The position numbers and the translations under genes were made by a program. A model generated the notes under the pieces. The model had not been told where the DNA came from and ran no database searches. It saw only the letters and a program-made list of their open reading frames with translations. Positions 1 through 60,905 of a DNA stretch of 60,905 nucleotides are shown here, piece after piece; position 1 is the first letter of the stretch; every line of letters begins with the position of its first letter. Location of the stretch: assembly GCA_026386845.1 (NCBI GenBank), contig JAPLMW010000028.1, positions 66,729-127,633 on the forward strand, written 5' to 3'. Source of the DNA: Phycisphaerae bacterium. Its GTDB lineage: Bacteria; Planctomycetota; Phycisphaerae; Sedimentisphaerales; UBA12454.

Positions 1-2
1 GA

Positions 3-545
3 CTGCATGTTGCCACACTAACACGGGACGCTCTGCGGAATATGGGCCGATACATCGCAGGAGCAAAAGTCCTGCTGTGCGGAGCCAGTTATCGGCAGGA
101 TGTCGCCGATACAAGATACAGCGGTTCAGAAATAGTTGTGCGAAAACTGACCGAAATGGGTGCAGAAATGAGCCTGCATGACCCGTATGTGGAACACTGG
201 TATGAACTGGAACAACAGGATACCTATCCGGCACGGGGACAATCCTGGTCGAGATTTTTCCGCAATCAAGAGCAGTTAAAGGAAATCCGGCTGCAGAGCG
301 ACCTGCAAAAAGCTCTCAAAGGCGTTGAGGCGATAATTTTAGCTGTGCCGCACGAGCCGTACCTGAAGCTTAATCCTGATGATATTGTCAAATGGGCAGG
401 CGGAACACTGGCGGTAGTGGACTGTTTCGGAATTCTGGACGATGAAAAAATCAAACGGTATTTCGAATTAGGCTGCGAAGTCAAGGCGCTCGGCCGCGGA
501 CATATTCAGCGCATCAAAGAATCAGTGCGAAGCAAAAAAAGCTGA
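3..545 (+). CDS. UDP-glucose/GDP-mannose dehydrogenase family protein, C-terminal part (5' truncated by window edge)
   Basis: Frame stays open from base 3 (LHVATLTRDALRNMGRY...); KVLLCGASYRQDVADTRYSGSEIVVRKLTEMGAEMSLHDPYV is the typical C-terminal domain of nucleotide-sugar dehydrogenases. Confidence 0.85.
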   Translation: MHVATLTRDALRNMGRYIAGAKVLLCGASYRQDVADTRYSGSEIVVRKLTEMGAEMSLHDPYVEHWYELEQQDTYPARGQSWSRFFRNQEQLKEIRLQSDLQKALKGVEAIILAVPHEPYLKLNPDDIVKWAGGTLAVVDCFGILDDEKIKRYFELGCEVKALGRGHIQRIKESVRSKKS

Positions 546-1640
546 AGCTGCCTGAGAGTAGATTGTCAGCAGGTTATCGACCATCGAACTTACAGAATGA
601 CTGCCGCGGAGATGGTTCTGCGCGGCAGATGCTGTCGATTTCGCAAATTCCCTGTCGTCAAGAAACTTCTGTAATGCCGAGTAAATACTCAATTCATCAC
701 GATTATCAAACAAAACGGCGGTTACATTGTTCAGCAGGAAATCGTCGGCATTGCTTTTATCAGCGACAATCGCTATGCCGGCACCGGCGGCTTCAAGCAT
801 CGCAGGGTCGAACCTCTCCGTAACACAAGGCTGAACAAAAATATCCGCACCGCGAAACACCGCCCGCAACGGCCGCATCTGAGGCGAAATATTAACAGTA
901 TTAGCAAGTCCGACAGCGTGAATAAATTTGCGAATATCTTCCTCGGCAGGACCGTCGCCCATCAGAACGACAAGAAATTCATAACCGTCAATGACAAGGT
1001 GTCTTATCGCATTCAGGAACGGCTCCAAATCATCAAAACGCAGGAAATCCGAGACGACAATCATACTGGGAATCTGCCCCTGCCGGGAAAAACAAGCACA
1101 GGTTTCATCAACAAACGTGCCAGTGTTAATCTGCCTGACAAGAGGCGCAATACGCGGGTTGCGATTCTTAAACAATTCTGCAATGCGGTTCGAAGGCGTT
1201 ATAACCGCTGAAAAACCATTACGTATTCTCCAACGCCTTAAAAGACTCTGCCCGGCGGAATTTGCCGTCAGAACAACAGGAATATTAAAAGTACAGCCAA
1301 CCGCCTTGGCAAGCGGCGCCGTCGCAGTGCCAAAACAGTGCACAATTGTAGGCTTAAATCTCTCTACCTGCGAAAGCAGCCGAAGGCGGTTCTGCCTGTA
1401 AAACAAAGGAAAACGCCACGTGGGATACTCTATTATCTCTATGCCAGGCCAAAAATTTAATTCTATCTGACTGTCAGGAGGCACTACAATACAACAAGGA
1501 ATATCCTGAGCCTCAAAACCAAAAAGCAAATGGCGCAACGGTGAATAAAACCGCTGTATAGTCCGGCTATCGGAGATAATCAGAGGACGAATAACATCGG
1601 CGGCGGTCTGATTCGGAATTGTTGTGTCATTTTGCAGCAT
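522..1640 (-). CDS. Glycosyltransferase family 4 (group 1)
   Basis: 372 aa; PTIVHCFGTATAPLAK, VVLMGDGPAEEDIRKFI, ADIFVQPCVTERFDPAMLEAAGAGIAIVA; converges on and overlaps the upstream CDS by 24 bp. Confidence 0.8.
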   Translation of the reverse strand: MLQNDTTIPNQTAADVIRPLIISDSRTIQRFYSPLRHLLFGFEAQDIPCCIVVPPDSQIELNFWPGIEIIEYPTWRFPLFYRQNRLRLLSQVERFKPTIVHCFGTATAPLAKAVGCTFNIPVVLTANSAGQSLLRRWRIRNGFSAVITPSNRIAELFKNRNPRIAPLVRQINTGTFVDETCACFSRQGQIPSMIVVSDFLRFDDLEPFLNAIRHLVIDGYEFLVVLMGDGPAEEDIRKFIHAVGLANTVNISPQMRPLRAVFRGADIFVQPCVTERFDPAMLEAAGAGIAIVADKSNADDFLLNNVTAVLFDNRDELSIYSALQKFLDDREFAKSTASAAQNHLRGSHSVSSMVDNLLTIYSQAASAFFASH

Positions 1641-1643
1641 AAA

Positions 1644-2471
1644 TTATGTCTTAAGTTTTTCAAGTTTTTCGTATTCGCCGGCCTTCATGTGATAACAATG
1701 AGCATCATCAGGATAAATGCCCTGCCTGACTTCTTTCGCATATAAAGCAACCGCCTCTGTACAAGCTTTGCCGACATCTGCGAAACTTTTAGAAAATTTT
1801 GGTACAGGACCATTCCTGAGTTTCAGGATATCAGGCAAAACCAGGACCTGACCGTCACAATCAGGTCCTGAACCGCAACTAATGACAGGAATCGGTAATT
1901 TCTGTGTGATAATTTTGGCAACTTCCCTCGCTGTGCCTTCAAGCAAAAGCATTTGAGCGCCTGCCTGATACATCTCATCGGCAAGTTTTATAATCTCCGT
2001 CGCTATTTCAGCGGTTGTGCCCTCCGCCTTGTATTTGCCTGTCTGAGGTCGTATGCCAAGATGCGGCATAACAGGGATACCGGCGTCAATTACTGATTTA
2101 ATCGTCTCAACATCCGATTCGGTTGCTTCAATCTTAACTATATCGACACCGCCCTGCTTAATAAACCGTTCGGCATTTTTCAGGGTTTCATCAGCACCAT
2201 TTTTGCAGCCTTCATAAGGCATATCCGCCACAAGCAACTGCTCAGGAACGGCTTTCCTGACGGCTGCTGTTATCGCTGCCATAAAATCCATTGTTACCGG
2301 CAGAGTCGAATCAAAACCGAGCATAAACTGTGCGGCTGAGTCGCCTACCAGCAAAACCTCAACGCCGGCAGCAGCAACAAGTTTGGCACTGGTATAATCA
2401 TAACAGCTTACAGCGACAAACTTGCGCCCCTGTGCCTTAGCCTGACGTAATGTAGAAATCGTTACCTTCAT
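1644..2471 (-). CDS. panB: 3-methyl-2-oxobutanoate hydroxymethyltransferase
   Basis: 275 aa; VSCYDYTSAKLVAAAGVEVLLVGDSAAQFMLGFDSTLPVTMDFM and LLVADMPYEG are PanB signatures. Confidence 0.93.
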   Translation of the reverse strand: MKVTISTLRQAKAQGRKFVAVSCYDYTSAKLVAAAGVEVLLVGDSAAQFMLGFDSTLPVTMDFMAAITAAVRKAVPEQLLVADMPYEGCKNGADETLKNAERFIKQGGVDIVKIEATESDVETIKSVIDAGIPVMPHLGIRPQTGKYKAEGTTAEIATEIIKLADEMYQAGAQMLLLEGTAREVAKIITQKLPIPVISCGSGPDCDGQVLVLPDILKLRNGPVPKFSKSFADVGKACTEAVALYAKEVRQGIYPDDAHCYHMKAGEYEKLEKLKT

Positions 2472-2651
2472 ATAATCGTTTTCAACTCCACTTAAAGGAT
2501 ATTTGAGATAAACCGGATTAGCAAGCAGATTTTATCGGGCCCTATAGCGATAAACAGGTCCCCAGCAAACAGCAATTTCATCAAAAAAATTACAAAAAAA
2601 TACTTGATTTTGAAATAGGAACCACAATAATTAGATATGGAGAATCACAGC

Positions 2652-2680
2652 AAAAAAACCGAGGTATTAACTACTCGGTA
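2652..2680 (-). terminator. Rho-independent terminator on the minus strand
   Basis: Minus strand ACCGAG-N10-CTCGGT directly followed by a T run. Confidence 0.6.
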
Positions 2681-2706
2681 TTACGAACTTTTCATCACCC
2701 TCCTCT

Positions 2707-2738
2707 GAAGCCAGATTCTCTTTTTGAGGTCTGGCTTC
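2707..2738. other. Strong hairpin GAAGCCAGA...TCTGGCTTC (9-bp stem)
   Basis: Perfect 9-bp inverted repeat in the panB / regulator intergenic region. Confidence 0.55.
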
Positions 2739-2844
2739 CTTGATAAATCATATTATTAACCCTGAAAAGACAGGTAGTTAGGGTAAAATTCTGCCATAAT
2801 AACTGTTTCAGCAAAAAGACCAAAAATCTATAATAAAGCATAAA

Positions 2845-2885
2845 AACAATATTGTAATTTTTTGTTTTTCAGCTACAATTTTGTA
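2845..2885. promoter_or_regulatory. Pair of ACA-N4-TGT dyads just upstream of the NifA-like regulator (candidate autoregulatory operator)
   Basis: AACAATATTGTA (2845-2856) and TACAATTTTGTA (2874-2885), centres 29 bp apart; the same motif occurs in pairs upstream of amt and glnN. Confidence 0.6.
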
Positions 2886-2904
2886 TATTTTAAGGGCAAA
2901 GACT

Positions 2905-4434
2905 ATGGCAGTAAAATTATCCAAAGAAGTGCAACTGCTGGGCGATATGGCAAGAGCTTTCGCCGAGTCGCTCGACCTTGAGCTGACACTCAAAGCCATT
3001 TTGAAATCTCTTGACACGCATGTCAAACTGCAAAAAGGAACTATTACCCTTCTTGACCCCGGCACTGAAACAATAAATATAAAAGTGGCCCACGGTTTAA
3101 GCGAAAAATCAAAGCAATTGGGCAGCTATAAAATCGGGGAAGGCATCACCGGCACAGTCGTCCAGACAGGCAGAGAAATTGTTGTGCCGGACATTTCCAA
3201 AGACAGCAGATTTCTTCACAAAACACACTCAAGGAAATCAACGCAGGGCAAACAAATCGCCTTTTACTGCGTTCCGATAAAACTCGAAGGCAGAACAATC
3301 GGCACTCTCAGCGTTGACAGACAGGTTCAAAAAGGCGACGATGCAGAGGCTCACCTGAATCTTCTGAATATCATCGCCACAATGGTAGCACAGGCTGTAA
3401 AACTAAACAAACTTGTCGAATCCGAAAAAAGACAGCTTTCAGAAGAAAACCTGCGGCTGAGACAGGAATTAAAAACACATTTCAATATAGATAATATGGT
3501 CGGCACGAGCAACGCGATGAAACAAGTTTACCGATTGATTGAGCAGGTCGCAGACAGCAACGCTACCGTGCTGATTCGAGGCGAAAGCGGCACAGGCAAA
3601 GACCTTGTCGCCCATGCGATACACTACAACAGCAGCAGAGCAAACAAACCCTTCGTAAAGGTAAATTGCACCGCCCTGCCCGAAACCTTGCTCGAAAGTG
3701 AGCTTTTCGGACATGAAAAAGGATCTTTTACAGGCGCAACAGAAAGAAAAATCGGCAGATTCGAGAGAGCCAACGGCGGCTCTATTTTCCTCGATGAAAT
3801 AGGCGATTTTTCCGTAAATTTGCAGATTAAACTGCTGAGGATTATCCAGTTCAGAGAATTCGAACGGGTAGGCGGGACTGAAACCATAAAAGCAAATGTA
3901 AGAATCATCGTCGCTACCAATAAGAACCTCGAAGAACAAATCAAAGAAAAACTATTTAGAGAAGACCTGTATTACAGGATAAATGTTTTCCCGATTTACC
4001 TGCCGCCGCTGAGAGAACGAAAAGATGATATTATGCTCATGGCCGACTATTTTCTCGAGCAGTTTTCAAGAGAAAATAATAAAAAAATTACGCGTATCTC
4101 AACACCGGCAATCGAGATGCTTACGAGCTATCACTGGCCCGGAAATATAAGAGAATTGGAAAACTGTATTGAAAGAGCTGTTCTTCTATGTAATGACGAA
4201 GTCGTGCGCTCGGAACATCTGCCGCCTTCACTGCAAATGATTAAAAAAAGCGATGCTCTACCGGGGCGATCTCTTATAGAGATTATAGAAAATAAGGAAA
4301 GAGAACTTATTATTGATGCCCTTAAAAAATACGGCGGTCAACAAAGAAAAGCCGCAGATGAACTGGGTGTTACGGAAAGAATCCTCGGATATAAGATTAA
4401 AAAATACGGTATCTTCCCCAAACTTCTCTCCTAA
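2905..4434 (+). CDS. NifA-like sigma54-dependent transcriptional activator (GAF, AAA+, Fis-type HTH)
   Basis: N-terminal GAF-like region; AAA+ motifs [26 protein letters not shown]-terminal [29 protein letters not shown] opens at 2881 but ATG 2905 is a likelier start. Confidence 0.9.
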
Positions 4435-4437
4435 AAA

Positions 4438-4479
4438 TACAATAATGTAATTAAAAAACAGTTCTTATACATTATTGTA
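4438..4479. promoter_or_regulatory. Paired TACA-N4-TGTA dyads (candidate upstream activating sequence of amt-PII)
   Basis: TACAATAATGTA 4438-4449 and TACATTATTGTA 4468-4479, centres 30 bp apart, ending about 90 bp upstream of a sigma54-type promoter. Confidence 0.65.
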
Positions 4480-4568
4480 TAAAAAACAAATCATTGCATC
4501 ATCATATATTACTCCTATAACCTCATTTAATACAAGTCGTTATAACCTTTCCACATATTGCTAATTTT

Positions 4569-4585
4569 CTGGCATGAGTATTGCA
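4569..4585 (+). promoter_or_regulatory. Sigma54 (-24/-12) promoter of amt
   Basis: CTGGCATGAGTATTGCA against consensus YTGGCACGNNNNTTGCW, with correct GG/GC spacing. Confidence 0.8.
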
Positions 4586-4638
4586 CTATATCATAAAAAA
4601 TACTTTGTTTTTAAGAGATGCAATAAGGAGAACAAAAA

Positions 4639-5877
4639 ATGTATGCTAAAATCGACAGCGGCGACACCGCATGGGTACTTATATCGGCGGCACTTGTTAT
4701 GCTGATGACGCCGGGGCTGGCATTTTTCTACGGCGGGCTTGTCAGACGAAAAAATTACCTCAGTGTTCTTATGCAATGCTTCATCGCCCTGGCCGCCCTT
4801 AGTATTCAATGGGTGATATTCGGATACAGCCTGTCTTTCGCTCCAGGCAACAGCTTTATAGGCGGCCTGCAATGGTTCGGACTTAAAGGAGTCGGACTCG
4901 AACCATACGCTGCCTACAGTGCTACTATCCCACATCAAGCATTTATGATATTTCAAGCAATGTTTGCGATAATCACACCTGCTCTTATTATAGGCGCGTT
5001 TGCGGAGCGAATGAAATTCTCGGCGTATCTGGTCTTTATACTGCTGTGGGCAACTTTTGTGTATGACCCAATCGCTCACTGGGTCTGGGGCAGCGGCGGA
5101 TGGCTGAGAAATATGGGCGTTATGGATTTCGCCGGCGGAACGGTCGTTCACATCAATGCGGGCATCGCGGCATTAGTTACCGCGTTAATAATCGGCAAAA
5201 GAACCTGCTATGATAAATACGCAATTGCGCCGCATAATCTGCCGTTCAGCGTTTTAGGGGCTGCCCTGCTTTGGTTCGGCTGGTTCGGCTTTAATGCAGG
5301 CAGCGCACTGGCCGCTAATGGCATCGCGGTAAACGCATTCGTTGTTACCAATACCGCTGGAGCTGTGGCGGCGCTGACTTGGGCATTGATTGACTGGAAG
5401 CTTAACGGTAATCCTACAATGCTCGGAACCATATCCGGAGCAGTCGCGGGATTGGCGGCCATTACGCCAGCGGCGGGATTTGTCGGCATAGGTGCGGCAT
5501 TGATAATCGGCATCGCTGCCAGCATCTTTTGTTTCATTGCCGTCAGTTTTGTGAAACGTACATTTCATTATGACGATTCGCTGGACGCGTTCGGCGTACA
5601 CGGCATAAGCGGTTTCTGGGGAACTTTAGCAACGGGACTATTCGCATCCAAGGCCATAAACCAGGCCGGTGCCGACGGGCTGCTTGCGGGAAACAGCAAA
5701 CAATTTTTTGTACAGCTTATCGCAGCGGTTGCAACAGTAGCTTACGCATTCATTGGTACGTACATCATCTACAAATTGATTGATGCAGTCATCGGCGTAC
5801 GAGCAACTGAAGAAGACGAAGCAATAGGGCTTGACCTGGCTGAGCACAATGAGCGTGCTTATACAATGCTGGAATAA
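4639..5877 (+). CDS. amt: Ammonium transporter
   Basis: 412 aa; [65 protein letters not shown]. Confidence 0.95.
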
Positions 5878-5903
5878 ACCAAAATATCAAAAGGAAACTA
5901 AAT

Positions 5904-6245
5904 ATGAAACTGATAATCGCCATAATTCAACCTCACAGACTCGAACAAGTAAAAGAAGAACTCTATAAAGAAGAAGTTAATCTTATCACCGTAAGCGAAG
6001 TGCTCGGTCACGGCAGACAAAAAGGTGTAACCGAAGTCTATCGCGGTGTAAGAGAGACAGGAAACCTGCTGCGGAAAGTCCGCCTTGAAATAGCGGTAAA
6101 TGAAAACTTCGTCGAACGGACAATAAAAGCCATTATGACAGGCGCGAAAACGGGGCAGACCGGTGATGGGAAAATATTCGTGATAGACCTGCCCGAATGT
6201 ATCAGAATCCGAACCGGTGAACGCGGCGGTGAAGCTATCGGTTAA
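5904..6245 (+). CDS. PII signal transduction protein (GlnB/GlnK family), Tyr51 replaced by Glu
   Basis: 113 aa; [26 protein letters not shown]-loop, [20 protein letters not shown]. Confidence 0.93.
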
Positions 6246-6270
6246 TAAAAATAGACAATTACGTAAAAAA

Positions 6271-6312
6271 TACATTATTGTAGATTTATATATAAAAATC
6301 TACGATAATGTA
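6271..6312. promoter_or_regulatory. Paired TACA-N4-TGTA type dyads (candidate UAS of glnN)
   Basis: TACATTATTGTA 6271-6282 and TACGATAATGTA 6301-6312, centres 30 bp apart, 90 bp upstream of a sigma54-type promoter. Confidence 0.65.
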
Positions 6313-6401
6313 TATATGCAAAAAATTGTATTGAATTTGTATTCTTTTATAATATCCTTTACAACAATGACCTGCAGCAATTTTTGCATTAAATTACAAT
6401 A

Positions 6402-6417
6402 TGGTATGGTTATTGCA
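6402..6417 (+). promoter_or_regulatory. Sigma54 (-24/-12) promoter of glnN
   Basis: TGGTATGGTTATTGCA; GG and GC elements with correct spacing. Confidence 0.7.
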
Positions 6418-6520
6418 TATTAAGTAATAGTATAGCTGCAGGGCCGAATGTAAAAATTGTTTTGTATCTCTAAATAATAAAAGGATAATTACAAGTAATC
6501 CAAATAACAGGAGTATAAAA

Positions 6521-8629
6521 ATGAGCGAAAATTTTGAACCGGTAACCGTGTTATTCGGCAAAAACGTCTTCAATGATGTCGTAATGAGGGAACGGCTGCC
6601 AAAGAATGTCTATAAAGAATTCAAAAAGACAATAACAGAAGGCAGGTTTCTTGATACGAGCCTCGCTAATGTAGTGGCCAACGCGATGAAAGACTGGGCG
6701 ATTGAAAAAGGCGCAACACATTTTTGTCATTGGTTCCAGCCGATGACCGGACTGACCGCTGAAAAACACGATTCGTTCATTTCGCCAACCACGGAAGGCA
6801 CAACCATTATGGAATTCAGCGGCAAAGAACTTACACAAGGCGAACCCGACGCATCGAGCTTTCCATCCGGCGGCCTGCGGGCGACCTTTGAGGCAAGAGG
6901 CTATACGGCATGGGACTGCACAAGCCCGGCATTCATCAAGGAAACAGGGAAAACTGTCACTCTTTATATTCCCTGCGCGTTTTTCTCGTATAACGCTGAG
7001 GCACTCGACAAGAAAACTCCCCTGCTAAGGTCTATGGATGCTCTGAACAAACAAGCAATCAGGGTATTAAAGGCTTTGGGAAATAATACCTCGAATAGTG
7101 TCGGCGCAACATTAGGGCCGGAACAAGAATATTTCCTGATTGACAGAAGATTCTTTGAAAAAAGACTCGACCTGATGCTTACGGGACGGACGCTGTTCGG
7201 AGCGCCAACGCCACGAGGACAAGAAATGAGCGACCATTACTTTGGTGCGCTGCACGAAAGGATCGCTTCGTTTATGCATGAGGTCAATGTGGAACTTTGG
7301 AAGCTTGGGGTATCCGCAAAAACTCAGCATAATGAAGTGGCACCTAATCAATATGAACTGGCTCCGGTATTTTCCACTGTAAATGTAGCTACGGACCATA
7401 ATCAGCTTGTTATGGAAACACTGCAAAAGGTCGCTCTGAGACACAATTTCGTGTGCCTGCTCCACGAAAAACCGTTTACCGGCGTCAACGGGTCGGGCAA
7501 ACATAATAACTGGAGTATGGTTACCGACGACGGCATTAATCTGCTCGACCCGGGCAGCACACCGCATGATAATATGGTATTCCTCGTAATGCTTTGCGCT
7601 GTCATCCGTGCGGTTGATAAATACGCCAAACTGCTCCGCGCAAGTGTAGCAACCGCAGGAAACGACCACCGGCTCGGCGCTCATGAAGCCCCGCCGGCTA
7701 TTGTGTCCGTTTTCCTCGGAGACCAGCTAACGGATATATTAGAACAACTCGCTGCCGGCGGCGCGAAAGAATCTAAGGCCGGCGGACATCTGAAATTAGG
7801 TGTCTCTGTTTTGCCGCCGCTGCCGAAAGACAGCACCGATAGAAACCGAACATCTCCATTCGCTTTTACCGGAAATAAATTCGAATTCCGAATGGTTGGT
7901 TCATCACAATCGACCGCAGGGCCTATGTTCGTCCTGAATACCATTGTCGCTGATGTGCTGAAAGAAATCGCGGATGAGCTGGAAAAAAGCTCGAATGTAA
8001 AAACATCCGCTCAAAAAATATTGAATAAAATAGCAAAGGAACACAGCAGAGTTATTTACAACGGCGATAACTATACCGCAGAATGGGCCAAAGAAGCCGA
8101 GAAACGCGGTTTGCCGAATATTAAATCGACCGTAGAATCGCTGGAAACCATTATGGATGATGAAAATGTCAAACTTTTTGTAAACCATAAGGTCCTCAGC
8201 AAAGCGGAACTAAATGCAAGGACTGAAATTCTGCTCGACGCTTATAGTATGACGATAAATATCGAAGCAAAAACCACTTTGAATATCGCACAAAGACAGA
8301 TTCTGCCGGTCGCAATTGAATATTCCGGCAAACTGGCAAAGGCTGCCGAACGTATCGGTAATGCGGGAAGCAACCCGGACACTCAAAAGAAAATACTCGA
8401 CAAGACCTGCGAACTGATAAGCGAATTGAATAACGGCATCGATGAACTTAAAAAAGCCGCTGCCGCAGCAATCGGTATTGACGACACGGCAAAAAGAGCG
8501 GAAAATTGCAGAGACATCGTTGTGCCTGCAATGAGCCGGGTAAGAAAAGCCGCCGACAGTCTGGAAATGATTGTCGATGCCAGGATGTGGCCGCTGCCGA
8601 CTTATGCGGAAATGCTATTCGTTAAATAA
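6521..8629 (+). CDS. glnN: Type III glutamine synthetase
   Basis: 702 aa; [68 protein letters not shown]. Confidence 0.95.
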
Positions 8630-8664
8630 CAAATTTAAAATTACATAATTAACACAGCAGATGG

Positions 8665-8688
8665 CCGATTTGGAACAGAAAATCGGCT
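8665..8688 (+). other. Hairpin between glnN and gltB (processing, attenuation or partial termination site)
   Basis: GCCGATTT-GGAACAGA-AAATCGGC followed by TATTTTA; 8-bp stem. Confidence 0.45.
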
Positions 8689-8707
8689 ATTTTATGGAAT
8701 AATAAAA

Positions 8708-11700
8708 ATGGCAAGAAAACAACAGACAGACTGCGGATTATATGAAGTGCGCACCGAGCACGATGCCTGCGGTATCGGAGCTGTTGTAAATATTTCCGGC
8801 AAAAGCGACCATTCCATAATCAATTACGGCAAGGAAATCCTTGTAAATCTCCACCACCGCGGAGCGGCCGGCGCCGATGAGACCACAGGCGATGGAGCGG
8901 GAATACTGTTCCAGATTCCACACGAGTTTTTTTTTGCACATAGTAAAAAACTCAATATAAATCTTCCACAACCCGGCAAATACGCCGTGGCAATGGTATT
9001 TTCCCCGAAAGATAATGAACTCCGGGAAAAATGCCTCTCCATATTCCAGCAGGCAATCGAACTGCACGGAATGAAAATCATCGGCCAGCGTATCGTGCCG
9101 GTGAAACCGGACTGCCTCGGCAAAATCGCTCTTGAAGCAGAACCGCATATCAGCCAAATTTTCATCGATGCCTGCGGCTTTGAAAGGATAGAACTCGAAA
9201 GAAAATTATTTTTGGCAAGAAAAAGAACTGAAAAGCAAATCAGGGGAAAATTCGGCGATGCAGGCAATGATTTTTACATCTGCTCACTGAGCAGCAGAAC
9301 AATATGCTATAAGGGAATGTTTATGGCGTGGCAATTGTTCGCCTATTATCCGGATTTGGCGGATGAAAATGTCAAAAGCGCACTGGCAATAGTTCATCAA
9401 AGATACAGCACAAATACATTTCCAAACTGGAAGCTGGCCCAGCCTTTCCGCTGCATCGCACATAACGGTGAAATAAATACATTAAGCGGAAACAAAAGCA
9501 GTATGGCCGCAAGAGAATATAAAATGGCCTGCGAAAAATTCGGACAGTTTATGCCCGATTGTTTTCCGGTGCTTGTGCCGGACGGCAGCGATTCGGCCTG
9601 CTTCGATAACGCTCTGGAACTATTAGTGCAGGCGGGGCGCACCCTGCCGCACGCTATGATGATGATGATTCCTGAGGCCTTCGGGCAAAAATACCATATA
9701 AGCACGGATAAACGCGCTTTTTACGAATACCACTCCGCCATAATGGAACCGTGGGACGGCCCTGCCGCAATGGTTTTCATGGACGGACAAATAATCGGCG
9801 GAACGCTCGATAGAAACGGCCTAAGACCCTGCCGATATATCGTAACAACTGACGGCCTTGCGATTCTGGCAAGCGAGGCCGGCGTTGTGGAATTTCCACC
9901 GGAAAAAATCCAGATGAAGGGACGTCTTCAGCCCGGCCATATGTTCCTCGTCGATACGGCTGAAGGCAGAATTGTTACTGATAACGAAATAAAAAGCAAA
10001 ATATCGAGACAAAAACCATACAGACGCTGGCTCGATGAAAACCGCATCGAACTTCGCGGCCTTTTCGATAGTCCCAAACTCGTAACGAGCGACTCTGAAA
10101 CCATTTTCCAGCGGCTTAGAATGTTCGGGTTTACCCGTGAAGAACTAAAAATGATTATTACGCCGATGGCCGTCAATGGTCAGGAACCGGTCGGGTCTAT
10201 GGGAAATGACGCGGCGATGGCGGTGCTGAGCAATAAACCGAAACTGCTGTTCAATTACTTCAAACAGCTTTTCGCCCAGGTTACGAACCCGCCGATTGAC
10301 CCGCTGCGAGAAGGATTAGTAATGAGCCTGATGGGCTTTACCGGCAGAAAACTAAATATCCTTGAGGAAACACCGCAGCATTGCAGACAATTAAAACTGC
10401 CTCATCCGATTCTTACCAATGAAGACATCGAACGTCTCCGTTCGGTAAATCGGGCCGATTTTAAAATCGCTACTGTCAATGCCTTGTTTGATTCTCAAAC
10501 AAATGACTCTGCCAAGAGTCTGCGTAATGGAATTGATAAACTCGTAAATAATGCAATAGAAGCCGTCAAAAACGGTTCTTGTCTTCTAATAATAAGCGAC
10601 AAACTCGCATCGGAAAATATGGCACCGATTCCTTCGCTGCTTGCGACTGCCGCTGTGCATAATGGACTGCTAAAAGCAGGATTAAGAGCAGACGCAGGCA
10701 TTATTGTTGAAAGCGGAGAACCGAGAGAAGTAATGCATTTTTGTCTGCTGTGCGGATATGGTGCAAACGCGATAAATCCATATCTTGCATTTGAGTGTCT
10801 CGATGAGATGCAAAGACAAGGCGAATTGCCGACCAGTATGGACCCGGTGCAAATCGCGGATAATTACATCGCCGCGATAAAAAAAGGCATCCTGAAAACA
10901 ATGAGCAAGATGGGAATTTCGACACTGAGAAGCTATCATACCGCGCAGCTTTTTGAAGCGATTGGCCTCAATAAAGAGCTCATAAATGAATTTTTCACAA
11001 ATACAAGCTCCCGAATCGAAGGCATAGGTCTTAAAGAAATAGCCAAAGAGACGCTTATACGGTATCAACATGCCTTTGAGCCGAGAAAAGGCGGCGAACT
11101 TGAGCTTGAATTCGGCGGCGAATATCACTACAGAAACTCCGGCGAAGCGCATCTTTGGAATCCGATAACAATTTCCCGTCTTCAGCACGCTGTAAGAAAC
11201 AACGACCAAAAGGCTTATAATGAATATGCAAAGGCTGTCAATCAGCAGGGGCAAAAACTATGTACATTAAGGGGGCTTTTTGAATTTAAAGACACCCAGC
11301 CAATACCAATTGAGGAGGTTGAGCCGGCAAGCGAAATTGTAAAAAGATTCTGCACCGGCGCTATGAGCCACGGCTCGATAAGCAAAGAGGCTCACGAATG
11401 TGTCGCTGCCGCTATGAATAAAATCGGGGCAATGAGCAATACCGGCGAAGGCGGCGAAGATGAAGAAAGATACATTGAGAAAAAAGGTAAGGTTTCACTG
11501 AATTGTGCTATAAAGCAGGTCGCAAGCGGAAGATTCGGCGTTACTATAAATTATCTGTCTCACGCAAAAGAATTGCAGATTAAAATGGCTCAGGGCGCAA
11601 AACCGGGCGAAGGCGGACAATTGCCGGGGCATAAAGTAACGGAAGAAATAGCGAAATTACGATATTCGACGCCGGGCGTTACGTTAATATCCCCCCCGCC

Positions 11701-13267
11701 GCACCACGATATTTATTCAATTGAAGACTTGGCACAGCTTATTTATGACCTGAAATGCAGCAATCCCGGCGTGAAAGTCTCGGTCAAACTCGTCGCTGAA
11801 GTCGGTGTGGGAACCATAGCGGCAGGCGTCGCGAAAGGCAATGCCGATGAGGTCTTAATCAGCGGACACGATGGCGGAACAGGGGCAAGCCCGTTAAGCT
11901 CAATCAAACACACCGGCTGTCCGTGGGAGCTGGGACTTGCGGAAACTCAGCAGGTGCTTGTGAATAATAACCTGCGGGACAGGATTACCGTTCAGGCTGA
12001 CGGACAAATGAAGACCGGCAGAGATGTGGTTATCGGCGCCCTGCTCGGCGCTGAAAGATTCGGATTCGGCACTGCGGCGTTGGTTACATTAGGCTGCACG
12101 CTGCTTCGCAAATGCCACGAAGGAGCCTGCGACTTCGGAATAGCAACACAGGATAAGGAATTAAGGGCAAGATTTGCGGGAAAACCGGAGAACCTCGAAA
12201 GATTTATATTTTTCGTCGCCGAGGAAGCCAGACAGATTATGGCTCAACTGGGATTCAGAAAAGTTGAAGATATGGTCGGCAGAGCCGATTACCTTTGCAC
12301 TAAAAAAGCTATTGAACATTACAAAGCAAAAGGACTGGATTTTTCAGCTATCTTTTATAAGCCCGACACATCGGACGGCAGAGCTATAAGAAAAATTAAT
12401 CCGCAGCCGGATAAATTAGCCGACCACCTTGACTGGCAGATCCTTGAAAAAATAAAAACTGCTATCGACAGTAAACAAAAAGCGGCCATTGAAATGCCGA
12501 TTCGCAATGTCAACAGAACTGTCGGAACAATAATAAGCAACTATATCGTAAGAAAATATGGGCCGAAAGGGCTGCCGGACGGCACTATCGAGTTAAATTT
12601 CACCGGCTCGGCGGGTCAGAGTTTCGGGGCATTTCTTGCGCCGGGAATCACACTGAAACTTATCGGCCAAAGCAATGACTATCTTGGAAAAGGTCTCTCC
12701 GGCGGCAGAATTGTTGTAAAAACGCCTGAGGGCTCACCATTCGCGGCTCAGGAAAATATTATCGTCGGCAATACCCTGCTTTACGGCGCTACAAAAGGTG
12801 AGGCATTCATCAACGGTATGGCAGGAGAAAGATTTGCGGTGCGGAACAGCGGAGTTATCGCGGTCATAGAGGGACTGGGCGACCACGGCTGTGAATATAT
12901 GACTGGCGGAACTGTGGTTGTTCTGGGTAAAACGGGGTGTAATTTTGCGGCGGGAATGAGCGGCGGCATAGCTTACGTTCTCGATGAAATGCAATTATTT
13001 GATACGCTGTGCAATCTCGATATGGTGGAACTTGAAAGTATCCGGCTAAATGAAGACAAAAAACTCTTAAAAGAACTTATCGAAAAACATTATAAATGGA
13101 CGCAAAGCAAACAGGCGGAAAGGATTTTAAATTCCTGGTCAGATATGTTAGGCCGATTTGTGAAGGTTATACCGATTGATTATCGAAAATCACTTGAAAA
13201 GATGAGAGCCGCTGAAGATCGAAACACTGAGACAACGCCTGCGACGGAAGAGGTGTTCTATGGCTGA
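8708..13267 (+). CDS. gltB: Glutamate synthase, large subunit
   Basis: 1519 aa; EHDACGIGAVVNISG (N-terminal nucleophile Cys domain), YSTNTFPNWKLAQPFR, FMN/central domains, C-terminal GXGXG-type helix. Confidence 0.96.
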   Translation: MARKQQTDCGLYEVRTEHDACGIGAVVNISGKSDHSIINYGKEILVNLHHRGAAGADETTGDGAGILFQIPHEFFFAHSKKLNINLPQPGKYAVAMVFSPKDNELREKCLSIFQQAIELHGMKIIGQRIVPVKPDCLGKIALEAEPHISQIFIDACGFERIELERKLFLARKRTEKQIRGKFGDAGNDFYICSLSSRTICYKGMFMAWQLFAYYPDLADENVKSALAIVHQRYSTNTFPNWKLAQPFRCIAHNGEINTLSGNKSSMAAREYKMACEKFGQFMPDCFPVLVPDGSDSACFDNALELLVQAGRTLPHAMMMMIPEAFGQKYHISTDKRAFYEYHSAIMEPWDGPAAMVFMDGQIIGGTLDRNGLRPCRYIVTTDGLAILASEAGVVEFPPEKIQMKGRLQPGHMFLVDTAEGRIVTDNEIKSKISRQKPYRRWLDENRIELRGLFDSPKLVTSDSETIFQRLRMFGFTREELKMIITPMAVNGQEPVGSMGNDAAMAVLSNKPKLLFNYFKQLFAQVTNPPIDPLREGLVMSLMGFTGRKLNILEETPQHCRQLKLPHPILTNEDIERLRSVNRADFKIATVNALFDSQTNDSAKSLRNGIDKLVNNAIEAVKNGSCLLIISDKLASENMAPIPSLLATAAVHNGLLKAGLRADAGIIVESGEPREVMHFCLLCGYGANAINPYLAFECLDEMQRQGELPTSMDPVQIADNYIAAIKKGILKTMSKMGISTLRSYHTAQLFEAIGLNKELINEFFTNTSSRIEGIGLKEIAKETLIRYQHAFEPRKGGELELEFGGEYHYRNSGEAHLWNPITISRLQHAVRNNDQKAYNEYAKAVNQQGQKLCTLRGLFEFKDTQPIPIEEVEPASEIVKRFCTGAMSHGSISKEAHECVAAAMNKIGAMSNTGEGGEDEERYIEKKGKVSLNCAIKQVASGRFGVTINYLSHAKELQIKMAQGAKPGEGGQLPGHKVTEEIAKLRYSTPGVTLISPPPHHDIYSIEDLAQLIYDLKCSNPGVKVSVKLVAEVGVGTIAAGVAKGNADEVLISGHDGGTGASPLSSIKHTGCPWELGLAETQQVLVNNNLRDRITVQADGQMKTGRDVVIGALLGAERFGFGTAALVTLGCTLLRKCHEGACDFGIATQDKELRARFAGKPENLERFIFFVAEEARQIMAQLGFRKVEDMVGRADYLCTKKAIEHYKAKGLDFSAIFYKPDTSDGRAIRKINPQPDKLADHLDWQILEKIKTAIDSKQKAAIEMPIRNVNRTVGTIISNYIVRKYGPKGLPDGTIELNFTGSAGQSFGAFLAPGITLKLIGQSNDYLGKGLSGGRIVVKTPEGSPFAAQENIIVGNTLLYGATKGEAFINGMAGERFAVRNSGVIAVIEGLGDHGCEYMTGGTVVVLGKTGCNFAAGMSGGIAYVLDEMQLFDTLCNLDMVELESIRLNEDKKLLKELIEKHYKWTQSKQAERILNSWSDMLGRFVKVIPIDYRKSLEKMRAAEDRNTETTPATEEVFYG

Positions 13268-14681
13268 GATAAAAGGCTTTTTAAAATATAAACGCAAAAA
13301 AACAGGCTATCGGCCAATTGAGCAGAGAATTCTGGATTACAAAGAAGTCGAGCTTGCTCTTACGCCTGACGATATTATCCAGCAGGCGGCAAGATGTATA
13401 GACTGCGGAATACCATTCTGCCACGGCGTCGGCTGTCCATTGGGAAATAATATACCTGAATTCAACGATATGATTTATAAGGGACAGTGGCAAAAGGCCT
13501 GCCAGATTCTTCATTCGACAAATAATTTTCCGGAAATTACCGCCCGCGTCTGCCCTGCCCCGTGCGAAACGGCCTGCACACTGGCGATAAACGATGAGCC
13601 GGTATTTATAAGACAAATCGAATACCAGATTGTCGAGCGGGGCTTTAAAGAAGGCTGGATAAAACCGGTTATCGCAAAACAAAAAACGGTCAAAAAAATA
13701 GCAATTATCGGTTCAGGACCGGCTGGTTTAGCGGCGGCACAGCAGCTTGCAAGAGCAGGACATAATGTTGTGGTCTTTGAAAAAGACGAAAAAATCGGAG
13801 GCCTTTTAAGATATGGAATACCCGACTTCAAACTTGAAAAAACTGTTTTAGACCGAAGACTTGCCCAGCTTGCCGCTGAAGGCGTTCAATTTCAGACCGG
13901 CGTCGAGGTCGGAAAAGATATATCCTCACACTATCTAAAGAAAATGTTCGATTGCATCTGCCTGACGATGGGCGCAGGTGAACCGCGAGACCTTGCCGTT
14001 ACAGGCAGAGGCTATGAAAATGTCGTATTCGCATGGGATTATCTCGTTCAACAAAACAAAGTCTGCAATGGTGAAAAAATTGAAGGAAAAACAATTACCG
14101 CCAAAGATAAAATCGTAATAGTCATAGGCGGCGGAGATACCGGCAGCGATTGTGTCGGAACTGCCCGCAGACAAGGCGCAAAAAAGATTTATCAGCTTGA
14201 AATACTGCCGAAACCGCCAAACATTAGGCCTGAAGATACTCCCTGGCCGACATGGCCGAGAATTATGAGAACATCCTCGTCGCACGAGGAAGGCTGCGAA
14301 AGAATCTGGGGCGTCAAAACGACAAAACTTTCAGGCGTCGAGACAAGCGTAAGCGAACTGCACGGCTGCCAGGTCGAATGGATAAAAACCCCCAGAGGCT
14401 GGAATATTAAAGAGATAGCAGAGACGGAATTTTCGATAAAGGCAGACCTTGTGATTCTTGCGATGGGCTTTCTGCACGTAAAACAGGAAGGCCTGGTAAA
14501 AAGCCTGCAGCTCAAGCTCGATGAAAACGGCAATATCGCTATTAATGATTTCCGAACCAGCGACCCGGCCGTTTTTGCCGCGGGCGATTCGGTTCTCGGG
14601 GCTTCGCTGGTAGTCAAGGCAATCGACACAGGAAGAAGAGCGGCTGAACAAATTAACAAATGGCTTATGGACAAAAAGTAA
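13260..14681 (+). CDS. gltD: Glutamate synthase, small subunit (NADPH)
   Basis: 473 aa; CIDCGIPFCHGVGCPLGNNIPEFND, IIGSGPAGLAAAQQLARAGHNV, IGGGDTGSDCVGTARRQ; overlaps gltB by 8 bp. Confidence 0.95.
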   Translation: MAEIKGFLKYKRKKTGYRPIEQRILDYKEVELALTPDDIIQQAARCIDCGIPFCHGVGCPLGNNIPEFNDMIYKGQWQKACQILHSTNNFPEITARVCPAPCETACTLAINDEPVFIRQIEYQIVERGFKEGWIKPVIAKQKTVKKIAIIGSGPAGLAAAQQLARAGHNVVVFEKDEKIGGLLRYGIPDFKLEKTVLDRRLAQLAAEGVQFQTGVEVGKDISSHYLKKMFDCICLTMGAGEPRDLAVTGRGYENVVFAWDYLVQQNKVCNGEKIEGKTITAKDKIVIVIGGGDTGSDCVGTARRQGAKKIYQLEILPKPPNIRPEDTPWPTWPRIMRTSSSHEEGCERIWGVKTTKLSGVETSVSELHGCQVEWIKTPRGWNIKEIAETEFSIKADLVILAMGFLHVKQEGLVKSLQLKLDENGNIAINDFRTSDPAVFAAGDSVLGASLVVKAIDTGRRAAEQINKWLMDKK

Positions 14682-14716
14682 ATAATCTGTAAAATGGCAC
14701 AAAAACGGGAAATTAA

Positions 14717-16357
14717 ATGAGCTTAAGAACAGGTCTTGCACAAATAAATACAACCGTCGGGGACTTTGCAGGAAATATTGATAAAATCCGGCAGATGTAT
14801 GCCCGCGCAAAACAGGAAAAAGTCGAGCTGCTTGTCTTTCCGGAACTGAGCATCTGCGGCTATCCGCCGGAAGATTTGCTGCTCAAAAAGCATTTTCTTG
14901 CCGAAAACAAAAAAGCTGTCCAGCAGCTCGCGAAAGATTGTCCCGATATAACAATAATGGCAGGTTTCGCAGAAGCCGCTGACGGGGTCTGCTTCAACGC
15001 TCTGGCTATCCTCGGCGGCGGGAAAATCACAAAAGTTTACCACAAAACCCTGCTGCCGAATTACGGTGTATTCGACGAGAAAAGATATTTCAACAGCGGC
15101 GGTGAACCGGCAGTAATAAAAATAAAAGACATATCCGTAATCTGCACGATATGCGAAGATATATGGGAAATTCAATGGCTGAAAAAATTCCTGTCCGGCA
15201 TACCTGGAAAAAATCTTATTATCAACATATCAGCCTCACCATTTCACGCGGGCAAAATAAAACAGAGAATTGCGGTTCTGGAGGATTGCGCCAGAACATT
15301 AGGCTGCCCTATCGCATACTGCAATGCCGTCGGCGGTCAGGACGAACTTGTTTTTGACGGCAGAAGTATGTTTGTCGATTCGACCGGCAAACTTATCGCC
15401 AAAGCTGCGGCATTTGAAGAAGACTTGCTCATCGCCGACATCGAAGCGGACGGACAGATAAAGGCAGAATCCACACCAACAAAGACCGACTACACAGAGG
15501 AAATTTACCAGGCACTTGTGCTTGGGACAAGAGATTACATCAAAAAGAACGGCTTTAATAAGGCACTTATAGGTTTAAGCGGAGGAATAGACTCGGCTCT
15601 TACCGCCGCTATCGCTGTCGATGCTCTCGGAAAAGAAAATGTCATCGGCGTTACAATGCCGACAAGATTTAACGCGGCTGAAACCATAAGCGATGCTGAA
15701 AAGGTCGCGAAAAATCTCGGTATAGAATTTCATAATATACCCATCGAGCCTGTACTGAAGAATTTCAATCAGGAACTTGGCAAAGTTGCCGGCTGGAATG
15801 AAAAAGGTTTGGCTTATGAAAATCTGCAGGCAAGAATCAGAGGCACTATTCTGATGTCAATGAGCAACCAATTCGGATACCTCGTTATGACGACAGGCAA
15901 TAAGAGCGAAACCGCCGTGGGATACTCAACACTCTACGGCGATACTGCCGGCGGTTTTTCCGCGATAAAAGATGTGCCGAAAACGGTCGTCTATCAGCTA
16001 AGCGAATATGTAAACAAACTGCACGGCAGAGAAATTATACCTCAAAGCGTTATTACAAGAATACCCACAGCCGAACTGCGATTCGGACAGAAAGACAGCG
16101 ATTCGCTGCCGGAATACGACATTCTCGATGGTATATTAAAAGCTTATATCGAAGAAGAAAAATCGCTGCCGGAAATTGTTAAGCAGGGTTTCGATGCCGA
16201 GACTGTTTTAAAAGTCATCGGGATGGTTGACCGAAATGAATATAAACGGCGTCTATGTCCGCCGGGTGTTAAAATCACTCCAAAAGCATTCGGACGAGAC
16301 AGGCGGATGCCTATTACCAATCTTTATCGACAACAAATTCCGCGACAAAATAATTAG
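14717..16357 (+). CDS. nadE: NAD+ synthase (glutamine-hydrolysing)
   Basis: 546 aa; nitrilase domain (LVFPELSICGYPPEDLL, CEDIW) plus synthetase P-loop GLSGGIDSALTAAIA. Confidence 0.94.
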   Translation: MSLRTGLAQINTTVGDFAGNIDKIRQMYARAKQEKVELLVFPELSICGYPPEDLLLKKHFLAENKKAVQQLAKDCPDITIMAGFAEAADGVCFNALAILGGGKITKVYHKTLLPNYGVFDEKRYFNSGGEPAVIKIKDISVICTICEDIWEIQWLKKFLSGIPGKNLIINISASPFHAGKIKQRIAVLEDCARTLGCPIAYCNAVGGQDELVFDGRSMFVDSTGKLIAKAAAFEEDLLIADIEADGQIKAESTPTKTDYTEEIYQALVLGTRDYIKKNGFNKALIGLSGGIDSALTAAIAVDALGKENVIGVTMPTRFNAAETISDAEKVAKNLGIEFHNIPIEPVLKNFNQELGKVAGWNEKGLAYENLQARIRGTILMSMSNQFGYLVMTTGNKSETAVGYSTLYGDTAGGFSAIKDVPKTVVYQLSEYVNKLHGREIIPQSVITRIPTAELRFGQKDSDSLPEYDILDGILKAYIEEEKSLPEIVKQGFDAETVLKVIGMVDRNEYKRRLCPPGVKITPKAFGRDRRMPITNLYRQQIPRQNN

Positions 16358-16378
16358 TTTACAGCACGGATGTAAAAA

Positions 16379-19300
16379 ATGCCCAAACGAACAGATATCC
16401 ATAAAATAATGATAATAGGCTCCGGCCCTATAGTAATAGGTCAGGGCTGCGAGTTCGATTACTCCGGCGCCCAGGCCTGCAAGGCTCTGAAAAAAGAAGG
16501 CTATCAGGTAATACTGGTCAACAGTAACCCGGCAACCATTATGACAGACCCTGAACTTGCCGACCACACCTATATCGAACCGATTACGCCGGAAATGATT
16601 GAAAAAATCATCAAAAAAGAAAAACCGGATTGCATTTTGCCGACACTCGGCGGACAAACAGGACTTAACACGGCCGTCGCGCTTGCAGAAAGCGGCGTCC
16701 TGAAAAAATACAATGTTAAACTCATCGGAGCAAACCTCGCCACAATAAAAAAGGCTGAGGAACGCGACAGATTTAAAAAGATTATTCTCGATATCGGCCT
16801 TGAAGTGCCGAAAAGCGGATATGTCCGCAACTGGGAAGAAGCTCAAAAAATTGTCGCGCAGGTCGGTTTTCCCGCGATTATCCGCCCTTCTTATACCCTT
16901 GGCGGAACAGGTGGAAATGTCGCGTATAACGCTGAGGAATACAAGGAATTTATCCACTGGGGGCTAAACCTCAGCCCTAAAGGAGAGGTGCTGGTAGAAG
17001 AATCGGTCCTCGGCTGGAAAGAATATGAATTAGAGGTAATGCGGGATAAAAAAGACAATGTTGTGATTGTTTGCTCGATAGAAAATCTCGACCCGATGGG
17101 AATTCATACCGGCGACAGCATTACGGTAGCGCCGGCACAGACACTAACCGATAAAGAATATCAAACAATGCGCGACGCGGCGCTGAAAATCATAAGAGCA
17201 ATCGGCGTTGAAACCGGCGGCTCAAATATCCAGTTTGCCGTCAATCCCCAAAACGGCAAAATGTATGTAATCGAGATGAATCCTCGTGTTTCGAGAAGCT
17301 CATCTCTTGCCTCAAAAGCCACCGGCTTTCCAATCGCCAAAATCGCTTCGCTGCTGGCAGTCGGCTATACGCTCGATGAAATACCAAACGACATAACAAA
17401 AAAGACACCCGCCTGTTTCGAGCCGTCAATAGATTACTGCGTTGTAAAATGGCCGCGGTTTACATTTGAAAAATTCCCGGCAACAAATCCGGAACTGACT
17501 ATCCAGATGAAAAGCGTCGGCGAAGCAATGGCAATCGGCAGAACATTTAAAGAGGCATTCCAGAAAGCCATACGCTCGCTTGAAATCGACCGATATTCGC
17601 TCGACAGAAAACATATCGACTCAAAAATAGATAACGAACGGCTTAAGCAGATACTGCGGGCTAACCGCTGGGATAAAATCTGGTATGTCGCCGAGGCTCT
17701 GAGAAGAAAACTGCCGATTAATGAAATTTATGAGCTTACGAAAATTGACCCCTGGTTTTTGAACAATATTGACCAGATTGTTCAGTTTGAGGACAAAATA
17801 AGCATAAAAAATCTCAAACAGGCCAAGAAACTGGGCTTTAGCGATAAGTATATCGCATCAAAATTAAATATGCCTGAGACACAACTCAGAAAACAGCGAA
17901 TCGCCGACGGAATTTGTGCCGTTTATAAGATTGTCGATACCTGCGGGGCAGAGTTTGAGGCAAATACGCCTTATTTGTACTCTACGTATGAAGACCAGTG
18001 CGAGGCAAATCCGACAAAAAGAAAGAAAGTCATCATACTCGGCGGCGGACCAAACCGAATCGGACAGGGAATTGAATTCGACTACTGCTGCTGCCACGCT
18101 GCATTCGCGCTGAAGGAAATCGGTATCGAATCCATAATGGTAAACTGTAATCCCGAAACGGTCAGCACAGATTACGATACATCAGACAGGCTTTATTTTG
18201 AGCCTTTGACTTTCGAAGATGTGATGAACATTGTCGAAAAAGAAAAGCCTGACGGTGTTATCGTTCAGTTCGGAGGCCAAACACCCCTGAAACTGGCAAA
18301 CGCCCTGTCAAAAGCAGGCGTGAAAATCATCGGCACAAGTCCCGACAGTATCGATGCCGCAGAAGACAGAAAACGGTTTAACAAAATAGTCGAAAAACTA
18401 AAGCTTAACCAGCCGCTGAGCGGCACAGCAATGAATTATGCGCAAACGGTCAAAATCGCAAGGAAATTGGGCTACCCCCTGCTTATACGGCCATCGTTCG
18501 TATTGGGCGGAAGAGCGATGCAAATTGTCTATGACGAAACAGAACTGAAAAGCTGCGTTGAAAACGCTATCGCTGTTTCAGATAAACACCCAATTTTAAT
18601 CGACAAATTTCTTGATGATGCAGCCGAGCTTGACGTTGACGCAATAAGCGACGGCAAAACCGTCGTTATCGGCGGGATTATGGAACACATCGAAGAGGCT
18701 GGTATTCATTCAGGAGACAGTGCCTGCTCTCTGCCGCCGTTTTCGTTAAGCCCTGCCTTAATCAAGGAGATAAAATGGCAGACAAAAATGCTCGCACTGG
18801 AACTAAATGTAATAGGTCTGATGAATATCCAGTTTGCAGTAAAGGATAATCAGATTTACATACTCGAAGTCAATCCGCGGGCATCGAGAACAGTGCCGTT
18901 TGTCAGTAAGGCTATCGGCGTTCCGCTGGCCAAATTGGCCGCAAAAGTGATGGCCGGAAAAACGCTTAAAGAACTCGGATTTACAGAAGAAGTACACAGA
19001 AGCTATTATTCCGTCAAAGAAGCTGTCTTTCCATTCCTGAAATTCCCCGGCTGCGATACGCTGCTGGGGCCTGAAATGCTTTCGACCGGCGAAGTAATGG
19101 GATTGTCCGATGACTTCGGCATCGCTTATGCTAAATCGCAGATTGCAGCGGGGAATAACCTGCCTACAGGCGGAAATATCTTTATCAGCGTTAAAGATGC
19201 TGACAAGCCAAAGGCTGTCGAGATAGCAAAAAAACTCCATCAGATGGGATTTAAACTTCTCGCTACAAAGGGAACCTGCATCGAGCTAATCAAGAACAAT

Positions 19301-19564
19301 GTGCCATCGGAATTCGTATTGAAAATGACCGAAGGCAGACCGCACATTGTTGATTTGATTATCAATAATCAGATTGCCATGATTATAAATACCACGGTCG
19401 GCAAACAAACAATCAAGGATTCGTTTGCGATAAGAAGAACCGCCCTTGACCGCAATGTGCCTTATACTACGACAATCAGAGGCGCCGCGGCGGTTACAAA
19501 AGCAATCGAATCGCTAAAACAGAAAAAGACAGATGTAAAGCCAATACAACTGTATTACAAATAA
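16379..19564 (+). CDS. carB: Carbamoyl-phosphate synthase, large subunit
   Basis: 1061 aa; [58 protein letters not shown]. Confidence 0.97.
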
Positions 19565-19577
19565 GGAAATAAAGTGA

Positions 19578-19660
19578 ATCCCGTTAGAATCAGAAATTGA
19601 AAAAAAGATTTTTAACGGGATGAATCAATGTTTATAATTTAAAAAGGATTCTAACGGGAT
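19578..19660 (+). repeat. Inverted and direct repeat element in the carB-carA intergenic region, running into the carA start codon
   Basis: ATCCCGTTAGAATC (19578-19591) and its perfect complement GATTCTAACGGGAT (19647-19660); near-copy GATTTTTAACGGGAT at 19607-19621. Confidence 0.75.
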
Positions 19661-20774
19661 GAAAGGCATATTATTACTCGAAGATGGAACATGCTTTCGC
19701 GGCTGCGGATTCGGAGCTGAAGATAAAAAGTGCGGAGAAGTAGTCTTTAATACCGCTATGAGCGGTTATCAGGAAATACTTACAGACCCTTCTTATCACG
19801 AACAGATTGTAACAATGACCTATCCTTTAATAGGCAATTACGGCACAAACACGCTGGACGTGGAATCCAATAAACCTTATCTGAGCGGATTTGTCGTAAA
19901 GGAAAACTGCAATTTCCCAAGTAATTGGCGAAATCAAATTTCGCTCGATGATTACCTTAAAAAACATAACATACCCGCTCTCGAAGACATTGACACGCGA
20001 AAATTAGTTATGCTTCTCCGCCAAACCGGTGCGATGAAAGGTATTATCTGCACAGATGGAACAAGCATTAAAAACCTGAAAGACGAACTTGACAAATATC
20101 CCGGCCTTGTTGATAGAGATATTGTAAAAAACGTCTGCACAAAGAAAAGCTATACGTGGGATAAACCTGTTGAAAATGAATTCGGCCAGACCATAAAACC
20201 ACAGGCTAAATACAACGTTATCGTTTTCGATTACGGCATAAAGCAAAATATTCTGCGGCTTTTAGTTTCGCACGGCTGCAAGGTTACGGTCGTGCCGGCA
20301 GATACAACCGCTGAAGAGGTTCTTAAACAAAAACCTGATGGCGTATTTTTGAGCAACGGCCCCGGCGACCCCGGTCCTATAAGCTATGCCATCGAAACCA
20401 TACGCAAACTGCTGGGCAAAGTACCAATATTCGGGATATGTCTCGGCCATCAGCTTTTAGGTCTTGCGGTCGGCGGCGATAGATTTAAATTAAAATTCGG
20501 CCATCACGGTGCAAACCATCCGGTCAAAAACCTAATCACCGAAAAGATTGAAATTACCAGTCAGAACCACGGATTCTGCATCGACCCGGATTCACTGCTT
20601 GATAAAGATGTGCAGATTACACATATGAATTTGAATGATAACACACTGGAAGGTTTCCGCTGCAAAAATGTGCCGGCATTTGCCGTGCAGTATCACCCCG
20701 AAGCCTCGCCCGGCCCGCACGATTCAAATTATTTGTTCGGCGAATTTATAGAACTAATGGACAAAGTAAAATAA
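19659..20774 (+). CDS. carA: Carbamoyl-phosphate synthase, small subunit
   Basis: 371 aa; VVFNTAMSGYQEILTDPSYHEQIVTMTYPLIGNYG, GICLGHQLLGLAVGG class I amidotransferase motif. Confidence 0.96.
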   Translation: MKGILLLEDGTCFRGCGFGAEDKKCGEVVFNTAMSGYQEILTDPSYHEQIVTMTYPLIGNYGTNTLDVESNKPYLSGFVVKENCNFPSNWRNQISLDDYLKKHNIPALEDIDTRKLVMLLRQTGAMKGIICTDGTSIKNLKDELDKYPGLVDRDIVKNVCTKKSYTWDKPVENEFGQTIKPQAKYNVIVFDYGIKQNILRLLVSHGCKVTVVPADTTAEEVLKQKPDGVFLSNGPGDPGPISYAIETIRKLLGKVPIFGICLGHQLLGLAVGGDRFKLKFGHHGANHPVKNLITEKIEITSQNHGFCIDPDSLLDKDVQITHMNLNDNTLEGFRCKNVPAFAVQYHPEASPGPHDSNYLFGEFIELMDKVK

Positions 20775-20781
20775 CCGCCGA

Positions 20782-23202
20782 CTATTGAAATTTCTCATAC
20801 GGCCACATTTCAAGGCCGCCGTCGAGAACCTTTACATCCTTAAAGCCCTCGTGTTTTAATATAATCGCAGCCTCATAAGCCCTGAGCGAATAATTACAAA
20901 ACGCCACAATAGGTTTATTCCTGTCAAGCTCAACAAAACGGGAACGCAGCGAAGCAAGAGGAATGAAAACCGCACCGTTCATCCTTTCGTGCTGATACTC
21001 CGACGGTGTTCTTACGTCCAGCAAAGTAAAATCCTTCTTTTCCTGTAACATCTGCCAGACTTCTTTCGGATTGATGCCGTCCATCAGGCCGTCGAGTTTG
21101 TTGCGGGCTACATTTGCGGCTGTGATAATATTGTCAATCACCGGCGAATACGGCGGAGCATAACACAAATCAAGGTTCGCAATCTGCTCAACCGTCATCT
21201 TCGCCGCAATCGCAGTCGCGGCAACATCAATTCGCTTATCGCCATTGCCGGCGCCTATGGCCTGTGCGCCGAGAAGCCTGCGGGTCTCTTTATCAACAAC
21301 AAGTTTTAACATCACAACCTCTGCACCGGGTACAAAATGCTCTCTGTCCGGCGCGGGAACAAGAACTGAAACAACATTGAAACCAGCCTGTTTGGCCGTA
21401 AATTCCGTAAGACCTGTAACGGCAACGTTATAATCAAAGACCTTACAGGCCACGGTGCCGAGGATCGGGGCAAACGTATCGTTTCCGCCGCAGATATTTA
21501 CCGCGGCCACTCTGCCCTGCTTATTAGCGGTTGAGCCGAGAGGCACATAACAGGGTTTTTGCGTAATCATATCTGTATTCTCGACGCAATCACCGGCAGC
21601 ATAAATGTCCGGGTCTGATGTCTGCATTTTAGGATTGATTTTGATACCGCCGGTTGTGCCGATTTGGAGGCCGGCCTGCTCTGCCAATGCGACATTGGGC
21701 CTGTGGCCGACCGCGATTATCACGAGATCAGCAGGATATGTGCCTCTGCCGGTTACGACTGATTCGACAGTGCCATTACCCTGAAACTTTTTCACCTCAG
21801 TCTCAATAAGAACTCGCACACCGTGCGATTCAAGCTGATTTTCGACGAGCATCGCCAATTCGCTATCGAGAAGGCGGAAAATCTGCGGAAGTTTTTCGAC
21901 AATTGTCACCCTGCAGCCTTTTTTAACAAGGGCTTCGGTCATTTCAATTCCTACAAGGCCGCCGCCGACAATAACAACATCACGAGCCTTGCCCCTGTCG
22001 AGGGCAGATTTTATACCTTCGGCATCGGTTACACCGTGAAGGGTAAAAATGTTGCCAAGCTTGATTCCTTCTATATCAGGCATAACAGCCACTGAACCGG
22101 TTGCGAGAACAAGTTTATCGTAATCGAGCAGCGATTCTACCCCATCGAGCAGATATTTTACGCGGACATATTTCTTTTTGCGGTCAATCTCAATCGCCTC
22201 GGTCTGATTCATAAGGTGAACATTCTTGACCTGCTGGAAGAATATCGGGTCGCGCACAACACCGGCAGGCGAACTCATCAGCTCGCTCTGGTCTTTGACA
22301 GTGCCGCCGATATAATACGGCAGACCGCAGCCCGCATAAGAGAGCAGCCTGCCCTTCTCGACAATAGTTACATCGGCATCGGGGTCAAGCCGCATAATTT
22401 TAGCGGCAACCTTAGGCCCCGCCGCTACTCCGCCAATTATTACTATTTTCATTGGCTTTTTCATTTTTTTATCTCCTGATATCTGCTGGGCTGCTGGTTG
22501 GGGGGCAGCCTTGAGATTTACTATAAGTTCAGCACCTCCGAGGTGCGATTTTTCGATATGGACGTTTCCGCCTACGGCGTCAACCATCGCCTTTACAAAG
22601 GCAAGGCCCAGACCGATGCCGGGCCGTGATGAGGCGTGTGCGCCGGATGTTCTGTAAAAGGGCTGAAAAACATTCCGGCGGTTTTCCTCAGAAATTCCAA
22701 TGCCCGAATCAGCGATTCTTATCTGATATGAATGAATTGAACGGTCATATAAAAGAATCATTTCAATCCTGCCGTTGTCAGGCGTGTATTTAACAGCATT
22801 CGACAGCAGTGCCTCAAGAACCTCCGTTATTGCTGCTTCAGTTCCAAATGCCCAGGCAGGTTCAGCGTCAATTTTCGCTGTAAGCGTGATATTATGCGGG
22901 CGGGCATGCTGTATCCAGGCGGCTGAGGTTTTGCGAACAAGCAGGGAAAGCTCGACCGTACCGCTGAATGCCCTGGGGTCGCTGACGGCCTTAGAGATTA
23001 TAAGAAGTCTCTGCGCGGCCTTGAGCGACTCATCACAACGCTCAATCGCCCTTTGCAGAAGGTCTTTCTGGCGAGGCGTAAGCGGGCCGGCAAATTCGCC
23101 GAGGAGCGTCTGCAAAATCGTGCCAACGGTAGAAACCGGTCCTCTGAGCTGATGAGCTACCAGCGACGCGAATTTCAGAGGGTCGGTTATAAGGTCTTTC
23201 AT
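20782..23202 (-). CDS. Fusion: histidine kinase (HisKA-HATPase), CoA-disulfide reductase-like flavoprotein, rhodanese domain
   Basis: Single open frame (ORF opens 23214): H-box VAHQLRGP, N-box LSNAVKYT, DSGIGIS, GIGLGLAFVKAMV; then IVIIGGVAAGPKVAAKI, SYAGCGLPYYIGG, AAGDCVE; then LLDVRTPSEYQ and FCNYSLRA. Confidence 0.88.
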   Translation of the reverse strand: MKDLITDPLKFASLVAHQLRGPVSTVGTILQTLLGEFAGPLTPRQKDLLQRAIERCDESLKAAQRLLIISKAVSDPRAFSGTVELSLLVRKTSAAWIQHARPHNITLTAKIDAEPAWAFGTEAAITEVLEALLSNAVKYTPDNGRIEMILLYDRSIHSYQIRIADSGIGISEENRRNVFQPFYRTSGAHASSRPGIGLGLAFVKAMVDAVGGNVHIEKSHLGGAELIVNLKAAPQPAAQQISGDKKMKKPMKIVIIGGVAAGPKVAAKIMRLDPDADVTIVEKGRLLSYAGCGLPYYIGGTVKDQSELMSSPAGVVRDPIFFQQVKNVHLMNQTEAIEIDRKKKYVRVKYLLDGVESLLDYDKLVLATGSVAVMPDIEGIKLGNIFTLHGVTDAEGIKSALDRGKARDVVIVGGGLVGIEMTEALVKKGCRVTIVEKLPQIFRLLDSELAMLVENQLESHGVRVLIETEVKKFQGNGTVESVVTGRGTYPADLVIIAVGHRPNVALAEQAGLQIGTTGGIKINPKMQTSDPDIYAAGDCVENTDMITQKPCYVPLGSTANKQGRVAAVNICGGNDTFAPILGTVACKVFDYNVAVTGLTEFTAKQAGFNVVSVLVPAPDREHFVPGAEVVMLKLVVDKETRRLLGAQAIGAGNGDKRIDVAATAIAAKMTVEQIANLDLCYAPPYSPVIDNIITAANVARNKLDGLMDGINPKEVWQMLQEKKDFTLLDVRTPSEYQHERMNGAVFIPLASLRSRFVELDRNKPIVAFCNYSLRAYEAAIILKHEGFKDVKVLDGGLEMWPYEKFQ

Positions 23203-23287
23203 ACAAATTAACATTATACTTTATGTTAAAAACATTGGCAATAATTGAAATTTGTCAGATTATTTAATTTATGCTATACTAATTTGT

Positions 23288-25015
23288 ATGACTGTCAGGG
23301 ATGAAAAATTATTTGAAAAATTGCTGATACCGATAAGGAAAGTTACCTTTCAAAAGGGTTTTTTCCAGACCGGCAAGACATTCAAGCCGAAAACATATCA
23401 CGATAAAACAGTCAAAAACGGCGAAGGATACAAAATCAGGATTACGCCAAGAGGAATTGAAGTTTTCGCCGCGACAGACGCCGGAGTATATTATGCCATA
23501 CAGACATTAAAAGACCTTGCGAAGATTTACGGAAACAGGCTGCCTGCATGCGTAATAGAGGACGAGCCGGACTTTAAAAGACGAGGCGTTTACCTTGACT
23601 GTTCCAGAGGAAAAGTGCCGAAACTTAAGACGCTTAAGGATTTAGTTATACGACTTGCACACTGGAAAATAAACGAATTGCAGTTATATATCGAAAATGT
23701 CTTTGCCTTCAAAAAACATCCCCAAATCGGCAAAGGTTACAGTCCATTTACGCCGGATGAGATTCTCGAACTTCAGGATTATTGCCGGATGCACCACATA
23801 AAACTGGTTGGTTCACTGGCGAGTTTCGGTCATTTTGAAAAAATCCTCGCTCTGCCGAAATATCGCCATCTCGGCGAGATGCCCGGTTTCAGGGGTTTTC
23901 CCGGAGGCACAACGCTCTGCCCTGCCGATGCCGGCTCGATTAAACTTGTCAGCGAACTTTACAGCGAATTTATACCGCTGTTTGAGGCAAAGGATTTTAA
24001 TGTCTGCTGCGATGAAACGTGGGAATTAGGTAAAGGCCGAAGCAAAAAATTGGCAGACCGTATCGGAACAGGTCGGGTTTATCTGGAGTTCCTTTTAAAA
24101 ATTTATCGCCTGTGTCAAAAATATGGAAAACGAATGAATGTTTGGGCAGATATTGTCCTCAAATATCCCGAATTGATGAGCAAATTGCCAAAAGATATAG
24201 TCCTGCTTAACTGGGAATATGAACAGGACGGTAAAAACATTTATAAAACCAAAGACATAGCTAAAGCAAAAATTCCTTTTATGGTCTGCCCCGGCACAAG
24301 CGGCTGGCTGACTCACGGTTCCCGGCTGCCTAATTCAATAACGAATGTAACTAATTTTGCTGCGCAAGGTCGTAAATTTGGCGCCGAAGGCCTGCTCAAT
24401 ACCGACTGGGGTGATAACGGCCATCGCAATTTTCTGGGAGCAAGCCTTCATAGTTTTGCACATGGAGCGGCACATAGCTGGAACGGCAAAGCGGTTGATA
24501 ATGCTAAATTTACCGACAATTTCTGCACGCATTTTTTCGGCGAACATACGGGCCGATTGGCCAATGCAATTCGTTTACTGGGCAGCACTTACATTACCTG
24601 TGGAACAAACGTTCCGAACAAAAGCTGGCTGTATTTCGCACTCATTGAGCCCATAAAAAACAATCAACCTGATAATCCGATTGATTTGATGAAAGAAAAA
24701 GGCCTGCGAAAAATAATCGAGCAACTTTCAGATGAATCTATCTGGCCGAAATTGCCGAAATCGGCTGAAAATTTCGAAAAAATCTCTTTTGACGAATTGA
24801 AACTTGCCGCGAAAATGGATTGTCTCTCCGCAAGGCGGGCACTTGCGGTAAAAATCCTGCGGGCCGGCAAAAAAGTAAATAAGAAGGAATTACAGTTCAT
24901 AAATAAACAGATGAAGAATATAGCAAAAGACTTTAAGAAATTGTGGCTGATACGAAATAAAGTCTCACGTTTGCAAGATAACTTACGATTATTCAAACAG
25001 GCAGGAATAAAATAA
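23288..25015 (+). CDS. Glycoside hydrolase family 20-like beta-N-acetylhexosaminidase
   Basis: DAGVYYAIQTLKDL, RRGVYLDCSRGKVP, catalytic-type FNVCCDETWELG; adjacent to anmK/murQ. ATG 23288 preferred over the ORF-track start 23252. Confidence 0.75.
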   Translation: MTVRDEKLFEKLLIPIRKVTFQKGFFQTGKTFKPKTYHDKTVKNGEGYKIRITPRGIEVFAATDAGVYYAIQTLKDLAKIYGNRLPACVIEDEPDFKRRGVYLDCSRGKVPKLKTLKDLVIRLAHWKINELQLYIENVFAFKKHPQIGKGYSPFTPDEILELQDYCRMHHIKLVGSLASFGHFEKILALPKYRHLGEMPGFRGFPGGTTLCPADAGSIKLVSELYSEFIPLFEAKDFNVCCDETWELGKGRSKKLADRIGTGRVYLEFLLKIYRLCQKYGKRMNVWADIVLKYPELMSKLPKDIVLLNWEYEQDGKNIYKTKDIAKAKIPFMVCPGTSGWLTHGSRLPNSITNVTNFAAQGRKFGAEGLLNTDWGDNGHRNFLGASLHSFAHGAAHSWNGKAVDNAKFTDNFCTHFFGEHTGRLANAIRLLGSTYITCGTNVPNKSWLYFALIEPIKNNQPDNPIDLMKEKGLRKIIEQLSDESIWPKLPKSAENFEKISFDELKLAAKMDCLSARRALAVKILRAGKKVNKKELQFINKQMKNIAKDFKKLWLIRNKVSRLQDNLRLFKQAGIK

Positions 25016-26124
25016 TGCGTATAGTCGGTTTAATGTCAGGCACAAGTGCTGACGGCGTTGATGCCGCTGTTGTTGACATCAATAAAAACAAAGTTAAACT
25101 GCTGGCTTTTGACACATTCGAATACTCACCGCAATTAAGAAAAAATATTCTTGATATTGCCGAACAAAAAACCTGCAGGGCCGCGGATATCAGCCGACTG
25201 AATTTCGCTATCGGAGAAGTTTTTGCTGATGCAGTTATCAAATTATGCAGAAAAAATAAAATCAATCTGAAAACTATTGATTTGATAGGTTCGCACGGCC
25301 AAACGATTTATCATAATCCAAAAGGTAAAATCCGCTCAACGCTCCAGATTGGCGAACCATCCGTAATTGCTTATAAAACCGGGAAAACCTGCGTAGCGGA
25401 TTTCAGGCCAAAAGATATGGCGGCAGGCGGACAAGGCGCTCCCCTGGTGCCATTCGCGGATTACTGGCTGTTCAAACATAAAAGAAAAAACCGGGCCGTT
25501 CAGAATATCGGTGGAATCGCCAATGTAACCTATCTTCCTGCGGGGACAGGACTTAAAAAAACAATCGCCTTCGATACAGGGCCGGGAAATATGATTATCG
25601 ACCGAATCGCAACTATTTTCAGCAAAGGAAAATTACATTACGATAAAGACGGTAAAATCGCCGCGAAAGGCAAGGTAAATAAAAAACTGCTCGATGAAAT
25701 GATGAGGCATCCGTTTCTGCGGAAATTACCGCCTAAATCGACCGGCAGAGAAGAATTCGGAGCGGCTTATACCGGAAAATTTATTAAACGGTCGATATCG
25801 TTTGAGGATATGCTCGCTACCGCCACCGCTTTTACAGCCGATAGTATCGTAGATGCGTATAAAAAATTCCTGCCTTCCATGCCGGACGAAATAATACTCT
25901 GCGGCGGCGGCGCGAAAAATAAAACGTTAGTTAAAATGCTGCGGCAGAATATAAAAAGCAAAATACTTTTGACCGATGATTTCGGCATAAACAGCGATGC
26001 CAAAGAAGCCGTCTCTTTTGCCATCTTGGCTTATGCAGCAATAAAGGGCATCGCAAATAACGTCCCCGGCGCTACAGGGGCAAAAAAATCATTAGTTTTA
26101 GGGAAAGTAATACCGGCACAATGA
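25015..26124 (+). CDS. anmK: Anhydro-N-acetylmuramic acid kinase
   Basis: 369 aa; GLMSGTSADGVDAAVVDI, GSHGQTIYHNP, FDTGPGNMIID. Confidence 0.95.
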   Translation: MRIVGLMSGTSADGVDAAVVDINKNKVKLLAFDTFEYSPQLRKNILDIAEQKTCRAADISRLNFAIGEVFADAVIKLCRKNKINLKTIDLIGSHGQTIYHNPKGKIRSTLQIGEPSVIAYKTGKTCVADFRPKDMAAGGQGAPLVPFADYWLFKHKRKNRAVQNIGGIANVTYLPAGTGLKKTIAFDTGPGNMIIDRIATIFSKGKLHYDKDGKIAAKGKVNKKLLDEMMRHPFLRKLPPKSTGREEFGAAYTGKFIKRSISFEDMLATATAFTADSIVDAYKKFLPSMPDEIILCGGGAKNKTLVKMLRQNIKSKILLTDDFGINSDAKEAVSFAILAYAAIKGIANNVPGATGAKKSLVLGKVIPAQ

Positions 26125-27029
26125 AAACACATAAATTACTTCCAACCACAGAAAAGCGTAATCGCAGAAGCAGGAACATCGACCGGTTGTCAACTATGCA
26201 AATAGTTAAGTTAATCAACGCAGAAGACAGATTAGTCGCACCGGCAGTCGGCAAAGAGTATAAAAAAATTGCCGCGGCGGTCGATATGATAGTCGAGCGT
26301 TTTAAGAAAAACGGCAGGCTCTTTTACGTCGGGGCCGGCACAAGCGGCAGGCTCGGCGTTTTAGACGCCTCGGAATGTCCGCCGACATTCGGCGTAAGCC
26401 CCCTGCTGGTGCGGGGCATTATCGCTGGCGGCAAACGGGCATTGGTAAGGGCTGTTGAAGGAGCTGAAGATAAGGTAAATGACGGCGTTGCCGCTATAAA
26501 CAGATACAAAATTTCCGCAAAAGATGTTGTCGTCGGCATCGCAGCTTGCGGACTTACGCCCTTTGTGAGGGTCGCACTGAAAGAAGCAATGAAAAAAGGG
26601 GCTGGCACAATTTTTATCACCTGTGCGCCGGAGGCAATCAAAGATATCCCGGCCCAAATAATTATAAATCCTGTCGTCGGGCCGGAGGTAATCACCGGCT
26701 CAACAAGAATGAAGGCAGGCACCGCGACAAAACTTGTACTTAATACTCTTACGACTACGGCTATGATAAAGATGGGTAAAGTTTATGGCAATCTGATGGT
26801 TGACCTGATGGCGACAAATAATAAATTACGAGACAGGTCTGTTCGAATTGTTTCAGAAATGACCGGTTTATCTAAATCAAAAACTGCCAGTCTCCTCAAA
26901 AAAGCAAAAGGAAAAGTTAAGACTGCTATTGTGATGCACTTTCGCGGTATTGATTTTCAGCAGGCTGAAAATATCCTCAACAAAAATGAACAATCTTTGA
27001 GGAAAGCAATAGGAAGACAATGGTTTTGA
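26121..27029 (+). CDS. murQ: N-acetylmuramic acid 6-phosphate etherase
   Basis: 302 aa; RNIDRLST, YVGAGTSGRLGVLDASECPPTFG, GPEVITGSTRMKAGTATKLVLN. Confidence 0.95.
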   Translation: MKTHKLLPTTEKRNRRSRNIDRLSTMQIVKLINAEDRLVAPAVGKEYKKIAAAVDMIVERFKKNGRLFYVGAGTSGRLGVLDASECPPTFGVSPLLVRGIIAGGKRALVRAVEGAEDKVNDGVAAINRYKISAKDVVVGIAACGLTPFVRVALKEAMKKGAGTIFITCAPEAIKDIPAQIIINPVVGPEVITGSTRMKAGTATKLVLNTLTTTAMIKMGKVYGNLMVDLMATNNKLRDRSVRIVSEMTGLSKSKTASLLKKAKGKVKTAIVMHFRGIDFQQAENILNKNEQSLRKAIGRQWF

Positions 27030-28453
27030 GCGGAATTGATTTAACAATAGTTTTATCGGCGGTTTTTCTGCTTTTTGTAATTTCCTATATTTTTGGCCGC
27101 AGGGAAAAAAACACAAATGATTTCTTCCTCGGTGAAAGAAAAATCCCTTCCATTGTGGCCTGTCTGTCTTTTGTCGCTACTGAAGTCAGCGCACTGACAA
27201 TTGTAGGAGTACCTGCAACCGCTTACAGCGAAAACTGGGAGTATCTGCAATTTTTCATTGGCTCGGCGGCAGCGCGAATAATGGTAGCATTCTTATTTAT
27301 TCCTGTTTTTTACAAATATAATTGTACAAGTATTTATGAGTTTTTAAGGCATCGTTTCGGACCCCAAACTCAATACGCCGGCTCGATTTTCTTCTTTGTT
27401 ACACGTCTAACAGCTTCAGGCGTAAGGCTTTATGCAGCCTGTATGGGAATCGGGATTATTTTAGGGTGGAGCCTGGGACAATCGCTGCTTATTTTCACTA
27501 TTGTAAGCATCATTTTTATCGCATTTGGCGGAATAAAAGCAGTTGTCTGGGCCGGAGCATACCAGACTATCATTTTTTTCTCCGCAGGTATCGCATTATT
27601 AATATATCTTTATTTACATATTGAAGGCGGTCTATCATCTGCATGGCAGATAGCAGATAATGCAGGACGATTGAGTATTTTTAAATTCGATTTTAACCTC
27701 AACGACCCCACAACTTTCTGGGCAGGTACTGCCAACGCTTTTTTTATCGGTTTGGCGGTTTTTGGCACAGACCAGGAACTAATGCAGCGATTGCTCACCG
27801 TTAAAACAAGAAAGAAAAGTCAAAACGCGATTTTCCTGACAATAGCAACAGCGTTTCCAATACTCTGCATATATCTTGCAATCGGCACTTTGCTTTACGT
27901 GTTCTTCCAGCAAAATCCTCAGGCAATCCAGCCGGCAAAGACCAAAGAGGTTATTTCGTATTTTACGGCAAATTTTTTGCCGGCAGGGTTGAAAGGACTA
28001 ATCCTTTCAGCGATTATATTAGCCAGTATAGATTCGCCGCTAAGCTCGCTGTCGTCTTCATTCGTGATGGATATCTATCGCCCTCTTATCAGGAAAAACG
28101 CGACTGAAAAACACTATTTATTTATCTCGCGGACTGGAGTAATTGGTTTTGGTTTAATTTTAGCGATTATTGCGATAACTTGTCAGCCGGTCGAAAATAT
28201 TCTGTGGTTTGCATTCGAGATAATTTCTCTTACCGGCGGAGCTACGCTGGGCATTTTTCTGCTCGGCGTTCTTACAAAAAGGAAAGCAAATATCGGCAAT
28301 GTCGTAGCGATGATTATCAGTACCCTATCTATGATTGCACTGCTACTTCTTTCCCATAAAGGAGTTATAAATCTGGCGTGGAGCTGGCTGATTGTCTTAG
28401 GAACGGCGATGACTTTTGCCCTGAGTTATCTTTTCAGTATTTATCGCAAATAA
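27020..28453 (+). CDS. Sodium:solute symporter family transporter
   Basis: 477 aa, multiple TM helices; GRREKNTNDFFLGERKIP, FGGIKAVVWAGAYQTIIFF, ILASIDSPLSSLSSSFVMDIY; overlaps murQ by 10 bp. Confidence 0.88.
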   Translation: MVLSGIDLTIVLSAVFLLFVISYIFGRREKNTNDFFLGERKIPSIVACLSFVATEVSALTIVGVPATAYSENWEYLQFFIGSAAARIMVAFLFIPVFYKYNCTSIYEFLRHRFGPQTQYAGSIFFFVTRLTASGVRLYAACMGIGIILGWSLGQSLLIFTIVSIIFIAFGGIKAVVWAGAYQTIIFFSAGIALLIYLYLHIEGGLSSAWQIADNAGRLSIFKFDFNLNDPTTFWAGTANAFFIGLAVFGTDQELMQRLLTVKTRKKSQNAIFLTIATAFPILCIYLAIGTLLYVFFQQNPQAIQPAKTKEVISYFTANFLPAGLKGLILSAIILASIDSPLSSLSSSFVMDIYRPLIRKNATEKHYLFISRTGVIGFGLILAIIAITCQPVENILWFAFEIISLTGGATLGIFLLGVLTKRKANIGNVVAMIISTLSMIALLLLSHKGVINLAWSWLIVLGTAMTFALSYLFSIYRK

Positions 28454-28465
28454 TAAATATAAATC

Positions 28466-29707
28466 TTACCTTCGTCGCCAGCGTGAATGACGCCGTTTTT
28501 GGCCGGGAACAGAAAATTTATGTGTGTGCGGCTTTGAATGAGATTTATCTGCGGATTGACTCTGATACAAATCCGCCACGTAAGCAAAGTCGGGACATTT
28601 TTCCCGTTTAAAGCTTCGGCCAATAAATTTTTCAATCTGACGAAGATATTTCTCCTCATCGCGCGAAACAAGCGTAATCGCGTCACCTGTGGCTGTGGCC
28701 CGGCCGGTACGACCGATGCGATGAATATAGTCCTCCGCAATTACAGGCACATCAAAGTTTATGACATGTGAAATTCCTTCAACATCTATGCCGCGCGCAG
28801 CAATGTCGGTTGCAACCATAACCTGGAATTTATTGTCTTTGAAGCCCTCCATTGCCCGCTGGCGCTGGCCCTGAGTTCGGCCGGAGTGTATCGCGATCGA
28901 TTTAATGCCCGCCCGCTGGAGCCGATAACTAATCCTGTCGGCACCGTGCTTTGTGCGGGAAAAAACAAGGACGCTGTACATCCCTCCTTTTTGGAGCATA
29001 TGCAGTAGGATATCTATTTTCTGTTCCTTTTGGACAGGATAGATATGCTGCGTAATAGTCTCGATTGGGTTATGCTCCCGGCCAACCTGAATTATTTTTG
29101 GATGATTCATTACCCCTGCAGCCAGAGCCTTCACTTCGGGCGGTATAGTAGCGGAAAAAAGCATTGTTTGACGTTTTGTAGATACAACTGCGATAATTTT
29201 TCGCACATCGTTGATAAATCCCATATCGAACATACGGTCGGCTTCGTCGATAACAAGCACTTCGATGTGCCTCAGGTCGATAGTTCGCCGCTGCATATGG
29301 TCGATAAGACGGCCCGGCGTAGCGACAATGATGTCAACGCCGCGGCGAAGTGCGGCAAACTGGCCTTGAATATTCACGCCGCCGTAAACGGCAAGAGTGT
29401 GCATATGCAGGAATCGGCCGTAGCCGATGATACACTGTTCAATTTGCACCGCAAGTTCGCGAGTCGGGGTAAGAATCAGCGCTTTTATACATTTGTTTTT
29501 GGCCGCGTGCTCGTGGCTGAGCCGGTTTAAAATAGGCAGCACGAAAGCGGCAGTTTTGCCTGTGCCGGTCTGGGCGCAGCCGATAATATCTTTGCCTTCA
29601 ATCGCGGCTGGAATTACCTGAGACTGAATTTCTGTAGGAGCTGTGTAGCCGGTAGCAAGAATACCCCGTACCAGCGGATCGGAAAGGCCTAATAATTTAA
29701 ATGGCAT
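28466..29707 (-). CDS. DEAD-box ATP-dependent RNA helicase (RhlE-type)
   Basis: 413 aa; AQTGTGKTAAF, PTRELAVQI, VIDEADRMFDMGF, FSATIP, IHSGRTQGQR, HRIGRTGRA. Confidence 0.94.
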   Translation of the reverse strand: MPFKLLGLSDPLVRGILATGYTAPTEIQSQVIPAAIEGKDIIGCAQTGTGKTAAFVLPILNRLSHEHAAKNKCIKALILTPTRELAVQIEQCIIGYGRFLHMHTLAVYGGVNIQGQFAALRRGVDIIVATPGRLIDHMQRRTIDLRHIEVLVIDEADRMFDMGFINDVRKIIAVVSTKRQTMLFSATIPPEVKALAAGVMNHPKIIQVGREHNPIETITQHIYPVQKEQKIDILLHMLQKGGMYSVLVFSRTKHGADRISYRLQRAGIKSIAIHSGRTQGQRQRAMEGFKDNKFQVMVATDIAARGIDVEGISHVINFDVPVIAEDYIHRIGRTGRATATGDAITLVSRDEEKYLRQIEKFIGRSFKREKCPDFAYVADLYQSQSADKSHSKPHTHKFSVPGQKRRHSRWRRR

Positions 29708-29774
29708 AAGAAAATCCTAAAATCAAAATAGCGGGAATTTCACCCGGAAAGTTAAATAAAGCTAACGTACACTG

Positions 29775-31961
29775 CTAAGAAACGATTAACTGAGTTTCAT
29801 ACAAGCTGCGATAAACCGGGCAGTTTTCCATCAATTCTTCGTGCTTGCCCTGCGCAACTATATGCCCCTTATCCATCACTACTATTATATCCGATGATAT
29901 TATGGTGCTGAAACGATGCGCTATTATAAAACTAGTCCTGTCCCGCATCAATTCCTCCAGCACCTTATGTATCTTGGCCTCGCTATCGGCGTCAACCTGG
30001 CTCATCGCCTCGTCAAAAATAAGTATTGACGGATTTTTCACTATCGCCCGAGCTATAACTATGCGCTGCAGCTGCCCTCCGCTGAAGCCGCTGCCATTTT
30101 CGCCTATAACCGTGTCATAACCGTCCGGCAGAGGCTCTATGAATTCATGGACATAGGAACGCTTCGCTGCCGTAATAATATCCTCCATTGTCGCATAAGG
30201 ATTGCCGTAGCCGATATTCGCCGCTATCGTATCGTTAAACGTAACAACATTTTGAGTAACCATCGCTATATGGCCGCGCAGAGACCTGAGCGTGCAATTC
30301 TTTATATCGATACCGTCTATTAGAATCCTGCCGCTGTCCGGACTGAAAAAACGAGGCAGCAGATTTATAAGCGTCGTCTTACCGGAACCGTTAGGCCCTA
30401 CTATCGCTATGTTATGACCGGCTTTGACCAACAAACTGACCTTCTTCAACACAGGCTCCGCACAATTCGGATAGGTAAATACAATATCCTGAAATTCTAT
30501 TTTGTCCCTGATTTGTTCAATTTCCACCGAGCCCGGCTCTTCATATTCAACCGGACTATCGAGAAGCTGAAAAACTCTATCGCCGGCCGCGTTACAATCC
30601 TGTATCTGATTCCACACATCGCTGGTTTTGCGAACCGATTCTGCCGCTACGCCAAGTGCAATTAGTAAACCGAAAAAGGTGCTGGCCTGCATATTGGCAT
30701 TCGTAACCCAAATTATGCCCAAAAGAAGCGCCGCTGAACCGGCAATCATACCGAGAACATCCAGCAAAGGCATTGTTATAGAATCAACTTTGGCCAAACG
30801 AAGCGTCTGCTTGAGAAGTTTTTGGCTTATACTATTGTAAATGTCAGCTTCGTACTTCTGCCGATTATATACCTTTACAACTCGAACCGCAGAAATGGTC
30901 TCCTGAAGTTTGCCGAGCATAACGGCTGTGCTGCGAAGAGACCTGCCGGAATATTTACGTATCCTGCGGCCAAAAAGAGCCATAAGATATATTACAAGAG
31001 GCGCAAGCGACAAGAAAATCAGCGTTAACTTGAAACTCAACAGCATCGCGGCAACCAGCATAAAAACCGCCTTCAGCGGCTCCTGAAGGCTTTTGCCAAG
31101 CAATACACGGATGCCTTTGCCTATGCCGTTAACATCGCCTATCATTCTACTTACCGCATCAGAAGTGCCGTAAGTCGTAAAGTACCCGACAGGCATATAC
31201 ATCGCATGCTCAAAAAGCTCCTCACGAAGCTGAGCGGTGGCAACCTGCACAATCTTGGCGCCTAAATACTTTTGAATAAATGTGCCAATGCAACGGAATA
31301 TAGTTACCACCATCATCGCAACAATTATAAAAATCACGGCGTCCTTACGGGCTTCCTTGGAATTGTCTCGAGGCAAAAGACTTAATGCCTTCTGTACGTT
31401 CTCCATTACAACCCACTTTACTCCCCACTGCCAGCGGGCAGCAAAACCGGCATTGTCGTACAGCCAGCCAGCGGGCTTTCTCATTACAAGCTGCATCGAT
31501 AAAGCCTCAGCATTGCTGATTCTGCGAATGTTCATTTTCAAGAAACCATCACCGGACGCCGAGGCAAGCTGCTCCAATACTTTGGTCGATAACTCCTTTG
31601 TCGCAACATCATTCGAATCTTCACTGACAGAAATTATCACGTCACTTACTTTAAAACCGGCCTGCTCAGCAAGACCGCCCTTTTTCACCTTAAGCACCTT
31701 CAAACCATAAAGCATCTCCTCGTTGTGAAGGATATCCGTCGTATCTGGGACATAAAAATCCATTCCATACCGCCACTGGCAGGTACTGCGGTCTATCCAG
31801 CCGTGAAGACCTTCCTCGCCCATCATCACCTTCAGCAGAGGTATAACTGTCATAAAACTTAATGAAAACAGCAAACTGACTATAACCACAGACAGCAATA
31901 CCACCAGTACATTGCCCCATTGTGGCCAAACATACTTCCATATACGCCAAAATGAATCCAT
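29775..31961 (-). CDS. ABC exporter (MsbA-type half transporter) with a PDZ domain in the first extracytoplasmic loop
   Basis: Walker A GPNGSGKTTL, signature SGGQLQR, Walker B ILIFDEAM; PDZ-like LYGLKVLKVKKGGLAEQAGFKVSDVIISVSE between TM1 and TM2. ORF opens 31997. Confidence 0.9.
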   Translation of the reverse strand: MDSFWRIWKYVWPQWGNVLVVLLSVVIVSLLFSLSFMTVIPLLKVMMGEEGLHGWIDRSTCQWRYGMDFYVPDTTDILHNEEMLYGLKVLKVKKGGLAEQAGFKVSDVIISVSEDSNDVATKELSTKVLEQLASASGDGFLKMNIRRISNAEALSMQLVMRKPAGWLYDNAGFAARWQWGVKWVVMENVQKALSLLPRDNSKEARKDAVIFIIVAMMVVTIFRCIGTFIQKYLGAKIVQVATAQLREELFEHAMYMPVGYFTTYGTSDAVSRMIGDVNGIGKGIRVLLGKSLQEPLKAVFMLVAAMLLSFKLTLIFLSLAPLVIYLMALFGRRIRKYSGRSLRSTAVMLGKLQETISAVRVVKVYNRQKYEADIYNSISQKLLKQTLRLAKVDSITMPLLDVLGMIAGSAALLLGIIWVTNANMQASTFFGLLIALGVAAESVRKTSDVWNQIQDCNAAGDRVFQLLDSPVEYEEPGSVEIEQIRDKIEFQDIVFTYPNCAEPVLKKVSLLVKAGHNIAIVGPNGSGKTTLINLLPRFFSPDSGRILIDGIDIKNCTLRSLRGHIAMVTQNVVTFNDTIAANIGYGNPYATMEDIITAAKRSYVHEFIEPLPDGYDTVIGENGSGFSGGQLQRIVIARAIVKNPSILIFDEAMSQVDADSEAKIHKVLEELMRDRTSFIIAHRFSTIISSDIIVVMDKGHIVAQGKHEELMENCPVYRSLYETQLIVS

Positions 31962-32165
31962 TAAATATCTCCGGTTTAATCTGCGCAATATGCGCAAAAA
32001 GGAATCCCAGATACTAAGAAAATGTCAGGTATCTGTCAAGGAATTTAAAAACGCCTAACCATAACAAATATAACCTGTTAAAACAGGCAAAAACAATTGA
32101 CATTGGCCTCATTTTGGCTATCATCGGCGGTAAATCATTTATTACATTCAGACAGAGAGTATTAT

Positions 32166-32930
32166 ATGAAAGCTGTTATTTTGGCCGGCGGGTTCGGCAC
32201 AAGAATTACCGAAGAAAGCTTCTTGAAACCAAAGCCGATGGTTGAAATCGGTGAAAAACCCCTCCTCTGGCATATTATGAAAATTTACTCCCACTACGGC
32301 ATAAATGAGTTCATCGTATGCTGCGGGTACAAGGGATATATGATTAAAGAATATTTCGCAAATTACTTCCTGCATATGTCAGACGTTACTTTCGATATGC
32401 AGTCAAACAAAATGCAGATACATCAAAAACACTCTGAACCATGGAAAGTTACCCTGGTTGATACCGGCATCGATACAATGACCGGCGGCAGACTAAAACG
32501 CGTAGCGAAATATATCGGCAATGAAACTTTCTGCTTTACCTACGGAGACGGCCTGGCCGATATCGACATTAACAAACTTATCGACTTCCACAAACAACAA
32601 AAAGCCCTTGCAACCGTAACCGGGATTCAATCGATTGGAAGATTTGGAGCACTCGATATAAAAAATGACCGAGTTGTAAAATTCAAAGAAAAGCCGGAGG
32701 GAATATGGATTAGCGGCGGATTTTTTGTCCTTGAACCGCAGGTAATTGACCTTCTGAAAAACGATCAGACCGTATGGGAAAAAGAACCCCTCGAGCACCT
32801 TTCAAAAACAAAACAATTAGCTGTCTATCTGCACAACGGCTTTTGGGCGGCTATGGACACTCTCAGAGATAAAAATCATCTCGAATCGCTCTGGCAAAGC
32901 GGAAAAGCTCCCTGGAAAATATGGCAATAA
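32166..32930 (+). CDS. rfbF: Glucose-1-phosphate cytidylyltransferase
   Basis: MKAVILAGGFGTRITEESFLKPKPMVEIGEKPLLWHIMKIYSHYGINEFIVCCGYKG; ATG 32166 preferred over ORF start 32097. Confidence 0.93.
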   Translation: MKAVILAGGFGTRITEESFLKPKPMVEIGEKPLLWHIMKIYSHYGINEFIVCCGYKGYMIKEYFANYFLHMSDVTFDMQSNKMQIHQKHSEPWKVTLVDTGIDTMTGGRLKRVAKYIGNETFCFTYGDGLADIDINKLIDFHKQQKALATVTGIQSIGRFGALDIKNDRVVKFKEKPEGIWISGGFFVLEPQVIDLLKNDQTVWEKEPLEHLSKTKQLAVYLHNGFWAAMDTLRDKNHLESLWQSGKAPWKIWQ

Positions 32931-33988
32931 ACAAAAAATTCTGGGAAAAAAAGACCATCCTCATAACCGGCCATACAGGATTCAAAGGCTCCTGGCTGTC
33001 TATATGGCTAAATATGCTCGGTGCAAATCTGCACGGATATGCCCTCAAACCGGATACAAAGCCGAATATGTTCGAGATTGCCGGCGTTAAAAAAATTATA
33101 AAATCAAATATCAGTGATATCCGGGATTATAATAAGCTCCTGGCTGTGATGAAAAAATGCCAGCCGCAGATTATTTTCCATCTGGCAGCTCAGCCGCTTG
33201 TCCGTCAGTCCTACAAAGACCCGCTCGAAACATATCAGACAAATATCCTCGGCACAGCGAACCTGCTTGAAGCTGTAAGATATGTCAAGTCTGTCCGGGC
33301 CGTAATCGTCATCACAAGCGACAAGTGCTACGAAAATAAAGAATCAAATTACGCCTATAAAGAATCCGACCCTCTTGGCGGTTATGACCCATACAGCTCA
33401 AGTAAGGCCTGTGCTGAAATAGTAACCGCAACATATAGAAATTCATTTTTCGCAGATTCTAATGTTGCTGTCGCATCGGCAAGAGCCGGAAACGTCATCG
33501 GCGGCGGCGACTGGGCAGCCGACAGACTCGTTCCGGATTGTATTAAGGCATGGATAAAAAATAAAATTGTCGAAATAAGATACCCCAAAGCCGTCCGACC
33601 CTGGCAGCACGTGCTTGAACCGCTGGCGGGATATATCATTCTCGCCGAAAAACTCTGCAAAAATGGCAGAAAATTTGCCCGTGCGTGGAATTTCGGGCCG
33701 GATGAAAAAAATACTAAAAACGTCGCTTTTGTCGTTGATAATATCGCTAAACTGTGGGGCAAAAAAGCCAAATGGAAAATAACGACTGCGAAACAGCCGC
33801 ACGAAGCAATGTTATTAAAACTTAAATGTTTAAAGGCCAAATCAGAATTGCTGTGGAAACCAGTCTGGAATATCGAAAAGACACTTGAAAAAACCGTCCA
33901 ATGGTATAAAACTTATCTGGAAAATCCCAAAAACATCATAGATACGACAACTGGACAAATAAATCAGTATATGAAAGATTCGAAATGA
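32921..33988 (+). CDS. rfbG: CDP-glucose 4,6-dehydratase
   Basis: 355 aa SDR; FWEKKTILITGHTGFKGSWLSIWL, SDKCYENKES, YSSSKACAE. Confidence 0.93.
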   Translation: MAINKKFWEKKTILITGHTGFKGSWLSIWLNMLGANLHGYALKPDTKPNMFEIAGVKKIIKSNISDIRDYNKLLAVMKKCQPQIIFHLAAQPLVRQSYKDPLETYQTNILGTANLLEAVRYVKSVRAVIVITSDKCYENKESNYAYKESDPLGGYDPYSSSKACAEIVTATYRNSFFADSNVAVASARAGNVIGGGDWAADRLVPDCIKAWIKNKIVEIRYPKAVRPWQHVLEPLAGYIILAEKLCKNGRKFARAWNFGPDEKNTKNVAFVVDNIAKLWGKKAKWKITTAKQPHEAMLLKLKCLKAKSELLWKPVWNIEKTLEKTVQWYKTYLENPKNIIDTTTGQINQYMKDSK

Positions 33989-35340
33989 GTTTGCCAAAAG
34001 GATTAAAGCAAACCGAAAAAAAACTAAAAACACAGGCATTCCTGCTTGCTAAAAAATATTATAAACTTGTCCACCAACCGCAGCAGAAAAAAGAATTTAT
34101 TCCCGGCAAATCACGCATAAACTATAGCGGACGATTCTATAATGAAAAGGAATTAATAAACCTCATTGACAGCAGTTTCGATTTTTGGCTTACCGCCGGG
34201 CCTTATACCGAAAAATTTGAAAAACTGCTGGCTGAAAAGATAGGTGTTAAATACTGCTGCTTTGTAAACTCAGGCTCCAGTGCAAATCTTCTGGCTGTTA
34301 TGGCATTGACTTCGCCTCTGCTGAGAGACAGGCAGCTTTGTTCCAAAGATGAGGTGATAACCGTTGCTGCAGGATTCCCAACTACAGTAACTCCGATTAT
34401 CCAGACCGGTGCGATACCCGTATTCGTCGATATTACCATACCACAGTACAATATCGACGTTAAAATGCTTCAAAAAGCTTTGTCTAAGAAAACTAAAGCT
34501 GTCATAGTCGCACATACCCTCGGAAATCCTTTCGATATCGACAAAGTTGTCGCTTTTTGCAAAAAACATAATCTCTGGCTGATTGAAGATAACTGCGATT
34601 CGCTCGGCTCAATCTATAAAAACAGGTCCACCGGCTCATTTGGCGACATAGCGACAAGCAGTTTTTATCCGCCCCATCATATAACCACCGGAGAAGGCGG
34701 AGCAGTCTATACAAATAATCCTGTATTAAACCGTATCATTCTATCGCTGCGTGATTGGGGCAGAGATTGCTTTTGTCCCAGCGGTAAAGATAACACCTGC
34801 AAAAAAAGATTTTCTCAGCAGTTAGGCCAGCTTCCTTTTGGATACGACCATAAATATACCTACAGCCATTTTGGCTATAATCTCAAGGCGACTGACCTGC
34901 AGGCCTCTATCGGCTGTGCCCAGCTTGAAAAATTAGACAGCTTTGCAAGGGCACGAAGAAACAATTGGCAAATTCTTTATGATGGGTTGAAAAACCTTGA
35001 AGAATTTTTCATATTACCGCAGCCGCAGAAAGACTCAAAACCGAGTTGGTTCGGCTTTATGCTTACGGTCAGACAAAATGCCCCTTTCAGCCGTGATGAT
35101 ATTGTCCGGTATCTCGAACAGAATAATATTCAGACCCGGATGCTGTTTGCGGGCAATTTTCTTCGCCAGCCGGCCTTTGACCGGATGCGAAAACAGAAAA
35201 ACACCTATAAAATCATTGGCAAACTTAAAAACACAGATATTATAATGAATAACAGTTTCTGGCTCGGCGTTTATCCTGGCTTGAACAAACCAATGCTGGA
35301 TTTTATAATTAAAAAAATACGAAGGTTTTCGCGAAGATGA
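33985..35340 (+). CDS. rfbH: CDP-4-dehydro-6-deoxyglucose 3-dehydrase (E1, PMP enzyme)
   Basis: 451 aa; the SFYPPHHITTGEGG motif has His at the position where aminotransferases have the PLP Lys, diagnostic of E1/RfbH; 4-bp overlap with rfbG. Confidence 0.93.
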   Translation: MSLPKGLKQTEKKLKTQAFLLAKKYYKLVHQPQQKKEFIPGKSRINYSGRFYNEKELINLIDSSFDFWLTAGPYTEKFEKLLAEKIGVKYCCFVNSGSSANLLAVMALTSPLLRDRQLCSKDEVITVAAGFPTTVTPIIQTGAIPVFVDITIPQYNIDVKMLQKALSKKTKAVIVAHTLGNPFDIDKVVAFCKKHNLWLIEDNCDSLGSIYKNRSTGSFGDIATSSFYPPHHITTGEGGAVYTNNPVLNRIILSLRDWGRDCFCPSGKDNTCKKRFSQQLGQLPFGYDHKYTYSHFGYNLKATDLQASIGCAQLEKLDSFARARRNNWQILYDGLKNLEEFFILPQPQKDSKPSWFGFMLTVRQNAPFSRDDIVRYLEQNNIQTRMLFAGNFLRQPAFDRMRKQKNTYKIIGKLKNTDIIMNNSFWLGVYPGLNKPMLDFIIKKIRRFSRR

Positions 35341-36224
35341 AAAAGATAAAAGTTGGAATCATTGGCACTGGTAATATAGGTACCGATCTATTAATAAAGA
35401 TACAGCGATCTGATGTGTTGCAATGCAGCATTTTTATGGGTAGGAATCCTGATTCAATCGGTATTAGAAAAGCCGAATCGATGGGGGTCAGAACCTCGCT
35501 AGACTCAATCGATGCTATCGTGAAAGACCCATCCTGCTGTGAAATTGTATTTGATGCTACGTCGGCAAAAGCCCATTTTTATAATGCACCGATACTTAAA
35601 AAACTAGGTAAGTACACTATTGACCTGACTCCTTCGCAGGTAGGCAAAATGTGCGTGCCTGCGATTAATATGTCTGAATGCCTTGATGTCGACAACGTCA
35701 ACCTTGTAACGTGCGGCGGACAGGCGGTAATACCGCTTGTGGATGCAATAATGCGAGTTCATCCGGATACCAGCTATGTTGAGGTAGTTGCCAGTATTTC
35801 TTCAAAGTCGGCAGGTGCGGGAACAAGAGCAAATATTGACGAATTCACCCAAACAACAAAAGACGCAATAATATCATTGGCTAATGCACCAAAAGCTAAA
35901 GCGATAATTGTCCTCAATCCTGCTGAACCCCCCATGCTTATGCATAATACAATATATGCCAAAATTGATAGGCCGGATATCGACAGGTTAAGGGATGAGA
36001 TATTATCTGCCGCTGAAAAAATTCAGGATTACGTACCCGGATATAAGGTAACCCTTGGTCCTGCAGCAGAGCGTGGAAGGGTCACGACTATGATAGAGGT
36101 TGTCGGACTGGGTGATTACCTACCAAAGTATTCAGGAAATCTGGACATTATTACTTGTGCAGCAGTTAGAGTTGCGGAGGAATATGCCGGAAATAGAATT
36201 TTGAAAATGGGAATCAGACGGTGA
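35337..36224 (+). CDS. Acetaldehyde dehydrogenase (acylating), MhpF/BphJ/DmpF family
   Basis: 295 aa; VGIIGTGNIGTDLL, catalytic LVTCGGQAVIPLVDA, SAGAGTRANIDEFT; 4-bp overlap with rfbH. Confidence 0.92.
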   Translation: MKKIKVGIIGTGNIGTDLLIKIQRSDVLQCSIFMGRNPDSIGIRKAESMGVRTSLDSIDAIVKDPSCCEIVFDATSAKAHFYNAPILKKLGKYTIDLTPSQVGKMCVPAINMSECLDVDNVNLVTCGGQAVIPLVDAIMRVHPDTSYVEVVASISSKSAGAGTRANIDEFTQTTKDAIISLANAPKAKAIIVLNPAEPPMLMHNTIYAKIDRPDIDRLRDEILSAAEKIQDYVPGYKVTLGPAAERGRVTTMIEVVGLGDYLPKYSGNLDIITCAAVRVAEEYAGNRILKMGIRR

Positions 36225-37264
36225 GTGAGATTTTATTTTTCGATTCTACTTTAAGAGACGGCTCTCATGCCGTTAAACACAACCTTGTTGCCGATGATAT
36301 CAGCCAATATTGTCAAAATGCCGACAGCATTGGTTTTCATACGATTATCGTTGGACACGGCAACGGATTGGGAGCATCTTCCCTGCAAGTCGGGGAATCT
36401 GCTATTTCCGATGAGCAGATGTTGACCAGTGCTCGTAAGAATCTCCAGAAAACCCGGCTGGGTGTGTTTCTCATACCAGGATTTGGAACTATAAGAGACG
36501 ATTTGTCTCCTGCGATAGAACTTGGTGTAGATTTAGTTTGTGTAGCGTCACACTGCACCGAGGCAGATGTTACAAAACAGCATATCGAATATTCAAGGCA
36601 AATGGGAAGGGATGCCTATGGAATATTGATGATGCAACACAGGGCATCAAAAGAACAATTATTACAGGAAGCCCTGAAGATGCAGGATTACGGGGCACAG
36701 GGTGTAATTCTAATGGATTCAGCGGGGTCTTCTGTCGTAGATGAAACTGCCGAGAGAATCAGCTATCTGGTTGAACGCCTGAATATAGCTGTGGGTTTTC
36801 ATGCCCATAATAATCTCGGTCTGGCAATAGCAAACTCTTATGTTGCGATAAAAGCTGGTGCATCGATTATTGATGGTACCGTCCGCGGCTTTGGAGCAGG
36901 GTCGGGCAACTGTCAACTGGAAGTCCTTGCAGGGCTTTTGTGGAAACTCAAAATTAATAGCCATCTGGATTTTTTTGGATTGCTTAATTTAAGCGAAAAC
37001 ATTGTGGCGAAAATGATGTTAAAGCCTCAGGGGATAACCGCAACCGGTCTGGTTAGCGGGCTTGCCGGAATATTTTCAGGTTTCGCTCCACATGTAGAGG
37101 AAGCGGCAAAAAGATACGGCGTCTGTCCTTGGGAGTTATTTATTGAACTTGGCAGAAGAAAAATGGTCGCAGGCCAGGAAGATTTTATTGTTGATGTTGC
37201 TATGTATCTGGCTCAAAGAAAAAAAACAGGTGAAGACGGATATCAGATTGAAGCGCTGCTTTGA
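36221..37264 (+). CDS. 4-hydroxy-2-oxovalerate aldolase (MhpE/BphI/DmpG family)
   Basis: 347 aa, GTG start; DSTLRDGSHAVKH, VGFHAHNNLGLAIANS; 4-bp overlap with the dehydrogenase. Confidence 0.92.
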   Translation: MSEILFFDSTLRDGSHAVKHNLVADDISQYCQNADSIGFHTIIVGHGNGLGASSLQVGESAISDEQMLTSARKNLQKTRLGVFLIPGFGTIRDDLSPAIELGVDLVCVASHCTEADVTKQHIEYSRQMGRDAYGILMMQHRASKEQLLQEALKMQDYGAQGVILMDSAGSSVVDETAERISYLVERLNIAVGFHAHNNLGLAIANSYVAIKAGASIIDGTVRGFGAGSGNCQLEVLAGLLWKLKINSHLDFFGLLNLSENIVAKMMLKPQGITATGLVSGLAGIFSGFAPHVEEAAKRYGVCPWELFIELGRRKMVAGQEDFIVDVAMYLAQRKKTGEDGYQIEALL

Positions 37265-37296
37265 TTAAATTGTGAATACATATAGAAAGGTACAAT

Positions 37297-39087
37297 ATGC
37301 GAGTTGCTGATTTTATTTTTAAGTTTCTATCCGATAAAGGGGTCGATGCTGCATTTATGGTCTCTGGCGGACAAGCAATGTTTCTCGTTGATGCCCTGTA
37401 TCAAAATAGAAATATCGATACGATATGCACTCACCACGAACAGGCTGCGGGGATGTCAGCAGACGCGTACGGCAGATATAAAGGCCCGATTGGCGTTGCT
37501 CTGGTTACGGCAGGTCCCGGCGGCATTAATGTTCTCAACGGTGTAGTGGGTGGATGGACAGACTCGTCTCCCATGATGATTATTTCCGGACAATCCGCGT
37601 TATCACATGTACAATACCAGGAAAATACCGGTATTCGACAATCCGGGATACAGGGAATCAATATAAAACCGATGGTCAAATGTGTAACAAAATATTTTGT
37701 GACGGTCGATGACCCTAATAAGATATTGTACTATATGCAGAAGGCTTATCATCTTGCGACTACCGGCAGACCGGGACCTGTATGGATTGATGTCCCCATC
37801 GACATTCAAAAAATGGAAGTCTCCAACAAGTTATTAGAAGAATATTGCCCATCAACCGAGAACTCGGAAATATTCCAGAATGAAGACCATATAGAGGAAG
37901 TTTTGAAATTGCTTGAATCATCGCAGCGGCCTTTATTTCTCGCTGGCCAGGGTATTAGATTAGCGGATGCCGTTGAGAAGTTTAATGACATTATAAACAA
38001 GTTGAAAATGCCGATTATAACTTCCCGGTTGGGCATTGACCTGATTCACAGCGACAGTGAATTGTATGTTGGCCGCCCGGGTATATACGGCGAACGTTCC
38101 GCGAATTTTGCCATTCAAAATGCAGATTTACTTATTGCAGTAGGTTGTCGATTAGCGTCTGCTTTGATAGGTTATAATCCCAAAGACTTTGCCAGGAATG
38201 CCAAGATAGCTATCGTAGATATAGACATGAAAGAACTCGAAAAACCCATTGCAGAGAGAGCTTTGAAAATCCGTTGCGATGCTAAAGTCTTTCTGAAAAA
38301 TCTGCTATCTCGTCTCGATGAGGTAGATATTGCAAACTATGATAAATGGATTAAAAAATGTAATGAATGGAAAGAAAAGTATCCCGTTGTTTTGCCTTCA
38401 TACAAAGATGAAAAACCGGTAAACTCTTATTACTTTACAGATAAATTATCTCAGGCCGCAAGCTGTGATGATGCTATAGTAGTCGATACTGGTTCTTGTT
38501 TTCATGTGGCTTGTCAGACTTGGAAAATTAAAAAAGGCCAGCGTTTTCTGACAACAGGAGGAATTTCAACAATGGGATATTGGCCGGCGGCAATAGGCGC
38601 CTGTGTTGCAAATAAAAAACAAAGAACTATAGTAATTACCGGTGATGGTTCACTACAGATGAATATCCAGGAATTCGCTACAATAAAACATTACAATCTC
38701 CCAATAAAAGTAATTATCTTCAATAATAATGGGTATCTGCTTATCAGACATACACAAAAGAACTTTATGGAAGGAAGATTATTTGGAGAAGGACCGGCTA
38801 CCGGTGTATGGTGCCCTGATTCTCTGCGCATCGCCGAAGCCTACGGCATCAAGGGAGTAAGGATTGAGTCGTCAGATGAGGTAGAAGCTAAAATCAAGGA
38901 AGTCATGAGCTGGAATGGACCGGTTATTTGTGATGTAATGACGCCTGAGTGGCAGCTGATTATTCCAAGAGTCTCATCCGAGAAAAAATCTGATGGAACT
39001 CTTGTATCCAGTGCTTATGAGGATATGTATCCATTTCTTGACCGCGGCGAGTTCCGCTCTGAAATGATAATAGAACCCCTCGACTAA
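37297..39087 (+). CDS. ThDP-dependent enzyme, acetohydroxyacid synthase-like (candidate YerE-type sugar C-acyltransferase)
   Basis: 596 aa; HHEQAAGMSADAYGR (conserved Glu), GDGSLQMNIQEFATIKHYNLPIKVIIFNNNGYLLIR ThDP motif; same operon as rfbFGH. Family call firm, specific role inferred. Confidence 0.85.
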   Translation: MRVADFIFKFLSDKGVDAAFMVSGGQAMFLVDALYQNRNIDTICTHHEQAAGMSADAYGRYKGPIGVALVTAGPGGINVLNGVVGGWTDSSPMMIISGQSALSHVQYQENTGIRQSGIQGINIKPMVKCVTKYFVTVDDPNKILYYMQKAYHLATTGRPGPVWIDVPIDIQKMEVSNKLLEEYCPSTENSEIFQNEDHIEEVLKLLESSQRPLFLAGQGIRLADAVEKFNDIINKLKMPIITSRLGIDLIHSDSELYVGRPGIYGERSANFAIQNADLLIAVGCRLASALIGYNPKDFARNAKIAIVDIDMKELEKPIAERALKIRCDAKVFLKNLLSRLDEVDIANYDKWIKKCNEWKEKYPVVLPSYKDEKPVNSYYFTDKLSQAASCDDAIVVDTGSCFHVACQTWKIKKGQRFLTTGGISTMGYWPAAIGACVANKKQRTIVITGDGSLQMNIQEFATIKHYNLPIKVIIFNNNGYLLIRHTQKNFMEGRLFGEGPATGVWCPDSLRIAEAYGIKGVRIESSDEVEAKIKEVMSWNGPVICDVMTPEWQLIIPRVSSEKKSDGTLVSSAYEDMYPFLDRGEFRSEMIIEPLD

Positions 39088-40040
39088 TCCCCGTCCGTTT
39101 CGCTGAATCTGCTCTTTTTAAACAAACGCGGGAGATTTGCCATCAGCAAAATAAAAAATACTATCCGACTATAAGCCAGACGACTGAGACCAAGTTTAAA
39201 CATAGATATTTTCGCATTAAGCCCCCTTTTGCCGAGACCTTCCCGCACAAGCCTTTTGAGCAAATGATAGTGTATTTCTTTCTGCTCTTTTGCGGTGAAC
39301 TGGCCATACATATGCGGGAATTCAAATGCAATGTTTGCAAGAAGCAGCCGTTCTTTAATCAGGCGAAAATCAACACCGTGTATCGCGCTTTCCGACTTAT
39401 CGTGAATTCTTAGAAAACTCAAAATTTCCGGTACTATGTATGCATCGCCGACACCCAGAAGTCTCATCCACATATCAAGGTCGCCAAGCCAGTATTTCCA
39501 CATAAGATTAAATAATCCGATATGCAAATCTTTTCGCCGAAATATCACGCTGCTCGGACTGCCGACCCAGTTGCCGTCAAAAAACAAGCTCTTCTGCCCC
39601 TTTTTCCCGTTAAGTAACCCTGTGTTAGGGAAAAATTTTTCATCACGAACCAAATCACTCTTGCCAAATGCCTTATTAAAAGATGTTGCAAGCGAGACGC
39701 TCGGATTTTTATCCAACACATTCACAAAACCCTCGAGACAGCGAGTATCAAGCAAATCATCTGAAAAAATCGGTTTGATATACTCCCCCCTGCCAAGCAA
39801 AATCCCTCTATTAAGATTGCCTATTACACCAAGATTACTGTCATTAATATAAAAACGTATGCGGCTGTCTTTCGATGCATATTTTTTGATTATCTCAACA
39901 GTTCCATCCGTCGAGCAATTATCCGTAATAATCAGCTCAAAATCACTAAATGTCTGATTCAATACGCTCTCTATGGATTCGCCGACATAATCCTGCCGAT
40001 TATAACAGGGTAAACAGACACTTACTTTCGGTTCCGGCAT
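39084..40040 (-). CDS. Glycosyltransferase family 2
   Basis: 318 aa; VSVCLPCYNRQDYVGESIESVLNQTFSDFELIITDNCSTDGTVEII. Confidence 0.9.
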   Translation of the reverse strand: MPEPKVSVCLPCYNRQDYVGESIESVLNQTFSDFELIITDNCSTDGTVEIIKKYASKDSRIRFYINDSNLGVIGNLNRGILLGRGEYIKPIFSDDLLDTRCLEGFVNVLDKNPSVSLATSFNKAFGKSDLVRDEKFFPNTGLLNGKKGQKSLFFDGNWVGSPSSVIFRRKDLHIGLFNLMWKYWLGDLDMWMRLLGVGDAYIVPEILSFLRIHDKSESAIHGVDFRLIKERLLLANIAFEFPHMYGQFTAKEQKEIHYHLLKRLVREGLGKRGLNAKISMFKLGLSRLAYSRIVFFILLMANLPRLFKKSRFSETDGD

Positions 40041-40119
40041 AAATAATCTTCCCTGAATTTTGGTTGCTCTAATCAGTCATTACAATATAATGTTTATCGT
40101 TATTTAGCAATCGAAATTT

Positions 40120-41175
40120 ATGCCTTTAACCCAAACAGATTTAAACCATATTCTCAAAAACACCGAGCCGCTATGGCAACGGGCGGCAAATAAACGTTTT
40201 TTCATCACCGGCGGCACAGGTTTTATCGGCAAATGGTTATTAGAAAGTTTCGCATACGCAAATCGCCGGCTTAACCTCAATTGCCAAATGCTGGTTCTGT
40301 CGCGCTGGCCTGAAAAATTCGTCCGGCAATACCATCACTTCGCAAATTTTGATGAAATCAAATTCCTAAAGGCCGAGGTTGAAAATTTTGAATTTCCTGA
40401 TGGAAAATTCGATTACATAATTCACGCCGCTACTGAAGCCAGCGCAACGCTTAACACCGAAAAACCTCTCGAAATGACAGATACTATAATTGAAGGCACA
40501 AAAAGAACGCTGAATTTCGCAAGACAATGCGGGGCAAAACGTTTTCTGTTTTTAAGTTCCGGCGCCGTTTATGGTAAACAGCCGGATAATTTGCCGCTTA
40601 TGCCGGAAAACCATAACGGTGCCCCCGACCCGCTGGACATACTCAGCGCCTACGGACAGGCCAAACGAACCGCTGAATTGTTTTGCGGCATTTATTACAA
40701 AAATTATGGTATAGAAACCACCATAGCCCGCTGTTTCGCTCTTGTCGGACCGTATCTGAACCTGAATATTCATTACGCAATCGGCAACTTTATCCGGGAT
40801 GCCTTAAAGGGCGGACCAATAATCGTAAACGGCGATGGAACCCCCCTGCGTTCCTATCTCTACGCCGCTGACCTTGCGATATGGTTGTGGACAATGCTCT
40901 TCAAAGCCGAACCCTCAACAGCTTACAATGTCGGCTCGGATATTCCAATCAGCATCGCTGACCTTGCACACAAAATAGCGGCTATCGTATCGGACAAATG
41001 CAAAGTGCAAATCGCGAAAAAGCCCGGTCTGATTACAGAAAGACAACGATATGTTCCCTGTATAGATAAAGCCAGAACCGAACTTGGACTTGACTGTTGG
41101 ACTATACTTGAAGATTCGATAAAACGCACAATACAGTTCTACAGAGGGAAAAAACAGGATAATTTCTATGAATAA
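40120..41175 (+). CDS. NAD(P)-dependent SDR epimerase/dehydratase/reductase
   Basis: 351 aa; RFFITGGTGFIGKWLLES, FLSSGAVYG, SAYGQAKRTAE (YxxxK). Confidence 0.85.
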   Translation: MPLTQTDLNHILKNTEPLWQRAANKRFFITGGTGFIGKWLLESFAYANRRLNLNCQMLVLSRWPEKFVRQYHHFANFDEIKFLKAEVENFEFPDGKFDYIIHAATEASATLNTEKPLEMTDTIIEGTKRTLNFARQCGAKRFLFLSSGAVYGKQPDNLPLMPENHNGAPDPLDILSAYGQAKRTAELFCGIYYKNYGIETTIARCFALVGPYLNLNIHYAIGNFIRDALKGGPIIVNGDGTPLRSYLYAADLAIWLWTMLFKAEPSTAYNVGSDIPISIADLAHKIAAIVSDKCKVQIAKKPGLITERQRYVPCIDKARTELGLDCWTILEDSIKRTIQFYRGKKQDNFYE

Positions 41176-42274
41176 GCGAATCGTCCTGTGTACGGGAGCC
41201 GAAATCTTTTTGCAAAATCGTATATTCGACCCTGAATGGGCCGCAAAATTCCCCGGCGCAGAAACAATGTCGGAACTGGCAAAACTGGCAAAAAAAGAAA
41301 ATACAGATATCGTTACCAGCGATATAGCTTTGTCGCATATAAATAAGGGAGACTGGCAGCCGAATGAAGTCAACCTTATTATGGAAGCAGACAACCCGCA
41401 GGGGTTTGAGTTAATGAAGCTCGGCTGCAAGCCAAAAATACTCCAATGCTTTGAATCACCCATATTTGCCTGGCCGTTCTATGACAAACTTGACCAGCTT
41501 GCCCCGAAATTTGAGCATAGAATTCTCTTTAGAGGCGCATTTGAAAAATTTCACACAGATTACGGACAAAACCACCCTGCTCGATTCCCAATATTTCACA
41601 AGGGTACAAAATTTGCAATAAAACCCTGGAATGAAAGAAAAGATGTCGTTCTTGTCGCAGCCAACAAACACTGGAAAAAATCTAGTTTTCCTCTCTCTTT
41701 CAAACCTGAAAAATATCTCAAATGGTGGCGAAAATTAAATTCTCCTACTTTAAAAGACGCTATCCACGACGAACTGCAAGGCAAAAGACTCGAAGCAATT
41801 GAGTTTTTCGCGGCACAGAACAAAATCGATATCTTCGGACGCGAATGGCAAAATCTCTCTAAGCTTCCGTCTCAATGGCAAAAACGATTAGCTCCTGTTA
41901 TCAGCAGGCTTGACCCACAACCCTGCGAAGATAAAATCGAAACAATAAGCAACTACAAATTCGCCGTCTGCTTTGAAAATGTCGCTTATCCGGGCTATAT
42001 TACAGAAAAGATTATTGATTGCTTAGTCGCAGGTATTATTCCTTTATATTTAGGTGCACCGGATGTTGCCGATTTTATTCCACAAGATATCTTTATTAAT
42101 GTGAAAAATTTTGACAATTTTCAGCAGCTCAATAAATATATGGAAAGCATCACTGAGAAAACAGCAATGAAAATAATAAACTCTGGTAGAGCTTTTCTTA
42201 TGTCTCCCGCTGCACAGTTTCACAGTTTTGAAGGATTTGCCGAGTTTCTGTTCGAACTGCTTAAAAAGGACTGA
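41168..42274 (+). CDS. Glycosyltransferase family 10 (alpha-1,3-fucosyltransferase-like)
   Basis: 368 aa; YKFAVCFENVAYPGYITEKIIDCLVAGIIPLYLGAPDVADFIP is the GT10 C-terminal motif. Confidence 0.85.
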   Translation: MNKRIVLCTGAEIFLQNRIFDPEWAAKFPGAETMSELAKLAKKENTDIVTSDIALSHINKGDWQPNEVNLIMEADNPQGFELMKLGCKPKILQCFESPIFAWPFYDKLDQLAPKFEHRILFRGAFEKFHTDYGQNHPARFPIFHKGTKFAIKPWNERKDVVLVAANKHWKKSSFPLSFKPEKYLKWWRKLNSPTLKDAIHDELQGKRLEAIEFFAAQNKIDIFGREWQNLSKLPSQWQKRLAPVISRLDPQPCEDKIETISNYKFAVCFENVAYPGYITEKIIDCLVAGIIPLYLGAPDVADFIPQDIFINVKNFDNFQQLNKYMESITEKTAMKIINSGRAFLMSPAAQFHSFEGFAEFLFELLKKD

Positions 42275-42278
42275 AAAA

Positions 42279-43022
42279 ATGAAAAAAATCATCAAAAGAT
42301 GGCTCAGACCACTGATAAAAACCAATATCATTGAAGGAATCATACAATATCAGCGATTCATCAGCGATTGGCGCAAATATAAAAAACTCGAAGGCGCAGA
42401 ACCGATAAAACTAAAGGATTCTTATCCCTGCCTGTTCGACAGAAGCGAAACTTTTTCTCCCGGCAGTCATTACTTTTATCAGGACATCTGGGCATTTACA
42501 AGAATATATAACTCAAAAACTCCTCTGCACATCGATGTCGGCTCAAAAGCCGAATTCGTATCATTTTTGACGGCAATTACCAATATTGAATTTATTGATA
42601 TACGCCCTCTCGATGCACCATATCTTAAAAACCTCAAAAGCATCGCAGGCTCTATCCTGCAAATGCCTTATGATGACAACTCCGTAAAATCTCTATCCTG
42701 CCTTCATGTCGCAGAGCATATTGGCCTAGGCAGATACGGCGACCCGCTCGACCCAAAAGGGACAATAAAAGCCGCTCGTGAACTTGCCCGTGTCCTTGCG
42801 CCGGGTGGAAATCTTTACTTTTCACTGCCCGTTGGAAAACCAAAAGTCTGCTTTAACGCACACAGAATACACTCGCCAAAACAGATACTTGAATACTTTT
42901 CAGATTTAAGACTCGTCGAGTTCAGCGTCTATGACGACCAGAAAAGATTTATCGAAAATACAGACCCTGTCTCAGTGGAAAATAATAAATTCGCCTGCGG
43001 TATGTTCTGGTTTACAAAATAA
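42279..43022 (+). CDS. DUF268-like / SAM-dependent methyltransferase-fold protein
   Basis: HIDVGSKAEFVSFLTAITNIEFIDIRP, SLSCLHVAEHIGLGRYGDPLDPKGTIKAARELARVLAPGGNLYFSLPVG; ATG 42279 preferred. Confidence 0.75.
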   Translation: MKKIIKRWLRPLIKTNIIEGIIQYQRFISDWRKYKKLEGAEPIKLKDSYPCLFDRSETFSPGSHYFYQDIWAFTRIYNSKTPLHIDVGSKAEFVSFLTAITNIEFIDIRPLDAPYLKNLKSIAGSILQMPYDDNSVKSLSCLHVAEHIGLGRYGDPLDPKGTIKAARELARVLAPGGNLYFSLPVGKPKVCFNAHRIHSPKQILEYFSDLRLVEFSVYDDQKRFIENTDPVSVENNKFACGMFWFTK

Positions 43023-43039
43023 TGGAAATTTAGTAGTAT

Positions 43040-43741
43040 TTGCTCACTATGAACGTTCGACCGAAATATCCTCTCTATCTGCCGGTATTCTTAAGAACAG
43101 GCTGGTCCGTCAGCAGAAAAATAAATGCTCTTGTTCCAAAACTGCTGACTGAACAACAAATACAGCAGTTCCAGGCTGTAGAAGGACACACGACACTTCG
43201 ACAATGTGCTACTTTGTTTTACCTGGCCCATATCAGTACAAAAACTGCCGGCAGGATAGTGGAAATCGGCTCATTCAAAGGAAAATCAACCTGCTGGATG
43301 GCTAAAGCCCTGCAACTGGCAGGCTCAAACGAAAAAATCGCCGCCGTTGACCCTCACATAAACACACGCAACCCCGGCGTTGTGCCGGATTACAAAGAAG
43401 ATTCCAGTTTTGATGCCTTCTTGAATAACTTAAAAAGCTGCGGTGTAACTCAATATGTAGAACCGGTTAAACAAACGTCTAAGGATGCCGCGAAAAACTG
43501 GAAACAGCCTATAAAGTTGCTTTTCATTGACGGTTCCCATCTATATGATGATGTAATGCTTGACTTGAAGCTCTGGGAACCCCGGCTTAATATCGGCGGT
43601 ATTGTTGTAATGCATGACACAAAACCTATAGGACCCCGAGTGGAAGTCAGAAAAGCAATGAATGACTATATTGTAAAAAGCAAACGCTTTAAGGAACTGC
43701 TTCAACTTGAAAATATGGCCTGCTTCACAAAAATGAAGTAA
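43040..43741 (+). CDS. Class I SAM-dependent methyltransferase (Methyltransf_24-like)
   Basis: 233 aa; GRIVEIGSFKGKSTCWMAKAL, IKLLFIDGSHLYDDVMLDLKLWEPRLNIGGIVVMHD. Confidence 0.8.
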   Translation: MLTMNVRPKYPLYLPVFLRTGWSVSRKINALVPKLLTEQQIQQFQAVEGHTTLRQCATLFYLAHISTKTAGRIVEIGSFKGKSTCWMAKALQLAGSNEKIAAVDPHINTRNPGVVPDYKEDSSFDAFLNNLKSCGVTQYVEPVKQTSKDAAKNWKQPIKLLFIDGSHLYDDVMLDLKLWEPRLNIGGIVVMHDTKPIGPRVEVRKAMNDYIVKSKRFKELLQLENMACFTKMK

Positions 43742-43747
43742 TTATAT

Positions 43748-44704
43748 ATGCCGACTGTTTCAATTATAATTCCGACTTATAACAGATGCGACCTTTTGCT
43801 GCAAACGATAAACTCCGTCCTCGCACAGGACTCCAGAGACTTTGAGATACTTGTCATAGACGATGGCTCCACCGACCACACCGGACAAACCGTTGCCGAA
43901 ATAAAAGATAATCGCATAAAATATTTCCCTAAAAACAACGGTGGAAGGTCATCAGCCAGAAATTTCGGCTTGAAAAAAGCACAGGGACAATTTATCTGCT
44001 TCCTCGACTCAGACGACTTATGGCCCGGCAATTTCTTAAGAACTATGACGAGCCGCCTGCAAAAAAATCCTCAATACGGCGCGGCATATTGTATGAGAAC
44101 CCTGCTGTTTGAAGACGGTTCAACCAAACCTTCATATCAGAAAGAATTTTTCTTCTCAGGGCAAATAACTTCCCAACTATTCCAAAAAACCTTCATTCAA
44201 ACATCAACAATCTGCTTCAGAAGGGAAATACTTGAGGATATATTTTTCGATGAATCTCTTAACAACGGCGAAGACGTCGATGTATGGCTGAAAATATCGA
44301 CGAGAACTAAATTCCTCTTTGTGCCGGATATTCAAATTATATACAGGCAGCAAACTCTGCCGGACACAGCTGAGTTCGACTCCAAATACTGCAACCGTAT
44401 CCGCGTCCTCGAAAGATTTTACTTTAAACTCGGCGGAAATAAATATATCCCCCGTAAAATTGCGATGAGAAAGCTCAGTTATGCTTACCGCAGCGCCGCG
44501 AAAAAAGCCCTCAAAGCCGGCTGCCGGAAAGCCGCTATAGAGCTTACAAAAATGGCCCTGCAATTCCAAAAATGGCAAATACGTCTTTATCTTGACCTGA
44601 TAAAAGCTTATAATATAAACAGGAAAAATGATAAAATGCCGGACTGGCAAATGCCAAAACCATTGGAAATAAACGGCAGTTCTATTGCGGGAGAACCGAA
44701 ATGA
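43748..44704 (+). CDS. Glycosyltransferase family 2
   Basis: 318 aa; PTVSIIIPTYNRCDLLLQTINSVLAQDSRDFEILVIDDGSTDHT, FLDSDDLW. Confidence 0.92.
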   Translation: MPTVSIIIPTYNRCDLLLQTINSVLAQDSRDFEILVIDDGSTDHTGQTVAEIKDNRIKYFPKNNGGRSSARNFGLKKAQGQFICFLDSDDLWPGNFLRTMTSRLQKNPQYGAAYCMRTLLFEDGSTKPSYQKEFFFSGQITSQLFQKTFIQTSTICFRREILEDIFFDESLNNGEDVDVWLKISTRTKFLFVPDIQIIYRQQTLPDTAEFDSKYCNRIRVLERFYFKLGGNKYIPRKIAMRKLSYAYRSAAKKALKAGCRKAAIELTKMALQFQKWQIRLYLDLIKAYNINRKNDKMPDWQMPKPLEINGSSIAGEPK

Positions 44705-45498
44705 ACATAGTAACAGCAGGCGATTCCGGTTTCTTCCACTGTTTAAAAGAACTGGCAGACAGCGTAAGAAAAATTTACAACAAACCGGTCATCCTCTACG
44801 ACATCGGTCTTACAGAAGAACAAAAAAAACAAATAGACGCTGTTATTATACCTATACAGGTTACCGAAAAAGTAAACCACAAAGGAAAAAGTTTGCTTGC
44901 AACATCAGGAATACCCAGCACACGCGCCACACATAAACCGTTTTGCGTCAGGCATTATTTTGAAAATTTTTCTGAACCGATGATTCTCGTCGATGCAGAC
45001 TGTTTGTTTACAGCAAAGGTCGAAGAAACAGGCTTTGACGTAGGCGTTACCTGCTACAAATCAAAGAAAAAAAATATCGACTATTATAACGGCATTATCA
45101 ACTCAGGCGTCATATTCTTTAACAGCCCTGCCGAAAAACTCGTCAATTGCTGGGCTGAAGAATGTGAAAAAGAATTAACCACCGATCAGAAAGCTCTGTC
45201 CGACGTCCTCAGCCGGACTATAAACTGGAATATATTTAATAAAGTCCAGGACTGGAACGGCCTGAAAATAAAAATATTCAATACAAAAATATATAACGAC
45301 TTTCACCTGACCAAAAAAGGCAAAATCCTTCACTTTATAAATACAAAACACGATAAAGACATCTATGAAAAGCTCATCGATGGATATAAACAGGGAAAAG
45401 ACATACGAAAGATGTTCAGGTGGATAAAACGAGGCAAAAAAACACGACTCGAACGACTGTTTGAGAATATTACTAATTTTGTTAAATTCAACGGATAA
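44701..45498 (+). CDS. Putative GT-A fold glycosyltransferase (GT8-like)
   Basis: 265 aa; MILVDADCLF (DxD-type), INSGVIFFNSPAE; 4-bp overlap with the upstream GT2. Confidence 0.6.
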   Translation: MNIVTAGDSGFFHCLKELADSVRKIYNKPVILYDIGLTEEQKKQIDAVIIPIQVTEKVNHKGKSLLATSGIPSTRATHKPFCVRHYFENFSEPMILVDADCLFTAKVEETGFDVGVTCYKSKKKNIDYYNGIINSGVIFFNSPAEKLVNCWAEECEKELTTDQKALSDVLSRTINWNIFNKVQDWNGLKIKIFNTKIYNDFHLTKKGKILHFINTKHDKDIYEKLIDGYKQGKDIRKMFRWIKRGKKTRLERLFENITNFVKFNG

Positions 45499-45499
45499 G

Positions 45500-46375
45500 A
45501 TGATTATAATATGCTTAAAAGGTGGTCTGGGAAATCAGCTCTTTCAATATGCTGCGGCAAGAAGTCTCGCCCACATTCACAAGACCGCAGTCAAACTCGA
45601 TACAACAGCCTACTATTATGGCGGTCCGCGGCAATTCGAATTGTCTCATTTCAATATCCAGGAGAATATCGCGGTTGCCGCAGAAATTGAAAAACTGACC
45701 GAAGCAAGGCAAAACAGACTCCAGAAATCGTTCTATTCCCTGCTGCACAGCCACTCCAAACTATCGCCAAATCACATCAGATATAACAAACCGCAGTATA
45801 AAGCTGATTTTTTCAAACTGTCGGACAATATCTATCTCGAAGGCTATTGGCTGAGTGAAAAATATTTCAGCAATATAAAGGACATAATTCGCCAGGAGTT
45901 TACATTCAAGGAAAAACCAGACGATAAAAATCAGAAGCTTGCGGACAATATCACTGCTGTAAATTCCGTAAGTATTCATATCCGCAGGGGCGACTATACA
46001 GAAGACTCAAAAGCCGTTCAAAGTCACGGCATCTGTTCAGTGCAGTATTATCGTGATTGCATTGAATATATTACAAAAAAAGTAGAAAATCCCCATTTCT
46101 TTATCTTCAGCGACCGGCCCGAATGGAGCAAAGATATATTAAAGCTATCATATCCAGCTACTTACATAAGCCAAAACTTCGGCGAAAAAGATTATGAAGA
46201 TATGCGGATTATGTCTCTTTGCAAACACAATATCATCGCCAACAGCACATTTTCCTGGTGGGCCGCATGGCTTAATTCCAATCCCCAAAAAATAGTACTC
46301 GCACCCCAAAAATGGTTTGCAGACAAAAAATTTAATATTGATGATATTGTCCCCGCCGGCTGGATAAAAAAATAA
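45500..46375 (+). CDS. Glycosyltransferase family 11 (alpha-1,2-fucosyltransferase-like)
   Basis: MIIICLKGGLGNQLFQYAAARSLA and VSIHIRRGDY are GT11 motifs; ATG 45500 preferred over 45461. Confidence 0.92.
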   Translation: MIIICLKGGLGNQLFQYAAARSLAHIHKTAVKLDTTAYYYGGPRQFELSHFNIQENIAVAAEIEKLTEARQNRLQKSFYSLLHSHSKLSPNHIRYNKPQYKADFFKLSDNIYLEGYWLSEKYFSNIKDIIRQEFTFKEKPDDKNQKLADNITAVNSVSIHIRRGDYTEDSKAVQSHGICSVQYYRDCIEYITKKVENPHFFIFSDRPEWSKDILKLSYPATYISQNFGEKDYEDMRIMSLCKHNIIANSTFSWWAAWLNSNPQKIVLAPQKWFADKKFNIDDIVPAGWIKK

Positions 46376-46383
46376 CGTCAGGA

Positions 46384-47487
46384 TTAAACCAGGGCTTTCG
46401 CTGGTTTCTTTACTTTCAAATACTTCTTGATCGAATCACAAATATACACTATCTGCTCATCGGTCAAAAACGACGACGACGGCAGCCATAGCCCCCTGTG
46501 GCAGTAATTTCTCGAAACAGGATATTCTCTGCCGTTAGCATAAATCTTTTGCTCATTTATTGGCGGATATACCGTCCGGCTACCGACCTGATTCTGTTTA
46601 AGATGCTTTTGAAGCTCCTGTGGATTTTCAAGATATATATCTATAAACCACGGCGATGTCTGGTCGAATGTCGGAATAAATTCGAGGCCGTCAATACCGC
46701 CAAGCTCAGACTCGTATAACCGATACATTTCTTTCTTGCGTATGACCCTTTGCGGCAGTTTTTTCATCTGCTCAATACCAATAACAGCCTGGAGGTCTGT
46801 AAATTTGAAATTATACCCCATCTCATCATGCCAGTCCGTACCGCCTGTTTCCCTGCCGAAATCTTTTATCTTCTTTATCTTTTGATATAGCTCTTCACTG
46901 TCCGTGACCAGAGCACCGCCCTGCCCGGTCGTTATAATCTTAGGCGAACTGAATGAAAAAACACCAATATCACCGAAAGTACCAAGGTGCTTCCTGCCGT
47001 GGAACGATCCCAGAGACTGTGCGGCATCTTCAAGAAAATATAAATCATGTTCCCTGCAGAAATCAATAAAAGCACCCATATCAGGCGACCTGCCGTTAAG
47101 ACTGACAAGTAAAACAGCTTTTGTTTTTTTTGTAAGGGCTTTTTCGGCACAATTTAAATCCATACATAACGTTTGCGGTTCAATATCGACCAGTATCGGC
47201 GTTGCACCAACTAGCCTGACGGCATTTGCCGTGGCAATCATTGTATAATCAGGCACAAGTACCTCGTCGCCCGGCCCGATACCTGTCGCCCACAAAGCCA
47301 CTGCAAGGCTGACCGTGCCATTATTAACCACACAGCAGAATTTACTTCCAGTATATTCGGCAATCATCTGCTCAAACTGCTCTGTTTTCTTGAACTCCGT
47401 TAGCCACGCACCGGACCTGAGATATTCAACCATATGGTTAATCTCATTCTCGTCAATCCAGGGAGCCATCTGATGTATAAATTCCAT
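46384..47487 (-). CDS. DegT/DnrJ/EryC1/StrS family PLP aminotransferase
   Basis: 367 aa; FLEDAAQSLGSFHGRKHLGTFGDIGVFSFSSPKIITTGQGGALVT (Lys present). Confidence 0.92.
   Translation of the reverse strand: MEFIHQMAPWIDENEINHMVEYLRSGAWLTEFKKTEQFEQMIAEYTGSKFCCVVNNGTVSLAVALWATGIGPGDEVLVPDYTMIATANAVRLVGATPILVDIEPQTLCMDLNCAEKALTKKTKAVLLVSLNGRSPDMGAFIDFCREHDLYFLEDAAQSLGSFHGRKHLGTFGDIGVFSFSSPKIITTGQGGALVTDSEELYQKIKKIKDFGRETGGTDWHDEMGYNFKFTDLQAVIGIEQMKKLPQRVIRKKEMYRLYESELGGIDGLEFIPTFDQTSPWFIDIYLENPQELQKHLKQNQVGSRTVYPPINEQKIYANGREYPVSRNYCHRGLWLPSSSFLTDEQIVYICDSIKKYLKVKKPAKALV
46386..46407. terminator. Possible bidirectional terminator between the convergent GT11 and DegT genes
   Basis: AAACCAG-GGCTTTCG-CTGGTTT hairpin at the convergent gene ends; overlaps the DegT 3' end. 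Confidence 0.4.
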
Positions 47488-47506
47488 AATTACCTCGGTA
47501 ATCGGT

Positions 47507-47905
47507 TTAAATCAAAACCTTGTCTTTTTCAACAGAAACAAACGGACCGTTCTTACACTCAATTATCTTGGTATCAGGAGCCAGAATCTCGTAGCCGTGT
47601 CCGCCGGCAAGCATTATCATTAAATCTCCGGCCACAAGAACCTCGCTGCGGAAAACAGAGTCATTCTCGTCATATAAATCAACCTTTACTGAACCAGACA
47701 TCACTACAATACACTCCTGTGTAATGGTATTGACCCGTTCATTGGGAATATGTTTATGAGTATTGAGTTTTTTGCCTTTATGATACCACCAGGTGCCTGC
47801 CTGAATGAACGTATCATTGGCAGTCAGAAAATCAAGTCCTTCTTTCCATTCGTCCTTCCTGTGGACAACAGCATATAAAACTCCATTTTTCTCAATAGCT
47901 TTCAT
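47507..47905 (-). CDS. Cupin-domain protein
   Basis: HKHIPNERVNTITQECIVVMSGSVKVDLYDE...VLVAGDLMIMLAGGHGYEI; ATG 47905 preferred over 47965. Confidence 0.75.
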   Translation of the reverse strand: MKAIEKNGVLYAVVHRKDEWKEGLDFLTANDTFIQAGTWWYHKGKKLNTHKHIPNERVNTITQECIVVMSGSVKVDLYDENDSVFRSEVLVAGDLMIMLAGGHGYEILAPDTKIIECKNGPFVSVEKDKVLI

Positions 47906-48082
47906 AAAGCTCCGGAAACCACCTAAATTCTCTAAAATCCTACCCACCACGCAATCAAATAGCAATTATTTTCAGGCTTCTTTATCAAGTTTCAGTAAAA
48001 ACTGTAACATATTGTTGACAAAACCACTTATGAACCTTAAAATCCTAAATATTCGTAATTAGAAAATCAAAGGCGACAAGAA

Positions 48083-49030
48083 GTGTTAGAAAAAATCATT
48101 AGCAATATTGTATTTACAAAGAATAGACCTCTGCAGATGCACAGTTATTTGCTGAGTCTTTACAAAAGTTTGCCGGAAAATTTTATTCAGACCTATATTA
48201 TTTACAAGAAAGATTTATTCGACCGGCAGTATCAGCAGCTTTTTGAAAAATACCCGAATTGTGTTGTAATATATGAGAAAAATTTCCACGATGACCTCGT
48301 TAATCTGATAAACAGTCTGACCTCAAAATATGTTCTCTTCGGCACTGATGATGTCGTCTTATTCGACTCTATTGACCTGAATATTATAAATGAAACATTC
48401 GAAAGTTCCCCGAATGACATATTAGGATTTTCACTGCGTCTCAGTCTCGAATACGCTAAAAGCAGTCCAGACAAAGTAGAAGAAGTCAAAGCGGCCGGTC
48501 AGACCGTATATAAAGTCAACTGGAAGAAGAGCAGAACAGCCAACTTGAAATATCCATTTGAGGTCGATGCTACAATTTATAAAACCGAATTAGTCAAGAA
48601 AATCATCAATGCAATCGCTAAAGAGCACCGTTTACTTAAAAAAATATTCGACCCGGATTCGCTGAGAATCAGAACTCTTAAAAAAGTTATTTCCATGAAA
48701 AATTTTCTGGCTTCGCTCGAGACTTTCTATAATCCCAATACACTTGAAACTCTCGGTTATCGGTGGTGTAAAAATCACAAGAATAAAATACCAGACTATC
48801 TGTTTTTCAAAAAAATCTGTGCAATCGCATTACAAATCAACACTGTTAATGCCGTAAAGGAAATTGATATAGAAAAGCACTCCATAAAAAGCAAAAGCGG
48901 CAGTAATATTGAGGAATTAAACGAAATGTACAAACAGGGTTTTCTTGTCGATATCGACCATATAGCTCAACTAAAACCGATTCTCGCACTGTGCAACGAT
49001 GAATTCTTCAAACTAAAGAAACAGAAATGA
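48083..49030 (+). CDS. Putative GT-A fold glycosyltransferase / polysaccharide locus protein of unknown function
   Basis: 315 aa; NIVFTKNRPLQMHSYLLSLYKSLPE, KYVLFGTDDVVLFD (DDxV-like). Confidence 0.5.
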   Translation: MLEKIISNIVFTKNRPLQMHSYLLSLYKSLPENFIQTYIIYKKDLFDRQYQQLFEKYPNCVVIYEKNFHDDLVNLINSLTSKYVLFGTDDVVLFDSIDLNIINETFESSPNDILGFSLRLSLEYAKSSPDKVEEVKAAGQTVYKVNWKKSRTANLKYPFEVDATIYKTELVKKIINAIAKEHRLLKKIFDPDSLRIRTLKKVISMKNFLASLETFYNPNTLETLGYRWCKNHKNKIPDYLFFKKICAIALQINTVNAVKEIDIEKHSIKSKSGSNIEELNEMYKQGFLVDIDHIAQLKPILALCNDEFFKLKKQK

Positions 49031-49068
49031 TTTTTCTCAAGTCTTTAAATTACAACGTCTTGTGAAAA

Positions 49069-49113
49069 TGGAGCCAACAGGATTCGAACCTGCGACCTCT
49101 TGCATGCCATGCA
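49069..49113 (-). tRNA. Truncated tRNA-Ala(GGC): 3' fragment only (anticodon loop to discriminator base), likely att remnant
   Basis: Minus strand TGCATGGCATGCAAGAGGTCGCAGGTTCGAATCCTGTTGGCTCCA; loop ATGGCAT has GGC anticodon, T-arm intact, 5' half replaced by unrelated sequence. Confidence 0.75.
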
Positions 49114-49208
49114 CCTGACAAAAATGCTACAATCCCCTAATTTCCTTTAAAATCAACAGTTATAAAGTACGCAAACTCAATAAAACCTGTTAAATACCTT
49201 TAAATACA

Positions 49209-49412
49209 GCCGCATATGAACGGCGGAGCTTGATTATTACGACAAACCTGCCGTTCGAAAGCTGGACAGAGGTGTGCGGGTCTGAACGATTGACTGGTGC
49301 GATGCTGGACAGGCTGACGCATAAGGTTCATATTATCGAGGCCAACGGGCAGAGTTATCGTCTTGAGCAGAGCCGTAAACGTTTGGCAAGACAGCAGAAG
49401 GCAACAGGTTAG
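49209..49412 (+). pseudogene. istB: IS21-family transposition helper IstB, C-terminal remnant
   Basis: AYERRSLIITTNLPFESWTEVCGSERLTGAMLDRLTHKVHIIEANGQSYRLEQSRKR is the IstB C-terminus; rest of IS absent. Confidence 0.85.
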
Positions 49413-49442
49413 GATTGAAATTGACAGCCGGGGCGGTCCTGG

Positions 49443-49760
49443 CTATATATAAAGCTGGTGGTACATTTTTACTCCGCCGTTCACAATATCAGTTCTGCCG
49501 CCATATTTGTCCAACTCGACTTTTTTTGAATAGGGTTTAAAGCCGGACACCATATCGATTGTCCGCGTATCATACTGTTTCCACTCTTTCTGTGAGGGGC
49601 TATTCTTAACCTGAACCTGTATATACTGCTGAGGCTTTTTCTCCGTGTTTATCTCCTTACAATAAGCTTCAGAGCAACACGCAATCACAACTAATAAAAC
49701 AAAATACGGAAATAATTTAAGCATCTTCCAAATCTCCTGAATAGGGCTCGTTTTCTCCAC
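49443..49760 (-). CDS. Small secreted/lipoprotein-like hypothetical protein
   Basis: 105 aa; hydrophobic N-terminal segment LFPYFVLLVVIACCSEA. Confidence 0.5.
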   Translation of the reverse strand: MEKTSPIQEIWKMLKLFPYFVLLVVIACCSEAYCKEINTEKKPQQYIQVQVKNSPSQKEWKQYDTRTIDMVSGFKPYSKKVELDKYGGRTDIVNGGVKMYHQLYI

Positions 49761-49770
49761 AGAGCTACGA

Positions 49771-50859
49771 TCACTGTGGTTCTAATTTTTCAAGTATCTT
49801 TTGATTTATCTCGATATTTGCTTTTTTAACCGTATCACCTACTAACTGGTCATATTGCTGGTCAAGATATTTTGTTTTCACCACAGCCTTGATGTTTTCA
49901 TAGGGAAGATAACTGCCGGAAATTTTTGAAATACATTTTACCACATAAACTGTATTTTCAGAAACGGCCAGTTTTAAACTCTGGCCGGGAACCAGTGCCT
50001 TAACCTTTTTAAAGTTTTTGCTGTTGGTAAAAATCTCGCCGAGCCGATCATTGTTGATCTCATCGAATCGGCGGTAAGAAACCTTTATATCCTTTCTATC
50101 AACATACCCTTGCATTATCTGTTCAATACCTCGTCCCCCCTTTATGTTGGAAAGAATTTTTCTGGCCGTCGATTCCAATAGTTCAGCGTTTTTTTTAGGA
50201 TTAGACTGCTCCGTAACTTGTATGGTAACCATCTCAAGTGTTAGCGTTTCCGCCATTTTAAAGATATCACATTTGTGCTCGTCGTAAAATGCTCTTAACT
50301 TTTGTTCAGTTACACCAAATTGTTCCTGCGATAATTTTTCTTTGGCTTGTATTTGCAGGTTGGCCATCCAGTGTCCATAATACTGGAGCTGTGTGTAGCG
50401 GACTGGCCCGTAGATAACCCGTTTTTGCTGCACCGCTTTTTCTCTCTCGCGGTTCAGCTTTTCGAGATTGTCAAGAAAAACAGAATAACTGGTATCCTGG
50501 ATCAGTCCGAGTTCTTTGAATAAGATCTGCTGAACCTTTTCCGAGACGACATGTTCGATCGTTCTTTTGCGAAGTATTGCTTTGGGAGTTGTGCCCTCAC
50601 AATCGTGATCCCAGAAGCCTTTGCCGTAATCCAGATTGTACCGTGTTTTAACATATTCAAACACGCCGGCTCGTTCCTGCTGCATGAACCATCTGAATTC
50701 TTCAATGCTGACTGCGTATCCATTCACAAAGAGAAGGGGCTCTTTATCCGGAGGTGCATCGATTGCTTTTGCTGATAAAAGAATCGATGTCGTAAAAAAC
50801 CATAGAAGAAATATTTGCCTGCAATTATATTTCACGTTTATTTCAAACGGCAAATTCAT
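49771..50859 (-). CDS. SurA/PpiC-like peptidyl-prolyl isomerase (foldase), secreted
   Basis: 362 aa; signal-like N-terminus, SurA-N-like region, C-terminal region resembling parvulin (GRGIEQIMQGY...LVPGQSLKLAVSENTVYVVKCISKISG); ATGA overlap with the upstream gene. Confidence 0.65.
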   Translation of the reverse strand: MNLPFEINVKYNCRQIFLLWFFTTSILLSAKAIDAPPDKEPLLFVNGYAVSIEEFRWFMQQERAGVFEYVKTRYNLDYGKGFWDHDCEGTTPKAILRKRTIEHVVSEKVQQILFKELGLIQDTSYSVFLDNLEKLNREREKAVQQKRVIYGPVRYTQLQYYGHWMANLQIQAKEKLSQEQFGVTEQKLRAFYDEHKCDIFKMAETLTLEMVTIQVTEQSNPKKNAELLESTARKILSNIKGGRGIEQIMQGYVDRKDIKVSYRRFDEINNDRLGEIFTNSKNFKKVKALVPGQSLKLAVSENTVYVVKCISKISGSYLPYENIKAVVKTKYLDQQYDQLVGDTVKKANIEINQKILEKLEPQ

Positions 50860-52571
50860 ATATTTGACAACCAGTTTTCTGCCAGTTTCGAGAAATCAAC
50901 AAAATTAACTCTGCCGCTTTTATCGATATCGCATCCACCGCACCAGTCCGGTGCGATGCAGCTATTGAGCCATTGTCCTGCCAATTCCCGCATATCGTTC
51001 CAGTCCACAATGCCGTCTGTTGCCGCATCTCCGATTATATATTCATTTGCACCTCTGTCGGCTATGCCGTTTATCGGAACTGGATTGCCCCAGTAATCTT
51101 TCCCGCCGTTATTTGCTATCGTCATACCGCTATCGACACATGGAGAATATGGCCGCAGCATATAACCATCTACACTGTCCAATCCTATTCCACCGGTGCC
51201 GGGATTAACAAGATTCGGATCGCTTGTCAGCTTGTTGGGGTCATTCGGCTCGCCTGAAGGATGGTTGCCATAGAAAACGTTGTGGCTGAATATCCGGGTG
51301 GCCCCGCTAAACCACTGATAGCTGGCGGTAGGGCTCATATTGTAGAAAATGTTGTTATAAAAATAATATGTCTTTGTGGTGGTACGCCTGTCGTCGATAA
51401 TCCTCGGCGAAAGATCCGAAGGTATGTACACAGTGTTATTGTAAATATACGTGCTTGTGTTCGCATAATTCATGCAGAAAATGCTGCCCTTGTCATTGCG
51501 GCTGATGTTGTATCTCACAATGACGTTGTCGTCCGCCGCGACAGTGCACTGCCAGAATAAACCGTGATTGTTATTATGGCTGTAACTGTACTGGAAGATA
51601 CAATGAGGACTTTGAAGGTCAGCGTCGTAAAGACTGCCGTCGCCGCCGGTTGTTTTATTAAGATACCCTTCGTTGTATTGAAACACCGTTCCCCGGCAAC
51701 TGCGTGAGAATATCGTATTGCCCGTTAAGGCACGTTCTGCCGTGTCCCAGCAGACATTGTATTCGATAAGACCGGTTTCATCAGTCAGCCGAATTATCAT
51801 CGCATTCTTTGCGACGTCGTTTATTGAGTTGTTACGTATTACAAGGTTTGTTATTTTCCGCTTGTCCCAGGCGGCCGTTCCAGGATAGTCAGACACGGAT
51901 TTCTGGTTGTTAATGGCGATTCCCTGATTGTCAACCGTTGATATCACACAGCCTTCAATGAGAATATCGTTAAACCGTGTGGGCGTGTTAGTATCATCAA
52001 TGGTTTCCACAATTATGCCGCCTGTCCGCTTGCCCTCCATGCTCGTTTCATCAACTATGCCCTTTATGTTATGAATGTAACAATTTCGCACATATAAATG
52101 TTCAACCGTCCCAAAGTTTGATGCGCTTAGATAGACCCCTCTCCGGTCACCTTCAGCGGCATTATAGTCAGTGGTTATCTCGAGGTTATTGATTTCCCAA
52201 TACGACTGGTTGGACAAATAAACCACACCATTGCCCGTGGTGGTGCCGCTATTGATTATCGGTTTTGCGCCGGTGCCGTACATATCAATTACGATGGGAT
52301 TGCCGGATGCGCCGGAGCCAAGGGGATGAAGCTGCGTAGTGCCCGTCCAACTGCCATCTGCCTTGAAAAGGATTTGATCGCCCGCTACAAATGTCGTGAC
52401 GTTGACTTTAGTGAGCGTTTTCCACGGCGTACTCGTACTGGTTCCATTGTTTGTATCGTTTCCATCTACGGAATCCACATAATACGTAACAGCCCGCAAC
52501 GGTGCTGCAGCCATCACAAATACTGCTAAAATCACATATCGTTTAATGACTATTTCAAACGGAAAATTCAT
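50856..52571 (-). CDS. Secreted right-handed beta-helix protein with C-terminal dockerin-like domain (paralog A)
   Basis: Signal peptide YVILAVFVMAAAPLRA; TYYVDSVDGNDTNNGTSTSTPWKTL; C-terminus DGIVDWNDMRELAGQWLNSC...CDIDKSGRVNFVDFSKLAENWLSNI. Confidence 0.85.
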   Translation of the reverse strand: MNFPFEIVIKRYVILAVFVMAAAPLRAVTYYVDSVDGNDTNNGTSTSTPWKTLTKVNVTTFVAGDQILFKADGSWTGTTQLHPLGSGASGNPIVIDMYGTGAKPIINSGTTTGNGVVYLSNQSYWEINNLEITTDYNAAEGDRRGVYLSASNFGTVEHLYVRNCYIHNIKGIVDETSMEGKRTGGIIVETIDDTNTPTRFNDILIEGCVISTVDNQGIAINNQKSVSDYPGTAAWDKRKITNLVIRNNSINDVAKNAMIIRLTDETGLIEYNVCWDTAERALTGNTIFSRSCRGTVFQYNEGYLNKTTGGDGSLYDADLQSPHCIFQYSYSHNNNHGLFWQCTVAADDNVIVRYNISRNDKGSIFCMNYANTSTYIYNNTVYIPSDLSPRIIDDRRTTTKTYYFYNNIFYNMSPTASYQWFSGATRIFSHNVFYGNHPSGEPNDPNKLTSDPNLVNPGTGGIGLDSVDGYMLRPYSPCVDSGMTIANNGGKDYWGNPVPINGIADRGANEYIIGDAATDGIVDWNDMRELAGQWLNSCIAPDWCGGCDIDKSGRVNFVDFSKLAENWLSNI

Positions 52572-52636
52572 ATATTTGACAACCACCTTTCTGCCAGTTT
52601 CGAGAAATCAACAAAATCAACTCGGCCGCTTTTGAC
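52570..52636 (-). pseudogene. Orphan dockerin-like 3' end remnant
   Basis: Minus strand translates KSGRVDFVDFSKLAERWLSNI*, directly before the start of paralog A and without an upstream ORF. Confidence 0.75.
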
Positions 52637-52737
52637 GCAGACCGGTGACAAAAAGATTCGCTCTGCCGCCAAAATGAATTTTTAGAGGTATCCTAATCCT
52701 AAAATATTAAGCGTCCTATTATAGCATACTGGTATTC

Positions 52738-55665
52738 TTATTGCCAGCATTCTTCTGCTGGATTGCGGTTGCAGGTCAACCAGTCTTCCGCGAACTGGAG
52801 TATTTCGAGCCAATCGCCGGCCCATACATTCGACAGGATGGCATAATCGAAGAAATTCACCTGACAGTCGCCGTCAATGTCAGAGGCTATCGGAGCAGTA
52901 CAGCTCCATTTCAAAGTTGTAGCGTTTGCATCTGGCGACCAGCCGGTTTCATTGTGATTTTCGCTGAGGTCGCGAGCCTTTACCGTGTATGTATAACTCG
53001 TACTCGGCGACAGGTCTGTATCGGTGTAGTTCGGCTCTGCCTGCCATCCGCTGTTATGGTCGGTAATGGTAGTATTGGCAAAGTAGTACTCAATACCGCT
53101 TATATCTGTTGCTATCGTCGCTGTCATTGTAATAGAACTGCCGCTGGTCGCATTTGGTTCAATTGCCCATGTCATCGGATTAGGCGAAGGCGCGTTGGTA
53201 TCCGGCGGTGCATTTGTTGTGGCTGATGCCGGCGGCGAAGAAGCCGCTGTCTCATTATTGCTTGTACTCAAATCACGCGCCTTTACGGTGTATGTGTACG
53301 TCGTGCTGGGCGACAGGTCTGTATCGGTATATGTCGTACCCGCCTGCCAGCCGCTGTCATGGCCACCACCTGCCGTGCAGGCAAAATAATATTCTACGCC
53401 GCTGATATCTGTAGCGGTTGTCGCCGTCATGGCAATCGAGGTGGGGCCTGTTGAGTGCGGTGTTGTTGCCCAAGTCATAGGATTCGGTGTAGGCGCGTTG
53501 ATATCGGCTAATGTGGCAAAATTCTCGGAAGACCATCCGCCTGTGTTTTGGGCGAGACTGGTATCATGTGCTATTACCTGATAACTGTATGTGCCTGGAT
53601 TAAGACCTGTATCGATATATGTGCTGCTTGCCTGCCAGCCGCTGTCATGCTCGCCGTCTGCAATGCTTGTGAAGTAGTATTCAACGCCGCTGTCATCAGT
53701 TGCGGTAGTAGCGGTCATTGAAATCGAATTACTGCTGACCTGATGCGGCACAACTGCCCACGTCATTGGATTAGGCTGTGGCGGGCTGGTATCCGCCGCC
53801 GTAGTCGCGGAGGCAGGTGTTGAATCCGCGGTTACATTGAGATTTTCGCTGAGGTCGCGAGCCTTCACCGTGTATGTATAACTCGTGCTGGACACCAGAC
53901 CTGTATCAGTATATGTCGCACCGGACTGCCAGCCGCTGTTATGGTCGGCAATGGTGGTATTGGCGAAGTAATACTCCACACCGCTGATATCTGTAGCAGT
54001 TGTTGCCGTCATGGAAATCGAGGTGGGGCCTGTTGAGTGCGGTGTTGTTGCCCACGTCATCGGGTTAGGTGTTGGTGCGTTGGTGTCCGATACTATGGGT
54101 GCCCACTCGTGGGCCCCTCTGTCTGTAAGGCTGTTGTATGGAACACTATTGCCCCAGTAATCCAGTCCGCCATTACCGGCAATCGTCATACCGGAATCTA
54201 TGCAGGGCGAACCTGCCTGCAGCATATAACCATCGACGGTATCAAGACCGATACCGCCGCTGCCCGGATTAACGAGCATCGGATTGCTGGTCAGCTTGTG
54301 CGCATCGCTCGGCTCGCCCGATGGATGCACTCCATAAAACACGTTGTAATTAAATGTTTTAGTCATGCTGCTAAAATCATAGGAGGCACCCGTGTTCAGG
54401 ATGTAGAAGATATTATTATATGCATATATGGTATGCGTAGCCTGTCTGTAATCGAAGAGTAGTTGTGAAGTGGCGGTGTTGGGAATATACACCGTGTTGT
54501 TGTAAATGTAGGAGCTGGCCGTCGCGCCGGAATCGCCGCTGAAAGCGAAAATAATGCCCTTGTCATTGCGGCTTATGTTGTATCGCACAAGAACGTTGCT
54601 GTTTGCGCCATCGGTGGATGGGTATGTCCAGAACAAACCCTGCGTATTGTCATGGCTGTAGCTGTATTGAAAAACGATGCTCGGACTCCGAAGGTCCGCG
54701 TCATAGAGACTGCCGTCATGGTCTGAAGGGGCTGGACCCGCGTTGTTGCCATATCCCTCATTATACTGGAATACAGTGCCCCGGCAACTGGCGGTAAATA
54801 TGGTATTGCCGGAGTCAAGTGTCGCCGTATTGTATAATAAATTATTTTCAACCAGACAGCTCTCATCTGTGTTCCGGATGATCATCGCGTTCTTGGTTAT
54901 GTCACTTATCACGTTGTTCCGTATTATAACGTTGGTCGCCTTCATGGCATTCCATGCAGTAGTCCCAGGATAAACACTGGACGTCCCCTTGACGGCGACG
55001 ATACCCTGATTACGGCATGTTGTAATTGTGTTGTCTTCGATCAGAATATCGTTAAACCGAGTCGTACTGCTCCTGCCTTCCACAAGTATCCCGCCGGTCC
55101 GCTTGGCAGTGGTATCGCTGTCTGACAAGCTGAGTAGACCCTTTATATGGTGAATATAACAGTTTCGCACATAAAGGTGATTAAAAGTCGTCGAGGCGGT
55201 ACTCGCGCCCAAATATATCCCTCTCCTCTCACCATTGTCGGCAGTATAGTCAGTGGTTATTTCAAGGTTATTGATTTCCCAATACGACTGATTATCCAGC
55301 CACACCGTTCCAGTATTTAGCCCAACGGTATTGCCGCTATTGATTATCGGTTTTCCGGCATTCGGGTCGCCGTACATATCGATTATGATGGGGTTGCCGG
55401 ATGAGCCGGAGCCAAGGGGATGAAGCTGTGTGGTGCCTGTCCAACTGCAGCCTGCCTTGAAAAGAAGGCTGTCCCCCGCCGCGAAGGTCTTGGTATTGAC
55501 TTTAGCGAGTGTTTTCCACGCGTTACCTTGGCTGGTTCCACTGTTTGCGTCATTACCGTTCACGGAATCCACATAATACGTAACAGCCTGTAGCTGTGCT
55601 GCCGCCAGTGCGAACACCGCTAAAATAACATATCGTTTAATGACTATTTCAAATGGCAAATTCAT
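52738..55665 (-). CDS. Secreted right-handed beta-helix protein with four FN3-like repeats and divergent dockerin-like C-terminus (paralog B)
   Basis: 975 aa; MNLPFEIVIKRYVILAVFALAAAQLQAVTYYVDSVNGND; four repeats of about 98 aa; SDIDGDCQVNFFDYAILSNVW. Confidence 0.85.
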   Translation of the reverse strand: MNLPFEIVIKRYVILAVFALAAAQLQAVTYYVDSVNGNDANSGTSQGNAWKTLAKVNTKTFAAGDSLLFKAGCSWTGTTQLHPLGSGSSGNPIIIDMYGDPNAGKPIINSGNTVGLNTGTVWLDNQSYWEINNLEITTDYTADNGERRGIYLGASTASTTFNHLYVRNCYIHHIKGLLSLSDSDTTAKRTGGILVEGRSSTTRFNDILIEDNTITTCRNQGIVAVKGTSSVYPGTTAWNAMKATNVIIRNNVISDITKNAMIIRNTDESCLVENNLLYNTATLDSGNTIFTASCRGTVFQYNEGYGNNAGPAPSDHDGSLYDADLRSPSIVFQYSYSHDNTQGLFWTYPSTDGANSNVLVRYNISRNDKGIIFAFSGDSGATASSYIYNNTVYIPNTATSQLLFDYRQATHTIYAYNNIFYILNTGASYDFSSMTKTFNYNVFYGVHPSGEPSDAHKLTSNPMLVNPGSGGIGLDTVDGYMLQAGSPCIDSGMTIAGNGGLDYWGNSVPYNSLTDRGAHEWAPIVSDTNAPTPNPMTWATTPHSTGPTSISMTATTATDISGVEYYFANTTIADHNSGWQSGATYTDTGLVSSTSYTYTVKARDLSENLNVTADSTPASATTAADTSPPQPNPMTWAVVPHQVSSNSISMTATTATDDSGVEYYFTSIADGEHDSGWQASSTYIDTGLNPGTYSYQVIAHDTSLAQNTGGWSSENFATLADINAPTPNPMTWATTPHSTGPTSIAMTATTATDISGVEYYFACTAGGGHDSGWQAGTTYTDTDLSPSTTYTYTVKARDLSTSNNETAASSPPASATTNAPPDTNAPSPNPMTWAIEPNATSGSSITMTATIATDISGIEYYFANTTITDHNSGWQAEPNYTDTDLSPSTSYTYTVKARDLSENHNETGWSPDANATTLKWSCTAPIASDIDGDCQVNFFDYAILSNVWAGDWLEILQFAEDWLTCNRNPAEECWQ
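52912..54087 (-). repeat. Four tandem repeats (about 98 aa each) in paralog B
   Basis: D(T/I)(N/S)(A/P)P.PNPMTWA..P......SI.MTAT.ATD.SG(V/I)EYYF.....D.HSGW-type repeats, four copies. Confidence 0.85.
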
Positions 55666-55670
55666 ATATT

Positions 55671-58190
55671 TTACAACCAGTTTTCCGCCAGTTTCGAGAA
55701 ATCAACAAAATCAACTGTGCCGCTTTTATCAATATCGCATCCATTGCACCAATCTGGCGAGCTGCATGTATTGAGCCACTGACCGGCAAATATCTGCATA
55801 TCGTTCCAGTTCACAATGCCGTCCTTTGTCACATCTCCAGGTATATCATCGAATACCTCGATGGTAGCAAACTGTTCGTCGGACCATCCGCCTGTGTTGT
55901 GGGCGAGACTGGTATCACGTGCTCTTACCTGATAACTGTATGTGCCCAGACTAAGACCTGTATCGATATATGTGCTGCTTGCCTGCCAGCCGCTGTCATG
56001 CTCGCTGTCTGCAATGTTTGTGAAGTAGTATTCAACGCCGCTGTCATCAGTTGCGGTAGTAGCTGTCATTGAAATTGCATTACTGCTGACCTGATGCGGC
56101 GTAATTGCCCACGTTATAGGATTAGGCAGTGGCGGGCTGGTATCCGCCGCCGTGGTCGCGGAGGCAGGTGGTGAATCCGCGGTTACATTGAGATTTTCGC
56201 TGAGGTCGCGAGCCTTCACCGTGTATGTATAACTCGTGCTGGGCACCAGACCTGTATCAGTATATGTCGGACTTGCCTGCCAGCCGTTGTTATGTCCGCC
56301 GCCCGCGGTACAGGTGAAGTAGTATTCAACACCACAGGCATCTACAGCGGTTGTCGCCGTCATGGCAATCGAGGTGGGGCTTGTTGAGTGTGGTGGTGTT
56401 GCCCATGTCATCGGGTTCGGCCTCGGCGCAGTTGTATCCGATGGGTCTGTGCCAGGCCACTCATAAAATCCTCTGTCGGTTATGCCATTGTACGGCATTT
56501 CATTGCCCCAGTAGTCAAATCCGCCGTTATTGGCAATGTTCATACCGGAATCTATACAGGGCGAATCCGGCTGAAGTTTATAGCCATCAACGGTATCCAG
56601 ACCAAGTCCAGTTACCACATACAACCAGTTCTTTGCCAGTTTCGAGAAGTCAACAAAATCAACTTGGCCGCTTTTATCAATATCGCATCCGCCGCACCAG
56701 TCCGGTTCGATGCAGCTATTGAGCCATTGACCTGCCAATTCCTGCATATCGCTCCAGTCCACAATGACGTCATTTATCACATCTCCTGGTATATCACCAG
56801 TGCCCGGATTAACGAGCATGGGATCGCTTGTCAACCTGTTGGGATCATCATTGTCATTTGGTTCACCTGAAGGACAGTGGCTGTCGTTATAGAAAACGTT
56901 ATGGCTGAATATCCGGGTGGCCCCGCTAAGAAAGTTGTATGTGGCGGTAGTGCTCATATTGTAGAAAATGTTGTTGTAAAAATAATATGCCTTTGTGGTG
57001 GCTTGCTTGTCGTCGATAATCGTCGGCGAAAGATCCGAAGGTATATACACAGTGTTATTGTAAACATACGTGCTTGTGTTCGCATAACTCATACAAAAAA
57101 TGCGCCCCTTGTCGTTGCGGCTGATGTTGTATCTCACAATGACGTTGTCGTCCGCCGGGTCAGTGCACTGGGTAAACAAACCATCATTGTTATTATGGCT
57201 GTAACTGTACTGGAAGATACACTTGGGGCTTTGCATGTCCGCGTCATAGAGACTGCCGTCTTTGCTGCCGTCGGCTTTATTAAGATACCCTTCGTTGTAT
57301 TGAAACACCGTTCCCCGGCAACTGCGTGAGAATATCGTATTGCCCGTTAAGGCACGTTCTGCCGTGTCCCAGCAGACATTGTATTCGATAAGACCGGTTT
57401 CATCAGTCAGCCGGATTATCATCGCATTCTTTGCAACATCATTTATGGAATTGTTCCGAATAATAACATTCGTAAACTTTCGTCTATCCCAATAAGTCGT
57501 ACCGGGATAATCAGTTGATGCAACCTTGTTGTTCAAGGCGATTCCCTGTTGGTCAACCGTTGATATCACACAGTTTTCAATGAGAATATCGTTAAACCGA
57601 GTAGGCGTCGTATTATCAGCAACGGTTTCCACAACTATGCCGCCGGTCCGTTTGGCTTCAAGGTCACCATCCGTGCCGATTTTGCCCTTTATATTGTGAA
57701 TATAGCAATTTCGCACATATAAATGTTGCACTGTCCCAAAGTTTGATGCGGCAAGATAAATTCCTCTCCTGTCGCCGCCGCTGTTTGCATCATTGATTAC
57801 TTCGAGGTTATTAATCTCCCAATACTTCTGATTGTATAAATAAACCGCGCCATTACCAATTACACCGTTCCCATCAATAATCGGTTTTCCGGCATTTGGG
57901 TCGCCGTACATATCAATAACGATCGGGTTAATAGGAGGACCGGCCGCCCCGGAGCCAAGGGGATGAAGCTGGCCTATCCAGATACCGCCCGCCTTGAAAA
58001 GAAGGTAGTCCCCCGCCGCAAATGTCTTGGCGTTGACTTTAGCGAGTGTTTTCCACGCAGTACCTTCGCTGGTGCCGTTGTATGTATCGTTTCCATCTAC
58101 GGAATCCACATAATACGTAACAGCCTGCAGTTGTGCTGCCGCCAGTGCGAATACCGCTAAAATCACATATCGTTTAATGACTGCACGCAT
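55671..58190 (-). CDS. Secreted right-handed beta-helix protein with an internal dockerin-like insert, two FN3-like repeats and C-terminal dockerin-like domain (paralog C)
   Basis: 839 aa; as paralogs A/B, with GDVINDVIVDWSDMQELAGQWLNSC...DIDKSGQVDFVDFSKLAKNWL inside the beta-helix region and a second copy at the C-terminus. Confidence 0.85.
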   Translation of the reverse strand: MRAVIKRYVILAVFALAAAQLQAVTYYVDSVDGNDTYNGTSEGTAWKTLAKVNAKTFAAGDYLLFKAGGIWIGQLHPLGSGAAGPPINPIVIDMYGDPNAGKPIIDGNGVIGNGAVYLYNQKYWEINNLEVINDANSGGDRRGIYLAASNFGTVQHLYVRNCYIHNIKGKIGTDGDLEAKRTGGIVVETVADNTTPTRFNDILIENCVISTVDQQGIALNNKVASTDYPGTTYWDRRKFTNVIIRNNSINDVAKNAMIIRLTDETGLIEYNVCWDTAERALTGNTIFSRSCRGTVFQYNEGYLNKADGSKDGSLYDADMQSPKCIFQYSYSHNNNDGLFTQCTDPADDNVIVRYNISRNDKGRIFCMSYANTSTYVYNNTVYIPSDLSPTIIDDKQATTKAYYFYNNIFYNMSTTATYNFLSGATRIFSHNVFYNDSHCPSGEPNDNDDPNRLTSDPMLVNPGTGDIPGDVINDVIVDWSDMQELAGQWLNSCIEPDWCGGCDIDKSGQVDFVDFSKLAKNWLYVVTGLGLDTVDGYKLQPDSPCIDSGMNIANNGGFDYWGNEMPYNGITDRGFYEWPGTDPSDTTAPRPNPMTWATPPHSTSPTSIAMTATTAVDACGVEYYFTCTAGGGHNNGWQASPTYTDTGLVPSTSYTYTVKARDLSENLNVTADSPPASATTAADTSPPLPNPITWAITPHQVSSNAISMTATTATDDSGVEYYFTNIADSEHDSGWQASSTYIDTGLSLGTYSYQVRARDTSLAHNTGGWSDEQFATIEVFDDIPGDVTKDGIVNWNDMQIFAGQWLNTCSSPDWCNGCDIDKSGTVDFVDFSKLAENWL
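55858..56438 (-). repeat. Two tandem FN3-like repeats in paralog C, matching repeats 1-2 of paralog B
   Basis: DTTAPRPNPMTWATPPHSTSPTSIAMTATTAVD... and DTSPPLPNPITWAITPHQVSSNAISMTATTATDDSGVEYYF... Confidence 0.8.
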
Positions 58191-58204
58191 AACTTTATCC
58201 TTAT

Positions 58205-60691
58205 CTATTTAAGATGTGTATCGAAGAATTTTATAACCATAGGTCGCAGGTCATAACCGTTTGGCTGAAGGTCAAAAGTATGCCCTAATCCTGACAGAAG
58301 ATGAAGTTCACTTGGAACATTATTTTCTCTGAGTTTCTGGTCGAATTCGATGGACTGATTGTAATCTGCAGTTGTATCTTTTGTGCCATGCAGAATTAAA
58401 AATGGCGGGGCATTTTTACTTATATGACTGACAGGGGAAACCTTTTTCCATAATTCCGGACATTCATTGCGACCGCATCCAAGTACCGTAGGTGTTGCAC
58501 CGTCTTTCAGTACTCCATTTGGTTCGCCTGTAGGTGAAGTCTCCCGTCGCGTCAGCAGATTTGAGACGCCATACATATCAACAACAGCCTTAACGCGTGT
58601 TGAAACACCTGTGTAAGGCTGAACAGGGTCAAATTCCGGGTCATCTCCCGTGAGTCCGACCATTGCGGCAAGATATCCGCCCGCCGAGCCGCCAATGACA
58701 CCTATGGAATTGGCATCGATATTATATTTATTTGAATTTACACGAAGAAATCGCACTGCGATTTTACAATCATACAGATGTTGGGGCCAACTCTTCGGTC
58801 CCAATTTATAATTTATACTGGCGCAGACAAATCCAGCCTTTGCAAGAGTTGTGGCGATATTTATCTCACGATTACGAACTTTGTCTCCTTCTACCAGTCC
58901 GCCGCCGTGAATTATAATAACAGCAGGCAGTTTTTTCGTCACAGGTTGTGCGGGATAGTATAAGTCAAGCTTTTCTTTGCGATCTGCGCCAAGATAGTCC
59001 ATATCCTTTATTACTTTGACTTCAACAGGAAGTCCATTGGCATCTTGACGTATCTGTGCTGCTGTATTGGCATCTTTTTCCTGTGCGGTTGTTGAAGATG
59101 CTGCAGTTGCCGGGTTATCAAGCATATTGGAATCTACCCAGTCATCTGTCCTGAATGGCAGAGCAGGCAAACCTTCTTTGTTATAAAGACTGCATTGCGG
59201 ATATCTATTCCAGGCATATCTTACAGCGACTGGCTTAGCAACTTTCGGACTGGAAACTATAATCCTATGTCCGTCCAATGTGGCATTCGCCGGAACAAAA
59301 TTTTTATCTTGACCGGCAATTTGAAATCCGGTTGCCGGCAAATTCCGAAATTCGAGCCCGGTGCCGATATGCGTAAATTCAAGCACAGCGTTGCCGTCAT
59401 TGATATCCATCCGTTTGAAAACAGGGCCGGAATATTCAATTTTTTCACCATATACCAATGCCCGTGCAACAACAGCAAGTCTTGCTCCAACCTCCTGCTT
59501 TCGCGGCGGATGTATGTCATTAGGTTCGCCTAAATCAATCGCAGATGCCATGCCGGTATTTGGTACAGAAATCGCCATTGCCTGTGATTCCCTCAGTAAA
59601 GGCCATTTGTTTGCCTTGTCGTTGTCGAAACCGGCATATTGCACAAACAAGAATGGGAAATCTCCCTGACCCCAGTCACCTCGCCAATTTCTGATCAGGG
59701 CGGGAAAGAGTTTTCGGTATATAAGCCATCTGCCCGAGTCAGACTCGCCCTGATACCATATAACACCTTTGATTCCATAAGGCTGTATCGGGGCCACATA
59801 TCGATTATATAGTGCCGAAGGGCGTTTAAAATGATATGGTTCCAAAGGAGCTTTAGGCGGGTCCTCTTTGAATTCATTACCGGATGCTTTCGCCGTTTCC
59901 TGCTTTGTTTTATATATTCCCAACTTCTCTTCATAAACTTTTTTCTCCTGCGGATAATTCGCAACCAGTTCCGCATAAGATTTAAGAATAGGTTCAAAGT
60001 CAGGATCCGACTTGAGGGTTTCCTGACTCATCCATGTAGCCGCGGCAGTACCGCCGACACTGACTTGTATCAATCCAATTGGTATATTGCTGGCTTTTGT
60101 CAATTCTCGAGCAAAAAAATAGGCTACACCTGAAAATTTTGCCGCTGTTTCGGGCGTACATTCCTGCCACTGGCCCTGGCAATTCGTCTGACGCTGATCC
60201 GCAGGCTGACCTGAAACTGAATTCGGACTTATCACCTTGAAAAGGCGAATGTTGGGATTAGCGGCCTTTGCAATCTCTGACGCAGCGTTAGAACATCTGC
60301 TGAGTTCAAACGACATATTTGACTGTCCGCCGCACACCCACACCTCCCCTGCAATAACATTTTTGAAAACGAGCTGATTACTGCCTTGAATTTTCAATTC
60401 GTAAGGTCCACCGGCCTTGGGAGACCTGAGTTTGACGGTCCAGCGGCCATCCTTGCCGGCCGTAGCGATTACTGAGTCTTTGCTCCAGTTTCCCGATACG
60501 GTTACTTTTTCATCATTATCTGCCCAGCCCCAGACAGGAATATTTGCATCCTGCTGAATTACCATATTGTCGCCAAATATCGATGGAACTCTTACCTCGG
60601 CCAAGAGGGGATACGTCGTACATAATAGAAACATTAATCCTATCCAGACCATTCGTGAATAAGAATGACGATATATTCTTTCTATGTTCAT
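58205..60691 (-). CDS. Two-domain secreted carbohydrate esterase: sialate O-acetylesterase-like SGNH domain plus alpha/beta-hydrolase (BD-FAE/esterase-lipase) domain
   Basis: 828 aa; GEVWVCGGQSNMSFEL and KGVIWYQGESDSG (SGNH esterase); IIIHGGGLVEGDK, GVIGGSAGGYLAAM, LILHGTKDTTADYNQS, GLGHTF (alpha/beta hydrolase). Confidence 0.88.
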   Translation of the reverse strand: MNIERIYRHSYSRMVWIGLMFLLCTTYPLLAEVRVPSIFGDNMVIQQDANIPVWGWADNDEKVTVSGNWSKDSVIATAGKDGRWTVKLRSPKAGGPYELKIQGSNQLVFKNVIAGEVWVCGGQSNMSFELSRCSNAASEIAKAANPNIRLFKVISPNSVSGQPADQRQTNCQGQWQECTPETAAKFSGVAYFFARELTKASNIPIGLIQVSVGGTAAATWMSQETLKSDPDFEPILKSYAELVANYPQEKKVYEEKLGIYKTKQETAKASGNEFKEDPPKAPLEPYHFKRPSALYNRYVAPIQPYGIKGVIWYQGESDSGRWLIYRKLFPALIRNWRGDWGQGDFPFLFVQYAGFDNDKANKWPLLRESQAMAISVPNTGMASAIDLGEPNDIHPPRKQEVGARLAVVARALVYGEKIEYSGPVFKRMDINDGNAVLEFTHIGTGLEFRNLPATGFQIAGQDKNFVPANATLDGHRIIVSSPKVAKPVAVRYAWNRYPQCSLYNKEGLPALPFRTDDWVDSNMLDNPATAASSTTAQEKDANTAAQIRQDANGLPVEVKVIKDMDYLGADRKEKLDLYYPAQPVTKKLPAVIIIHGGGLVEGDKVRNREINIATTLAKAGFVCASINYKLGPKSWPQHLYDCKIAVRFLRVNSNKYNIDANSIGVIGGSAGGYLAAMVGLTGDDPEFDPVQPYTGVSTRVKAVVDMYGVSNLLTRRETSPTGEPNGVLKDGATPTVLGCGRNECPELWKKVSPVSHISKNAPPFLILHGTKDTTADYNQSIEFDQKLRENNVPSELHLLSGLGHTFDLQPNGYDLRPMVIKFFDTHLK

Positions 60692-60748
60692 AGCACCTTA
60701 GACTCCTTAACTCGCCATGTTGAGGCCTATAAGTCAACGCAATACCAG

Positions 60749-60905
60749 TTATTTGCCAATTTCCACTATCAGGAAAACCAATCCGACAATTCCAAATGCA
60801 ATCACAATTGAAATCAGGAACCCAATAATATCAGTCTTGTCCCATTTGCCGAGCTCCCAGTCTGAATTCGGAAATAGCTTAAGATGATTGAATCGATCCG
60901 GATTC
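60749..60905 (-). CDS. C-terminal end of a membrane protein (truncated by window edge), possibly a transporter
   Basis: Minus frame open from the window edge: NPDRFNHLKLFPNSDWELGKWDKTDIIGFLISIVIAFGIVGLVFLIVEIGK*; not in the ORF track because it has no start. Confidence 0.6.
   Translation of the reverse strand, partial: NPDRFNHLKLFPNSDWELGKWDKTDIIGFLISIVIAFGIVGLVFLIVEIGK

Follow-up and report, generated by a model that had tools for sequence, protein, structure and literature searches.

What does a histidine kinase sense when a single gene joins it to a flavoenzyme and a rhodanese? The question is raised by a gene on contig JAPLMW010000028.1 of a Phycisphaerae bacterium, within a stretch of 60,905 nucleotides that we analysed as a whole and call the window. 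A first-pass annotation of this DNA had read one frame encoding a kinase, a flavoprotein of the CoA-disulfide reductase (CoADR) type and a rhodanese, and had proposed that the last two report thiol, CoA-disulfide or sulfane-sulfur state to the first.

Architecture of the fused gene

The description of the gene proved accurate in its coordinates, to which we add the minus strand, and in its motifs, all of which are present. The frame is open from the ATG at 23202 to the stop at 20782 and encodes 806 aa in the order HisKA-HATPase, CoADR/NPSR-type flavoprotein, rhodanese (Table 1). In Pfam (positions in an 810-aa numbering counted from the ATG at 23214), HATPase_c matches at 126-236 (2e-20, 73.5 bits against a cut-off of 26.4), Pyr_redox_2 at 255-547 (6e-66), Pyr_redox_dim at 589-693 (1e-18) and Rhodanese at 716-804 (2e-18). 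HisKA, at 14-75, scores 22.0 bits, under its cut-off of 26.9, but the DHp helices are predicted by AlphaFold.

Table 1. Features of the fused gene (window positions) and of the predicted partner receivers (locus positions)
Feature	Position	Strand	Basis
Whole fused gene, 806 aa	20782..23202	-	Open frame; Pfam; full-length homologues
Promoter-like TTGCCA-17-TATAAT	23213..23241	-	11/12 matches, consensus only
DHp (HisKA) two-helix domain, residues 8-74	22981..23181	-	Pfam; AlphaFold helices 8-34 and 43-74
His17, phospho-acceptor of the AHQL box	23152..23154	-	Invariant in 23/23 fused proteins
Cys56, DHp helix 2	23035..23037	-	26/26 fused kinases, 0/10 nearest unfused kinases
HATPase_c domain, N/G1/F/G2 boxes	22507..22839	-	Pfam; invariant Asn135, DSGxG 165-169, G195/G197/G199
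Internal Shine-Dalgarno AGGAG, 8 nt before ATG 22464	22473..22477	-	Sequence; Shine-Dalgarno and start in 13/24 fused genes
In-frame ATG at Met247, putative start codon of a 560-aa reductase-rhodanese free of the kinase	22462..22464	-	Sequence; unfused-orthologue lengths
Variable linker, residues 233-250	22453..22506	-	Alignment; pLDDT below 50 at 237-247
CoADR/NPSR-type FAD/NADH flavoprotein, residues 251-699	21106..22452	-	Pfam; phmmer to 6pfz 2e-151; Foldseek 6pfz target TM 0.95
Cys292, flavin-proximal redox Cys (Cys43 position)	22327..22329	-	Invariant in 23/23
Rhodanese domain, residues 712-800	20803..21069	-	Pfam
Cys769, rhodanese loop CNYSLR	20896..20898	-	Present in window copy; Ser or Gly in 7/25 fused relatives
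Operon-end orphan receivers	L183-L197 (e.g. L184:7243-7617, L186:5964-6338); L086:5169-5543		Directly after maturation protease

The -10 box of the promoter-like sequence ends 10 bases upstream of the ATG at 23202, so the mRNA of the fusion is probably almost leaderless; no Shine-Dalgarno sequence lies upstream of this start. An in-frame ATG at 23214 was considered and rejected because it overlaps the -10 box, and the start at 23202 is preferred for the same reason. The interval 23202-23291 holds divergent promoters: the opposite gene (ATG near 23291) likewise has its -10 box some 10 bases ahead of the start codon, and both mRNAs look near-leaderless. Downstream, a convergent gene that is carA-like by sequence ends at 20774. 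On the other side, opposite the fusion, genes recognised by eye as glycosidase-like, anhydro-MurNAc kinase-like, MurQ-like and sodium/solute symporter-like occupy 23252-28453, probably a cluster for cell-wall sugar recycling.

Conservation and origin of the fusion

The source genome is fragmented into 96 contigs, and two adjacent genes could in principle have been merged by an assembly or sequencing error. This explanation is refuted, and its probability is negligible: the same domain order in an open frame recurs in about 25 other assembled genomes, and these full-length homologues, 54-82% identical and free of stops, exclude a stop or frameshift hidden at the junction. The fusion is therefore genuine, not an artefact, and is conserved in a group of anaerobic Planctomycetota. 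It is spread over at least eight Phycisphaerae families (f1, f4, f5, f6, f7, f16, f18 and f26, among 298 genomes of the class) and one genome of another Planctomycetota class (G608, 54% identity, among 392 genomes drawn across the phylum). Complete copies occur in 15 of 58 related genomes, the window's own not counted, and a further copy, in G051, runs off the end of its contig. An exact-peptide scan of 85,462 genomes, which reaches close relatives and is the sole basis for judging the spread outside Planctomycetota, retrieved the full-length fusion in seven named Planctomycetota MAGs (L003-L009, 56-82% identity). Our literature searches found no prior description of such a kinase-persulfide reductase fusion.

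In the tree of kinase domains, all 26 fused rows group in a single clade supported at 100/100, which suggests a single origin on the kinase side. The reductase half also exists unfused, as orthologues 55-65% identical to it, and the reductase tree requires three changes between the fused and unfused labels, a pattern compatible with one fusion followed by losses or with an extra transfer. Next to these unfused orthologues we saw no separate gene for the same kinase, some of the contigs being short. That the two parts are always separate elsewhere is ruled out by the full-length fusions; the unfused orthologues have other neighbours (thioredoxin, PAS-sigma54 activators). In two complete genomes (L060:7217-9261 in G023 and L061:7700-9744 in G019) the unfused gene follows, on the same strand, a thioredoxin-like gene and a PAS-sigma54 activator.

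An intact kinase with its candidate input behind it

All the kinase boxes are intact, as first reported, and the phospho-acceptor histidine, the N-box asparagine, the G1 motif (D165-G169) and the G2 glycines are invariant among the 23 fused proteins aligned. The soluble parts of Thermotoga maritima HK853 (2c2a, 3dge) have the same DHp and catalytic domains with all their boxes. Kinases of the HK853 type carry N-terminal sensor parts, whereas the only candidate input of the window protein is C-terminal. In the aligned fused proteins there is neither an N-terminal nor a membrane sensor: the kinase begins no more than about 25 residues into the protein, and for this reason the flavoenzyme behind it is its only candidate input. 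The first-pass remark that the kinase has no other sensor domain thus extends to the aligned relatives. Neither a PAS nor a hydrogenase domain was detected by Pfam, and the fused protein consequently does not match the H2-sensing HupUV/HoxBC-HoxJ systems (a regulatory hydrogenase with a PAS kinase).

The nearest unfused kinase domains belong to PilS-like membrane kinases of Phycisphaerae, with six transmembrane segments (PF25323), although their position as sister group is weakly supported (91/79). They have a membrane sensor in place of the flavoenzyme, and they lack Cys56, a residue of the dimerisation helix that may couple redox state to the kinase. In the AlphaFold model of the window protein (mean pLDDT 84, pTM 0.62), the DHp helices and the ATPase domain are separated from the enzyme by a linker that is disordered at 237-247; the placement of kinase relative to enzyme is not to be trusted.

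A flavoenzyme close to NADH-dependent persulfide reductases

The enzyme part has its FAD, NADH and dimerisation domains together with the flavin-proximal cysteine, and the NADH-binding glycines and Glu436, which follows the NADH Rossmann motif, are invariant in the 23 aligned fused proteins. Its best sequence match is the NADH-dependent persulfide reductase (NPSR) of Archaeoglobus fulgidus (6pfz), with 45% identity over 552 columns, and Foldseek matched it to the same structure, to Bacillus anthracis CoADR-RHD and to Enterococcus faecalis CoAPR. Against the NCBIfam model of CoA-disulfide reductase (TIGR03385) it scores 431.9 bits, short of the cut-off of 578.8, and it likewise falls short for PRK09564 (388.7 against 458). 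As for the catalytic tyrosine pair of CoA-disulfide reductase (Tyr361/Tyr419 of the Staphylococcus aureus enzyme), the window protein, judged by alignment only, retains the YAPPY tyrosine and has FVP for the YYP motif of the solved enzymes. With NADH, the A. fulgidus enzyme (AfNpsr) reduces persulfides and polysulfide; it is inactive on CoA disulfide (PMC7969121). Considering this inactivity, the best match to 6pfz and the missed NCBIfam cut-off, NPSR-like is, on sequence grounds, a better label than CoA-disulfide reductase. Of the first-pass claim of a full CoADR-type flavoprotein with an active-site cysteine, the flavoprotein and Cys292 stand, while a true CoA-disulfide reductase does not.

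AfNpsr and the NPSR of Shewanella loihica (3nta) have the same order of FAD-CoADR and rhodanese parts, with the redox and rhodanese cysteines at the same positions; they differ in having no kinase, whereas the window protein has HisKA-HATPase in front and several of its fused relatives are without the rhodanese cysteine. B. anthracis CoADR-RHD (3icr) and E. faecalis CoAPR (8a56) are the same two-domain enzyme, 36-37% identical and stand-alone. In CoAPR, the flavin-site and rhodanese cysteines are both required, and the enzyme is controlled by the persulfide repressor CstR (PMC9405070), in contrast to the fusion to a kinase found here.

Variation of the rhodanese cysteine

The first-pass annotation had laid its emphasis on a sulfane-sulfur sensor, in which a persulfide on the rhodanese cysteine would be read by the kinase. 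The window copy does have the full CNYSLR loop, and the rhodanese cysteine of E. faecalis CoAPR is the one persulfidated in cells (PMC9405070). However, the changes to Ser or Gly listed in Table 1 fall in no fewer than four separate lineages of the tree, compared with no loss in 15 unfused orthologues, one of which (L071) begins at a contig edge and may be a cut fusion (Fisher p = 0.026, with no correction for descent); Cys292 and the glycines of the NADH site, by contrast, never vary. A sulfane-sulfur signal read at the rhodanese cannot hold for the whole family if so many fused proteins are without this cysteine, and we regard such a sensor as quite unlikely. The alignment suggests that the fused family keeps the flavin/Cys/CoA/NADH site and that rhodanese chemistry is optional. 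Within the window's own family, the loop of one member (L079, in G004) reads SSYSLR in place of CNYSLR, its rhodanese cysteine having been lost recently; this is also the one member of that family with the fusion beside Rex and a HydB-type hydrogenase.

An internal start and a predicted second product

The DNA at the junction between kinase and enzyme reads AGGAG, 8 nt, ATG (22477-22462), in frame and at the point where unfused orthologues begin; these orthologues are 559-583 aa long. One of the 13 junction sites counted in Table 1 is marginal (L070), and the background is 4% of comparable windows within the same genes. The resulting nominal p of about 1e-12 is overstated, since the genes are related, although several deep lineages share the site; the protein linker around the junction is otherwise poorly conserved. 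Shine-Dalgarno signals appear to be in use in this organism, as 13 of the 36 long frames of the window (about a third) have one before their first ATG. Two proteins are therefore probably made from the gene, the 806-aa kinase-enzyme and a free enzyme of 560 aa. In about half of the family (e.g., L067, L077 and L083-L087) the junction signal is missing, and these lineages would be able to make only the fused form.

These data also bear on whether the two halves communicate at all. The fusion might merely tether them, for shared dimerisation, co-expression or localisation, with a kinase that reads something else or is constitutive. The disordered and variable linker, the internal start that permits the enzyme alone, and the free change of the linker in L077 and L083, two members of one family, are all in keeping with such tethering. 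The fusion has nevertheless been kept over large divergence, even where the internal start was lost and only the fused form is possible, and the kinase has kept no other sensor; we consider tethering without cross-talk unlikely.

Receivers, hydrogenases and a predicted partner

No response regulator is found near the window copy, all 26 receiver matches of the genome being off its 127-kb contig. The first-pass statement to this effect is right for the window and does not extend to the family: five relatives have a receiver-only regulator at most 200 bp away from the fusion (L064 in f4, L067 and L068 in f7, L084 and L086 in f16). These receivers are not all of one type.

Six loci have the fusion beside [NiFe]-hydrogenase genes (L064, L067, L072, L076, L079 and L086, in families f4, f7, f6, f1 and f16), three of them with Rex (L064, L072, L079). 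Under rough but generous assumptions, adjacency in 6 of 24 loci has a chance probability of about 3e-5, while the contrast with unfused loci (0/10, p = 0.10) is only suggestive; in the window's own family the fusion is usually away from any hydrogenase or receiver. Several of the nearest unfused kinases also adjoin a receiver, and some of these are directly upstream of Rex-HydB-HydG-ferredoxin-NuoH/B/C/D-like operons, a neighbourhood similar to that of the fusion. Among the PilS-like kinase and receiver pairs (L092, L093 and L094, with L095-L097 and L100), the first three lie upstream of a hydrogenase operon in which HydB/HydG of the sulfhydrogenase type are combined with NuoH/B/C/D-like subunits; L092 also has Rex.

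A more specific candidate is provided by an NAD-linked [NiFe]-hydrogenase operon, which encodes a NuoEF-like fusion, a HoxU-like protein, small and large subunits, a maturation protease and then an orphan receiver. This receiver is the last gene of the operon in 15 genomes read besides the window's and is 55-73% identical to the receiver of L086. No kinase adjoins it in these genomes except the fusion in G076, whose gene abuts the receiver, and, in G035, part of a second fusion copy truncated by the contig end. Across 59 genomes, 12 have both the fusion and the NAD-linked hydrogenase, 5 the fusion only, 4 the hydrogenase only and 38 neither (p = 7e-6, or 0.0035 outside the window's family, with no correction for descent). 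The genomes with hydrogenase and receiver in which we found no fusion are G008, G011, G012 and G054. The window's genome has the operon, and its contig ends inside the large-subunit gene, ahead of the expected position of the receiver; this would explain why none of its 26 receiver matches is close to that of G076 (best, 31%). Neither a HydB-type subunit nor an [FeFe] hydrogenase was matched in this genome. Taken together, the context points to hydrogenase/NADH redox control, with the orphan receiver at the end of the NAD-linked operon as the most likely phosphotransfer partner that we can predict.

Control could also run the other way, from kinase to enzyme, with ATP or phosphorylation state tuning persulfide reduction. 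Both halves are intact, only two rhodanese matches occur in the window's genome, and the matches listed for the reductase include no second full one there, so that enzyme function may matter most. The adjacent receivers in five relatives, however, indicate a phosphorelay output, and loss of the rhodanese cysteine in several lineages is at odds with enzymatic output as the main constraint; we judge control in this direction improbable.

Proposed mechanism and implications

With its kinase intact and the flavoenzyme as its only candidate input, the most economical reading of the protein is a thiol/flavin redox-sensing kinase. The proposal that reductase and rhodanese report to the kinase is retained in this form, changed in that the rhodanese signal is not general and the enzyme is nearer to NPSR. 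We place middling confidence in a cytosolic redox-sensing kinase that has a C-terminal NPSR-type flavoenzyme as its sensor, an output to the hydrogenase-operon receiver and a free reductase made from the internal start. The protein would act in the cytosol as a sensor histidine kinase, presumably as a homodimer, in which the state of the FAD-Cys292-CoA site, with NADH on one side and CoA persulfide or polysulfide on the other, would set autophosphorylation of His17. From the flavin site this state would be passed on to the dimer's DHp helices, where Cys56 may be the thiol that couples it to the kinase. The phosphoryl group would then pass to a stand-alone receiver, most likely the orphan receiver of the NAD-linked [NiFe]-hydrogenase operon, and H2/NADH metabolism would follow the redox and sulfur state of the cell. 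In lineages with the internal Shine-Dalgarno sequence, the window's included, the same mRNA would also give free reductase-rhodanese, so that sensor and enzyme would share one gene.

The component families are known; what would be new is a kinase whose sole input is an entire persulfide reductase on its C-terminal side, in a gene with an internal start from which the enzyme would be made on its own. Rex and NifL are regulators that read NADH or flavin state, and CheA is a kinase with a C-terminal regulatory domain; these proteins share part of the logic proposed here and are unrelated to the fusion. That the family represents a new class of sensor kinase, having a complete catalytic NADH:persulfide reductase behind the kinase as sensor, the same gene also giving free enzyme, and an output to the hydrogenase-operon receiver, is a possibility that we put forward tentatively.

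Persulfide and NADH states are usually read by one-component repressors such as CstR, SqrR and Rex. If the reading is true, a kinase whose one input is a whole persulfide reductase would be a different solution. Natural variants within the family, with and without the rhodanese cysteine and with and without the internal start, allow a test of which part is read, and the genomic context offers a concrete candidate partner for the orphan receiver that ends the hydrogenase operon in 15 genomes. If the proposal is true, the fusion would directly link NADH/sulfur redox state to hydrogen metabolism.
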